From Oscillospiraceae bacterium (lineage in GTDB: Bacteria; Bacillota; Clostridia; Oscillospirales; Oscillospiraceae): 39,181 nt of DNA. This document shows positions 1 to 39,181 of this stretch, one piece after another. Under the pieces are notes generated by a model. The model saw nothing but the letters and a program-made list of their open reading frames with translations, did not search any database and had not been told where the DNA came from. The translations under genes were made by a program, and so were the position numbers. The stretch covers positions 1 to 39,181 of the forward strand of contig SVLH01000017.1 in the NCBI GenBank assembly GCA_015068025.1, in the 5' to 3' direction. The first letter of the stretch is position 1. Each line of letters starts with the position of its first letter.

Positions 1-268
1 CCACCATGTCCAGCGTGGCAACAGGAGCAAAATCACAGACGAACAGGCCGCCTACAACCACGCCCAGAAAGAGAGATGCGTAGGCCTGCTTGGTGATCAG
101 GGCCAAAACAATGGCCACCACAGGGGGAATCAGCGCCCAGAACGTACCATACATGCCGGGACCGGCTGCTTCTTCGCCGGCGGCGAAGGCGGTGACGGTC
201 ATCATGCACAGGGTCAGGATCATCAAGATCGCTGTGCCGAACCGCCGGGAAATACGACGAGTCTTCAT
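1..268 (-). CDS. lysW: NhaC-family transporter (LysW-type lysine transporter), N-terminal part
   Basis: Partial gene: only the first 89 codons are inside the window and the rest lies beyond base 1. The start ATG at 268 has an AGGAGG site 9 bases upstream. The protein begins with a basic, hydrophobic signal-like segment (MKTRRISRRFG, then a hydrophobic run ending in AFAAGEE). A block typical of NhaC-family Na+/H+ antiporters follows (WALIPPVVAIVLALITKQ). A lysine riboswitch and terminator lie directly upstream. In Firmicutes, NhaC-like proteins under lysine riboswitches have been predicted to be lysine transporters (LysW). The family call is firm. The lysine substrate is inferred from the riboswitch. 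The gene symbol is tentative. Confidence 0.8.
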   Translation of the reverse strand, partial: MKTRRISRRFGTAILMILTLCMMTVTAFAAGEEAAGPGMYGTFWALIPPVVAIVLALITKQAYASLFLGVVVGGLFVCDFAPVATLDMV

Positions 269-285
269 TTCGGGAATTCCTCCTT

Positions 286-320
286 AAAAATAAATGAAGT
301 CATGATTCCATCATGACTTC
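286..320 (-). terminator. Riboswitch-controlled terminator before the NhaC-type gene
   Basis: On the minus strand an 11-bp perfect stem (GAAGTCATGAT, 3-base loop, ATCATGACTTC) is followed by ATTTATTTTT. It ends just before the SD of the transporter gene, so it acts as an attenuator. The sequence GTCATGAT of its first arm also occurs in the 3' strand of the riboswitch P1 stem (340-347). That copy can pair with the second arm, giving a clear terminator/antiterminator switch. Confidence 0.9.
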
Positions 321-344
321 ACACAATTCCTCGTATGCAATCAT

Positions 345-504
345 GACAGCTCTCCACCCTCTCGGGTGACAGTCCGCAGGATGTTATCCCTCGGCCCGGT
401 ACCGACGCCATCAGGCACTTGCGCCGACCCTCGGCGGCAGCCCCTTTCCATTCCGGAATACCTGTCCTTTGCTGGAATGTACTCTTGACGACCGCACCTC
501 TATC
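345..504 (-). ncRNA. Lysine riboswitch (L box) aptamer
   Basis: Read on the minus strand, the segment carries the L-box signature elements in order: AGAGGTGCGG, CAAGAGTA, GAAAGGGG, a CCGCCGA core, GGACTGTC, a P5 hairpin (ACCC-GAGA-GGGT) and GGAGAGCTGTC. P1 forms between GTTGTGATAG (500-509) and CTGTCATGAT (340-349), using G-U pairs. Lysine binding would stabilise P1, free the downstream terminator and shut off the NhaC-type gene. Class assignment rests on recognition of the conserved core and was not computed. Confidence 0.92.
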
Positions 505-524
505 ACAACTTTTCAGTTAAAATC

Positions 525-552
525 ATTATAGGCTCTTTCCTGTAAATGTCAA
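525..552 (-). promoter_or_regulatory. Promoter of the lysine-riboswitch transcript
   Basis: Minus strand: a consensus -35 TTGACA (547-552), a 16-base spacer and a consensus -10 TATAAT (525-530). Transcription would start near 518, just upstream of the aptamer. Confidence 0.85.
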
Positions 553-633
553 GGCGATATTTGAACGTTTTATGAACAAGTCATCGTTTTCCTTTGCTTT
601 TTGGCAAAAAACCAGGGGATTTTTGCTATTTTT

Positions 634-669
634 ATAAAAAGAATGTGGGGCGGTTTCCCGACCCACATC
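634..669 (-). terminator. Terminator after the uracil permease
   Basis: Minus strand stem ATGTGGG / CCCACAT with an inner CGG-GAAA-CCG stem, followed by TCTTTTT. It lies 16 bases past the permease stop. The rest of the 269-684 gap is riboswitch, promoter and AT-rich spacer. Confidence 0.8.
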
Positions 670-684
670 CCGATGTCTGAAAGA

Positions 685-2091
685 TCAATAGTTGCCCAGA
701 TTGCCGGCGTTGTCAGAATGTTCGGTCTTGCCGAACTCATAGTCATTGCCGGGCAGGATGGCGTTAAGGGCAATGCCTGCGATGGCGGCGATGGCAAGGC
801 TGGTCAGGGTGATGGAAGCACCGCCTACGACGAAAGTCAGGCCATCACTGAAGCCCAGACCGCAGACCAGAATGACGGCTGCAATAATCAGGTTACGGCT
901 GTTGGTGAAGTCCACACGGTTCTCGACCACGTTACGCACACCGATGGCGGAGATCATGCCGTACAGGATGAAACTGACGCCGCCGATGATGGCTGCGGGG
1001 ATGGTGTTGATCAGCACGGCGAACTTGGGGCTGAAGGACAGCACGATGGCATAGATGGCAGCCAGACGAACCACCTTGGGATCATACACCTTGGACAGCA
1101 CCAGAACACCGGTGTTTTCGCCGTAGGTGGTGTTGGCAGGGCCGCCGAACATAGCAGAAAGAGAAGTAGCGATACCGTCACCAATCAGGGTGCGGTGCAG
1201 GCCGGGCTCTTCGATGAAGTTCTCGCCCACAGTAGCAGAGATGGCGGACATATCGCCGATGTGCTCCATCATGGATGCAATGGCGATGGGCGCCATCACC
1301 AGAATGGCGGAAATATCAAACTTGGCAATATTGCCGCCGATGTTGGTGACAAAGGGCTGGAATCCAATGATGCCAGCCTCGGAGAGCGCGGCAAAATTCA
1401 GCATGGGGCCGACAGCTCCGGTCTCCAGATCGGTGATAACGGTGGCGCCCATGGCATTGCCTATGATGGCAGCAAGATAAGGAATGACCACACCCAGCAG
1501 GATAGGAATGATCTTTATCATGCCCTTGCCCCAGATGTTGGCGATCACGATGACGGCAATGGCCAGAATGGCCAGCCACCAGCAGGTCTTGGCATTATCC
1601 ACAGTGGAAGGAGCCAGGTTCAAACCGATGAGGATGATGATGGGACCGGTGACCACAGGAGGCAGGAAGCGCATGACCTTATGCACGCCAACCAGCTTGA
1701 TGATGGCAGCCACCACCACATACAGCAGGCCTGCAACCACAATGCCGCCGCAGGCATACTGCAGCTTCACCGCAGGATCCATGCCGGCGTAGATCCCTTC
1801 GCTCATACTTCCCATGGCCTTGAAGCCACCCAGGAAGACAAAGGAAGAACCCAGGAAGGCGGGCACCTTCATCTTGGCACAGACATGGAAGAACAGCGTG
1901 CCGATACCGGCGAAGAACAGGGTGGTCTGGATGTTCAGAGGCAGGCCGTAGCCCTGCACCAGAATGGGCACCAGCACGGTTGCGCCAAACATGGCGAACA
2001 TGTGCTGCAGACCCAGGATCAGCATTCTGGGCGCACCCAGCTTCCGTGCGTCACGGACGGGTTCCTGACCGATGGTGGTTTTCTTGTTCAT
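685..2091 (-). CDS. uraA: Uracil permease (NCS2 / UraA family)
   Basis: A 468-residue integral membrane symporter for uracil, in the nucleobase:cation symporter-2 family. Family-typical blocks are seen: LGLQHMFAMFGATVLVPIL near the N-terminus, VPAFLGSSFVFLG, and TTYGENTGV near residue 320, followed by SKVYDP. About 12-14 hydrophobic segments span the length. The start at 2091 (MNKKTTIG) has AGGAGA upstream. Longer in-frame starts would run into the upstream attenuator and are rejected. The gene stands alone, with its own promoter (2264-2292), a leader peptide gene, an attenuator and a terminator. Regulation by pyrimidine nucleotide supply is inferred from the leader. Confidence 0.93.
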   Translation of the reverse strand: MNKKTTIGQEPVRDARKLGAPRMLILGLQHMFAMFGATVLVPILVQGYGLPLNIQTTLFFAGIGTLFFHVCAKMKVPAFLGSSFVFLGGFKAMGSMSEGIYAGMDPAVKLQYACGGIVVAGLLYVVVAAIIKLVGVHKVMRFLPPVVTGPIIILIGLNLAPSTVDNAKTCWWLAILAIAVIVIANIWGKGMIKIIPILLGVVIPYLAAIIGNAMGATVITDLETGAVGPMLNFAALSEAGIIGFQPFVTNIGGNIAKFDISAILVMAPIAIASMMEHIGDMSAISATVGENFIEEPGLHRTLIGDGIATSLSAMFGGPANTTYGENTGVLVLSKVYDPKVVRLAAIYAIVLSFSPKFAVLINTIPAAIIGGVSFILYGMISAIGVRNVVENRVDFTNSRNLIIAAVILVCGLGFSDGLTFVVGGASITLTSLAIAAIAGIALNAILPGNDYEFGKTEHSDNAGNLGNY

Positions 2092-2122
2092 TTCTCTTCT
2101 CCTCTCATATTCGTCGATATGC

Positions 2123-2150
2123 AAAAAAAATACCGGCACCAACGGCCGGT
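2123..2150 (-). terminator. Attenuator terminator in the uracil permease leader
   Basis: Minus strand ACCGGC, a 7-base loop, GCCGGT, then A and eight T residues: a compact intrinsic terminator. It sits between the permease promoter and its start codon. Its first stem base is the last base of the leader peptide stop codon. Confidence 0.85.
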
Positions 2151-2233
2151 CAAACAAGGGAAACGGAAATAAAAGAACCAAAAACAGAAACAGAGGCTCC
2201 CATAGCAGACATCCGACTCGTCAAATGCAGCAT
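2150..2233 (-). CDS. 27-residue leader peptide of the uracil permease
   Basis: A short open frame (MLHLTSRMSAMG..., ending FISVSLV) with a near-ideal AAGGAGG site 7 bases before its ATG, about 25 bases after the predicted transcription start. Its last 16 codons (2150-2197) are very U-rich: 28 of 48 bases are U, with runs of up to five. The stop codon touches the attenuator stem. This is the layout of the E. coli pyrBI leader, where UTP shortage slows RNA polymerase in a U-rich stretch and lets the ribosome catch up and melt the terminator. The peptide itself need have no function. Homology to pyrL is not claimed; only the layout is similar. Confidence 0.7.
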   Translation of the reverse strand: MLHLTSRMSAMGASVSVFGSFISVSLV

Positions 2234-2263
2234 ATTTCGTCCTCCTTCCTTTATTTCTCGGTT

Positions 2264-2292
2264 ATTATACAGAAGCTTTTCCCGCATTGCAA
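2264..2292 (-). promoter_or_regulatory. Promoter of the uracil permease leader
   Basis: Minus strand -35 TTGCAA (2287-2292), 17-base spacer, perfect -10 TATAAT (2264-2269). The start site would be near 2257. Confidence 0.85.
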
Positions 2293-2337
2293 GCTTCCTT
2301 TTCTGCGATGTATGTAAAAGATCTCTGTCGAAAATTG

Positions 2338-2367
2338 TAAAAAATGACGGAACTTATCGTTCCGTCA
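2338..2367 (-). terminator. Terminator after the DUF523 gene
   Basis: Minus strand TGACGGAAC / GTTCCGTCA stem followed by TTTTTT. The first arm begins with the TGA stop codon of the DUF523 gene, so termination is immediate. Confidence 0.9.
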
Positions 2368-2796
2368 CTTTAGCAGCGATTTTATTTGTGACTCACCGTA
2401 AATGGGGATCCCGCGAGCCTGCAGCAGCCGTGCCGTCACGCCGTCCCCTTCGGTCAGGGTTCCGGTATGCGTGCCGTCATAGATCTCCCCACAGCCGCAG
2501 GAGGGACTTCGCTCCTTCAGCACCGCGGCCTCGCAGCCAAACAGTTCACACAGGCGCAGCGTTTCCTCCGCCCCCCGGCGATACTGAATCGTTACGTCCG
2601 TGCCGTCCCTTGTCAGCACCTGCTCCCCCAGCCGCTCCGCGGGCGGTCTGGGCGTGGGAAGGCCGCCCAGCTGCTCGGGGCAGACCGGGATCAGGGTGTG
2701 ATACTCTGCCAGCGCGACGGCATCGGCACAAGGCTTGGAAGCGCCGTCATAGCGGCAGCAAGTGCCCAGCAGACAGGCCGAGATCAGGATCTTCAT
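2365..2796 (-). CDS. DUF523 family protein (YbbK-like)
   Basis: A 143-residue small cysteine-rich protein matching DUF523. It opens with the family signature ILISACLLGTCCRYDG and carries PVCPEQLGG and LKERSPSCG downstream. The conserved Cys residues suggest metal or thiol chemistry, but the family has no established function. It is the last gene of a NUDIX - DUF3783 - DUF523 group, starting 7 bases after the preceding stop. The SD is weak, so translational coupling is likely. Confidence 0.88.
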   Translation of the reverse strand: MKILISACLLGTCCRYDGASKPCADAVALAEYHTLIPVCPEQLGGLPTPRPPAERLGEQVLTRDGTDVTIQYRRGAEETLRLCELFGCEAAVLKERSPSCGCGEIYDGTHTGTLTEGDGVTARLLQARGIPIYGESQIKSLLK

Positions 2797-2803
2797 ATAA
2801 TTC

Positions 2804-3190
2804 TCACTTCCCTGTTACTTCCTGCCGCTCCCGCCGCAGTTCGTTGTAAAGCTTCACGGCATCCCACTCCCGGTTATGCTGCGTCAGCACTGCTTTCAGG
2901 CAATCCATACCAACTCCCGCGCCACGCAGGGCAGCAAGCACCTCGTCCAGCTTGTCCTCCAGCTCGCAAAGCACCAGCATAGCACCGCCCAGAGGTGCGC
3001 CGGTGTAGTCCTCGTTCTCCGCATCCTCATCGTAGACCTCGCTCCACGGGTCAAGCAGGTCTTCCAGGGGCTTGTTGTAATGTTTCCGGGCCACCGGCAC
3101 GATCTCCACGTCCAGAGGCGCCACGGCTCTGTCCACCGACAGCGCCAGCATCAAACTGTTGATCTCAAACATCAGCATTTTTCCGCTCAT
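2804..3190 (-). CDS. DUF3783 domain protein
   Basis: A 128-residue, probably cytoplasmic protein of unknown function. The C-terminal third resembles DUF3783: a short alpha/beta segment followed by LTQHNREWDAVKLYNEL. An acidic stretch (DEDAENEDY) lies in the middle. The start at 3190 (MSGKMLMF) has AGGAGA upstream and overlaps nothing; a start at 3223 would overlap the NUDIX gene by 20 bases and lacks an SD. It is the middle gene of the NUDIX - DUF3783 - DUF523 group. Confidence 0.75.
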   Translation of the reverse strand: MSGKMLMFEINSLMLALSVDRAVAPLDVEIVPVARKHYNKPLEDLLDPWSEVYDEDAENEDYTGAPLGGAMLVLCELEDKLDEVLAALRGAGVGMDCLKAVLTQHNREWDAVKLYNELRRERQEVTGK

Positions 3191-3203
3191 AACCGCTTCT
3201 CCT

Positions 3204-3671
3204 TTATACAATAGGGTTGCCATCCAGTACCGCCTGCACCAGACGCTCTCCCTGATAGCGCAGCTTCAGGGAAAAGAAGGGTCTGCCTTCCTCCAAAAGA
3301 CGGAGGAAGATCTTGTCCCCCTCCCACAGCGGCAGCGACAGCAGCTCCGTTTTTTTGATCCACGCCAGTTCTCCCTCGTCGCAGACGCCCGTCTCTCCTT
3401 CCCAACCGGTGGCTGTGAACAGGTGCATATATTCGGTGGGATATTCGTCGGAAACGAACGTCACCAGTCCGCGGTAACGGAAGTCCGTCAGCGTCAGGCC
3501 GGTTTCTTCATAGGTTTCCCGCAGGATACAGTCCTCCGGACTTTCGCCCTCCTCGAACTTGCCGCCCACACCGATCCATTTGTCGCGGTTCATGTCGTTT
3601 TCTTTTTTTACGCGGTGGAGCATGAGATATTCGTCTCCCCGTTCCAGATAGCACAAAGTGGAATTGATCAT
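3204..3671 (-). CDS. NUDIX hydrolase (MutT / 8-oxo-dGTP diphosphatase type)
   Basis: A 155-residue protein with a complete Nudix box: G37, E43, then R51-E-T-Y-E-E-T-G, fitting G-x5-E-x7-REUXEEXGU. Such enzymes hydrolyse nucleoside diphosphates linked to another group, and the MutT-like architecture suggests 8-oxo-dGTP clean-up. Substrate cannot be read from sequence. The start at 3671 (MINSTLCYLERGD) is where MutT-like proteins begin and has AGGAGA upstream. It is the first gene of the NUDIX - DUF3783 - DUF523 group. Confidence 0.9.
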   Translation of the reverse strand: MINSTLCYLERGDEYLMLHRVKKENDMNRDKWIGVGGKFEEGESPEDCILRETYEETGLTLTDFRYRGLVTFVSDEYPTEYMHLFTATGWEGETGVCDEGELAWIKKTELLSLPLWEGDKIFLRLLEEGRPFFSLKLRYQGERLVQAVLDGNPIV

Positions 3672-3757
3672 GGGGCATCTCTCCTTTTCCTCAATTATAA
3701 CCGCAGGCGCAAGAAAAGGAAACCCCATTTTCGTATGCCGAGACTTCTAACAAATGC

Positions 3758-3789
3758 AAAAAGCGGCGAGACCCGAAGGTCTCGCCGCT
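3758..3789 (-). terminator. Terminator after the amino acid permease
   Basis: Minus strand 12-bp GC-rich perfect stem (AGCGGCGAGACC / GGTCTCGCCGCT) with a 4-base loop, then TTTTT. Confidence 0.92.
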
Positions 3790-3802
3790 GGGGTTGCAAT
3801 AA

Positions 3803-5203
3803 TTATGCCTTCTTGGCCTTGCGGTCGAACAGAGCGCCGATCAGCATTACGATGGCAAACACAATCAGATACCACAGGTTTGCGATACCATGGCCGATGA
3901 GGCAGGCCAGGATCATGAACAGGGATCCGATGATGGCGAGGCCCGGCAGCACATAGCGGCGGACAGCGTTCTCGTCGGTGGCCTTCTTCATCCACACAAT
4001 GAAGATGGGGATGTACAAGGCGTAGATGGTGATGATGGGCAGTTCAGAGGAGTCGAACACGAAAGCTCCGGACCAGGTTCCGGCCAGGTTGCTCAGGTAG
4101 AAGTACAGGCCCCATGCGGCGCAGTACAGCAGGCCCAGCACAGAAGAGTTTGCGGGCATGTTGCTGGCATTGTCGAGCTGGCTGAACATCTCGGGGGCAG
4201 GACCACGGCCGCGGGCAGCCAGAGCATAGGTACCGCGCACACAACCCAGCATCAGACCGTTCATAGTACCCATGCAGCTGATGGCGATGAACAGGTTCAG
4301 GATGTTGCCCAGAACATTGCCGAACACGTTGGTAAAGGCGGTGGTGGCGCCCTGGTCCATCAGCTCCTGCGTGGTAGCGCCGCCGGCAACACCCACGAAG
4401 TAGCTGATATACACGGCCATGATGACGATGCCGCCAATAATCAGAGCGCGGGGCAGGTTACGGCGCGCGTCCTTCAGCTCGGAGTTGATGGAGGTAGCAA
4501 TGATCCAGCCCTCATAGGCAAAGGAGGTGGCGCAGACAGCGGCAAACAGGATGCTGCCGGAAGAAGCACTGCCTTCCACAGCCTGATAGGTATAGGAGAA
4601 GTTATTGGCCAGACCGCCGCTGGTCAGACCATAGATGATGCCCACCACAGCCATGAGACCCAGAGGGATCAGCTTGATGACGGTGGTGCTGACCTGGAAC
4701 TTACCGGCCAGCTTGGGAGACAGTGTGTTCAGGACATAGGAGGCGCACATGTAGAACAGCATCAGAGCAATGCACTCGGGACCAACGATGCAGCCACCCT
4801 GATCAGCAGGGATCAGCAGGGGGAATTCGGGGTTTACGGAGGTGATGAACACCAGAGTATAGCGGGCAGACAGCCATGCCAGCACGCTGGTCAGAGTAGG
4901 ATAGTAGATGGTACTCATGAACCAGCCGATGTAATAGGCATAGCGGGGGCCGACGGTTGCTTCGGCGTAGTCCACGATGCCGTTGACCTTCTCATATTTC
5001 TGAGCCATGGCAGAGAATGCCAGCACGCATACCAGCATAATACATCCACCGATAATCCATGCGATGATACCCAACAGCATGTCGCCTTGAGTCTTCTGCA
5101 GAATAGTCTGCGCTTTGAAGAAGACACCGCTGCCGATGACGATACCGACCACCATGCAGATAGCGGTGAACAGACCGTACCGTCTTTCCATTTTGTTTTC
5201 CAT
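3803..5203 (-). CDS. APC-family amino acid permease
   Basis: A 466-residue membrane protein with about 12 hydrophobic segments. The first helix holds the APC hallmark VGIVIGSGVFFK, the broken-helix substrate site. SFAYEGWIIATSINSELKDARRNLPRAL, in the middle, is typical of the LAT/SteT-like (exchanger) branch. Substrate is unknown. The start at 5203 (MENKMERRYG) follows GGGAG; a start at 5245 would add a charged tail without SD. yjbQ ends 78 bases upstream on the same strand, so read-through from yjbQ is possible. A TTGCGC - 18 bases - TATAAA promoter also fits in that gap. Confidence 0.9.
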   Translation of the reverse strand: MENKMERRYGLFTAICMVVGIVIGSGVFFKAQTILQKTQGDMLLGIIAWIIGGCIMLVCVLAFSAMAQKYEKVNGIVDYAEATVGPRYAYYIGWFMSTIYYPTLTSVLAWLSARYTLVFITSVNPEFPLLIPADQGGCIVGPECIALMLFYMCASYVLNTLSPKLAGKFQVSTTVIKLIPLGLMAVVGIIYGLTSGGLANNFSYTYQAVEGSASSGSILFAAVCATSFAYEGWIIATSINSELKDARRNLPRALIIGGIVIMAVYISYFVGVAGGATTQELMDQGATTAFTNVFGNVLGNILNLFIAISCMGTMNGLMLGCVRGTYALAARGRGPAPEMFSQLDNASNMPANSSVLGLLYCAAWGLYFYLSNLAGTWSGAFVFDSSELPIITIYALYIPIFIVWMKKATDENAVRRYVLPGLAIIGSLFMILACLIGHGIANLWYLIVFAIVMLIGALFDRKAKKA

Positions 5204-5281
5204 TGGTTTTCTCCCTTTTCCTCTTTTTTTGGTGTTTATATGCAAAATATGATGCGTTGCGCAACATATTTACACCCGGTG

Positions 5282-5734
5282 TTATTCGCCCATGACCTGA
5301 AACACGATCTCCCGTTCCCGGTTCCGCGTGTCACATTCCACCAGCGTCAGGTTCTGCCACGGCCCAACCGTCAGCCGCCCATCCACAAAGGGAACGGTAA
5401 TGAAGGGCGAGAGCAGCGCTGCCTTGATGTGGGAAGATCCGTTGTCGTCATGCCAGGTATCGTGATGGTGATACGCCACCACACGTCCCCGCTCATCCAG
5501 ATACGGAGAGAAGCTGTCCAGCGCTTCCTTCAAATCGTGTCCCACGATGCCCGGCTCAAACTCCAGCGTGGTCAGAGCCGACACACCGCCGGTGGTGAAC
5601 CCGGTGACAATGCCGGAGGAAATCCCGTGCCGCCGGCAGGCTTCCGTCACCGCGTGCTGGAAATCCTGCGTGACATCGATCATTCCCATATGGGCTCTGG
5701 TATGGTAGTTTTTGCGTTCTGTGTAGACTGCCAT
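5282..5734 (-). CDS. yjbQ: YjbQ / UPF0047 family protein
   Basis: A 150-residue soluble protein of the YjbQ family, a trimeric beta-fold. E. coli YjbQ has weak thiamine-phosphate synthase activity, but the true role is unsettled. Conserved features seen: FTTGGVSALTTLEFEPG, and the His/Asp-rich active-site-like block YHHHDTWHDDNGSSHIKAAL. The start at 5734 has GGAGGG upstream. Its promoter is one half of the 30-bp palindrome at 5761-5790, which also points toward the nitrilase gene. Confidence 0.88.
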   Translation of the reverse strand: MAVYTERKNYHTRAHMGMIDVTQDFQHAVTEACRRHGISSGIVTGFTTGGVSALTTLEFEPGIVGHDLKEALDSFSPYLDERGRVVAYHHHDTWHDDNGSSHIKAALLSPFITVPFVDGRLTVGPWQNLTLVECDTRNREREIVFQVMGE

Positions 5735-5760
5735 ATACCCTCCGAATGATGCTTTTTTGC

Positions 5761-5790
5761 ATTGTAACACACTTTAAAGTATGTTACAAT
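5761..5790. promoter_or_regulatory. Palindromic promoter firing in both directions
   Basis: A 30-bp inverted repeat with one mismatched pair: ATTGTAACACACTTT followed by AAAGTATGTTACAAT. On the plus strand TTGTAA (5762-5767), 17 bases, TACAAT (5785-5790) reads as a promoter toward the nitrilase. On the minus strand TTGTAA (5784-5789), 17 bases, TACAAT (5761-5766) reads toward yjbQ. Each -35 overlaps the other strand's -10. The core CTTTAAAGT recurs at 5842-5850. It may also be an operator for a dimeric repressor. Confidence 0.65.
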
Positions 5791-5912
5791 GACCATTGTG
5801 GAAAATCGTTACAAACAGCAAAATTATTATAAAAAACGTCGCTTTAAAGTGGTGAATTTCTACAGATTGCACATCTGCCCCATACTAAAAAATACAGAAC
5901 CGAGGTATTTTT

Positions 5913-6728
5913 ATGCGCATTGCCTTGATTCAGATGCCGGTGGTAAGAGACCGGCAGCAAAATGTTGACACCGCCTGCCGCTGCATTCGCGAGGCCGCCG
6001 CGTCCGGCGCGGACTTCGCCGTTTTGCCGGAGATGTTCTGCTGTCCCTATGAGAACGACTGCTTCCGCGCATACGGCGAAGCAGAAGGCGGCAGCGTCCA
6101 GACCTCCCTGTCGCAGCTTGCCGCCGAACTGGGAATTTACATCGTGGGCGGTACGATTCCCGAACTGGCGGATGGCAACGTCTACAACACCTGCTATGTG
6201 TACGGCCGCCGGGGCGAACTGCTGGCCAAACACCGCAAAGCACATTTGTTTGATATTGATGTATCCGGCGGACAGCGCTTCCGTGAGTCGGACACCCTTT
6301 CTCCGGGCAACGCCACCACCACCTTCGACACGGAATTCGGCACGATGGGGCTTTGCATCTGCTTCGATCTGCGATTCGAGGAACTGGCCCGCTGCATGTG
6401 TCTGCGGGGCGCAAAGTGCATTTTCGTGCCGGCGGCCTTCAACATGACCACCGGCCCTGCCCACTGGGAACTGCTGTTCCGCCAGCGCGCGGTTGACAAC
6501 CAGTGCTTCACCGTGGGCGTCTCTCCGGCGCGGGACGAATCCGCCGCCTATGTGGCTTACGGAAACTCCATCGCCGTGGATCCCTGGGGCAGCGTGGTAT
6601 GCCGCGCAGGCGCCGGCGCGGAACTGCTGTATGCAGATCTGGACTTGAGCCGCATCGATGCCGTCCGGCAGCAGCTGCCCATTCTCTCCGCCCGGCGGAC
6701 AGATCTCTATGAAATTCACGAACGGTAA
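5913..6728 (+). CDS. Carbon-nitrogen hydrolase, omega-amidase (Nit2)-like
   Basis: A 271-residue nitrilase-superfamily enzyme with the full Glu-Lys-Cys triad: E40 in VLPEMF, K109 in KHRKAHLFDID, C150 in CICFDLRFEE. The blocks HLFDIDVSGGQRFRESDTLSPG and RWLLR-like RQRAVDNQ match the Nit2/omega-amidase branch. That branch hydrolyses alpha-ketoglutaramate or alpha-ketosuccinamate to the keto acid and ammonia. The enzyme should be cytoplasmic. It is monocistronic, between the palindromic promoter and a bidirectional terminator, with a leader of about 115 bases if the palindrome is its promoter. Exact substrate is inferred from the subfamily. Confidence 0.9.
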   Translation: MRIALIQMPVVRDRQQNVDTACRCIREAAASGADFAVLPEMFCCPYENDCFRAYGEAEGGSVQTSLSQLAAELGIYIVGGTIPELADGNVYNTCYVYGRRGELLAKHRKAHLFDIDVSGGQRFRESDTLSPGNATTTFDTEFGTMGLCICFDLRFEELARCMCLRGAKCIFVPAAFNMTTGPAHWELLFRQRAVDNQCFTVGVSPARDESAAYVAYGNSIAVDPWGSVVCRAGAGAELLYADLDLSRIDAVRQQLPILSARRTDLYEIHER

Positions 6729-6732
6729 AAAG

Positions 6733-6766
6733 AAAGGCCGGCAGGAACATTCCTGCCGACCTTTTT
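6733..6766. terminator. Bidirectional terminator between nitrilase and vanY-like gene
   Basis: Stem CGGCAGGAA / TTCCTGCCG extended by AAAGG / CCTTTT. It is followed by TTTTT on the plus strand and by TTTCTTTTT on the minus strand, so it can serve both converging genes. Confidence 0.88.
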
Positions 6767-6778
6767 ATGTATTGACGA

Positions 6779-7621
6779 TCAACCGTTGAACGACACGCGG
6801 GGAAGCGCCGCTTCGGCCTCTTTGCCGAGCCACTCTTCCAGACACAGACCGCTGTCGCGGATGGCCAACGCGGCTTCCTTGCCCACGTAGCGGTAGTGCC
6901 AGGGTTCATAAATAATACCGGTGATGTCCACCTTGTCCTTAGGATAACGCAGAATAAAGCCGTATTCATAGCAATGCTCCATCAGCCACTTCTGCTCGGC
7001 GGTGTTCTCCTGATCCTCCTCCAACAACTGGTAACTGAGGGCCACAATATCAAAGGCCATACCGGTCTGATGCTCACTGGTACCTGGAACAGCCACCACG
7101 CGGCCAGCCTCCTGACGGGCGGTCTCTGCATCGTATCCCTGCTTCTTCAGGCGCTCTATCTTGTTGTTATACAGCCCCACCTGGGTGTCATAGGAGCGAT
7201 AGGCGGAGCCCACAATGGCGTGAAGGCCATCCGCTTTACAGGCATTCAGCATCTCCATCAGGGCGTCATACACGCGGGAATCCGCCTGCATGCCGTTGGG
7301 GAGGTTGACCAGCGTCATCTCGTAATCCTCCGGCACCGGATTCCACGGATTCACCAGCAGGAGTTCCCACGAAGTGGTGTCGAAGCCGGCGGCGGGGATC
7401 TCGGGCTCAACAGGCACTTCCGGTTCCACGGGGACTTCCGGCTGGGGATCGCCTTCGGGCGTCTTGTCTTCTTCGGGAGGCGTAATCACTGCGCCAGAGA
7501 GCTGCTCCGTATCTTTCGGAGGCCGATCCTCTTTGTTGGTCGCCGGTTCAGCTTTCCACAGCCATACCAGCACCACCGCAACCGTCAACAACGCCAATAC
7601 GGCACCGAGAAGTTTTTTCAT
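6779..7621 (-). CDS. VanY-type D-alanyl-D-alanine carboxypeptidase (M15B)
   Basis: A 280-residue membrane-anchored, extracytoplasmic peptidoglycan peptidase. It has an N-terminal membrane segment (residues 4-22), then a Pro/Glu-rich linker with EPEVPV repeats (about 50-76) that would span the wall. The M15B catalytic domain follows, with the zinc motif SEHQTGMAFD near residue 181 and EPWHYRYVG near the C-terminus. The family trims the terminal D-Ala from stem peptides. No vanRS, vanH, vanA or vanX is nearby, so a housekeeping wall role is likelier than glycopeptide resistance. The SD AGGAGG is 8 bases before the ATG. A TATAAT at 7661-7666 on the minus strand is a plausible -10. Confidence 0.9.
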   Translation of the reverse strand: MKKLLGAVLALLTVAVVLVWLWKAEPATNKEDRPPKDTEQLSGAVITPPEEDKTPEGDPQPEVPVEPEVPVEPEIPAAGFDTTSWELLLVNPWNPVPEDYEMTLVNLPNGMQADSRVYDALMEMLNACKADGLHAIVGSAYRSYDTQVGLYNNKIERLKKQGYDAETARQEAGRVVAVPGTSEHQTGMAFDIVALSYQLLEEDQENTAEQKWLMEHCYEYGFILRYPKDKVDITGIIYEPWHYRYVGKEAALAIRDSGLCLEEWLGKEAEAALPRVSFNG

Positions 7622-7714
7622 GTCATCGACCTCCTGTGTTACATTTCAACATGATCTGTCATTATACTACACCTCCCACGTCGGGAAAGCAAGCGGCAAG
7701 CGGTGAATCGACAG

Positions 7715-7745
7715 AAAAAAACGGTCGGCTTAACGCCGACCGTTT
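7715..7745 (-). terminator. Terminator of the ABC importer operon
   Basis: Minus strand AAACGGTCGGC / GCCGACCGTTT, an 11-bp stem with a 5-base loop, followed by TTTT. It lies 23 bases past the permease stop. Confidence 0.9.
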
Positions 7746-7767
7746 TTGAAAGACTGGTATGTACCGC

Positions 7768-8793
7768 TTACTGGGCAGCCATCTTGCGGGCCTTGGCTTC
7801 CATCTTGTTGCGGACAACGTCGATGGTAACAGCCAGGATGATAACGGCACCGATCACGATGTACTGAACGTCGTTGGAAACGCCGATCAGGTTCAGACCG
7901 TTGCGGATGACAGCCATAATCATGGCGCCGATCAGAGTACCCCAGATGGTACCCTTGCCGCCGGTAAAGGAGGCACCACCGACGATACAGGCAGCGATGG
8001 CGTCGTTATCGTAGGTCTGACCGGCGTTGCCGTTGGCGGAAGCCAGACGGCCAACGGAGACCACGCCAGCCATACCGGCCATGAAGCCGGACAGGGCATA
8101 GACGAAGGTCAGCACGTTCTTGGAGGGGATACCGGACAGACGGGCAGCTTCCGCGTTGCCGCCGCAGCAGTAGATCTGACGACCCAAAGCGGACTTGGTC
8201 AGGAACACGTGGAAGATGCAGAACACGACAATGACCAGGATAAAGCTGAAGGGGATGCCGGGGAAGGTGACAGCACCTTCAGCATTCCGGATCTTCAGAA
8301 TGGAGCTGCCGCCGATCCACATCAGGGAATCAACACCCTTGCCGGTGAAGCCGATGGTCGTGGAACCGGTAATAACCAGCGCCAAGCCCCACAGCACGTT
8401 CTTCATGCCCATGGTGGAAACGAAGGGATGGGGCAGATCCAGGCGGGTCAGCAGCAGGCCGTTGACAATACCGGCGCAGGTACTGGCAGCCAGACCGGCC
8501 AGAATCAGGACGACCGGATTGGTGATACCAAATTTCTGAACCAAAACACCGATCAGGCAGGTGCACATCACGCAGTTGGAACCGACAGACAGGTCAATGC
8601 CTGCGGTAATCAGGCAGCACAGCATACCGGAAGCAATCAGGCAGTTGATGGATGCCTGCTTCAGGATAATCATAATGTTGCCAACTGTGGGAAACTTGTC
8701 AGGCCTCAAGATGCAGAAAATGGCGGCCAGGATCACCAGGGCCATCAGAGTACCGAGCTTCTGCAGGAGCTCCTTTGCTTTCTTCATGTTCAT
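7768..8793 (-). CDS. Sugar/inositol ABC transporter permease (RbsC family)
   Basis: A 341-residue integral membrane subunit of a CUT2-type importer with 8-10 hydrophobic segments. RbsC-family blocks are seen: ITAGIDLSVGSNC, GLAASTCAGIVNGLLLTRL, and GGNAEAARLSGIPSKNVLTFVYALSGFMAGMAGV. Its ATG overlaps the ATPase stop (ATGA), which indicates translational coupling; a second ATG lies two codons in. Divergence from the iol genes across a shared-type operator points to myo-inositol as cargo; ribose or another sugar cannot be excluded. Confidence 0.93.
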   Translation of the reverse strand: MNMKKAKELLQKLGTLMALVILAAIFCILRPDKFPTVGNIMIILKQASINCLIASGMLCCLITAGIDLSVGSNCVMCTCLIGVLVQKFGITNPVVLILAGLAASTCAGIVNGLLLTRLDLPHPFVSTMGMKNVLWGLALVITGSTTIGFTGKGVDSLMWIGGSSILKIRNAEGAVTFPGIPFSFILVIVVFCIFHVFLTKSALGRQIYCCGGNAEAARLSGIPSKNVLTFVYALSGFMAGMAGVVSVGRLASANGNAGQTYDNDAIAACIVGGASFTGGKGTIWGTLIGAMIMAVIRNGLNLIGVSNDVQYIVIGAVIILAVTIDVVRNKMEAKARKMAAQ

Positions 8794-10295
8794 TCGTCTA
8801 ACTCTCCTCCCCAGGCTGCTTTCATGATGTCTTCAGAGTTGAAATGCTTGGAATCGCGCTCGATGTCGGCCATCACACGGCCGCCGCGCATGACCACCAC
8901 GTGATCGCTCATTGCCAGGATCTCGGGCAGTTCAGAGGAAACCATGATGACGCACTTGCCGGCCTTGACCAGGTCGTTCATCACACGGTAAACCTCGATC
9001 TTCGCGCCAACGTCGATACCGCGGGTAGGCTCATCGAAGATAAAGATGTCGGCGTCAATGTTGACCCACTTGCCGATAACCACCTTCTGCTGGTTGCCGC
9101 CTGACAGCTGACCCACAACCTCGTCCAGAGACGGTGTCTTGATCTTCAGGGCCCTGACATTTTCCTCGCCGGTCTCCTGAATGCGCTTCTTGTCCAGGAA
9201 GGGGCCATTGCTGAAGCCCTTCATGTTGGCCAGGATCAGGTTGGTGCGGACATCCAGAGACAGCACCAGACCCTGGCCTTTACGGTCTTCCGTCAGGAAC
9301 GCGATCTTACGCTTGATGGCGTCCTGCGGCTTTTTTATAGTAACTTTTTCACCCTTGACGTAGACTTCACCGCTGTCGATCTTGTCTGCACCGAAGATGG
9401 CGCGCATGGCCTCGGTACGGCCCGCACCGACCAGACCGGCAAAGCCGGTGACCTGACCGGCATGGCACTTGAAGGAAACATCGTGCAGCACACCGGCCTC
9501 GTTGATGTTTCGGGCTTCCAGCCAAACCTCGCCCTTTTCGCCGAACTCCTTGGGATACAGGTTATCCAGAGTACGGCCGACCATGGCGTTGATCAGGGAG
9601 TCTTCAGTCATGTTCTCGATGTCTTCCGTCACGATGTGCTCGCCATCGCGCATAACGGTGACACGGTCACAGAGTTCAAAGAGTTCTTCCAACTTATGAG
9701 AGACGAACAGGATGGCAACGCCCTTGGCCTTCAGACCGCGGACAACTTCCATCAGCTGTACGATTTCTTCCTTGCCCAGAGAGGAAGTGGGCTCATCCAT
9801 GATGATGAGTTTCGCTTCCAGAGAGACCGCCTTGGCGATCTCCACCATCTGCTGCAAGCCGGTACCCAGCTTGCCAGCTTCCATTTTCACATCGATTTCG
9901 GGATGTCCCAGTGTTGCCAAAGCTTCGTGTGCTTCTTTGTACATTCTGGGATAGTCCAAAAGGAGGCCTTTTTTCACGGCACGTCCCATGAAAACATTGT
10001 CCACAACAGGCAGCTGCTTAACAATGTTCAGCTCCTGATAGACGCAGGCAATACCAGCTTCCCGGGACTGGACGGGGTTGCGGAAGACCTTCTTCTCGCC
10101 ATCCACAAAGATCTCGCCCTCTTCGGGATTATGTACGCCGGTGAGTACCTTGATCAAGGTGGACTTACCGGCACCGTTCTCGCCAATCAGACCGTGGATC
10201 TCGCCGGGTCTGATACCAATGGACATGTTTTTCAATGCAACGACACCAGGAAAACGTTTGGTAACATTTTTTAATTCGACGACATATTCGTTCAT
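8790..10295 (-). CDS. Sugar/inositol ABC transporter ATP-binding protein (RbsA/MglA family)
   Basis: A 501-residue protein with two fused ATPase domains, as in CUT2 importers. First domain: Walker A GENGAGKSTL, Walker B IIMDEPTSSL; its signature is the degenerate GTGLQQMVEIAKA. Second domain: the P-loop is GLVGAGRTEA, with Arg replacing Lys as is normal in this family; signature LSGGNQQKVVIGKW, Walker B IFDEPTRGID. It powers uptake through the RbsC-like permease. It follows the binding-protein gene after 148 bases that hold a strong stem-loop, so it is probably expressed less than the binding protein. Confidence 0.95.
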   Translation of the reverse strand: MNEYVVELKNVTKRFPGVVALKNMSIGIRPGEIHGLIGENGAGKSTLIKVLTGVHNPEEGEIFVDGEKKVFRNPVQSREAGIACVYQELNIVKQLPVVDNVFMGRAVKKGLLLDYPRMYKEAHEALATLGHPEIDVKMEAGKLGTGLQQMVEIAKAVSLEAKLIIMDEPTSSLGKEEIVQLMEVVRGLKAKGVAILFVSHKLEELFELCDRVTVMRDGEHIVTEDIENMTEDSLINAMVGRTLDNLYPKEFGEKGEVWLEARNINEAGVLHDVSFKCHAGQVTGFAGLVGAGRTEAMRAIFGADKIDSGEVYVKGEKVTIKKPQDAIKRKIAFLTEDRKGQGLVLSLDVRTNLILANMKGFSNGPFLDKKRIQETGEENVRALKIKTPSLDEVVGQLSGGNQQKVVIGKWVNIDADIFIFDEPTRGIDVGAKIEVYRVMNDLVKAGKCVIMVSSELPEILAMSDHVVVMRGGRVMADIERDSKHFNSEDIMKAAWGGELDE

Positions 10296-10361
10296 GGAAT
10301 TACCTCGTTTCTTTCCTGATTTGCGTTTTTCCGCGGCGCCGGCAGGGGCGGCGGATTACAG

Positions 10362-10395
10362 GGATATGGCGGCAGAGGATTCTGCCGCCATATCC
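10362..10395 (-). other. Intercistronic stem-loop between binding protein and ATPase genes
   Basis: Perfect 15-bp stem (GGATATGGCGGCAGA / TCTGCCGCCATATCC) with a 4-base loop. On the minus strand it is followed by CTGTAATC, with no T tract. It is probably a 3' stabiliser or partial terminator that raises binding-protein mRNA over the downstream genes, as known for malE-malF. Confidence 0.75.
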
Positions 10396-10443
10396 TGATT
10401 TGGTGTTTAACTATGTAGAACAGTTAAAGTTCGCAGGTGTGAA

Positions 10444-11400
10444 TTACTTCAGGAACTCGTCAACGTTCTCAGCGTTAACAACTGCAACGGGAGCGGCGAT
10501 GACTTCCTCAACAGCCTCGCCCTTGATGGCCTTGTAAGCATTCATGACGGCATCGTAACCCATAGCTTCGGGCTGCTGGGCGACGGTAGCCTTCACGAGC
10601 TCGCCGGCCTTGATCAGATCGAGAGCGGACTTGTTGCCGTCGAAGCCAACGATGGTGATGTCGGTGACTTCAGCGCTCTTGCAGGCCTGCATGGCGCCGA
10701 TGGCGGTATCGTCGTTGTGGCAGAACACGACGTCGATCTCACCGGCGTAGCTGGTCAGCAGGTCTTCCATGGTCTTGGTAGCGCCGTCGGTGGTGTTCTG
10801 GCCGGACAGAGCATCGAGAACTTCCACGCCCTTGTCAGCGCAGGCCTTCTCATAGCCAGCGCGGCGCAGGTTGGAGGTATTGTCGCCTTCCTGACCGTAG
10901 ATGATAACGGCCTTGATGTCGGTGCCCAGAGTGTCGATGGCCCAGATGCCGCCCTGCTCGGCAGCAACGTCATTCATGGTGCCGACGAAAGCGGTCTGGC
11001 CATCCAGGCCCAGGTTGGTGTCAACAGCCAGAACGGGGATCTTCTTTTCCAGAGCAGCGGCCAGAGCAGCGCAGGCAGCGTCAGCATCGTTGGGAGCGCA
11101 GATGATGGCGTCAACGTTGGCAGCGATCTGCTCCTCGATCATGGTGACCTGACCAGCGATGTCGGACTCAGCGCCGGGGCCAACAACGGTGACCTTCACG
11201 TTCTCGCCCAGTTCAGCGGCAGCCTTTTCGCAGCCGGCCTTCACATAGCCCCAGTACTCGGAGGACAGGGTCTTCAGGACAACAGCGATCTCAATGGTGT
11301 CTTCGGTGTTGGAGGTGGTGGTGTCGTCCTTCTTCTCGCCGCAGGCGACAAGGGACAGGGCCATAATCATGGCCAGAGTCAGTGCAAGGAACTTCTTCAT
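10444..11400 (-). CDS. Sugar/inositol ABC transporter substrate-binding lipoprotein (RbsB family)
   Basis: A 318-residue lipoprotein. It has a signal peptide and lipobox ending LSLVAC, with Cys 20 as the acylated residue, followed by a polar linker GEKKDDTTTS. A periplasmic-binding-protein type 1 (Peripla_BP_4) fold follows, with ICAPNDADAACAALAAALEKKIPVLAVDTN and IVGFDGNKSALDLIKAGEL. It is first in the importer operon, with a promoter at 11482-11511 and a LacI-type operator core at 11450-11457. Linkage to iol genes makes myo-inositol the likely ligand (inference). Confidence 0.93.
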   Translation of the reverse strand: MKKFLALTLAMIMALSLVACGEKKDDTTTSNTEDTIEIAVVLKTLSSEYWGYVKAGCEKAAAELGENVKVTVVGPGAESDIAGQVTMIEEQIAANVDAIICAPNDADAACAALAAALEKKIPVLAVDTNLGLDGQTAFVGTMNDVAAEQGGIWAIDTLGTDIKAVIIYGQEGDNTSNLRRAGYEKACADKGVEVLDALSGQNTTDGATKTMEDLLTSYAGEIDVVFCHNDDTAIGAMQACKSAEVTDITIVGFDGNKSALDLIKAGELVKATVAQQPEAMGYDAVMNAYKAIKGEAVEEVIAAPVAVVNAENVDEFLK

Positions 11401-11446
11401 TACTTCTTTTCTCCTTTTACAATTTTTCCGAAAAATGCAGCGTTAA

Positions 11447-11460
11447 GGAAAACGTTTAGC
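11447..11460. promoter_or_regulatory. LacI-type operator before the ABC importer operon
   Basis: GGAAAACGTTTAGC, with palindromic core AAACGTTT at 11450-11457. It lies about 15-25 bases after the predicted start of the minus-strand transcript. The same core occurs at the iolE promoter (11782-11789). The form fits LacI-family operators, including CcpA cre sites. Confidence 0.55.
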
Positions 11461-11481
11461 ATTCCCCGGTAATGCGTATTT

Positions 11482-11511
11482 ATCCTAGCACAAAACCACC
11501 CGCCGCGTCAA
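11482..11511 (-). promoter_or_regulatory. Promoter of the ABC importer operon
   Basis: Minus strand -35 TTGACG (11506-11511), 18-base spacer, -10 TAGGAT (11482-11487). The remainder of the 11512-11741 gap is AT-rich and shows no gene. Confidence 0.65.
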
Positions 11512-11741
11512 TAGATTGCTGAATTTCTGTACGCTTTTGAATAAAATTTTCTTTTTCTTTTGTGCAAAATGCAAAAAACGCCCCCCTTGTACAAATTTTG
11601 CCCTGCTTTTTTAGTAAAAACTGTACCTTCCGTTCGCCATCCGCCCCCTTTCCGCATCGCAGCGCTTTCTGTCATATACATAAAAAATAAGAAACCACTT
11701 TGGGCAAATCATAAAAAATCAAACGGCGGATGGAATTTTCG

Positions 11742-11770
11742 TTGATTTTCTTTAAAAATGATGGTACTTT
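11742..11770 (+). promoter_or_regulatory. Promoter of the iol operon
   Basis: Plus strand -35 TTGATT (11742-11747), 17-base spacer, -10 TACTTT (11765-11770). The predicted start is near 11777, immediately before the second operator. This leaves a leader of about 124 bases before iolE in which no riboswitch is recognised. Confidence 0.55.
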
Positions 11771-11778
11771 TAGAACAG

Positions 11779-11792
11779 CGAAAACGTTTGCC
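11779..11792. promoter_or_regulatory. LacI-type operator at the iol promoter
   Basis: GCGAAAACGTTTGC, near-palindromic with core AAACGTTT (11782-11789). It matches nine consecutive bases (GAAAACGTTT region) of the site before the importer operon and sits at the predicted transcription start, where binding would block initiation. Confidence 0.6.
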
Positions 11793-11900
11793 CTTTTCGC
11801 GCTTTTCCTGCGCCCAAAAAAGGACACGATCTGCGTCGGATTCTCTTCCGGCTGCCGTTTTCCCAATGATGTCTGTAAATTTTTTAAGGAGGAATTTCCT

Positions 11901-12803
11901 ATGTTTGATCCCAAGCGCGTATCCCTCGGCATTGCCCCTATCGGCTGGTGCAACGACGATATGCCCGAGCTGGGCGCCGAAAACACCTTCCAGCAGATCG
12001 TCAGCGAGATGGCTCTGGCCGGCTTCACCGGCTGCGAGATCGGCAACAAGTATCCCACCGACCCCGCCGAACTGAAAAAGGCTCTGGATCTGCGCGGTAT
12101 GCGCATCGCCAGCCGCTGGTATTCTTCCTTCATCCTGACCCGTCCCATCGAGGAGGAGATCGCCGACTTCACCGCCAATCTGGACTTTCTGGAAGCCGTC
12201 GGCGCCAACCGCATCAATGTCAGCGAGCAGAGCTACTCCATTCAGGGCCAGATGGACACTCCCGTTCTCACCGGCGGCCATAAGCACGTCATGAACGACG
12301 AGGAGTGGGACCGCTTCTGCGCCGGTCTGAATACCCTGGGCAAGATCGCCGTGGAGCGCGGCTTCAAGCTGTGCTTCCATCATCACATGGGCACCGTGGT
12401 GCAGACCTCCGAGGAGACTGACCGTATGATGCAGAACACCGATCCCCGCTATGTGTTCCTGTGCTTCGACACCGGTCACTTCACCTTCGCTGGCGAAGAT
12501 CCCCTGACCATGCTGAAGAAGTATGTGGACCGTGTGGGCCACGTCCACCTGAAGGATATGCGCCTCCCCGTGGTCGAGGAAGTCCGCAAGAACAACTGGA
12601 GCTTCCTGCAGGCCGTCCGCAACGGTTCCTTCACCGTTCCCGGTGACGGCGGCGTGGACTTTGACCCCGTGTTCAAGGTGCTGTCCGAGGCCAACTACGA
12701 GGGCTGGCTGCTGGTCGAAGCCGAGCAGGATCCCGCCAAGGCAAATCCTCTGGAGTACGCCATGAAGGGCCGCAAGTATATCCGCGAGCATACCGGTCTT
12801 TAA
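11901..12803 (+). CDS. iolE: Myo-inosose-2 dehydratase
   Basis: A 300-residue TIM-barrel (xylose-isomerase-like) metalloenzyme. IolE removes water from 2-keto-myo-inositol (inosose) to give 3D-(3,5/4)-trihydroxycyclohexane-1,2-dione. Family blocks seen: the N-terminal VSLGIAPIGWCNDDMPELG, FHHHMGTVVQT, CFDTGHFTFAG, and VHLKDMR, which supplies metal-binding His/Asp/Glu residues. The length is normal for the family. The start ATG at 11901 follows AAGGAGG by 8 bases. It is first of iolE-iolB-iolD-iolG. Codons are strongly C/G-ended, as if highly expressed. Confidence 0.95.
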   Translation: MFDPKRVSLGIAPIGWCNDDMPELGAENTFQQIVSEMALAGFTGCEIGNKYPTDPAELKKALDLRGMRIASRWYSSFILTRPIEEEIADFTANLDFLEAVGANRINVSEQSYSIQGQMDTPVLTGGHKHVMNDEEWDRFCAGLNTLGKIAVERGFKLCFHHHMGTVVQTSEETDRMMQNTDPRYVFLCFDTGHFTFAGEDPLTMLKKYVDRVGHVHLKDMRLPVVEEVRKNNWSFLQAVRNGSFTVPGDGGVDFDPVFKVLSEANYEGWLLVEAEQDPAKANPLEYAMKGRKYIREHTGL

Positions 12804-12830
12804 TCCAGATCGAAACAGGAGATGATCCCC

Positions 12831-13634
12831 ATGACTTATTTCACCAAGAATGCCGAGCTGAAAAACGGCTACAACACCTACATCGATGCCGATACCGACG
12901 ATATGGGCACCCTGATGGATGTTGGCCTGCTGCTGATGGAGGCCGGCGACACCTACGTCTTTGACGAGGCCGAGAAGGAAGTGGCCGTTCTGCTGTTCTC
13001 CGGCAAGGTCACCTATGAGTGGGACGGCAAGACCGTCGAGGCCGACCGCCCCAACTGCTTCCACCACGAAGCCTACTGCCTGCTGGCCGGCAAAGGCACC
13101 AAGATCACCCTCACCGCCCACGAGCACAGCGAGCTGTATATCCAGAAGACCCGCAACGAAAAACCCTTTGAGGCCGTGATGTACACTCCCGACACCATCG
13201 ACGTGGAGTACAAGGGTTCCAACGGCGAACTGATGGGCGCTATGGAGCGCGAGATCAAGACCTTCTTCGACCTGAGCAATGCTCCTTTCTCCAATATGGT
13301 TCTGGGTGAAGTGCTGAACCGTCCCGGCAAGTGGTCCTCCTATCCCCCCCATCACCATCCCCAGCCCGAGGTCTACTTCTACCGCTTCGACTATCCCGAC
13401 GGCTTCGGCGCAGGCTTTGCCAACGGCGAGATCTACAAGACCACCCACAACGGTCTGTCTGTGATCAACCACGGCTTCCATTCCCAGACCGCCGCTCCCG
13501 GCTATGCCATGTGCTACGCATGGGGCATCCGCCATCTGGAGGGAGATCCCTGGGACAAGACCCGCATCGACGACAAGGAGCACGCCTGGCTCTGGGAAGC
13601 CGATGCCAACGAGCACATCTACCCCAATCACTAA
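12831..13634 (+). CDS. iolB: 5-deoxy-glucuronate isomerase
   Basis: A 267-residue bicupin-like enzyme converting 5-deoxy-glucuronate to 2-deoxy-5-keto-gluconate. The metal site is visible: SYPPHHHPQPEVYFYRF holds His and Glu ligands, and the later GFHSQTAAPGYAMCYAWGI block holds a further His. The ATG at 12831 is preceded by AGGAGA; an in-frame ATG three codons earlier overlaps that SD and is less likely. It lies 27 bases after iolE in the same operon. Confidence 0.94.
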   Translation: MTYFTKNAELKNGYNTYIDADTDDMGTLMDVGLLLMEAGDTYVFDEAEKEVAVLLFSGKVTYEWDGKTVEADRPNCFHHEAYCLLAGKGTKITLTAHEHSELYIQKTRNEKPFEAVMYTPDTIDVEYKGSNGELMGAMEREIKTFFDLSNAPFSNMVLGEVLNRPGKWSSYPPHHHPQPEVYFYRFDYPDGFGAGFANGEIYKTTHNGLSVINHGFHSQTAAPGYAMCYAWGIRHLEGDPWDKTRIDDKEHAWLWEADANEHIYPNH

Positions 13635-13668
13635 ATCCCCCCAATCACTAATCAGGAGGTAATTTCCC

Positions 13669-15597
13669 ATGAAAACCGTTCGTTTGACCATGGCGCAGGC
13701 CCTGGTCCGTTTCCTGGAAAATCAGTTCATCGAGGTGGATGGCGTTCAGAACCGCTTTGTCCGCGGCGTGTTCATCATCCCCGGCCACGGTAACGTTGTC
13801 GGCATCGGTCAGGCTCTGACCCAGGAAGCCAAGCATCTGGAAGTCTGGCACGGCCAGAACGAGCAGGGAATGGCCCAGGCCGCCGTTGCTTTCGCCGCCC
13901 AGACCAAGCGCAAGCAGATCTGCGTGGCCACCTCTTCCGTCGGCCCCGGCGCCGCCAACATGGTCACCGCCTGCGGCACCGCCACCGCCAACAACCTGCC
14001 CCTGCTGGTGCTGCCCGGCGACACCTATGCCTGCCGTCAGCCTGACCCCGTTCTGCAGCAGGTCGAGCAGACCCACAACCTGTCCATCACCACCAACGAC
14101 GCCTTCAAGGCCGTGTGCCGCTACTGGGACCGCATCGTCCGTCCCGAGCAGCTGATGAGCGCCATGCTCTCCGCCTTCCGCGTGCTGACCGACCCCGCCA
14201 ACACCGGCGCCGTCTGCATCGCCATGCCCCAGGACGTCGAGGGCGAGGCTTACGATTATCCCGAGACCTTCTTCAAGAAGCGCGTGTGGCGTCTGGAGCG
14301 CCGCCCCGCCACCGAAGTGGCTCTGGAAGACGCTGCCGCTGCCATCAAGAAGGCCAAGCGTCCCATGCTGATCTGCGGCGGTGGTGTCCGCTACTCCGAG
14401 GCGCATGCCGAGTTCCGCGCATTTGCCGAGGCTACCGGCATCCCCTTCGGTGAGACCCAGTCCGGTAAGGGCGCCATCGAGTGGACCCATCCCCTGAACA
14501 TGGGCGGTCTGGGCGTCACCGGCTGCTCCGCCGCCAATGACATTGCCAAGAAGGCTGACCTGATCATCGGCGTCGGCACCCGCTACACCGACTTCACCAC
14601 CGCCTCCAAGTGGCTGTTCAAAGACAGCTGCAAGTTCGTCAACATCAACGTTTCTGAGTTCCAGGCCATCAAGATGGAAGCCGTCCCCGTTGTGTCTGAC
14701 GCCAAGGACTGCCTGCCCCGCCTGCTGGCCAAACTGGACGGCTACAAGGCTCCCTACACCACCGAAGTCACCACCGCCAAGGAAAAGTGGGTCAAGGAGC
14801 TGCAGCGTCTCGACAACATGGTCTTCGAGAACAAGAAGTCCTGGAAGCCCATCATCAACGATGCCAACGCCGATTCCGCCAAGCGCTTTGCCAAGGATCT
14901 GGATGCTGCTCTGTGCCAGACCACCGTTCTGGGCGCCATCAACGCCATGATGAGCGAGGGAGACGTGGCCGTGGGCGCCGCCGGCTCTCTGCCCGGCGAC
15001 ATGCAGCGCATGTGGCGTCCCACCGGCATCGACACCTATAACATGGAGTACGGCTACTCTACCATGGGTTATGAGATTGCCGGCGCTCTGGGCGCCAAGA
15101 TCGCCGTGGGCGACAAGCACGAAGTCTACGCCTTCTGCGGCGACGGCAGCTGGCACATGATGCACAGCGAAATCATCACCGCCCTAATGGAGCGCAAGAA
15201 GATCAACGTGTGCCTGTTCGATAACGCCTCCTACGGCTGCATCAACAACCTGCAGGTCGGCCACGGAAACAAGACCCTGTGCACCGAGCTGCGCTTCCGC
15301 AACAAGGACGGCTACTTCGGCGATTTCCTGAACATCGACTACGCCAAGGTCGCCGAGGGTTACGGCTGCAAGGCCTACTCCATCCGCACCATGGAAGAAC
15401 TGGTCGCCGCTTTCGAGGATGCCAAGAAGGTCAAAAACGTTCCCGTCGTGTTCGACATCAAGGTTCTGCCCAAGACCATGACCGACGGTTACGGTTCCTG
15501 GTGGCGCGTAGGCGACACCGAGGTTTCCGAGCGCCAGGAGAATCTGGACGCCTATGCCGATCATCTGGCACACGTCAAGGACGCCCGCAAGTATTAA
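13669..15597 (+). CDS. iolD: 3D-(3,5/4)-trihydroxycyclohexane-1,2-dione hydrolase, ThDP-dependent
   Basis: A 642-residue thiamine-diphosphate enzyme that opens the cyclohexane-dione ring to 5-deoxy-glucuronate. It has the acetolactate-synthase three-domain plan. The N-terminal Pyr domain carries the catalytic Glu in HGQNEQGMAQAA (about residue 65). The middle domain has GAIEWTHPLNMGGLGVTG. The C-terminal PP domain has the ThDP/Mg motif starting GDGSWHMMHSE and ending NASYGCINN. The length matches known IolD proteins. The SD is AGGAGG. It lies 34 bases after iolB. Confidence 0.96.
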   Translation: MKTVRLTMAQALVRFLENQFIEVDGVQNRFVRGVFIIPGHGNVVGIGQALTQEAKHLEVWHGQNEQGMAQAAVAFAAQTKRKQICVATSSVGPGAANMVTACGTATANNLPLLVLPGDTYACRQPDPVLQQVEQTHNLSITTNDAFKAVCRYWDRIVRPEQLMSAMLSAFRVLTDPANTGAVCIAMPQDVEGEAYDYPETFFKKRVWRLERRPATEVALEDAAAAIKKAKRPMLICGGGVRYSEAHAEFRAFAEATGIPFGETQSGKGAIEWTHPLNMGGLGVTGCSAANDIAKKADLIIGVGTRYTDFTTASKWLFKDSCKFVNINVSEFQAIKMEAVPVVSDAKDCLPRLLAKLDGYKAPYTTEVTTAKEKWVKELQRLDNMVFENKKSWKPIINDANADSAKRFAKDLDAALCQTTVLGAINAMMSEGDVAVGAAGSLPGDMQRMWRPTGIDTYNMEYGYSTMGYEIAGALGAKIAVGDKHEVYAFCGDGSWHMMHSEIITALMERKKINVCLFDNASYGCINNLQVGHGNKTLCTELRFRNKDGYFGDFLNIDYAKVAEGYGCKAYSIRTMEELVAAFEDAKKVKNVPVVFDIKVLPKTMTDGYGSWWRVGDTEVSERQENLDAYADHLAHVKDARKY

Positions 15598-15606
15598 AAT
15601 TTCTTT

Positions 15607-15745
15607 CAGGGGGGATTTCATCCCCCCTGGATACAACCTTTGTGCCGGACACAAAGGTTGATACCCCCCTCTCCCTCGCACCCGAGGGAGCCGTGCCCAA
15701 TGGCACGGGCATTGGTGTCACGGGCAGGCAAAGCCCGCCCGTGAC
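15607..15745 (+). repeat. Array of five consecutive hairpins between iolD and iolG
   Basis: Five back-to-back inverted repeats with different stems: CAGGGGGGAT/ATCCCCCCTG (15607-15629), CAACCTTTGTG/CACAAAGGTTG (15634-15660), CTCCCTCG/CGAGGGAG (15671-15690), CCGTGCC/GGCACGG (15691-15708) and GTCACGGGC/GCCCGTGAC (15717-15745). None has a following T tract. Composition differs from the flanking genes. It is either a composite REP-like dispersed repeat or an mRNA-processing/stability element. No open frame with an SD is seen in the gap. Confidence 0.7.
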
Positions 15746-15797
15746 GGACAAAAAATGTCTCATTCCTACACATTTAAATAAAGGAAGGTAATTAACA

Positions 15798-16835
15798 ATG
15801 GATAAGGTTCTGAAGATTGGTATCATCGGCTGCGGCGCCATTGGCCGCGATCACTGCCGCCGCATCATCGAGACTGTTCCCGGCGCCACCGTCGTGGCTG
15901 TCGCTGACTATGTGGCCGCTGCCGCCGACGACACCGCCGTCAAGTATGGCATCCGTTCCTTCGGCAACGACTGTGACGGCATGATCAAGGATCCCGAGGT
16001 CGAGGCTGTTGTCATCACCTCCATCGACCCCACTCACTTCGACTATGTTATGAAGACTCTGGCCGAGGAGAAGTGGTGCTTCTGCGAGAAGCCTCTGGCT
16101 CTGACCGGCAAGGACTGCGAAACCATCATCAACCGCGAGCTGGAGATCGGCAAGCGTCTGGTGCAGGTCGGCTTCATGCGTCATTATGACCGCGGCTACG
16201 CCGAGATGAAGCGCATCATCGACTCCGGCGAGATCGGCGCTCCCCTGCTGATTAAGGCCTGCCACCGTAACGTTGCCCAGGGCCCGGGCTTCAAGACCGA
16301 GAACGGCGTCACCAACGTTGCCATCCACGAGCTGGACATCTGCCGCTGGCTGCTGGGCGACGAGTATGAGGACGTGCAGTGCGTCAAGGTCCGTCAGTCC
16401 GCCAACTCCGACAAGGGCTATGACAACCCCCAGGTCATGCTGATGCGTACCAAGAAGGGCTGCTTCATCGACGTCGAGGTTCAGGTTGCCGACGGTTACG
16501 GCTACGACATCCAGTGTGAGGTCGTCTGCGAGAACGGCACCGTCAAGTTGCCCGATCCCTACGCTGTGGTTCGCCGTTCCCGCCCCGCCGGCTGGGACAG
16601 CCTGAACCCTGCCGAGTCCATGCCCATCATGACCGACTGGAAAGATCGCTTCATCGAGGCTTACGACATTGAGTTCTGCAAGTGGGTCGAGTCCGTCCAC
16701 GCTGACAAGCTGGAAGGCCCCTCCGCTTGGGACGGCTATGTTGCCTGCGTCGCCGGCGATGCCCTGAACGCTTCCCGTGGCACCTCCACCTTCCTGAAGG
16801 TCGAGACCATGGAAAAGCCCGAGATGTACAAGTAA
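15798..16835 (+). CDS. iolG: Inositol 2-dehydrogenase
   Basis: A 345-residue Gfo/Idh/MocA-family oxidoreductase that oxidises myo-inositol to 2-keto-myo-inositol with NAD+. The N-terminal Rossmann motif is GIIGCGAIGRDHCRRI (residues 7-22). The catalytic Lys lies in CEKPLALT (about residue 97), and the catalytic His/Asp in AIHELDICRWLLGDEYEDV. It catalyses the first step of the pathway although it is last in the operon. It is separated from iolD by 200 bases holding five hairpins, and it has its own AAGGAAGG SD. A rho-independent terminator follows. Confidence 0.93.
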   Translation: MDKVLKIGIIGCGAIGRDHCRRIIETVPGATVVAVADYVAAAADDTAVKYGIRSFGNDCDGMIKDPEVEAVVITSIDPTHFDYVMKTLAEEKWCFCEKPLALTGKDCETIINRELEIGKRLVQVGFMRHYDRGYAEMKRIIDSGEIGAPLLIKACHRNVAQGPGFKTENGVTNVAIHELDICRWLLGDEYEDVQCVKVRQSANSDKGYDNPQVMLMRTKKGCFIDVEVQVADGYGYDIQCEVVCENGTVKLPDPYAVVRRSRPAGWDSLNPAESMPIMTDWKDRFIEAYDIEFCKWVESVHADKLEGPSAWDGYVACVAGDALNASRGTSTFLKVETMEKPEMYK

Positions 16836-16850
16836 TTTGTAATCCGATTC

Positions 16851-16885
16851 AAAGAGGAACGGCAGAGCCGTTCCTCTTTGTTTTT
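16851..16885 (+). terminator. Terminator of the iol operon
   Basis: AAAGAGGAACGGC / GCCGTTCCTCTTT, a 13-bp stem with a 3-base loop, then G and TTTTT; 15 bases after the iolG stop. Confidence 0.95.
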
Positions 16886-16890
16886 ACTGC

Positions 16891-16926
16891 AAAAGCACGG
16901 CACTCGAACGAGTGCCGTGCTTTTTT
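16891..16926 (-). terminator. Terminator of the MBL-fold gene
   Basis: Stem GCACGGCACTCG / CGAGTGCCGTGC flanked by AAAA and TTTTTT, so it can stop transcription in both directions. It is immediately downstream of the MBL-fold gene on the minus strand and backs up the iol terminator on the plus strand. Confidence 0.88.
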
Positions 16927-17875
16927 ACTCTATTTCAATATGTACGGATTCGTGGAATTCCGGCTCCACCAGACCGGGAATGTCCACCGCGTCAGTGAAA
17001 TGCACCTCCGGCACCATTTCTTGCAGCAGAGATACGATGTAGGGATGGGGGCGCTCGTCCGGCCGACCGGCCGCCACACAGACCACCGCCGTCTTCGGTT
17101 TGAGCATTTTCAGCAGTTTCCGGGTGGTGGAGGAAAGGGACGCATGGTGCGGCACCTTCAGGATGTCACAAGGGGTGGCCGTCACCGTTTCCCACATGTG
17201 GGCGTAGGCGTCGCCGCCCAGCACGATCTCCCGTCCGTGGTAGTACAGCCGCTGGCGCAGACTGGCGACATTCAGGGACTTGGCCCAGCGGATCAGATCG
17301 TATCCGCTCCATTCGCCGCGGAACGCAGCGTCGTAGAGTTCTTTCTGCCGGGAATACAGCACCGGCTCGCCAAAGAGGATGTCCATGGAAAGGTCATCCG
17401 TCAGCCGCAAGGTTTCCGTCTGGTTTCCGACAAACTCCACGATCTCTCCGATGCGGTTCCGCTGCTTCCACAGCGGGCGGGCATACATATTCACACAGCG
17501 CAGAAGATTTTTCGCCGCCTTGGGCAGCTCCGGATCGCTGTCGGGGTCCATTTTCACCGCGTCTCTCGGCGGAACATACGTTGTCAGCAGCCGGTCGACC
17601 GTCACCGCGTCCAGCACACGGTCAAGCCCTCCGATATGATCCCGGTGGAAGTGGGTGATGAGGAGAACATCCAGATGGTCAACGCCTTGCTTCTTCAAAA
17701 AGTCTCCGGCGTAGATCCGCCCGGAGCGGGGATCCAGTTCCTGGGGATGATCGTCGCGCACCAGATTATCATGGCCGCAGTCCACCAGCATGGCAAACTT
17801 CTGCCGCCCGCCATCCATCTCACGGATCAGGACGGAATCACCGTTTCCCACATTGATGAAATCCAGTACCAGCAT
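16925..17875 (-). CDS. MBL-fold metallo-hydrolase (ComEC C-terminal-like)
   Basis: A 316-residue metallo-beta-lactamase-fold protein. It opens with LDFINVGNGDSVLI, the ComEC/Rec2-type start, then VDCGHDN. The zinc motif THFHRDHIGGLD is near residue 84, followed by GGDAYAHMW and KVPHHASLSS. No membrane domain is attached, so it is a stand-alone soluble hydrolase. Substrate is unknown; a phosphodiester is plausible for this branch. The start at 17875 is chosen because GAGGGGG lies 8 bases upstream; an ATG two codons earlier abuts that SD. Confidence 0.85.
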   Translation of the reverse strand: MLVLDFINVGNGDSVLIREMDGGRQKFAMLVDCGHDNLVRDDHPQELDPRSGRIYAGDFLKKQGVDHLDVLLITHFHRDHIGGLDRVLDAVTVDRLLTTYVPPRDAVKMDPDSDPELPKAAKNLLRCVNMYARPLWKQRNRIGEIVEFVGNQTETLRLTDDLSMDILFGEPVLYSRQKELYDAAFRGEWSGYDLIRWAKSLNVASLRQRLYYHGREIVLGGDAYAHMWETVTATPCDILKVPHHASLSSTTRKLLKMLKPKTAVVCVAAGRPDERPHPYIVSLLQEMVPEVHFTDAVDIPGLVEPEFHESVHIEIE

Positions 17876-17903
17876 AGGCATCCCCCTCGGATTTGTTGTT
17901 ACT

Positions 17904-17932
17904 ACCATACCACAGTTGCTTTTCCGCGGCAA
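17904..17932 (-). promoter_or_regulatory. Promoter of the MBL-fold gene
   Basis: Minus strand -35 TTGCCG (17927-17932), 17-base spacer, -10 TATGGT (17904-17909). Confidence 0.6.
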
Positions 17933-18050
17933 CGGAAAACCACACGGATTGCCGCCAAAATTTTACTTCTTTTTTTGGCATCCTGACGAAGTCCCGAAGC
18001 CAGGGACGCTGCCGGGCATATTCCAAAAAACGTCAATGATGCCCACCCTC

Positions 18051-18079
18051 TTGCGTGACGGGGTCTTTTTCATTATAAT
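18051..18079 (+). promoter_or_regulatory. Promoter of the MoaE-like gene
   Basis: Plus strand -35 TTGCGT (18051-18056), 17-base spacer, perfect -10 TATAAT (18074-18079), giving a leader of about 20 bases. Confidence 0.8.
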
Positions 18080-18106
18080 GATGCCATCTCACATTCGGAG
18101 GTACGT

Positions 18107-18511
18107 ATGAGCATCGACAACAGCAGACACATTCCCTCCATGGACGCATGGCTGGCCGAGGCCAAAGCCGCACCCGACGCAGGAAAAGTCGGCATGTATC
18201 TGACCCACAACGGTGTGGTGCGCGAAACAGCGAAAGCACAGGTTCGCCGCGGCGAAGCGGACACAAAGCCCGTATGCGGCATGGTGTTTTCCTATGATGA
18301 AGAAAAGGTCGCCGCCGCCATCGAAGCCACCCGCGCGCTGGACGGCATCTACTATGTGCGCGTTTGGCTCAATCAGGGTCAACTGGAGGTAGGCGACGAC
18401 ATCATGTACGTCCTCATCGGCGGCGATATCCGCCCCCACGTGGTAGACGGTCTGCAATTCCTCGTAGAGAAAATCAAGACCGAGTGCGTAACGGAAACCG
18501 AACTGTACTAA
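18107..18511 (+). CDS. MoaE-like molybdopterin synthase large-subunit homologue
   Basis: A 134-residue protein. MoaE-like features: a short N-terminal WLAEAKAAPDAGKVG, then GMYLTHNGVVR, and QLEVGDDIMYVLIGGDIRPHV in the place of the family's GxLxVGE...V..PHR block. The usual C-terminal IWKKE segment with a catalytic Lys is missing, and FLVEKIKTECVTETELY stands there instead. MoaE normally works with MoaD to put sulfur into precursor Z, and no moaD, moaA or other cofactor gene is in the window. The protein may be a diverged relative. It has its own promoter and terminator. SD: GGAGG. Confidence 0.7.
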   Translation: MSIDNSRHIPSMDAWLAEAKAAPDAGKVGMYLTHNGVVRETAKAQVRRGEADTKPVCGMVFSYDEEKVAAAIEATRALDGIYYVRVWLNQGQLEVGDDIMYVLIGGDIRPHVVDGLQFLVEKIKTECVTETELY

Positions 18512-18516
18512 ACAAA

Positions 18517-18546
18517 AAAGACTCCCCGAAATACTCGGGGAGTCTT
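18517..18546. terminator. Bidirectional terminator between moaE-like gene and dapB
   Basis: AAAGACTCCCCGA / TCGGGGAGTCTTT, a 13-bp stem with a 4-base loop. CTTCTT follows on the plus strand and TTTGTTT on the minus strand. It serves the two converging genes. Confidence 0.9.
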
Positions 18547-18551
18547 TCTTC

Positions 18552-19271
18552 TTATTCACCGAAAAGGATCTTCTGCAGGTCGTACACGCCGTTGGGCTTG
18601 CCCGGCAGCAGATGTGCCATGTGCAGCGCGCCGTTGACGAAAATCTGGCGGCTGGCGGCCCGGTGGGTGAACTCCAGTTCCTCATCGGGGCCGAAGAAGT
18701 GGACGGTGTGGGTACCGGCCACAGTGCCGCCGCGCAGAGCGTGGACGCCGATCTCTTTCTTCTCCCGCTTGCCGGTGACACCCTCGCGGCCATAGACCGA
18801 AGTCAGCGCGCCATCGGGGTCGATGGCATCTACCAGCAGCTTGGCGGTGCCGCTGGGGGCATCCACCTTCTGATTGTGGTGGGTCTCCGTCACTTCGATG
18901 TCGAAGTCAGGTTTGAGCACGTCGGAAACCACCCGCAGCGCACGATACAGCACCGCCACACCCAGAGAGTAGTTGGCGCTCCACAGCACCGGGGCGTAAG
19001 CGCCCAGCGTCTCCAGCTGCGCCTTCTGCTCGGCGCTCATCCCGGTGGTGCCGGAGAGCAGCGGGGTTCCCGTGCGGCGCACAAAGGCGCTGACATGGGG
19101 CAAGGAAGCGGGATTGGAGAAGTCAATCATGGCATCCGCCTTCTCGTTGAAGTCCGCCAGACGGTCGATGTCATCCACATCAAAGGCAGCCAGCACTTCG
19201 TCGCCGGCAGCGATGGCAGTTTCGCGGATCAGCGTGCCCATGCGGCCGCGGCCGATCAGAATCAGTTTCAT
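18552..19271 (-). CDS. dapB: 4-hydroxy-tetrahydrodipicolinate reductase
   Basis: A 239-residue cytoplasmic enzyme reducing hydroxy-tetrahydrodipicolinate with NAD(P)H in diaminopimelate/lysine synthesis. The N-terminal dinucleotide motif is LILIGRGRMG (residues 3-12). The substrate and catalytic block ETHHNQKVDAPSGTA is intact. It is shorter than the 265-270 residues of E. coli DapB because the N-domain is compact, which is common in Clostridia. Its ATG overlaps the dapA stop (4 bases), so the pair is coupled and shares the upstream lysine riboswitch. Confidence 0.95.
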   Translation of the reverse strand: MKLILIGRGRMGTLIRETAIAAGDEVLAAFDVDDIDRLADFNEKADAMIDFSNPASLPHVSAFVRRTGTPLLSGTTGMSAEQKAQLETLGAYAPVLWSANYSLGVAVLYRALRVVSDVLKPDFDIEVTETHHNQKVDAPSGTAKLLVDAIDPDGALTSVYGREGVTGKREKKEIGVHALRGGTVAGTHTVHFFGPDEELEFTHRAASRQIFVNGALHMAHLLPGKPNGVYDLQKILFGE

Positions 19272-20155
19272 ACCAGACCGACCTCCTCCAGCGTCTTGCG
19301 CAGCACCGCCTGATGCTCCGGGGACATCTCACACAGGGGCAGACGCATGGGGCCCACATTCAGTCCCATCATGTTCATGGCGCCCTTGACAGGGATGGGG
19401 TTCACCTCGATGAACAGATCGTTCATCAGCTTCAGGTACTTCATGGTATTGGCGCGCGCCTCGTCCTGTCTGCCTTCCAGATAGTCCTTGACGATGCGGT
19501 GGCTCATCTCGGGCATCACATTGGCATACACGGAGATGACGCCGCTGCCGCCCACGCTGAGTACGGGCAGCGTGATGTCGTCATTGCCGGAATAAATGGC
19601 GAAGTCGGGGCCGGCACAGTGGGCGATCTTCATGACATAGCTCATGTCACCGCTGGCTTCCTTGATGCCGGCGATGTTGGGATGCTTACTGAGTTTCTCC
19701 ACCACGGAAACGGGGATGGAGCAGCCGGTGCGGCCGGGGACATTATAGAGGATGCAGGGGATGTTCACCGCGTCCGCCGTCTGGGCGAAGTGGCGATACA
19801 TGCCCTCGGGATTGGCCTTGTTGTAATAGGGTGCGATCAGCAGCAGCGCGTCGGCGCCCATGTTCTGATACTCGATGCTCTTTTCCACCTGGGTGGCGGT
19901 GCAGTTGGAGCCGCTGCCCACCATCACGGGCACCCGGCCGTTGACCACGCGGATGGTATGCTCCACCACAGAGGCGTCCTCCTCATGGGTCATGGTGGGA
20001 TATTCGGCAGTAGTACCCAGAACCAGAATACCGTCCGTTCCGGCGGCGATCTGGCGCTCCAGCAGCTGCGTCAGTACCTCGAAATTGATGCTGCCGTCCT
20101 CGTGGAACGGCGTGACCATCGCAACGATGGAACCCTTGAGATTTTCAAACTTCAT
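19268..20155 (-). CDS. dapA: 4-hydroxy-tetrahydrodipicolinate synthase
   Basis: A 295-residue TIM-barrel aldolase that condenses pyruvate with aspartate semialdehyde, the committed step to diaminopimelate and lysine. Motifs: GTTAEYPTM (the GTTGE block, with an unusual Ala-Glu-Tyr variant), YNVPGRTGC with the catalytic Tyr, and IAGIKEASGD with the Schiff-base Lys. The start at 20155 (MKFENLKGSIVAMVTPF) has GGAGGG upstream; the longer frame reaching 20191 lacks an SD and would run toward the terminator. It is under a lysine riboswitch, so it is repressed by lysine. Confidence 0.95.
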   Translation of the reverse strand: MKFENLKGSIVAMVTPFHEDGSINFEVLTQLLERQIAAGTDGILVLGTTAEYPTMTHEEDASVVEHTIRVVNGRVPVMVGSGSNCTATQVEKSIEYQNMGADALLLIAPYYNKANPEGMYRHFAQTADAVNIPCILYNVPGRTGCSIPVSVVEKLSKHPNIAGIKEASGDMSYVMKIAHCAGPDFAIYSGNDDITLPVLSVGGSGVISVYANVMPEMSHRIVKDYLEGRQDEARANTMKYLKLMNDLFIEVNPIPVKGAMNMMGLNVGPMRLPLCEMSPEHQAVLRKTLEEVGLV

Positions 20156-20190
20156 ACTCTGTGCCCTCCATACTTTTCTTTTTGTCAGCA

Positions 20191-20225
20191 AAATAAAAAG
20201 TCGGTAGAGGCACGCTCCTACCGAC
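20191..20225 (-). terminator. Riboswitch-controlled terminator before dapA
   Basis: Minus strand GTCGGTAG / CTACCGAC stem with a 10-base loop, followed by TTTTTATTT. It lies between the lysine aptamer and the dapA SD. Confidence 0.88.
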
Positions 20226-20262
20226 AGCCATCTTCACGCAAAGCGTGGTGTATCTGCAAGCG

Positions 20263-20416
20263 GATAGCGCACCTGCGGTTTCCCGCAGACAGTCCCGCAG
20301 GTATTTCCCGCGAACCCACCTCTCACCCGCGCCCGGATGAAAAGTTCGGCGGACTTGCCTCACCCATGCTCTCCACCCGCCGGCTCCCATGGGTTCATCG
20401 CATCCGCGCCTCTATC
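20263..20416 (-). ncRNA. Lysine riboswitch (L box) aptamer of the dapAB operon
   Basis: Minus strand: GATAGAGGCGCGGATG at the 5' side, a GTCCGCCGAAC core, then GGGACTGTC, a P5 hairpin (TGCGG-GAAA-CCGCA), GGTGCGCTATC closing P1 against GATAG. The order and spacing match the L box and the region ends in an intrinsic terminator. It is the second copy of this class in the window; the two share core motifs but not stem sequences. Confidence 0.9.
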
Positions 20417-20428
20417 TCATTTTTGGTT

Positions 20429-20457
20429 ATCATACCATTATCCCCCGCCGGTTTCAA
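20429..20457 (-). promoter_or_regulatory. Promoter of the dapA-dapB transcript
   Basis: Minus strand -35 TTGAAA (20452-20457), 17-base spacer, -10 TATGAT (20429-20434). The start would be near 20422, six bases before the aptamer. Confidence 0.82.
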
Positions 20458-20552
20458 TAGAAACTTTCAAAAAAACGCCGTATTTTGCACTGTGTTCCTC
20501 CGCGCTTTCCCGTCTTTTTGGCCTACCGGCATCCCAAGTCCTCCATTTACCG

Positions 20553-20585
20553 AAAACCGGCGCTGTGCTTATGCACAGCGCCGGT
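20553..20585 (-). terminator. Terminator after the aminotransferase
   Basis: Minus strand ACCGGCGCTGTGC / GCACAGCGCCGGT, 13-bp stem with a 4-base loop, then TTT. It separates this gene from the dap promoter. Confidence 0.88.
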
Positions 20586-20589
20586 CCCT

Positions 20590-21726
20590 TTACAACGTTT
20601 TGATAAACTTCTCGATGCGGTCGAGGCCTTCCTTCAAGTCCTCGTCGGAATAGCAGTAGGACAATCTCATATAGCCCTCCGTGCCGAAATAGATGCCGGG
20701 GATCAGGCCAATGAGCCCCTCTTTCAGCATCTTGGTGCAGAAGTCCTCGGAGGTCATGCCGTACTTCTCGATATTGATGAACATATAGAATGCGCCTTCC
20801 GGCTCCTGCACCTCCAGACCCATGTCCGTCAGCCGGCGGTACACATAATCACGCCGCTTGCGGAACAGTTCCCGCACGCCGGAGGTATCCCATTTCAGCG
20901 CCGCCACGCAGCCGGGCTGTACGAAAGAGGGCGCGGAAACCACCATGTGCTGATGGAAGATCTGGATACGGTCACGGATGGGGGCGTCTGCCATGCAGTA
21001 GCCAAGTCTCCAGCCGGTCATGGCATAGGGCTTGGAGAAGGCCTGAATGACGATGATGCGATCCCGCATATCTTGATACTCGGAGAAGCTGTGATACTCT
21101 CCGCCGTAGACCAGTTCCCGGTAGACATCGTCGCAGATGACAAAAAGCGGCTTGTCCTTCAAAATGTCATGGATGGCGTCCAGCGTTTCTTTGGTATAGA
21201 TGCAGCCGGTGGGATTGTTGGGCGAGGTGAGAATGATGGCCTTGGTCTTGTCGGTGATCGCCGCTTTCAGCGCCTCGGGGTCGATCTGATAGCGTTTTTT
21301 CTCCGTAGGCAGATACACAGGCACGCCCCGCAGCAGCTTGGCGATGGATTCATACAGGCCGAAGGCGGGCGTAGGGATGATGACTTCGTCACCGGGGTTC
21401 AGGATGGTGGAAAGGCTGGCGTACAGCGCCTCGGTAGCACCCACTGTCAAAACGATCTCCCCGGGGGCATAGCGCAGACCATGATGCTCCGCCTCAAAGT
21501 CAGAAATGGCCTTCAGTGTATAGTCATAGCCATTGCCGGGAGGATAATGGGTATCGTTGGCGTCCAGCGCGGCCTTGGCGGCCTCTTTGACCACCTCCGG
21601 CGTGTTCTGATCCGGCTCGCCGATGGTCAGTCCGCAGGCGCCGGGCGTATTGCGCACCAGGGCGGTGAACCGGCGGATGCCGGTGATCTGTATATCCAAA
21701 ACAGCTTCATTCAGCGTCAGTTTCAT
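20590..21726 (-). CDS. PLP-dependent class I aminotransferase
   Basis: A 378-residue fold-type I aminotransferase. Motifs: IGEPDQNTP, GNGYDYTLKAISDF, the SPNNPTG block, DDVYRELVY, and the PLP Lys in QAFSKPYAMTGWRLGY. The sequence style is AspB/PatA, and its position next to dapA-dapB suggests N-acetyl-LL-diaminopimelate aminotransferase (PatA). Aspartate or aromatic aminotransferase activity cannot be excluded. The start at 21726 (MKLTLNEAV) has AGGAG upstream; the frame extends to 21786 without an SD. Confidence 0.88.
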   Translation of the reverse strand: MKLTLNEAVLDIQITGIRRFTALVRNTPGACGLTIGEPDQNTPEVVKEAAKAALDANDTHYPPGNGYDYTLKAISDFEAEHHGLRYAPGEIVLTVGATEALYASLSTILNPGDEVIIPTPAFGLYESIAKLLRGVPVYLPTEKKRYQIDPEALKAAITDKTKAIILTSPNNPTGCIYTKETLDAIHDILKDKPLFVICDDVYRELVYGGEYHSFSEYQDMRDRIIVIQAFSKPYAMTGWRLGYCMADAPIRDRIQIFHQHMVVSAPSFVQPGCVAALKWDTSGVRELFRKRRDYVYRRLTDMGLEVQEPEGAFYMFINIEKYGMTSEDFCTKMLKEGLIGLIPGIYFGTEGYMRLSYCYSDEDLKEGLDRIEKFIKTL

Positions 21727-21798
21727 AGGCTTCACGCTCCTTTTCTGTATGGATCCCAGTATAAACCGCCCTGTTTCCGTTGTCAACGCAGTAAAGCG

Positions 21799-21828
21799 AA
21801 AAAGAACTGCCCCGTCGGGCAGTTCTTT
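21799..21828 (-). terminator. Terminator after the unknown membrane protein
   Basis: Minus strand AAAGAACTGCCC / GGGCAGTTCTTT stem with a 4-base loop, then TT and a longer T run (TTTTT including the stem end). It lies 37 bases past the stop at 21865. Confidence 0.85.
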
Positions 21829-21864
21829 TCATACGTTGCGCCATGTTCAGGGGCGTCCCCTCCG

Positions 21865-23616
21865 TCACTGTTGATCCGCCTTGATCTCCAAGCCATAGGC
21901 AGGCACGATGGTTCCTTCCGCGGTGCTGTCGCAGGTGAGTTCCACCGCGTCGCCTGCATTCAGGATCACCACATCGGCATCGTCTGCCGCGCTGACGACA
22001 TAATAGTGTGCGTCGTCAGTCAGCCGCAGGAAATAGTGACTGTTACCGTCGATGACCACGGTGCGGATCTCTGCGACCGTGCCGGTGACCATTGCACTGG
22101 CAGGCTTCTCCGGCTCGCTTTCCTCCGTGCCGATCAGGCCGTTGTTAGCCAGTTCCCTGCGGTAATTGGCCTCGCACTCCGCCACCGTGCCGCCGGTCTC
22201 CACGATCTGATACTGCTGCACATTGACCATGGCGTACATCTTTACCAACCCGTCCGCACCCTTCAGGGACATGAAGTAGGTGGGCTGGTCGGCAATATTC
22301 AGCAGCAGCGGGAAGGTGGCGGTGTAGCGCATCTGCTGCACCTGGCTTTCGGCGGAAGCCTGGGCAGAGGTTTCCGTTGCGCCTGCGATCCGGTAGAAGT
22401 GTGTCTCCTTGGTACGCTGGTTGGTCAGGATAAACCCGATATTGGACTGGTCGGAAGTCACAGAGGTGACACCGGTATACATATACACATCGTCATCAAT
22501 GGCGATATAGTTCCAGCCCTCCGTGGTCAGCGTCACATCCTTCTGACCGAAGATGGAGTTGAAGAAACCGTTGTGGTACAGGCCGTAATAATCGTACTGC
22601 TCCATCACGATATCGGAGGAGTAGACACGATCCACCCAGGTGGGCACAGACTCGTGGTACTCACTCTCTCCGGTGACGGCATTCACCAGAACGGCGCCGC
22701 TGATATCCGTGCCGCCGAAAAGTCCGATGGTCTTGACGATACGGGAGCAGACCCAGTAGGGCGTACCCTCTTCGTCGATCTCAAAGACCGGCTCATCGAA
22801 CATCATGGTGGGATACGTAAAACGCAGATGGCGGTACAGGTTGCGGCCGAAATGCTCTGCCGTGGTGTATTTCATGCCCTCGTCCAGCCGCACTACCTCC
22901 GCCTCCTGGGTCACCATGTCGATGATGATATAAGCAGGCAGGCCGTCGGCACGATTGGTGAACCACTTGATGAGGTCGCCGTAGGCCAGAGAAGTCACGC
23001 GGACAGGCCGTCCCTGATAGTTGATCTGGTTGTAGTTGGAGATGATCTCGAACTGGGACACCATGTCCGCCAGTTCGCCCAGTTTGCGGCTGCCGAGTCT
23101 TTCGGCGGAGTCCTTGTCCAGCATGGGGATCTGGTCATAGCTGATCTCCTCCACCTCGGCGGTAAAATCGCCGGGCTGGATGGGCAGCAGCTGGCTGTAC
23201 GCCCCGGCTCGCAGTACCACCCAGGAGGCGATCGCACCCACGAGGATAACCGCGATCAGCGCCAGAATGGCAAAAAACGGAACCGCACACTGCTTCTTGA
23301 CAAAGCCCACATATCCTTTGAGATCCGTGCCCTGAAAGCCGGAGGTCACCACAGCGCAGCCGCAGTAGACCGCACAGAGCAAAAAGGCAAACACGTAGAA
23401 ATCTTCGTCATGGAGATTCAGCGCCGGCAGCTGGAGGTAAAAGTAGATCAGGCCAAATACCAGCGTGACGCCCAGATTGATGAGTACACGGGTGAAGGCA
23501 TTGCCGATGGGTTTGCGCGTCTTACGGGGTTTATGCACCGGAGGCGTCTGCTCGCTCCCCTCTCCCTGCCGGAAGGCATTGGGATCGAAACCGCCGAAAT
23601 GAAAGGTAAAGGGCAT
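21865..23616 (-). CDS. Membrane protein of unknown function with a large extracytoplasmic domain
   Basis: A 583-residue protein with no function I can name. Residues 1-35 are polar and basic (RKTRKP). Three strong membrane segments follow, at about 42-62, 72-94 and 112-136. The remaining 440 residues are soluble, rich in Tyr, Asp and beta-type sequence, with blocks such as YIIIDMVTQEAEVVRLDEG, FDEPVFEIDEEGTPYWVC and VPTWVDRVYSSDIV. The last 75 residues (VTGTVAEIRTVVIDGNSHYF...) look like a small separate beta domain. With three helices the large domain should be outside. The promoter (23649-23677) and terminator are its own. The SD is GGGAG. Confidence 0.75.
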   Translation of the reverse strand: MPFTFHFGGFDPNAFRQGEGSEQTPPVHKPRKTRKPIGNAFTRVLINLGVTLVFGLIYFYLQLPALNLHDEDFYVFAFLLCAVYCGCAVVTSGFQGTDLKGYVGFVKKQCAVPFFAILALIAVILVGAIASWVVLRAGAYSQLLPIQPGDFTAEVEEISYDQIPMLDKDSAERLGSRKLGELADMVSQFEIISNYNQINYQGRPVRVTSLAYGDLIKWFTNRADGLPAYIIIDMVTQEAEVVRLDEGMKYTTAEHFGRNLYRHLRFTYPTMMFDEPVFEIDEEGTPYWVCSRIVKTIGLFGGTDISGAVLVNAVTGESEYHESVPTWVDRVYSSDIVMEQYDYYGLYHNGFFNSIFGQKDVTLTTEGWNYIAIDDDVYMYTGVTSVTSDQSNIGFILTNQRTKETHFYRIAGATETSAQASAESQVQQMRYTATFPLLLNIADQPTYFMSLKGADGLVKMYAMVNVQQYQIVETGGTVAECEANYRRELANNGLIGTEESEPEKPASAMVTGTVAEIRTVVIDGNSHYFLRLTDDAHYYVVSAADDADVVILNAGDAVELTCDSTAEGTIVPAYGLEIKADQQ

Positions 23617-23648
23617 ATGCTTTACTCCCTTCTATGGTCGTTTTTCCC

Positions 23649-23677
23649 ATCATACAGGATAAATGTGAACAAATCAA
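23649..23677 (-). promoter_or_regulatory. Promoter of the unknown membrane protein gene
   Basis: Minus strand -35 TTGATT (23672-23677), 17-base spacer, -10 TATGAT (23649-23654). Confidence 0.75.
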
Positions 23678-23685
23678 GTATTGCG

Positions 23686-23719
23686 AAGAAAGCGGGAGGC
23701 GGCAATTTCCGTCTCCCGC
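23686..23719 (-). terminator. Terminator of the ctsR-mcsA-clpC operon
   Basis: Minus strand stem GCGGGAG / CTCCCGC with an inner partial stem, followed by TTTCTT. It lies just past the clpC stop. Confidence 0.75.
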
Positions 23720-23727
23720 CTGCATTC

Positions 23728-26175
23728 TCACTTACTGACCAGCAGCCGGTCTCCCTCCACGGTCAGGAGGGCGGTGTCGCCGGGGTGCAGCGTGCCGTCC
23801 AGCAGCTTTTCTGCCACGGCGTCCTCCACCCGACTCTGGATGGCACGGCGCAGCGGCCGGGCTCCGTACTTGGGGTCAAAGCCCACTCTGGCCAGCTCCG
23901 CGATGGCATCTTCGCCGGCATCCAGGCGGATGCCTCTGGACTCCATCCGCTCGCTCACCTGCCGGAGCATCCGGCGAGCCACCTCGCAGATGTCCTCCCG
24001 GGTCAGAGCCCGGAACACGATGGTGTCGTCAATGCGGTTTAAAAACTCCGGACGGAAGGTCTGGCGCAGCTCGGCCATCACCGTTTCCTTCGCCCGTTCA
24101 AACTGCTTTTCCGCGTCCGCTTCGCCGGATCCCTCTGCGGAGAAGCCAAGCCGGGCGCCTGCCACGGTCAGGCTCTTTGCACCGATGTTGCTGGTCATGA
24201 CGATGACCGTGTTCTTAAAGTCCACGGTGCGGCCCTGTGCGTCTGTGATGCGGCCGTCATCCAGCAGCTGCAGCAGCACATTCCACACATCCTCATGTGC
24301 CTTTTCGATCTCGTCGAACAACACCACGGAGTAGGGCTTGCGCCGCACCTTTTCCGTCAGCTGACCGCCTTCCTCATGCCCCACATAACCCGGAGGCGAG
24401 CCGATCAGGCGGGAGACCGTATGGCGCTCCATATACTCGGACATATCGATGCGGATCATGGCGGACTCATCACCGAACATCGCCTCCGCCAGCGCCTTGC
24501 AAAGTTCCGTCTTACCCACACCGGTGGGCCCCAGGAACAGGAAACTGCCGATGGGGCGCTTGGGGTCTTTCAGCCCCACGCGGCCGCGGCGGATGGCACG
24601 GGCCACGGCGCGGACGGCCTCCTCCTGCCCCACGACCCGCTGGTGCAGGGTTTCCTCCATGTGCAGCAGGCGGCTGCTCTCGTCCTCCGTCAAGCGGGCA
24701 ACGGGGATCCCCGTCCAGCCGCCGACCACCGCAGCGATATCCTCGGCGTTGACCGGGCGGTGACTACCGCCTTTGCGGCGCTTATTCCGCTCCATCTCCA
24801 TCTGTTCCCGGTAATTCTGCTCAATGTCCCGCAGCTGGGCGGCGGTTTCGTAGTCCTGGTTGTCGATGGCCGCCGTCTTGTCCTTGCTCAATGCCGCGAT
24901 CTTCTCCTCCAAGCTTTTCAGCTCCGGGGTGATCTCGTCCTCCTCCATGCGGACGCGGGAGGCTGCTTCATCCATTAAGTCGATTGCCTTGTCAGGCAGG
25001 AAGCGGTCGTGGATATAGCGGACGGACAGGCTCACCGCCGCCTCCAGCGCCTCATCGGTGATCTGGAGCTTGTGGTGCTTTTCATACCGCTCCCGCAGCC
25101 CCCGCAGGATCTCCAGCGCAGCCTCCGCCGCAGGCTCACCCACCTGCACCGGCTGGAAGCGGCGCTCCAGCGCAGCATCCTTTTCAATGTGCTTGCGATA
25201 CTCATTCAGGGTGGTGGCGCCCACCACGCGGATCTCCCCGCGTCCCAGTGCCGGCTTGATGATATTGGCGGCGTCCACCGCGCCCTCGGCACTTCCGGCG
25301 CCCACAATGGTGTGCAGCTCGTCGATAAAGAGGATAATGTCGCCGGATTTTTTGACCTCCTCCAGCACCTTTTTGATCCGCTCCTCAAATTCACCGCGGT
25401 ACTTGGTGCCGGCCACCATACCGGAGAGATCCAGCGACAGGATTTTCTTGTCCAGCAGTTCGTCCGGCACATCGCCCAAGGCGATCTTCCGCGCAAGCCC
25501 CTCGGCGATGGCGGTCTTGCCCACACCTGGCTCACCGATGAGGCAGGGGTTGTTCTTGGTGCGGCGGGAGAGGATCTGGATGACCCGCTGGATCTCCTGA
25601 TCCCGGCCGATGACAGGATCCAGCCGCCCCGCTCTGGCATCGGCGGTCAGATCTCTGGTAAATTCCCGGAGGGTCTTGTTCTTGCTGCCGGTCTCCTCCT
25701 TCACCGGAGGGACATTCTTGCCCGGCTTGGCTCTGGGAATGTCGTTGAGCTTCTGCATCAGGGCGGTGTACAGCTGCTTGCCGTCCACGCCCGCCGTCCG
25801 CAGAATGCGGACAGCCATGTTGTTCCCTTCCCGAAGCACACCTGCCAACAGATGCTCCGTGCCTACATTGGCGTAGCCGCCCCGGACGGCGTCCTCAACC
25901 GCCAGTTCCACCGCGCGTCTGGCGCGGGGCGTGAGCCCCTGGGCAGGATTGCTGCCGGGCAGTCCCGCACCCACGCTCTTTTTCATGATGGCCACGATGA
26001 TGTCGTCGGTCAGGCCTGCCTCCAGCAGCACCGTATGGGCAAGGCCATCATCCTCCCGCATCAGTCCCAGCAGCAGATGCTCCGTGCCCACATAACCGTG
26101 ACCCAGCTCACCGGCCGCCTCCTGTGCAAGCCGCAGTGCCTCCTCGGCACCCGGCGTAAACTTGTTTTCATTCAT
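23728..26175 (-). CDS. clpC: ATP-dependent Clp protease ATPase ClpC
   Basis: An 815-residue AAA+ unfoldase that feeds ClpP. Two Clp_N repeats occupy residues 1-145 ([14 protein letters not shown] and [12 protein letters not shown]). Walker A of the first ring is GEPGVGKTA near residue 215. The middle domain with a UVR-like motif ([14 protein letters not shown]) is near 445. Walker A of the second ring is GPTGVGKTE near 553. A LGF tripeptide in [10 protein letters not shown] marks the ClpP-docking loop. It is the last gene of the CtsR-controlled operon. In other Firmicutes ClpC is steered by McsB or MecA adaptors, and mcsB is absent here. Confidence 0.96.
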
Positions 26176-26201
26176 GGTTCATACCTTCCTTTCCCGGAAA
26201 G

Positions 26202-26705
26202 TCACGCGCTCTCTTTGTCTCCGCTGTCTTCCGATTCCAACGCTTTGATCTCATCCCGCAGTTCCGCCGCCCGCTCGAAATTTTCCTCCCGGACAGCCTT
26301 TTTCTGTTCCAGCCGCAAGGCGTTGAGCCGACGTATGCGGGAAAAACGATCCCGCTCCGCCTGCTCCAGCAATTCTTCCTGTGCCGGGGCCTGCTCCGCG
26401 GCCTTCTCCGCCGTCTGCAAGACCGGCATCTCCCGGAAGAAGTCCTCAAAGGGATCTTCCAGCAGCCATCTCCGACGCGCTGCGGCGCCGGTCACAGGAG
26501 CGAAGAAATCCTCCATAAAGCGGTCGTCAAACAGACTGCCGGCAAACAAGTTCCGCATCATCCGCCGGCTTTGGGCTTCCAGATGCCCGCTGTACCCCAG
26601 CTTTTCGGCGCACTCGCCGCACAGATGCCTCTCCTCAACGTGGCCGTTGATGTTGCTCCGATACACAAAGGCAATTTCATTCTTGCCGCAATGTTCACAT
26701 TTCAT
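26202..26705 (-). CDS. mcsA: McsA-like zinc/UVR-domain protein
   Basis: A 167-residue protein with two N-terminal CxxC pairs (CEHCGKN and CGEC) forming a zinc site. A variable middle follows, and then a C-terminal UVR domain (RLNALRLEQKKAVREENFERAAELRDEIKALES) that can interact with UvrB or ClpC-like partners. McsA normally activates the arginine kinase McsB and modulates CtsR. Here it sits directly between ctsR and clpC. The ATG at 26705 follows AGGAGG by 9 bases; the TTG two codons earlier is too close to the SD. Confidence 0.9.
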   Translation of the reverse strand: MKCEHCGKNEIAFVYRSNINGHVEERHLCGECAEKLGYSGHLEAQSRRMMRNLFAGSLFDDRFMEDFFAPVTGAAARRRWLLEDPFEDFFREMPVLQTAEKAAEQAPAQEELLEQAERDRFSRIRRLNALRLEQKKAVREENFERAAELRDEIKALESEDSGDKESA

Positions 26706-26733
26706 AATCAAAAACCTCCTGATTTCCGTATTT

Positions 26734-27186
26734 TCATGCCTGCAGGATCAGCACCTGCTTCATGATGTCTGCGCGGACACTGTCCCGCAGTTCTCTGGGC
26801 ACGGCAGCCAGTGCCTTGTCGGTGACCGCCGCCAGCAGCGCGCTTCCCACCGCCTCGGACAGCGCACCGGTATGCACCAGATTGCTCAAGATCGCTCTGG
26901 CAGAAGGCAGATCCACCCGGCCGCCCAGAGAATTGATGACATGCATCATCAGCGTCTGGCGATCCACCTGCACCCGCGTGATGCGGATATACCCGTTCCC
27001 GCCCCGACGGCTCTCCACGATATAGCCGCGTTCCGGAGAAAAGCGTGTACTCATCACATAATTGATCTGACTGGGCACGCAGTTAAAGCGCTGCGCCAGA
27101 TCGCTGCGCTGCACTTCCAGCACACCGTCCTCCGACATTTCCAGTCCATCCTGCAAAAAACTTGCGATCAAATCAGAAATACCCAT
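26734..27186 (-). CDS. ctsR: Transcriptional repressor of class III stress genes
   Basis: A 150-residue heat-sensitive repressor. The N-terminal winged helix-turn-helix spans LAQRFNCVPSQINYVMSTRF, and the thermosensing glycine-rich wing follows in ESRRGGNGYIRI. The C-terminal helical domain mediates dimers and turnover by ClpC. The start at 27186 (MGISDLIASF) is the usual family start and has AAAGGATGG upstream. Two CtsR boxes flank its own promoter, so it is autoregulated. Confidence 0.95.
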   Translation of the reverse strand: MGISDLIASFLQDGLEMSEDGVLEVQRSDLAQRFNCVPSQINYVMSTRFSPERGYIVESRRGGNGYIRITRVQVDRQTLMMHVINSLGGRVDLPSARAILSNLVHTGALSEAVGSALLAAVTDKALAAVPRELRDSVRADIMKQVLILQA

Positions 27187-27212
27187 AGGTGACCATCCTT
27201 TCGCAAAGCGCA

Positions 27213-27235
27213 TTTGACTTTGACTTTCTTTGACT
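27213..27235. promoter_or_regulatory. CtsR box with a third heptad, downstream of the ctsR promoter
   Basis: Minus strand AGTCAAA-GAA-AGTCAAA (27219-27235), a perfect CtsR direct-repeat site (RGTCAAA N3 RGTCAAA). It is extended by a further overlapping GTCAAA (27213-27219). It covers the predicted transcription start region and leader. Confidence 0.9.
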
Positions 27236-27245
27236 TTCTGTTTTT

Positions 27246-27274
27246 AGTATAGCAAGCGCCGTCCAAAAGTCAAG
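27246..27274 (-). promoter_or_regulatory. Promoter of ctsR-mcsA-clpC
   Basis: Minus strand -35 TTGACT (27269-27274), 17-base spacer, -10 TATACT (27246-27251). The start would be near 27239. Confidence 0.88.
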
Positions 27275-27282
27275 GGCTGTTT

Positions 27283-27299
27283 TTTGACTTTCTTTGACC
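27283..27299. promoter_or_regulatory. CtsR box upstream of the ctsR promoter
   Basis: Minus strand GGTCAAA-GAA-AGTCAAA, a perfect CtsR site 9 bases upstream of the -35. Together with the downstream site it brackets the promoter. Confidence 0.9.
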
Positions 27300-27402
27300 A
27301 TTCTGCAAACTTTTTGTGAACAGTTAGTTTTCACAAACCGACTTTTGCCTTTAAATTTTCTGTTTTTTTTGAAATTTCCTGCAGATTCCGGGGACCGAGC
27401 CC

Positions 27403-27430
27403 TTGCTTTTTTCTTTTTCTGTGCTACAAT
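27403..27430 (+). promoter_or_regulatory. Promoter of the ferredoxin gene
   Basis: Plus strand -35 TTGCTT (27403-27408), 16-base spacer, -10 TACAAT (27425-27430). Confidence 0.65.
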
Positions 27431-27460
27431 GGGCTTACATTTTTTATGGAGGTGCTACTC

Positions 27461-27634
27461 ATGGCATATAAGATTTCTTCTGCTTGCGTTAGCTGCGGTT
27501 CCTGCGCAGACGCCTGCCCCGCCGGCGCTATCAGCCAGGGTGATGATCAGTACGTGATCGACGCCGCCGCTTGCCTGGACTGCGGTTCCTGCGCCGACAC
27601 CTGCCCCACCGGCGCCATCAGCCCCGAGGATTAA
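27461..27634 (+). CDS. 2[4Fe-4S] ferredoxin
   Basis: A 57-residue clostridial-type ferredoxin with two complete CxxCxxCxxxCP motifs: CVSCGSCADACP and CLDCGSCADTCP, binding two [4Fe-4S] clusters. It is a small cytoplasmic electron carrier for anaerobic redox enzymes. The ATG at 27461 has GGAGGT 7 bases upstream; an in-frame ATG at 27446 overlaps that site. It is monocistronic, with its own promoter and a strong terminator. Confidence 0.96.
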   Translation: MAYKISSACVSCGSCADACPAGAISQGDDQYVIDAAACLDCGSCADTCPTGAISPED

Positions 27635-27653
27635 TCTGACAGGGATACATAAA

Positions 27654-27683
27654 AACACCGCAAGCGATGCTTGCGGTGTTTTT
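27654..27683 (+). terminator. Terminator of the ferredoxin gene
   Basis: ACACCGCAAGC / GCTTGCGGTGT, an 11-bp stem with a 3-base loop, followed by TTTTT. Confidence 0.92.
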
Positions 27684-27740
27684 TGTTTTGCACTATAATG
27701 GTCTCGTCGGGCGGCTTTCGCCCATCCGGGAGGTGAGGGT

Positions 27741-28475
27741 TTGGAACACTGGGAGTTTCTGTGCAGGGGCGGCTATCGCTTTGTCTATGACGATGCCCTG
27801 TTTCCACCGGGAACGGACACCTTTCTTCTCTCCTCCCTGCCGCGGCTGAAAGCAGGCATGAAAGTCTGTGACCTGGGCTGCGGCACGGGTCTGCTGGCAC
27901 TTCTGCTGCTGCAGCGGCAGCACAGCCTTTCCGTCACCGGCATTGACATCCAGCCCCGCGCTGTTGAACTCGCCTGCGCTGCCGCCGAGGCCAACGGTCT
28001 GACCGATCGGCTGACCTTCCTCACCGCCGACCTGCGCCGGCCGAAGGGCATCCTGCCTGCAGGCAGCTTTGATCTGGCAGTCTGCAATCCCCCCTACTAT
28101 CCGCCCCGCAGCGGATATATGGCGGAGGAGGATGCCATCCGCACCGCCCGGTCGGAGGTGGACTGTTCTCTGGAAGAGGTATGCCGGACAGCAGCCTATC
28201 TGCTGCGCTGGGGCGGCAGCTTCTGTCTGGTTCACAAACCGGAGCGGCTGACGGATCTGTGTTGCGCCCTGCGCCAGCACGCTCTGGAACCCAAGCGACT
28301 GCGCTTCGTGTGCAAAACCGCCGATGCGGCGCCCTCTTTGCTTTTGATGGAGAGCCGCCGGGGTGGAAAGCCGGGACTTTCCGTGGAAGCCCCTCTGATC
28401 CTGCAAAACGCCGATGGCACTCCCACCGCCGAGGTGGACGCCATTTATTTCAGACAACAGGAGGACATGCCATGA
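27741..28475 (+). CDS. tRNA1(Val) adenine-N6 methyltransferase family protein (TrmN6/YabB-like)
   Basis: A 244-residue Rossmann-fold methyltransferase. The SAM motif is VCDLGCGTGLLALLL (about residues 42-56), and the amino-methyltransferase motif NPPY is in AVCNPPYYPPRSG. Such enzymes methylate N6 of A37 in tRNA1(Val). The start is a TTG at 27741 with GGGAGGTGAGG upstream; no ATG fits in frame nearby. The gene overlaps rsmI by 4 bases. The order trmN6-rsmI-abrB mirrors yabB-yazA-yabC-abrB of B. subtilis, without yazA. Confidence 0.88.
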   Translation: MEHWEFLCRGGYRFVYDDALFPPGTDTFLLSSLPRLKAGMKVCDLGCGTGLLALLLLQRQHSLSVTGIDIQPRAVELACAAAEANGLTDRLTFLTADLRRPKGILPAGSFDLAVCNPPYYPPRSGYMAEEDAIRTARSEVDCSLEEVCRTAAYLLRWGGSFCLVHKPERLTDLCCALRQHALEPKRLRFVCKTADAAPSLLLMESRRGGKPGLSVEAPLILQNADGTPTAEVDAIYFRQQEDMP

Positions 28476-29302
28476 GCGGCACGCTCTATCTGGTCGCCAC
28501 GCCCATCGGAAATCTGGGGGACTTCTCGCCCCGTGCGGTGGAGACATTGGAAACCGTGGATTTTATCGCAGCGGAGGATACCCGCGTATCCGTGAAGCTG
28601 CTGAACCATTTCAATATCAAAAAACCGCTGGTCAGCTATCACGAGCACAACCATGTCACTGCAGGCCAGAGTATCCTTGCCCGTCTGCTGTCCGGTGAAT
28701 CCTGCGCGCTGGTGACGGATGCCGGCACGCCCGCCATCTCCGATCCCGGCGAGGCGCTGGTGCGTCTGTGCGCCGAGCAGGGCGTGGAGGTGCTCTCCAT
28801 CCCCGGCTGCTGCGCGGCGGTGAATGCGCTGGCTGTCAGCGGTCTGCCCACCGGCCGCTTCACCTTTGAAGGATTCCTCACCGTGAATAAGAAAAGCCGC
28901 CGGGAACATCTGGCATCCCTGAAAAACGAAGATCGCACCATGATCTTCCACGAAGCGCCCCACAAGCTGCGCACCACGCTGGAGGATCTGGCCGCCGCAT
29001 TCGGCGATGACCGTAAAATTGCCCTGTGCCGGGAGCTGACCAAGCTGCACGAGGAGACCCGCCGCTGCACGCTGGGCGAAGCCGTGGCATACTACGCGGA
29101 AAATACACCCAAGGGCGAATTCGTGCTGGTGGTGGCCGGTGCAGAACCGCAGGAGGAAACTGCCGTCACGCTGGAAGACGCCGTCGCTCAAGTGCTGGCG
29201 CTGAAAGAGCAGGGCGTCCGGCTCAAGGACGCCGCCCGGGAGGTTTCCGAGCATACCGGGCTCTCCAAAAACGAACTCTACGCCGCCGCGCTGGAGCAAT
29301 AA
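28472..29302 (+). CDS. rsmI: 16S rRNA (cytidine1402-2'-O)-methyltransferase
   Basis: A 276-residue tetrapyrrole-methylase-fold enzyme that 2'-O-methylates C1402 in the ribosomal decoding centre. Family blocks: LYLVATPIGNLGDFSPRA at the N-terminus, AAEDTRVSVKLLNHF, ALVTDAGTPAISDPG and EGFLTVNKKSRREHL. The C-terminal 45 residues form the small RsmI helical domain ending SKNELYAAALEQ. The ATG overlaps the upstream TGA, and AGGAGG lies 7 bases before it. Confidence 0.96.
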   Translation: MSGTLYLVATPIGNLGDFSPRAVETLETVDFIAAEDTRVSVKLLNHFNIKKPLVSYHEHNHVTAGQSILARLLSGESCALVTDAGTPAISDPGEALVRLCAEQGVEVLSIPGCCAAVNALAVSGLPTGRFTFEGFLTVNKKSRREHLASLKNEDRTMIFHEAPHKLRTTLEDLAAAFGDDRKIALCRELTKLHEETRRCTLGEAVAYYAENTPKGEFVLVVAGAEPQEETAVTLEDAVAQVLALKEQGVRLKDAAREVSEHTGLSKNELYAAALEQ

Positions 29303-29310
29303 GGACAACA

Positions 29311-29338
29311 AAAACCGCCCTATAGGGGCGGTTTTTTC
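29311..29338. terminator. Terminator between rsmI and abrB
   Basis: ACCGCCC / GGGCGGT stem with a short loop and TTTTTT on the plus strand, TTTTGTTG on the minus strand. It serves rsmI and probably also abrB. Confidence 0.88.
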
Positions 29339-29342
29339 CGTT

Positions 29343-29585
29343 TTACCGTTCTTTCAATTCTTTCAGGCATTTGGGACAGATGTTCTTTCCCTTGAACTCG
29401 GAAATATCCTTCGCTGCATCGCAGAAAATGCAGCTGGGCTTGTACTTTTTCAGAATAACAGAGGAACCCTCCACATAGATTTCCAGTGCATCCTTTTCCC
29501 CAATGTCAAGCGTTCGGCGCATCTCGATGGGCAGCACGATGCGTCCCAGTTCATCCACTCTTCTTACGATACCGGTCGATTTCAT
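29343..29585 (-). CDS. abrB: AbrB-family transition-state regulator with C-terminal zinc motif
   Basis: An 80-residue DNA-binding protein. The N-terminal swapped-hairpin domain is classic AbrB: MKSTGIVRRVDELGRIVLPI, then EMRRTLDIGEKDALEIYVE. The C-terminal part carries two CxxC pairs (CIFC and CPKC) that could bind zinc, a clostridial variant absent from B. subtilis AbrB. It likely controls growth-phase or sporulation genes. The start at 29585 follows AAGGTG; upstream extension to 29621 lacks support. Its promoter is at 29626-29654. Confidence 0.92.
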   Translation of the reverse strand: MKSTGIVRRVDELGRIVLPIEMRRTLDIGEKDALEIYVEGSSVILKKYKPSCIFCDAAKDISEFKGKNICPKCLKELKER

Positions 29586-29625
29586 ACGCTCACGCACCTT
29601 TCCGAAAAATCCCCTTGTCAATTAG

Positions 29626-29654
29626 AAAGTATCACATCCCCTGCGGCTTGTCAA
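29626..29654 (-). promoter_or_regulatory. Promoter of abrB
   Basis: Minus strand -35 TTGACA (29649-29654), 17-base spacer, -10 TACTTT (29626-29631). A second TTGACA lies just downstream at 29615-29620. Confidence 0.8.
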
Positions 29655-29711
29655 TTCCGCCCAAAAAATTAAGAAATCGTTCACATTTTGTAAAAAACAG
29701 GAGGAATTTTC

Positions 29712-30287
29712 ATGGCAATGGCCTGGATCTGGAGCGGAATGGTAGTCCTCTCCCTGCTGTTCGGCATCGCCACCGGCAATCTGGACGCGGTGGCAAACGC
29801 TGCTATGGAAGGCGCGTCCTCCGCCGTGGAACTGAGCCTTTCCATGGCGGGCATCCTGTGTCTTTGGAGCGGCGTCATGGAGATCATGAAGGTCTGCGGC
29901 ATCTCCGACAGCCTCGCCCGGCTGTTCCGCCCCCTGCTTCGGCGGCTGCTTCCCAACGCAAGCCGTGATCCGGAAACGCTGGCTGCGGTCTCCGCCAACG
30001 TTTCCGCCAATCTGCTGGGGCTGGGGAATGCCGCCACGCCTCTGGGCATTCAGGCCGCCCGCCGCATGGCTCGTGGCTGCGGCGGCATTGCCAGCAACGA
30101 GCTGTGTCTTCTGGTGGTGCTGAATACAGCCTCCATCCAGCTTCTGCCCGCTACCATCGCCTCGGTGCGGGCCGCGGCGGGGTGCGGCACACCCTTTGAT
30201 ATTCTCCCCGCCGTGTGGGTGGCCTCCATCCTGTCTGTCTCCGCCGGGCTTCTGGCCGCCCGTGTATTTTCCGGGTGGGCGCGATGA
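29712..30287 (+). CDS. spmA: Spore maturation protein A
   Basis: A 191-residue membrane protein of the nucleoside-recognition (Gate) domain family. Conserved block: NVSANLLGLGNAATPLGIQAARRM, preceded by SGVMEIMKVCGISDSLARLFRPLL. Four to five hydrophobic segments are present. SpmA works with SpmB in spore core dehydration and heat resistance. The ATG at 29712 follows AGGAGG. Its TGA overlaps the ATG of spmB. Confidence 0.93.
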   Translation: MAMAWIWSGMVVLSLLFGIATGNLDAVANAAMEGASSAVELSLSMAGILCLWSGVMEIMKVCGISDSLARLFRPLLRRLLPNASRDPETLAAVSANVSANLLGLGNAATPLGIQAARRMARGCGGIASNELCLLVVLNTASIQLLPATIASVRAAAGCGTPFDILPAVWVASILSVSAGLLAARVFSGWAR

Positions 30288-30805
30288 ATCTCAGTTCTTT
30301 TGTCATACCCGTTCTGCTGGCCACGGTAGCCGTTTACGGCATGGGTCGGCGCGTCAATGTCTACGCCGCCCTGACCCACGGCGCGGAGGATGGACTGTCC
30401 GTCCTGCTGCACATTATTCCGGCGCTGGTGGGACTTTTGACAGCAGTCAGCATGTTTCGCGCCTCCGGAGCCATGGAATGGCTGTCCGGGCTGTGCGCTC
30501 CCCTGCTGGAGCGTCTGGGCATCCCGTCAGAACTGATGCCCTTAATGCTGATCCGGCCTGTATCCGGCAGCGGCGCACTGGCCGTGGCAAGCGACATCAT
30601 CACCACCCAGGGAGCGGACAGCTATGCAGGCCGCGTGGCCGCCGTGATGCTGGGAAGCACGGAGACCACCTTCTACACCATCGCCGTCTATTTCGGCTCT
30701 GCCGGCATCATCAAAACCCGCCACACAATTCCTTCCGCGCTGATAGCGGATCTGACCGGCTTTCTGGCCTCCGCTCTGGCCGTCCGCATCTTTTTCGGTA
30801 CATAA
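30284..30805 (+). CDS. spmB: Spore maturation protein B
   Basis: A 173-residue membrane protein, partner of SpmA, also with a Gate domain. Family blocks: IPALVGLLTAVSMFRASGAM, LMLIRPVSGSGALAV and LGSTETTFYTIAVYFGSAGI. The start ATG at 30284 overlaps the spmA stop by four bases; earlier in-frame codons lie inside spmA. The spmAB pair forms a two-gene operon ended by a strong bidirectional terminator. Confidence 0.94.
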   Translation: MNLSSFVIPVLLATVAVYGMGRRVNVYAALTHGAEDGLSVLLHIIPALVGLLTAVSMFRASGAMEWLSGLCAPLLERLGIPSELMPLMLIRPVSGSGALAVASDIITTQGADSYAGRVAAVMLGSTETTFYTIAVYFGSAGIIKTRHTIPSALIADLTGFLASALAVRIFFGT

Positions 30806-30838
30806 AAAACGGCGGGGATCGATCCCCGCCGTTTTTTC
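30803..30838. terminator. Bidirectional terminator between spmB and the GerMN gene
   Basis: AAAACGGCGGGGATC / GATCCCCGCCGTTTT, a 15-bp perfect palindrome flanked by A and T runs on both sides. It serves the two converging operons. Confidence 0.93.
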
Positions 30839-31747
30839 TTACGGTTCCGTATAAGGCTCCGAAATATCCACAAATCCGTACCGGTTCGCCGCCTCGCCAT
30901 CCACCAGATAGCGCACCTCCTCCACCGCATCCAGCGAGCAGAGAGAACTGCCCAGCGCGCGCAGTGTCACGGAGATCCGGGCGGTATCCTCCATTGTATC
31001 CAACAGCGCAGAGGGTAGGTTGACATAACACACATCCTCCTCCACCCAGACCTTGCCGATGCGGAAGCCTTCGGGGAACGCGGGAAGGAGTGTCTTGTCC
31101 TCCGGCGCTTTCTCCAGCGCCCGCACCACAGCCGAAGCCTGGGTATCGCCCTCATATAGGTCCAGTTCCCGTTCCTCAAAGCGCAGTTGTCCCTCGGAAT
31201 CCGGATAATAGAGCCGCACCGCAACGCTGCCCAGCACATCACCCTCCGGCGCCAGCAGGACATTCTGCGCCGTAAAGATCTGCGTGTCCCGATAGGCAAG
31301 TTCGCGCCCCTGCACCGTGATCTTCACGGACATGATCCGGGGCAGCTGGGTCAAAGTCAGCGTCACGGCGTAGTCCGCCAGCGTCAGCGCGACACCGGAC
31401 AACCGTTCATATTCCGCAGACAGATCCACCTCCGCCCGGGAGCCAATGATTTTCAGCGACAGCAGCGTCGTCCCCGCCGGGAACGGACTTTGCAGGGTCT
31501 CGTCCGTCGGCCCTTTCAGCAGGCGTTTGAGAAGATACTCCGCCAGCTGCTGCGCGTCTTCTTCCGCCACATTCTCCGGCAAAGCCAGCGTTTCCGCGCG
31601 GAGCGCACTCTTGCCGGGGGCTCCGTCCAGTTCCGCTTCCCGGAAATAGAGCGCATAGGTCTCGCCCTCCCCGCTTTCCGCTTTTGGGGCGCAGCCCGCC
31701 GCCACGGTCAGTGCGGCACACAGAAGGAGCATCAGCAGTTTTTTCAT
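30839..31747 (-). CDS. GerMN-domain lipoprotein
   Basis: A 302-residue lipoprotein with a signal peptide ending in the lipobox TVAAGC (Cys 19). Two GerMN (sporulation/germination) domains follow, at roughly 50-155 and 180-290. Each shows the pattern of a LLKGP or LEKAP helix, a short Pro link (FPAGTTLLSLKI, FPEGFRIGKVWV) and a V-D/Y-V-(N/D)LS strand. Its ATG overlaps the kinase stop by 4 bases. The grouping response regulator - kinase - GerMN lipoprotein resembles mtrA-mtrB-lpqB of Actinobacteria, so it may modulate the kinase from outside. That role is inferred. Confidence 0.88.
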   Translation of the reverse strand: MKKLLMLLLCAALTVAAGCAPKAESGEGETYALYFREAELDGAPGKSALRAETLALPENVAEEDAQQLAEYLLKRLLKGPTDETLQSPFPAGTTLLSLKIIGSRAEVDLSAEYERLSGVALTLADYAVTLTLTQLPRIMSVKITVQGRELAYRDTQIFTAQNVLLAPEGDVLGSVAVRLYYPDSEGQLRFEERELDLYEGDTQASAVVRALEKAPEDKTLLPAFPEGFRIGKVWVEEDVCYVNLPSALLDTMEDTARISVTLRALGSSLCSLDAVEEVRYLVDGEAANRYGFVDISEPYTEP

Positions 31748-33093
31748 ACCACGTCACCCTCCTCCGTCACTGCGCGCCAACGCACCGTGAACACAGCACC
31801 GCCGCCGGAGCGATTGGCCGCCTGCACCGTGCCGCCACGGCGCTCCACGGTGTCCCTGACGATGGCCAGACCCAGACCGGTCCCGCCCGCTGCCCGGGAG
31901 CGTGCCTTGTCCACACGATAAAAGCGCTCGAAAATGCGGGAGATATCGTCCTCCGGGATGCCGGGGCCGTTGTCCGACACAGACAGCACCACCGCGCCGT
32001 CTTCCATGGACAGCTCCACCTGCACGGCAGCGCCGCCGGAGTGCTTGATGGCGTTGTCCACCAGATTGTAGATCACCTGATGGATCTCGTCCCGCGTGGC
32101 CATCACGAAGCAGCCCTCTGCCGCCTCGTAGGTCAGTTCCGCTCCTTTTTCCTGTGCCACCAAGCTCATCATACGCAGAACCTGCTCCAAAACCGGGAGC
32201 ACATCCACCACAGCAGCACGCTCCAGCACGCCGCTGTCCAGACGGGTCAGGCGCAGCAGATCCTCCGTGATGCGGCTGAGCCGTTCTGCCTCCCGTCCGA
32301 TATCCGCCACGAATTCCCGGGTCGTCACCGGATCGATATCGTCCGTCTGCAGAATCGAGTCCGTCAGCAGACGGATGGCTGCCAGCGGGGTCTTCAGCTC
32401 GTGGGACGCATCCGACACGAACCGCCGCCGGGCGTCCTCCGTTTTCTGCAGCCGATCCGTCAGGCTGTTGAATTCCTCGCCCAACTGGGCGATCTCATCC
32501 CGGCCGGCGATCCGGGTGCGGTGGCTGTACGCACCCTCCCGCACCTGGCGGATGGCGTTGAGCAGCTTGCTGATCTTCTGCGTCAATACGCGGGAGAGCA
32601 TCATGCTCAGCACCAGCACCGCAACGCCGATCATGCCGGACAAGCGCAGCAGATTTTCCTGCAAGCCATCCAGCAGCGCCGCCTGCTCCGTGTCGTATTC
32701 ATAGGCGTATACCGCACCGATGATCTGGTTGTGGTACAGCACCGGCGACGACCCGCGGCTGCGGAACGCGCCGTTATGGTAGGCACAGGAGAACGCATCG
32801 CTGCCCGTCAGCGCCTGCACGATCTCCGTATACAGCACATAGCTTCCCACCGCGCTTCCGGTCTCGCGGGTGTCGTACAGCACCTTTCCGGCGCTGTTGG
32901 TCACCAGAATGCGTGAAAGCTCCGTGTCTTCCACCACCGCCATAGCCGTGGAAACATTTTCCTCCGTCAGCCGATCCAGACCAGAGAGGGAATAGACCAT
33001 GACGGAAATGCTGTTTTGCATCGTGGCCTGCTTGGAGCGGAACACCATGTCCTCCGAAACCAGCAGAGGATAGGAGTTCAGCAGCACCAGCAC
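31744..33093 (-). CDS. Two-component sensor histidine kinase
   Basis: A kinase of at least 449 residues in the WalK/PhoR style. Its parts in order are an extracellular sensor loop, a second membrane segment (GMIGVAVLVLSMML), a HAMP domain, HisKA with H-box SHELKTPLAAIR (His near 229), and HATPase with N-box NLVDNAIKHS and G boxes DNGPGIPE and GTGLGLAIV. The listed start is the GTG at 33093, the only ATG/GTG/TTG in frame at this end. Homologous-looking sequence continues upstream in frame, completing the first membrane helix (FSLSYILIIAAV), so the true N-terminus is probably further up (33138 CTG or 33171 ATT). It is coupled to the GerMN gene. Confidence 0.9.
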   Translation of the reverse strand: MLVLLNSYPLLVSEDMVFRSKQATMQNSISVMVYSLSGLDRLTEENVSTAMAVVEDTELSRILVTNSAGKVLYDTRETGSAVGSYVLYTEIVQALTGSDAFSCAYHNGAFRSRGSSPVLYHNQIIGAVYAYEYDTEQAALLDGLQENLLRLSGMIGVAVLVLSMMLSRVLTQKISKLLNAIRQVREGAYSHRTRIAGRDEIAQLGEEFNSLTDRLQKTEDARRRFVSDASHELKTPLAAIRLLTDSILQTDDIDPVTTREFVADIGREAERLSRITEDLLRLTRLDSGVLERAAVVDVLPVLEQVLRMMSLVAQEKGAELTYEAAEGCFVMATRDEIHQVIYNLVDNAIKHSGGAAVQVELSMEDGAVVLSVSDNGPGIPEDDISRIFERFYRVDKARSRAAGGTGLGLAIVRDTVERRGGTVQAANRSGGGAVFTVRWRAVTEEGDVV

Positions 33094-33157
33094 CGCCGCA
33101 ATAATAAGGATATAGCTCAGGCTGAAGCGGAGCTGCAGGCCGCCAAAGAATGTATGT

Positions 33158-33835
33158 TTATCCTTTGAAATAGTACCCCACTCCCCACTTGGTCATAATG
33201 TGATCCGGCTCTGCCGGGTTCTGCTCCAATTTCTCCCGCAGACGGCGGATATGCACATCCACGGTGCGGTAGTCGCCGGCGTACTGGTATCCCCACACCA
33301 CATTCATGAGGTTCTCGCGGCTGTATACCCGGCGGGGATTGCGCATCAGAAGTTCGATCAGGTCGTACTCCTTTGCCGTCAGATCCACGACCAAGCCGTC
33401 CCGCATGGCGACCCGTTCCTCCGTGTTCAGAGAGATGCCGCCCACCGTCAGCACAGCACCGCGGCTGCGCTGCACGCCCACGGCACGCCGCAGCAGTGCC
33501 CGGACGCGGGCTTTCAGCTCCAGGATGTTGAAGGGCTTGGTCAGATAGTCGTCCGCGCCGCACTCAAAGCCCATCAGCTTGTCGGCATCCTCGCTTTTCG
33601 CCGTCAGCATAATGATGGGGACGTTGGAAAACTCCCGGATCTGCATACAGGCCTCCAGCCCGTCCAGTTCCGGCATCATCACATCCAGGATCAGCAGATC
33701 GTATTTGCCGTTCCGCGCCAGCTCCACGGCGGCAACACCGTCGTAGGCGCACTCCACCTCATAGCCTTCGTTCTCCAGATTGAATTTCATTCCCTTGACC
33801 AGCGTGCGCTCATCGTCCACGACCAGGATCTTCAT
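33158..33835 (-). CDS. OmpR/PhoB-family response regulator
   Basis: A 225-residue regulator. The receiver domain has the acidic pair D7-D8, phospho-acceptor D51 in LLILDVMMPELDG and the Lys in LTAKSED. The C-terminal winged helix (VDLTAKEYDLIELLMRNP, VHIRRLREKLE) binds DNA. The style is close to WalR/ResD/PhoP. Its ATG overlaps the comEA stop by 4 bases and its stop lies inside the region encoding the kinase N-terminus. It pairs with the downstream kinase. Confidence 0.94.
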   Translation of the reverse strand: MKILVVDDERTLVKGMKFNLENEGYEVECAYDGVAAVELARNGKYDLLILDVMMPELDGLEACMQIREFSNVPIIMLTAKSEDADKLMGFECGADDYLTKPFNILELKARVRALLRRAVGVQRSRGAVLTVGGISLNTEERVAMRDGLVVDLTAKEYDLIELLMRNPRRVYSRENLMNVVWGYQYAGDYRTVDVHIRRLREKLEQNPAEPDHIMTKWGVGYYFKG

Positions 33836-34203
33836 TCCGTTCCCTCCACAGTGATCTGCTCTTTCAGCGCATCAAACTTTCCCTGTCCGATGCCGGATAC
33901 GTTCATGAGTTCTTCCACACTTTGAAACGGCCCATGCTCTTCCCGGTACTGCACGATCCGCTGCGCCAGCGCCTCGCCGATCCCCGGGAGTTCTGTCAGT
34001 TCCTCCGCCGTGGCCGCATTCAGGTTCAGCGGAGACAGGTCGGGCAGAACTTCCTCCTGCGAAACGGTGTTTTCCGTTTCCACGGTCACACCGGCCGGCC
34101 GCTCCTGCGGCGTCTGCGGTTTGAGCAGCAGCAATCCGCACAGAAACACAGCCGTTATGCCCAATAAAAGCCACTCGCTTTTAGTAATTTTTCCTGTCTG
34201 CAT
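33832..34203 (-). CDS. ComEA-like helix-hairpin-helix DNA-binding protein
   Basis: A 123-residue protein. An N-terminal membrane anchor (WLLLGITAVFLCGLLLL) is followed by a polar linker, then two helix-hairpin-helix motifs: LNLNAATAEELTELPGIGEALAQRIV and VEELMNVSGIGQGKFDAL. ComEA proteins hold DNA at the cell surface for uptake. No comEB or comEC follows; instead a two-component system does, overlapping by four bases. The start at 34203 has AGGAG upstream; the much longer open frame (to 34449) runs antisense through dacF and is rejected. Confidence 0.87.
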   Translation of the reverse strand: MQTGKITKSEWLLLGITAVFLCGLLLLKPQTPQERPAGVTVETENTVSQEEVLPDLSPLNLNAATAEELTELPGIGEALAQRIVQYREEHGPFQSVEELMNVSGIGQGKFDALKEQITVEGTE

Positions 34204-34253
34204 GGTTCTTGAACTCCTGCTGTTTTTTTGATATACTGACTTTGTGTCGAATC

Positions 34254-34270
34254 CGGACGGTTTCCGTCCG
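34254..34270. repeat. Inverted repeat in the comEA-dacF divergent region
   Basis: CGGACGG-TTT-CCGTCCG, a perfect 7-bp inverted repeat midway between the divergent comEA and dacF starts. It could be an operator or a small hairpin. A TTGTAC - 17 bases - TAACAT promoter for dacF fits at 34287-34315. Confidence 0.45.
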
Positions 34271-34333
34271 TTCCGCAACACGCGGTTTGTACCGTCCCGG
34301 TGCTTATTATAACATACTTTACAGGAGTTGGAC

Positions 34334-35704
34334 ATGAAAACCAAACGCTTTTTCTCGTTTTTTTTAATGCTGGTTCTGTCGATGACGCTGTGCGTCCCCG
34401 CCGCAGCCTCCGAAGCGGTGCTTCCGGAGGATCCTGACATTCTTGCCAAGGCGGCACTCCTGATCGATCTGGAAACCGGTGCCGTGGCCTATGCGAAAAA
34501 CGAACATCAGGAACTGTATCCCGCCAGTCTGACAAAGATCATGACCGCCCTGCTGGTGCTGGAAGCCGTCGACGCGGGAACTCTGACCATGGAGCAGGAA
34601 CTGACCGCGTCCTCCTCCGCCCTCTCCGGTCTCCCATACGACGGCAGCAATGCCGGCATCAAGGCAGGCGAGATCATGTCGGTACGGAACCTGCTGTACT
34701 GTATGCTGGTGATCTCCGCCAACGAAGCCTGCAACATTCTGGCAGAGGCGGTCTCCGGCTCCATCGACGCCTTTGTGGAGAAAATGAACCTCCGCGCCGC
34801 AGAGTTGGGCTGCGTGAACACCCACTTCATCAACACCAACGGACTCCACGATCCCCAGCATTACACCTCTGCCTGGGACGTCTACCTCATCACCCAGGAG
34901 GCTCTGAAGCATCCGGACTTCATGACCATCTGCAACACCGCCAATGTGGTCATTCCCGCCACCAACCTGTCCGGGCAGCGCAACTACTGGACCACCAACC
35001 ACCTGCTGGCCACATGGCGCGTGATCGGCTATCGCAACCGTGAAGCCATGGGCATCAAAACCGGCTCCACCAGCGACGCGGGCTACTGTCTGGTCTCCTC
35101 TGCCAAGCGCGGCAGTCTGCATTTCCTCTCTGTGATCCTGGGCGCCGAGCGCGTGGAGGAAAACGGCGTGGGCAACATCCGCAGCTTTTCCGAAACCACC
35201 CGGCTGTTCAACTACGGCTTTGACAACTTTACCTACAAGACCATCCTGGAAAAGGACGAACCCATCCGCGAGATCGCCGTTTCCCTTTCCGAGATGGATC
35301 ATGTCACCGTCCACCCCGCCCGCAGCATCGAAGTCCTCATCCCCAAGGGGCTGGAGCCGGAACATCTGGAGCGCACAGTGACCCTTTACGCAGACCCGGT
35401 GGAAGCCCCCGTATCCGAGGGCGATGTGTTGGGCACGCTGACGCTCCACTATGACGGCGTGGAATACGGCACGGTGGATCTGCTGGCATCCCACAATGTG
35501 GAGGCCTCCCAGAAGCTGATCTTCTACCGTGATGTGCAGGCATTCCTGTCCAACCGCACCGTCCACATCGCCGCCGTTGCCACCGTCCTTTTCATCCTGC
35601 TGGTCATCCTGCTGGTCGTAACATCCAGCCGCCGCAGACGCCGCTACGGACGCAGTTCCATGCACGGCAGACACGGAGGCTACCGTGGCCGCAAACGCCG
35701 CTGA
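34334..35704 (+). CDS. dacF: D-alanyl-D-alanine carboxypeptidase (DacF / PBP5 family, S11)
   Basis: A 456-residue penicillin-binding protein that removes terminal D-Ala from peptidoglycan. A signal peptide ends at about residue 25 (CVPAAASEA). Active-site motifs: SLTK with Ser near 66, SAN near 128 and KTG near 241. A C-terminal PBP5-type beta domain is followed by a membrane helix (AAVATVLFILLVILLVV) and a very basic tail (SRRRRRYGRSS...RGRKRR). DacF-type enzymes act in spore cortex formation, which fits the spore genes around. The ATG at 34334 follows AGGAG. Confidence 0.92.
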   Translation: MKTKRFFSFFLMLVLSMTLCVPAAASEAVLPEDPDILAKAALLIDLETGAVAYAKNEHQELYPASLTKIMTALLVLEAVDAGTLTMEQELTASSSALSGLPYDGSNAGIKAGEIMSVRNLLYCMLVISANEACNILAEAVSGSIDAFVEKMNLRAAELGCVNTHFINTNGLHDPQHYTSAWDVYLITQEALKHPDFMTICNTANVVIPATNLSGQRNYWTTNHLLATWRVIGYRNREAMGIKTGSTSDAGYCLVSSAKRGSLHFLSVILGAERVEENGVGNIRSFSETTRLFNYGFDNFTYKTILEKDEPIREIAVSLSEMDHVTVHPARSIEVLIPKGLEPEHLERTVTLYADPVEAPVSEGDVLGTLTLHYDGVEYGTVDLLASHNVEASQKLIFYRDVQAFLSNRTVHIAAVATVLFILLVILLVVTSSRRRRRYGRSSMHGRHGGYRGRKRR

Positions 35705-35715
35705 TACAAAGATAA

Positions 35716-35744
35716 AGAGACCGCTGTACGGCGGTCTCTTTTTT
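35716..35744. terminator. Terminator between dacF and the nitroreductase gene
   Basis: AGAGACCGC / GCGGTCTCT stem followed by TTTTT on the plus strand. The minus-strand T run is short (TTTATC), so it mainly serves dacF. Confidence 0.88.
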
Positions 35745-35750
35745 GCGCAT

Positions 35751-36263
35751 TTACAGATATTTGACCAGCTGCTCCATTTCCTTGCGGCTGGCGTGCAGTC
35801 TGGAGGGGCGGGCGCCCTCTGCCGGATAGCCCAGCGGCAGCACCGCAACGGGGATCAGCCCCGCCATTTCAGGGAACGCGGCCAGCAGCTTCTCGGGGTC
35901 GAACATGCCCACATAGGTGCTTCCCAGCCCCAGATCCGCCGCCTGCAGCATCATCTGCGTGACGGCAATGGCCGCATCGATCTCGCCGTGGTTCTTGCCG
36001 TCATCCTCCCGCTTCCATGCCTCTGCGGGATCATAGGCCACTACCAGATGGACAGGGGGATGGAAATGGGCGTGGATGCAGCCCTCCAGCTTTTCCGCCG
36101 CCTCCGCACTTTGGATCACGAAGATCCGCTGGGGCTGCAGATTGTGTGCCGTGGGCGCGCTGCGTCCCGCTTCCAGAATGACATCCAGTTTTTCCTGCTC
36201 AACACCGCGGTCGCTGAACTTGCGGAGCGAATACCGCTCCGCGGACAGAGTGACAAAATCCAT
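35751..36263 (-). CDS. Nitroreductase family protein
   Basis: A 170-residue flavoprotein of the compact nitroreductase type. The N-terminal FMN-binding block is ERYSLRKFSDRGVEQ, followed by GRSAPTAHNLQPQRI. The later AAIAVTQMMLQAADLGLGSTYVG and the LPLGYPAE block are conserved. It likely uses NAD(P)H to reduce a quinone or nitro-type substrate, which sequence does not reveal. The SD is AGGAG. The promoter at 36297-36325 reads into it alone. Confidence 0.93.
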   Translation of the reverse strand: MDFVTLSAERYSLRKFSDRGVEQEKLDVILEAGRSAPTAHNLQPQRIFVIQSAEAAEKLEGCIHAHFHPPVHLVVAYDPAEAWKREDDGKNHGEIDAAIAVTQMMLQAADLGLGSTYVGMFDPEKLLAAFPEMAGLIPVAVLPLGYPAEGARPSRLHASRKEMEQLVKYL

Positions 36264-36296
36264 ATCTGATCGGCTCCTTTTTCTCTTTATGGGCCA

Positions 36297-36325
36297 ATCT
36301 TACCATGCTTTTCCCTGTCCCGCAA
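36297..36325 (-). promoter_or_regulatory. Promoter of the nitroreductase gene
   Basis: Minus strand -35 TTGCGG (36320-36325), 17-base spacer, -10 TAAGAT (36297-36302). Confidence 0.7.
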
Positions 36326-36333
36326 CGACTTTT

Positions 36334-36912
36334 TTACCGCATGGGCAGGGGCATCGGCCGGCCGCTCTCCATAATCAGCCTGTCGCACAGTTCCCGCCTC
36401 TGGGTATCGTAGAACTCGATATATTTCAGGGAGTAAATATCGCAGACGATATACCGGTCACGCCCCGGCTGATAGATGGTCACAAAGTCATTGCCCACCT
36501 CATACAGCACGCCCTCCCAGGAGGTGGTGCCCTGGGTGCCGATAAGGAATGTGGCGACCACATAATTCCCCTTGTTCTGCACCAGCATCGCCTTCAGGCT
36601 GCCCAAATACGCCTCCCGCAGGTCGGTGGGAGATTCGATGATGTCTCCACCCTGCCCGTGGTGCATATCCAGCACAGGCGGCATCTCCTGCATCCACATG
36701 CCTTGCATCCCCATACCCGGCATGGGTCTTGTCATGTTCATCATGCCGTTTCCCTGCCCGGCGCCGCTGCCGCTCATGCCGCCGATCCCCGTGTCGGACA
36801 TGGGGCGGTTCTGCATCTGCGGCGAAGGCGTGGGGGTGATCTCTCCGGACCAGTCTGTCCGGCCGTTTCTCATCATCGTGTCGGATGTGTACATATTCTG
36901 CATCGCTGCCAT
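36334..36912 (-). CDS. gerQ: GerQ-like spore coat protein
   Basis: A 192-residue protein. The first 90 residues are low-complexity, rich in Met, Gly, Pro and Gln (for example MNMTRPMPGMGMQGMWMQEM). The C-terminal 95 residues match the GerQ domain: ESPTDLREAYLGSLKAML and VATFLIGTQGTTSWEGVLYEVGNDFVTI, ending YSLKYIEFYD. GerQ is a coat protein needed for CwlJ localisation and function in germination. The ATG at 36912 follows GAGAGGTG. It is 11 bases after cwlJ, so the two form an operon. Confidence 0.9.
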   Translation of the reverse strand: MAAMQNMYTSDTMMRNGRTDWSGEITPTPSPQMQNRPMSDTGIGGMSGSGAGQGNGMMNMTRPMPGMGMQGMWMQEMPPVLDMHHGQGGDIIESPTDLREAYLGSLKAMLVQNKGNYVVATFLIGTQGTTSWEGVLYEVGNDFVTIYQPGRDRYIVCDIYSLKYIEFYDTQRRELCDRLIMESGRPMPLPMR

Positions 36913-36923
36913 CGTGACACCTC

Positions 36924-37364
36924 TCAAGTCTTGTAATAAGCATTCGTCGGGTTATAAAAACAATGATCGCCGATCCGCGTCTGCCAGTATCCCACATCCG
37001 ACGGAAAGCGGGATCGGCACTGTGGCCCGAAGGGATTGTAGAACCAAAGCGATTCGGCTACATCCGGCAGCCGGTTGCCGGCAATGGCCCAGTCGGCAAT
37101 GTCGTAGTGGATCTGCTCCGGCCGCATATTGTAGATATTCTGCGGGTTATAGGCGCCGCCCTCTGTTTCGCTGGCACAAACGAACTGGTAGGGTTGAAAA
37201 ATAATGTTGCGGATGCTTCCCTGCCCGACCCGGGCATATTCTCCGCCCTTGGCGTGGACGCGGTTCATCACCACGCCGGCCACCGCTTTCATCCCGTTGT
37301 CGCCTTCGCCGCCTGCCTCGCACTGGATCAGCCGCGCCAACAGTTCCCGGTCGGAAAAAGCCAT
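36924..37364 (-). CDS. cwlJ: Spore cortex-lytic hydrolase CwlJ (SleB family)
   Basis: A 146-residue Hydrolase_2 (SleB/CwlJ) enzyme without a signal peptide, as in CwlJ. The catalytic Glu lies in LLARLIQCEAGGEG. Further blocks are VAGVVMNRVH, NIIFQPYQFVCAS, and the C-terminal SLWFYNPFGPQCRSRFPS and RIGDHCFYNP. It degrades cortex peptidoglycan during germination and depends on GerQ, whose gene follows. SD GGAGGAG. Confidence 0.94.
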   Translation of the reverse strand: MAFSDRELLARLIQCEAGGEGDNGMKAVAGVVMNRVHAKGGEYARVGQGSIRNIIFQPYQFVCASETEGGAYNPQNIYNMRPEQIHYDIADWAIAGNRLPDVAESLWFYNPFGPQCRSRFPSDVGYWQTRIGDHCFYNPTNAYYKT

Positions 37365-37451
37365 CGTTCACTCCTCCTCAGCTGCCCCCGACAGGCGCAG
37401 CGGCCAGACCTCCGTCTCGCCGCCCACCGGGGGTACTGTTTCAGGATATGC

Positions 37452-37485
37452 AAAAAGCCGGTCGCCGGTGACTCCGGCGACTGGC
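37452..37485 (-). terminator. Terminator after the TSCPD gene
   Basis: Minus strand GTCGCCGG / CCGGCGAC stem with an outer GCC/GGC extension, followed by TTTTT. The 37365-37451 stretch beyond it holds no gene I can support. Confidence 0.85.
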
Positions 37486-37501
37486 TCTTTTGGTTCTGTA
37501 T

Positions 37502-37762
37502 TCAGCCCTTTTCCTGTGCCAGAAGCTTTTCCAGATTTCTGGCCAGCTGATCCGGGCAGGAGGTATCCTTGAAGCCGCAGCGGATGCCCCGCAGCCGGTC
37601 TACAGCCTCCTGTGCAGGCATTCCCTTCACCAGAGCGGAAATGCCCTGCAGATTGCCGCTGCACCCGCCGTACACCTGCAGATCCAAAATCGTGCCCTGT
37701 TCGTCGATCTCCACCCGCATCTCCTGCGAGCATACACCTCTGGGGCGGAATGTGTAAGTCAT
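37502..37762 (-). CDS. TSCPD-domain protein (TIGR03905 type)
   Basis: An 86-residue small protein. It has an N-terminal FRPRGVCSQEMRVEIDEQG, a GGCSGNLQGISALVKGM block and the signature CGFKDTSCPDQLARNL. This TSCPD domain also occurs at the C-terminus of B12-dependent ribonucleotide reductases and may bind metal through its conserved Cys. The function of the stand-alone form is unknown. SD AGGAGAG. It is monocistronic. Confidence 0.9.
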   Translation of the reverse strand: MTYTFRPRGVCSQEMRVEIDEQGTILDLQVYGGCSGNLQGISALVKGMPAQEAVDRLRGIRCGFKDTSCPDQLARNLEKLLAQEKG

Positions 37763-38091
37763 GTTCTCTCTCCTTTGCCGCTTGGTCTTGTTCGCTGTTC
37801 AGGATACCACAAGGTTTTGAAAAAGGCAAGCAGGCAGGGGTACGGCGCCTTCCGTATGTACGATCAGTAACAAAAAACACTTTTAAAAATTTTGCTGTCC
37901 CACGCTCTCGTTTGCTTTTTCTTCCGCATCCGAAAACTTCTGGCCGGCACGCACTTTTTTCCCTGCATTCCGTCTTCTGTGCGGCAATCATGGGTGTGCT
38001 TCCGCAATTTTCTGGGCGTGATTTTGCAGCCGCGGCAGATGATAAGAGCGCCGGCACGAACCGGCGATTTTCTGGAAAGGAGTGGTATTCG
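37763..38091. other. Intergenic region upstream of spoIVB
   Basis: 329 bases between the divergent TSCPD gene and spoIVB with no gene I can support. It contains a T-rich stretch. A small hairpin CGCCGG-CACGAA-CCGGCG followed by ATTTT lies at 38050-38072, directly before the spoIVB SD. No clear sigma-A or forespore promoter was found by eye. Confidence 0.5.
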
Positions 38092-39069
38092 TTGTATGAT
38101 TTTTTTCAAGAGACGCGGCGGGTGCTGCGCTTCGGCGCGGCGCTTCTTGCAATGCTGGTGCTCCTCGCATCTCCCACAGCCATGGCCGCCGGGCTGAACG
38201 GAAGTGACAGCCCGGCCTCCGTCCGGATGCTGGTCCCGGTAGGACACACCGTGGGCATCAAGCTGTTTTCCCGGGGCGTCATGGTGGTGAAGCTCTCCCC
38301 CGGCGGAACACCTGCCAAATCCTGCGGTCTGCAAACCGGGGATGTCATCGTCAAATGCGGCACCAGCAGCATCAGCAGTTCCGAGCAGTTCCAGTCTCTG
38401 CTGCAGCAAAACGGGGGCGACACGATGGAGCTGCAGATCCGACGGGACGGCAGCAGCGTGACGCTTTCCGTGGAACCGGAGCAGAACGAGCAGGGCGTCT
38501 ACTGCATCGGTGCGTGGATCCGTGACAGCATGGCCGGCATCGGCACCATGACCTATTATGACCCGGCGACCGGCGCCTTCGGCGCGCTGGGACACGGCAT
38601 CACCGATGTGGACACCGCGCTGCTGATGCCCTTCGGCAACGGCAGCATCTTGCCCTCCACCGTAAAGGCGGTAAAACAGGGCAAAGCCGGTGATGCCGGC
38701 GAACTGCGGGGCAACTTCGACCTGACCACGGAGCTGGGTACACTGCACGCCAATTCCGGCTGCGGCATTTTCGGCACACTGAACAAGGCGGACTACCAGC
38801 CCGCACAGGCCGAAGCCATCCCCACCGGAACGGCAAGCCCCGGCGCCGCCGTCATCCGTTCCAACGTGGAGGGTGACCGGGTGGAGGAATATGACATCGA
38901 AATTTTGAAAGTGATCTCCGGGGCAAAGGATCATCGGGATCTGGTTTTGCGCGTCAAAGACCCGGAATTGATCGCCGCCACCGGCGGCATCGTGCAGGGC
39001 ATGAGCGGCTCCCCTATCATTCAGGATGGCAAACTGGTGGGTGCCGTGACCCATGTGTGTGTGAATTGA
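38092..39069 (+). CDS. spoIVB: SpoIVB-type peptidase (S55), C-terminus shortened
   Basis: A 325-residue forespore serine peptidase that signals activation of pro-sigma-K. It has an N-terminal membrane/signal segment (FGAALLAMLVLLASPTAMA), a PDZ domain (VVKLSPGGTPAKSCGLQTGDVIV), then the S55 domain with the catalytic His in ALGHGITD (near 167) and Ser in GIVQGMSGSPII (near 305). The frame stops right after AVTHVCVN, where family members continue for about 15 residues or more (DPT..GYG...). The start is a TTG at 38092 preceded by AAAGGAG; no ATG fits in frame. Active-site residues are intact, so it may still function. Confidence 0.85.
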   Translation: MYDFFQETRRVLRFGAALLAMLVLLASPTAMAAGLNGSDSPASVRMLVPVGHTVGIKLFSRGVMVVKLSPGGTPAKSCGLQTGDVIVKCGTSSISSSEQFQSLLQQNGGDTMELQIRRDGSSVTLSVEPEQNEQGVYCIGAWIRDSMAGIGTMTYYDPATGAFGALGHGITDVDTALLMPFGNGSILPSTVKAVKQGKAGDAGELRGNFDLTTELGTLHANSGCGIFGTLNKADYQPAQAEAIPTGTASPGAAVIRSNVEGDRVEEYDIEILKVISGAKDHRDLVLRVKDPELIAATGGIVQGMSGSPIIQDGKLVGAVTHVCVN

Positions 39070-39112
39070 TGATACCTACAGCTATGTAGGTAACCTGATG
39101 ATACCTACATAG
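39067..39112 (+). repeat. Short direct and inverted repeats just after spoIVB
   Basis: TGATGATACCTACA occurs twice (39067-39080 and 39096-39109, offset 29). A single TGTAGGT between them (39085-39091) can pair with either ACCTACA copy, giving two mutually exclusive hairpins. Confidence 0.7.
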
Positions 39113-39124
39113 CCTTAAATTTTT

Positions 39125-39174
39125 GGAAGCCGGGGATAGAGGTCAATTTCTATCTGTCCGTTGGCTTCCTTTTT
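39125..39174 (+). terminator. Terminator after spoIVB
   Basis: GGAAGCC / GGCTTCC outer stem with an inner GATAGA / TCTATC stem, followed by TTTTT. Confidence 0.8.
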
Positions 39175-39181
39175 GTATCCT

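Follow-up and report, generated by a model that had tools for sequence, protein, structure and literature searches.

A candidate ribosome-dependent attenuator, with a leader complementary to its own U-rich tail, upstream of a probable uracil permease gene in Oscillospiraceae

Nucleotide sensing by coupled transcription attenuation is a textbook case, known from enterobacteria. The pyrBI leader (pyrL) of E. coli and Salmonella carries a short frame near the transcript start and a U-rich stretch before an intrinsic terminator, with that terminator in reach of the leader ribosome and a pyrimidine gene downstream; the locus described here has the same layout in front of a probable uracil permease gene. 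It differs from pyrBI in gene, phylum and terminator sequence, and the U fraction over the 30 nt before the stem is 0.60, as against 0.40 in E. coli pyrL. The pyrL frame runs through its terminator, whereas in 76 of the 83 loci compared here the frame stops in contact with the stem or within the hairpin, and pyrL has no excess pairing between its Shine-Dalgarno sequence (SD) and the tail of its frame (z = +0.72). The E. coli pyrE attenuator, at the end of rph, works by UTP-dependent coupling and also has a frame that ends before the terminator; its translated frame, however, is a whole gene, and in MG1655 the stem starts 34 nt after the annotated stop of the truncated rph (by script) rather than touching it. 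A hairpin that covers an SD from the very 5' end of the transcript, and answers to pyrimidine nucleotides, is known from enterobacterial pyrC, where start-site choice and the gene's own SD are involved rather than a leader SD and a terminator. Within Bacillota, the vmlR leader of B. subtilis is similar in its upstream frame, polymerase pausing and intrinsic terminator, but according to extracts from PMC9226507 it responds to an antibiotic through the leader ribosome, and it has an antiterminator, of which none was found here. A literature search (titles and abstract openings; open-licence PMC papers) found no earlier report of such a leader. Should the conserved version hold in Oscillospiraceae, the strategy would extend beyond the Gram-negatives.

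The window (the whole 39,181-nucleotide stretch that was analysed, contig SVLH01000017.1 of an Oscillospiraceae bacterium) has on its minus strand, in order, a promoter, an SD, a 27-codon frame, an intrinsic terminator and an NCS2 permease gene (Table 1). These are the parts described in an earlier note made from the sequence (a promoter, an ideal SD, a 27-codon frame with its stop on the terminator, and the permease beyond), and all of them are found at the locus. The same note gave 58% U for the last 16 leader codons; the tail is indeed U-rich, but the count is 27 of 48 (56%). The transcript start, placed by sequence 7 nt past the -10 box, is predicted near 2257, about 24 nt from the leader ATG at 2233, and an SD-bearing leader frame close to the predicted transcript start is a feature of the pyrBI/pyrE type.

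Table 1. Features of the leader locus, in positions of the window
Feature	Position	Strand	Remarks
Sigma-70-type promoter TTGCAA-17-TATAAT	2264..2292	-	matches 10/12 consensus bases
5' UTR including SD AGGAAGGAGG at 2250..2241	2234..2260	-	5' arm of predicted SD-covering hairpin
27-codon leader frame MLHLTSRMSAMGASVSVFGSFISVSLV	2150..2233	-	stop TGA 2152..2150; frame and stop position conserved
U-rich tail of leader frame	2164..2191	-	3' arm of predicted SD-covering hairpin
Intrinsic terminator hairpin ACCGGC..GCCGGT	2132..2150	-	first stem base is the A of stop TGA
Terminator T8 tract	2123..2130	-	sequence reading
NCS2-type permease, probably uracil permease, 468 aa	685..2091	-	ATG 2091; PF00860

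We read the element as a transcription attenuator that depends on a ribosome and lets polymerase through when pyrimidine nucleotides run low, and give this reading a probability of about 0.6. To judge from the sequence comparison, it probably works like pyrBI/pyrE attenuation with a lock on the SD. When UTP is ample, polymerase would cross the U-rich end of the leader fast, and the new U-rich RNA would fold onto the purine-rich 5' UTR and cover the leader SD; with the SD covered no ribosome would follow, the terminator would form and the permease would be off. When UTP is low, polymerase would slow in the U-rich stretch, a ribosome could load on the still-open SD and trail closely, and on reaching the stop codon it would cover the 5' arm of the terminator, leaving polymerase to continue into the permease gene. 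Comparison of sequences shows selection on the frame, its contact with the terminator, selection for U, SD-tail complementarity and the place before the permease; we infer that the leader is translated in the cell, that the signal is UTP and that the response runs in this direction, with the hairpin acting in its timing. In E. coli, extracts from PMC4824070 report, a stop 5 bp before a terminator cuts termination from about 90% to less than 10%, provided that the upstream frame is translated; on uncoupling, termination at such a stop-adjacent terminator returns. Because the leader stop contacts the stem, a ribosome arriving in time should block the terminator; by analogy with pyrBI, its arrival would depend on the speed of polymerase in the U-rich tail, and hence on UTP. 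It may further depend on whether the SD is by then sealed by the tail, possibly as a race of ribosome loading against completion of the U-rich arm.

For comparison, 178 5' regions of permease orthologues and more distant relatives were gathered: 58 of them are the best 30 from 150 family genomes plus 28 new ones from 86 genus genomes, and the others are at least 80 loci from named genomes (several from the same genomes) and 40 fetched regions. A hairpin with a T-run (no more than 190 nt from the gene) and a start candidate are present in 120; at 90% identity these come down to 101 distinct loci, 83 of them with a strong SD start. This leaves out 58 regions lacking that combination, 19 near-duplicates, and 18 distinct hairpin loci in which the script found no strong-SD start. 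The hairpin energy limit of -7 kcal/mol excludes L101 (-6.4) and L179 (-6.2). All counts use a strict terminator picker, since a looser one took weak in-frame hairpins or the terminators of upstream genes. Even the strict picker misassigned L082, L089, L123 and L177, whose leaders are readable by eye; at the wrongly assigned site L082, L089 and L177 have no strong SD, and they drop out of the counts.

The stop of the SD-bearing frame touches the terminator stem (-3 to +3) in 50 of the 83 distinct strong-SD loci, the window included, against 3.1 expected from dinucleotide shuffles, while the control frames +1 and +2 place a stop there in 2 and 4 loci. Elsewhere it falls inside the hairpin (26 loci), beyond it (6), or before it (1, namely L123, with its misassigned terminator). 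A frame lost from relatives that keep the terminator, which the earlier note held would count against its reading, was not seen: 82 of these 83 frames, preselected for a strong SD, are open up to the stem, where shuffles predict 46.2 without an early stop. The frame-terminator arrangement is not due to chance. Leader length ranges from 16 to 29 codons among the 50 stem-touching loci, and the peptides are dissimilar beyond close kin, so that it is the frame itself that is kept and not the peptide; the alignment of orthologues that the note had proposed finds SD, frame, U bias and stop-to-stem contact conserved. The bacteria concerned are gut relatives of Oscillibacter, and the nearest named record is a buffalo-cecum Oscillibacter MAG (L067); a leader of Pseudoflavonifractor capillosus An386a (L083) is also in the set.

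In 76 of the 83 the frame ends at the stem or within the hairpin, which by distance puts the terminator in reach of the leader ribosome; these 76 are referred to as leader-type loci. A -10 box (at least 5/6) stands 25-69 nt (median 30) upstream of the leader start in 70 of them, and a -35 box (at least 4/6) in 52. The pyrL form, reading through beyond the hairpin, is limited to six of the 83, and the window is not among them. (The partly pyrL-like frames that run past the hairpin are those of L017, L049, L062, L078, L163 and L164.) Stop-terminator contact is not by itself diagnostic, because stops are common near ordinary terminators too: of 51 such terminators in the genus stretches and named loci L067-L090, 20 have a mechanically called stop no more than 8 nt away, while in E. 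coli the figure is 1 of 18 (p = 0.007). Such frequency suggests that ribosomes do not normally trail closely and that coupling must be made locally. It also fits the classing of Bacillota as having runaway transcription, in extracts from PMC13323073, and default termination in these bacteria is plausible.

The tail of the leader is rich in U beyond what its peptide calls for. Over the 76 leader-type loci the U fraction climbs from 0.24 in the first part of the leader (measurable in 72) to 0.55 over the final 18 nt, with C at 0.20-0.28 and A at 0.09-0.10 in the last 27 nt. With amino acids held fixed and codon usage taken from roughly the first 100 permease codons, the last 12 codons contain 1271 U against 874.5 expected (z = 34.5; 896 codons, 76 leaders). 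Phe and Ser make up 20.8% and 15.4% of tail codons, and TTT is used for 73% of the Phe (26% expected) and TCT for 53% of the Ser (6% expected); an excess that is synonymous argues against selection on amino acids of the Phe/Ser type alone. On this evidence from codon choice, U in the tail is selected as a nucleotide, and it is so placed before the terminator as in pyrBI and pyrE. TTNTTT motifs, known from B. subtilis as NusG pause motifs (PMC9226507, in extract), occur in 52 of 76 tails against 46.6 +/- 3.2 in shuffled ones, which is no clear enrichment.

The earlier note does not mention that the SD-bearing 5' UTR is, by sequence comparison, complementary to the U-rich tail of its own leader; in predicted folds the leader can shut over its own SD, adjoining the terminator. 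Measured against dinucleotide shuffles, folding of the leader region has a mean z of -2.01 (76 loci), but with purines at the 5' end and pyrimidines at the 3' end this control is weak, so a swap test was used, pairing each 5' UTR with the tail of its own leader and with every other tail in the set. Pairing with the own tail is stronger by 2.86 kcal/mol (row and column corrected), or -8.2 sd of permutations that ignore shared descent (76 loci). The preference is present both in the own genus (-6.8 sd; 43 loci, including L070, placed there only from its position among the named loci) and in other genera (-4.0 sd; 33 loci), while promoter DNA and first codons as control partners give +1.7 and +1.5 sd. 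The part upstream of the SD alone yields -3.7 sd overall and -3.6 in the own genus; in other genera it yields -1.0, no own-tail preference, and the signal there is thus at the SD and spacer. Own tails form a median of 21 pairs (mean -30.2 kcal/mol), compared to 16 pairs (-25.2 kcal/mol) for shuffled tails and 17 pairs (-26.7 kcal/mol) for swapped ones; relative to shuffled versions of the own tail, z averages -1.26, with p<=0.05 in 28 of 76. The SD itself is mostly paired (0.88 with own, 0.73 with shuffled and 0.86 with swapped tails). As swapped tails cover it nearly as often, covering of the SD is general to these tails, and what the own tail gains is strength. Between the end of the hairpin's 3' arm and the terminator lie 5 nt (median). 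Because the SD pairs with the leader's own tail, part of the pyrimidine bias may serve pairing.

The minimum-energy fold of the window copy has 25 pairs, joining the 5' UTR to 2191-2164, with pairing no stronger than with shuffled tails (z = 0.00). The own-genus leaders were aligned in sets of 24 (A2) and 6 (A3), leaving out 13 of the 43, and on A2 RNAalifold, given no hint of the helix, predicts 8 of its pairs. In A3, where (as in A2) the helix scored for covariation was picked after inspecting the sequences, 93.5% of cells are paired versus 53-68% when slid, the covariation score is reached by 0 of 500 shuffles, and two-sided changes occur in 4 of 13 pairs, a number equalled or exceeded in 24 of 500 shuffles. 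Covariation in A2 is modest: its score is reached by 12 of 500 shuffles, and its count of pairs changed on both sides by 304 of 500. Neither A1 nor A2 has a long conserved motif outside the A-run of the 5' UTR, the start region and the terminator. A search of the 76 loci for a competing antiterminator found none (mean duplex z +0.28); in 9 loci, including that of the window (-10.7 versus -10.4), the duplex outweighs the terminator hairpin.

The leader keeps company with one gene. A profile of tail and terminator, made from 43 sequences whose stems are of the CCGGC type and run against 61 genus genomes, has 36 matches at E<=1e-3, every one just upstream of the permease. It matches 35 of the 36 sampled genomes with a permease gene at that limit (in the 36th, G185, the gene copy is truncated, the leader is readable and the match has E 0.012) and none of the 25 genus genomes without one. 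Since many of the matched sequences trained the profile, the informative part is that there are no other strong matches. Eight weaker ones (E 0.006-0.09) comprise the G185 leader, six copies of another conserved element, and L313, which is unrelated. A rule-based leader scanner finds the window leader only in 368,528 genus bases (both strands) and nothing in 150,000 bases of E. coli. Before pyrB and upp it finds nothing either (30 loci each, 61 genomes searched), and ten stretches around pyrB contain no leader (the start of the pyr operon was read in L265, other genes judged by eye), so this is not a general pyrimidine regulon. Among other families of Oscillospirales, relaxed limits give a leader score to 7 of the 25 loci fetched (from 26 listed), some of them weak (U 0.33-0.43); from the rest of the class, none of 33 fetched loci (from 51 listed places) scores as one, and one of the 33 is clipped by a contig end.

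The gene downstream is clearly a member of the family PF00860 (268.8 bits, cut-off 27). Its best-scoring NCBIfam equivalog is NF007995, uracil permease, at 278 bits against a cut-off of 477, and with 287.2 bits it falls just below the cut-off of 291.8 for TIGR00801 (NCS2 superfamily). The name "uracil permease" used in the earlier note is therefore secure as to permease family but not as to the uracil equivalog; uracil is probably the substrate, as the best guess from sequence. In two relatives (L334 and L360) a motif search finds the end of an Upp-like gene directly upstream of the permease orthologue. The genome has a second NCS2 gene, 60% identical to the permease, with a look-alike leader MFVFHFMHAAVSSVGQTHILF (L177) whose stop overlaps the terminator; the tail and terminator profile does not match it, and it has no excess pairing (z = +0.29). 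Just upstream of the leader, at 2368-2796 (minus strand), lies a gene of the 2-thiouracil desulfurase family (PF04463), a possible pyrimidine-related neighbour.

Other kinds of leader have to be weighed against this reading. PyrR-type attenuation is the usual solution in Firmicutes, and pyrR does lie directly upstream of the permease orthologue in some members of the family, but the chance that a PyrR-type or riboswitch attenuator operates here is next to nil. No PyrR protein above cut-off was found in 86 genus genomes (the window's own genome is 71% complete), and no PyrR RNA site (RF00515) in 37 of them under strict filters; weak matches to the PyrR model in 82 of the 86 (best 36.6 bits, cut-off 138) are judged from their scores to be other phosphoribosyltransferases. 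Against Rfam the leader matches no family at gathering score, and two sub-threshold matches (E 1.4 and 3.9) look like chance; the earlier note had recognised no PyrR anti-antiterminator, and accordingly no Rfam PyrR match appears in the window at gathering score or in 2050-2350 up to E 5. In the family as a whole, PyrR is above cut-off in 26 of 150 genomes. Its distribution over 45 family genomes with a scored permease orthologue is 0 of 21 with the leader versus 6 of 24 others (Fisher p = 0.023, shared descent ignored), and in these six leaderless genomes the coordinates put pyrR directly upstream of the permease. An equally negligible chance attaches to a Rho-dependent leader, whose pyrimidine-rich tail would be a Rho site exposed if untranslated. 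B. subtilis Rho favours pyrimidine-rich RNA (PMC13323073, in extract), yet at E<=1e-30 no Rho gene was found in 41 genus genomes, the window's own included, by a search positive in E. coli, B. subtilis and six other genomes, and an intrinsic terminator is present. The share of Phe and Ser codons in the tail would suit amino-acid attenuation, with a ribosome stalling on a scarce charged tRNA; we consider this very improbable, as the peptides differ and have no conserved run of regulatory codons, the U bias is synonymous, no alternative antiterminator was found, and in amino-acid attenuators the terminator stands over 20 bp away from the leader frame, according to extracts from PMC4824070.

The hairpin might instead be the sensor itself (of a factor, of temperature or of translation capacity), the tail being U-rich only for pairing with the purine-rich SD arm. 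Conserved complementarity and the purine-rich 5' UTR speak in favour of such a sensor. It is improbable all the same, because U is used where C would pair better (U is the partner of a 5' arm G in 258 of 666 cases, or 39%, and TCT is the preferred Ser codon), because no long conserved motif is found in A1 or A2 beyond A-run, start region and terminator, and because the strong profile matches all precede one permease. Plain pyrBI/pyrE logic deserves more weight, although it too seems unlikely: slowing of polymerase and a trailing ribosome would alone suffice, and the hairpin would merely silence terminated leader RNA. The sequence features of pyrBI are present at the leader, E. coli pyrL works without SD-tail pairing, the window copy has no excess pairing, and across the set swapped tails cover the SD about as often as own tails do. 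Over the 76 leaders, though, own-tail pairing exceeds swapped pairing in both pairs and energy. A bolder version, which we think less likely than not, is a kinetic RNA gate that senses UTP without needing general coupling and arose separately from enterobacterial pyrBI. Its tail would be both clock, through synthesis that is slowed at low UTP, and lock, once the finished tail pairs with the leader SD, so that a ribosome would enter only when polymerase is slow. It would act in a lineage in which neither Rho nor PyrR was found and in which ordinary terminators often stand against stops.

The interpretation offered in the earlier note, a putative nucleotide-sensing coupled attenuator that may have evolved independently of pyrBI, is supported in part, by the conservation of frame, SD, contact and U bias, by the failure to find PyrR or its RNA site in the genus and by the tracking of the permease; it had overlooked SD-tail pairing, and stop contact is not diagnostic alone. 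The setting adds interest to the case, a phylum classed as runaway-transcribing (PMC13323073, in extract) raising the testable question of how a leader might set up local coupling. SD-tail pairing is separable from U content, which would make the clock distinguishable from the lock.

Some other observations concern neighbouring elements. The conserved element behind six of the weaker profile matches (L307-L312) is a different, pyrimidine-rich one with an SD-like GGAGGAG, followed by CACGATTTCCTCTCTTTCTGTTTCTTTTCCCTCTTTGCAGCCGGCGG and a terminator. The scanner finds no leader frame in it, its hosts are six genus members without a close permease orthologue, and in 4 of the 6 it lies upstream of a frame containing MRGVHSAVDDIRRTVFKEVAKLA; it is possibly an undescribed regulator. 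The purine content of called ORFs was discarded as evidence, being unreliable because the longest-ORF caller picks wrong strands in GC-rich DNA. The window also contains two lysine riboswitches (RF00168) on the minus strand, at 339-510 (84.1 bits) and at 20257-20422 (86.3 bits), the latter preceding DHDPS and DapB genes.
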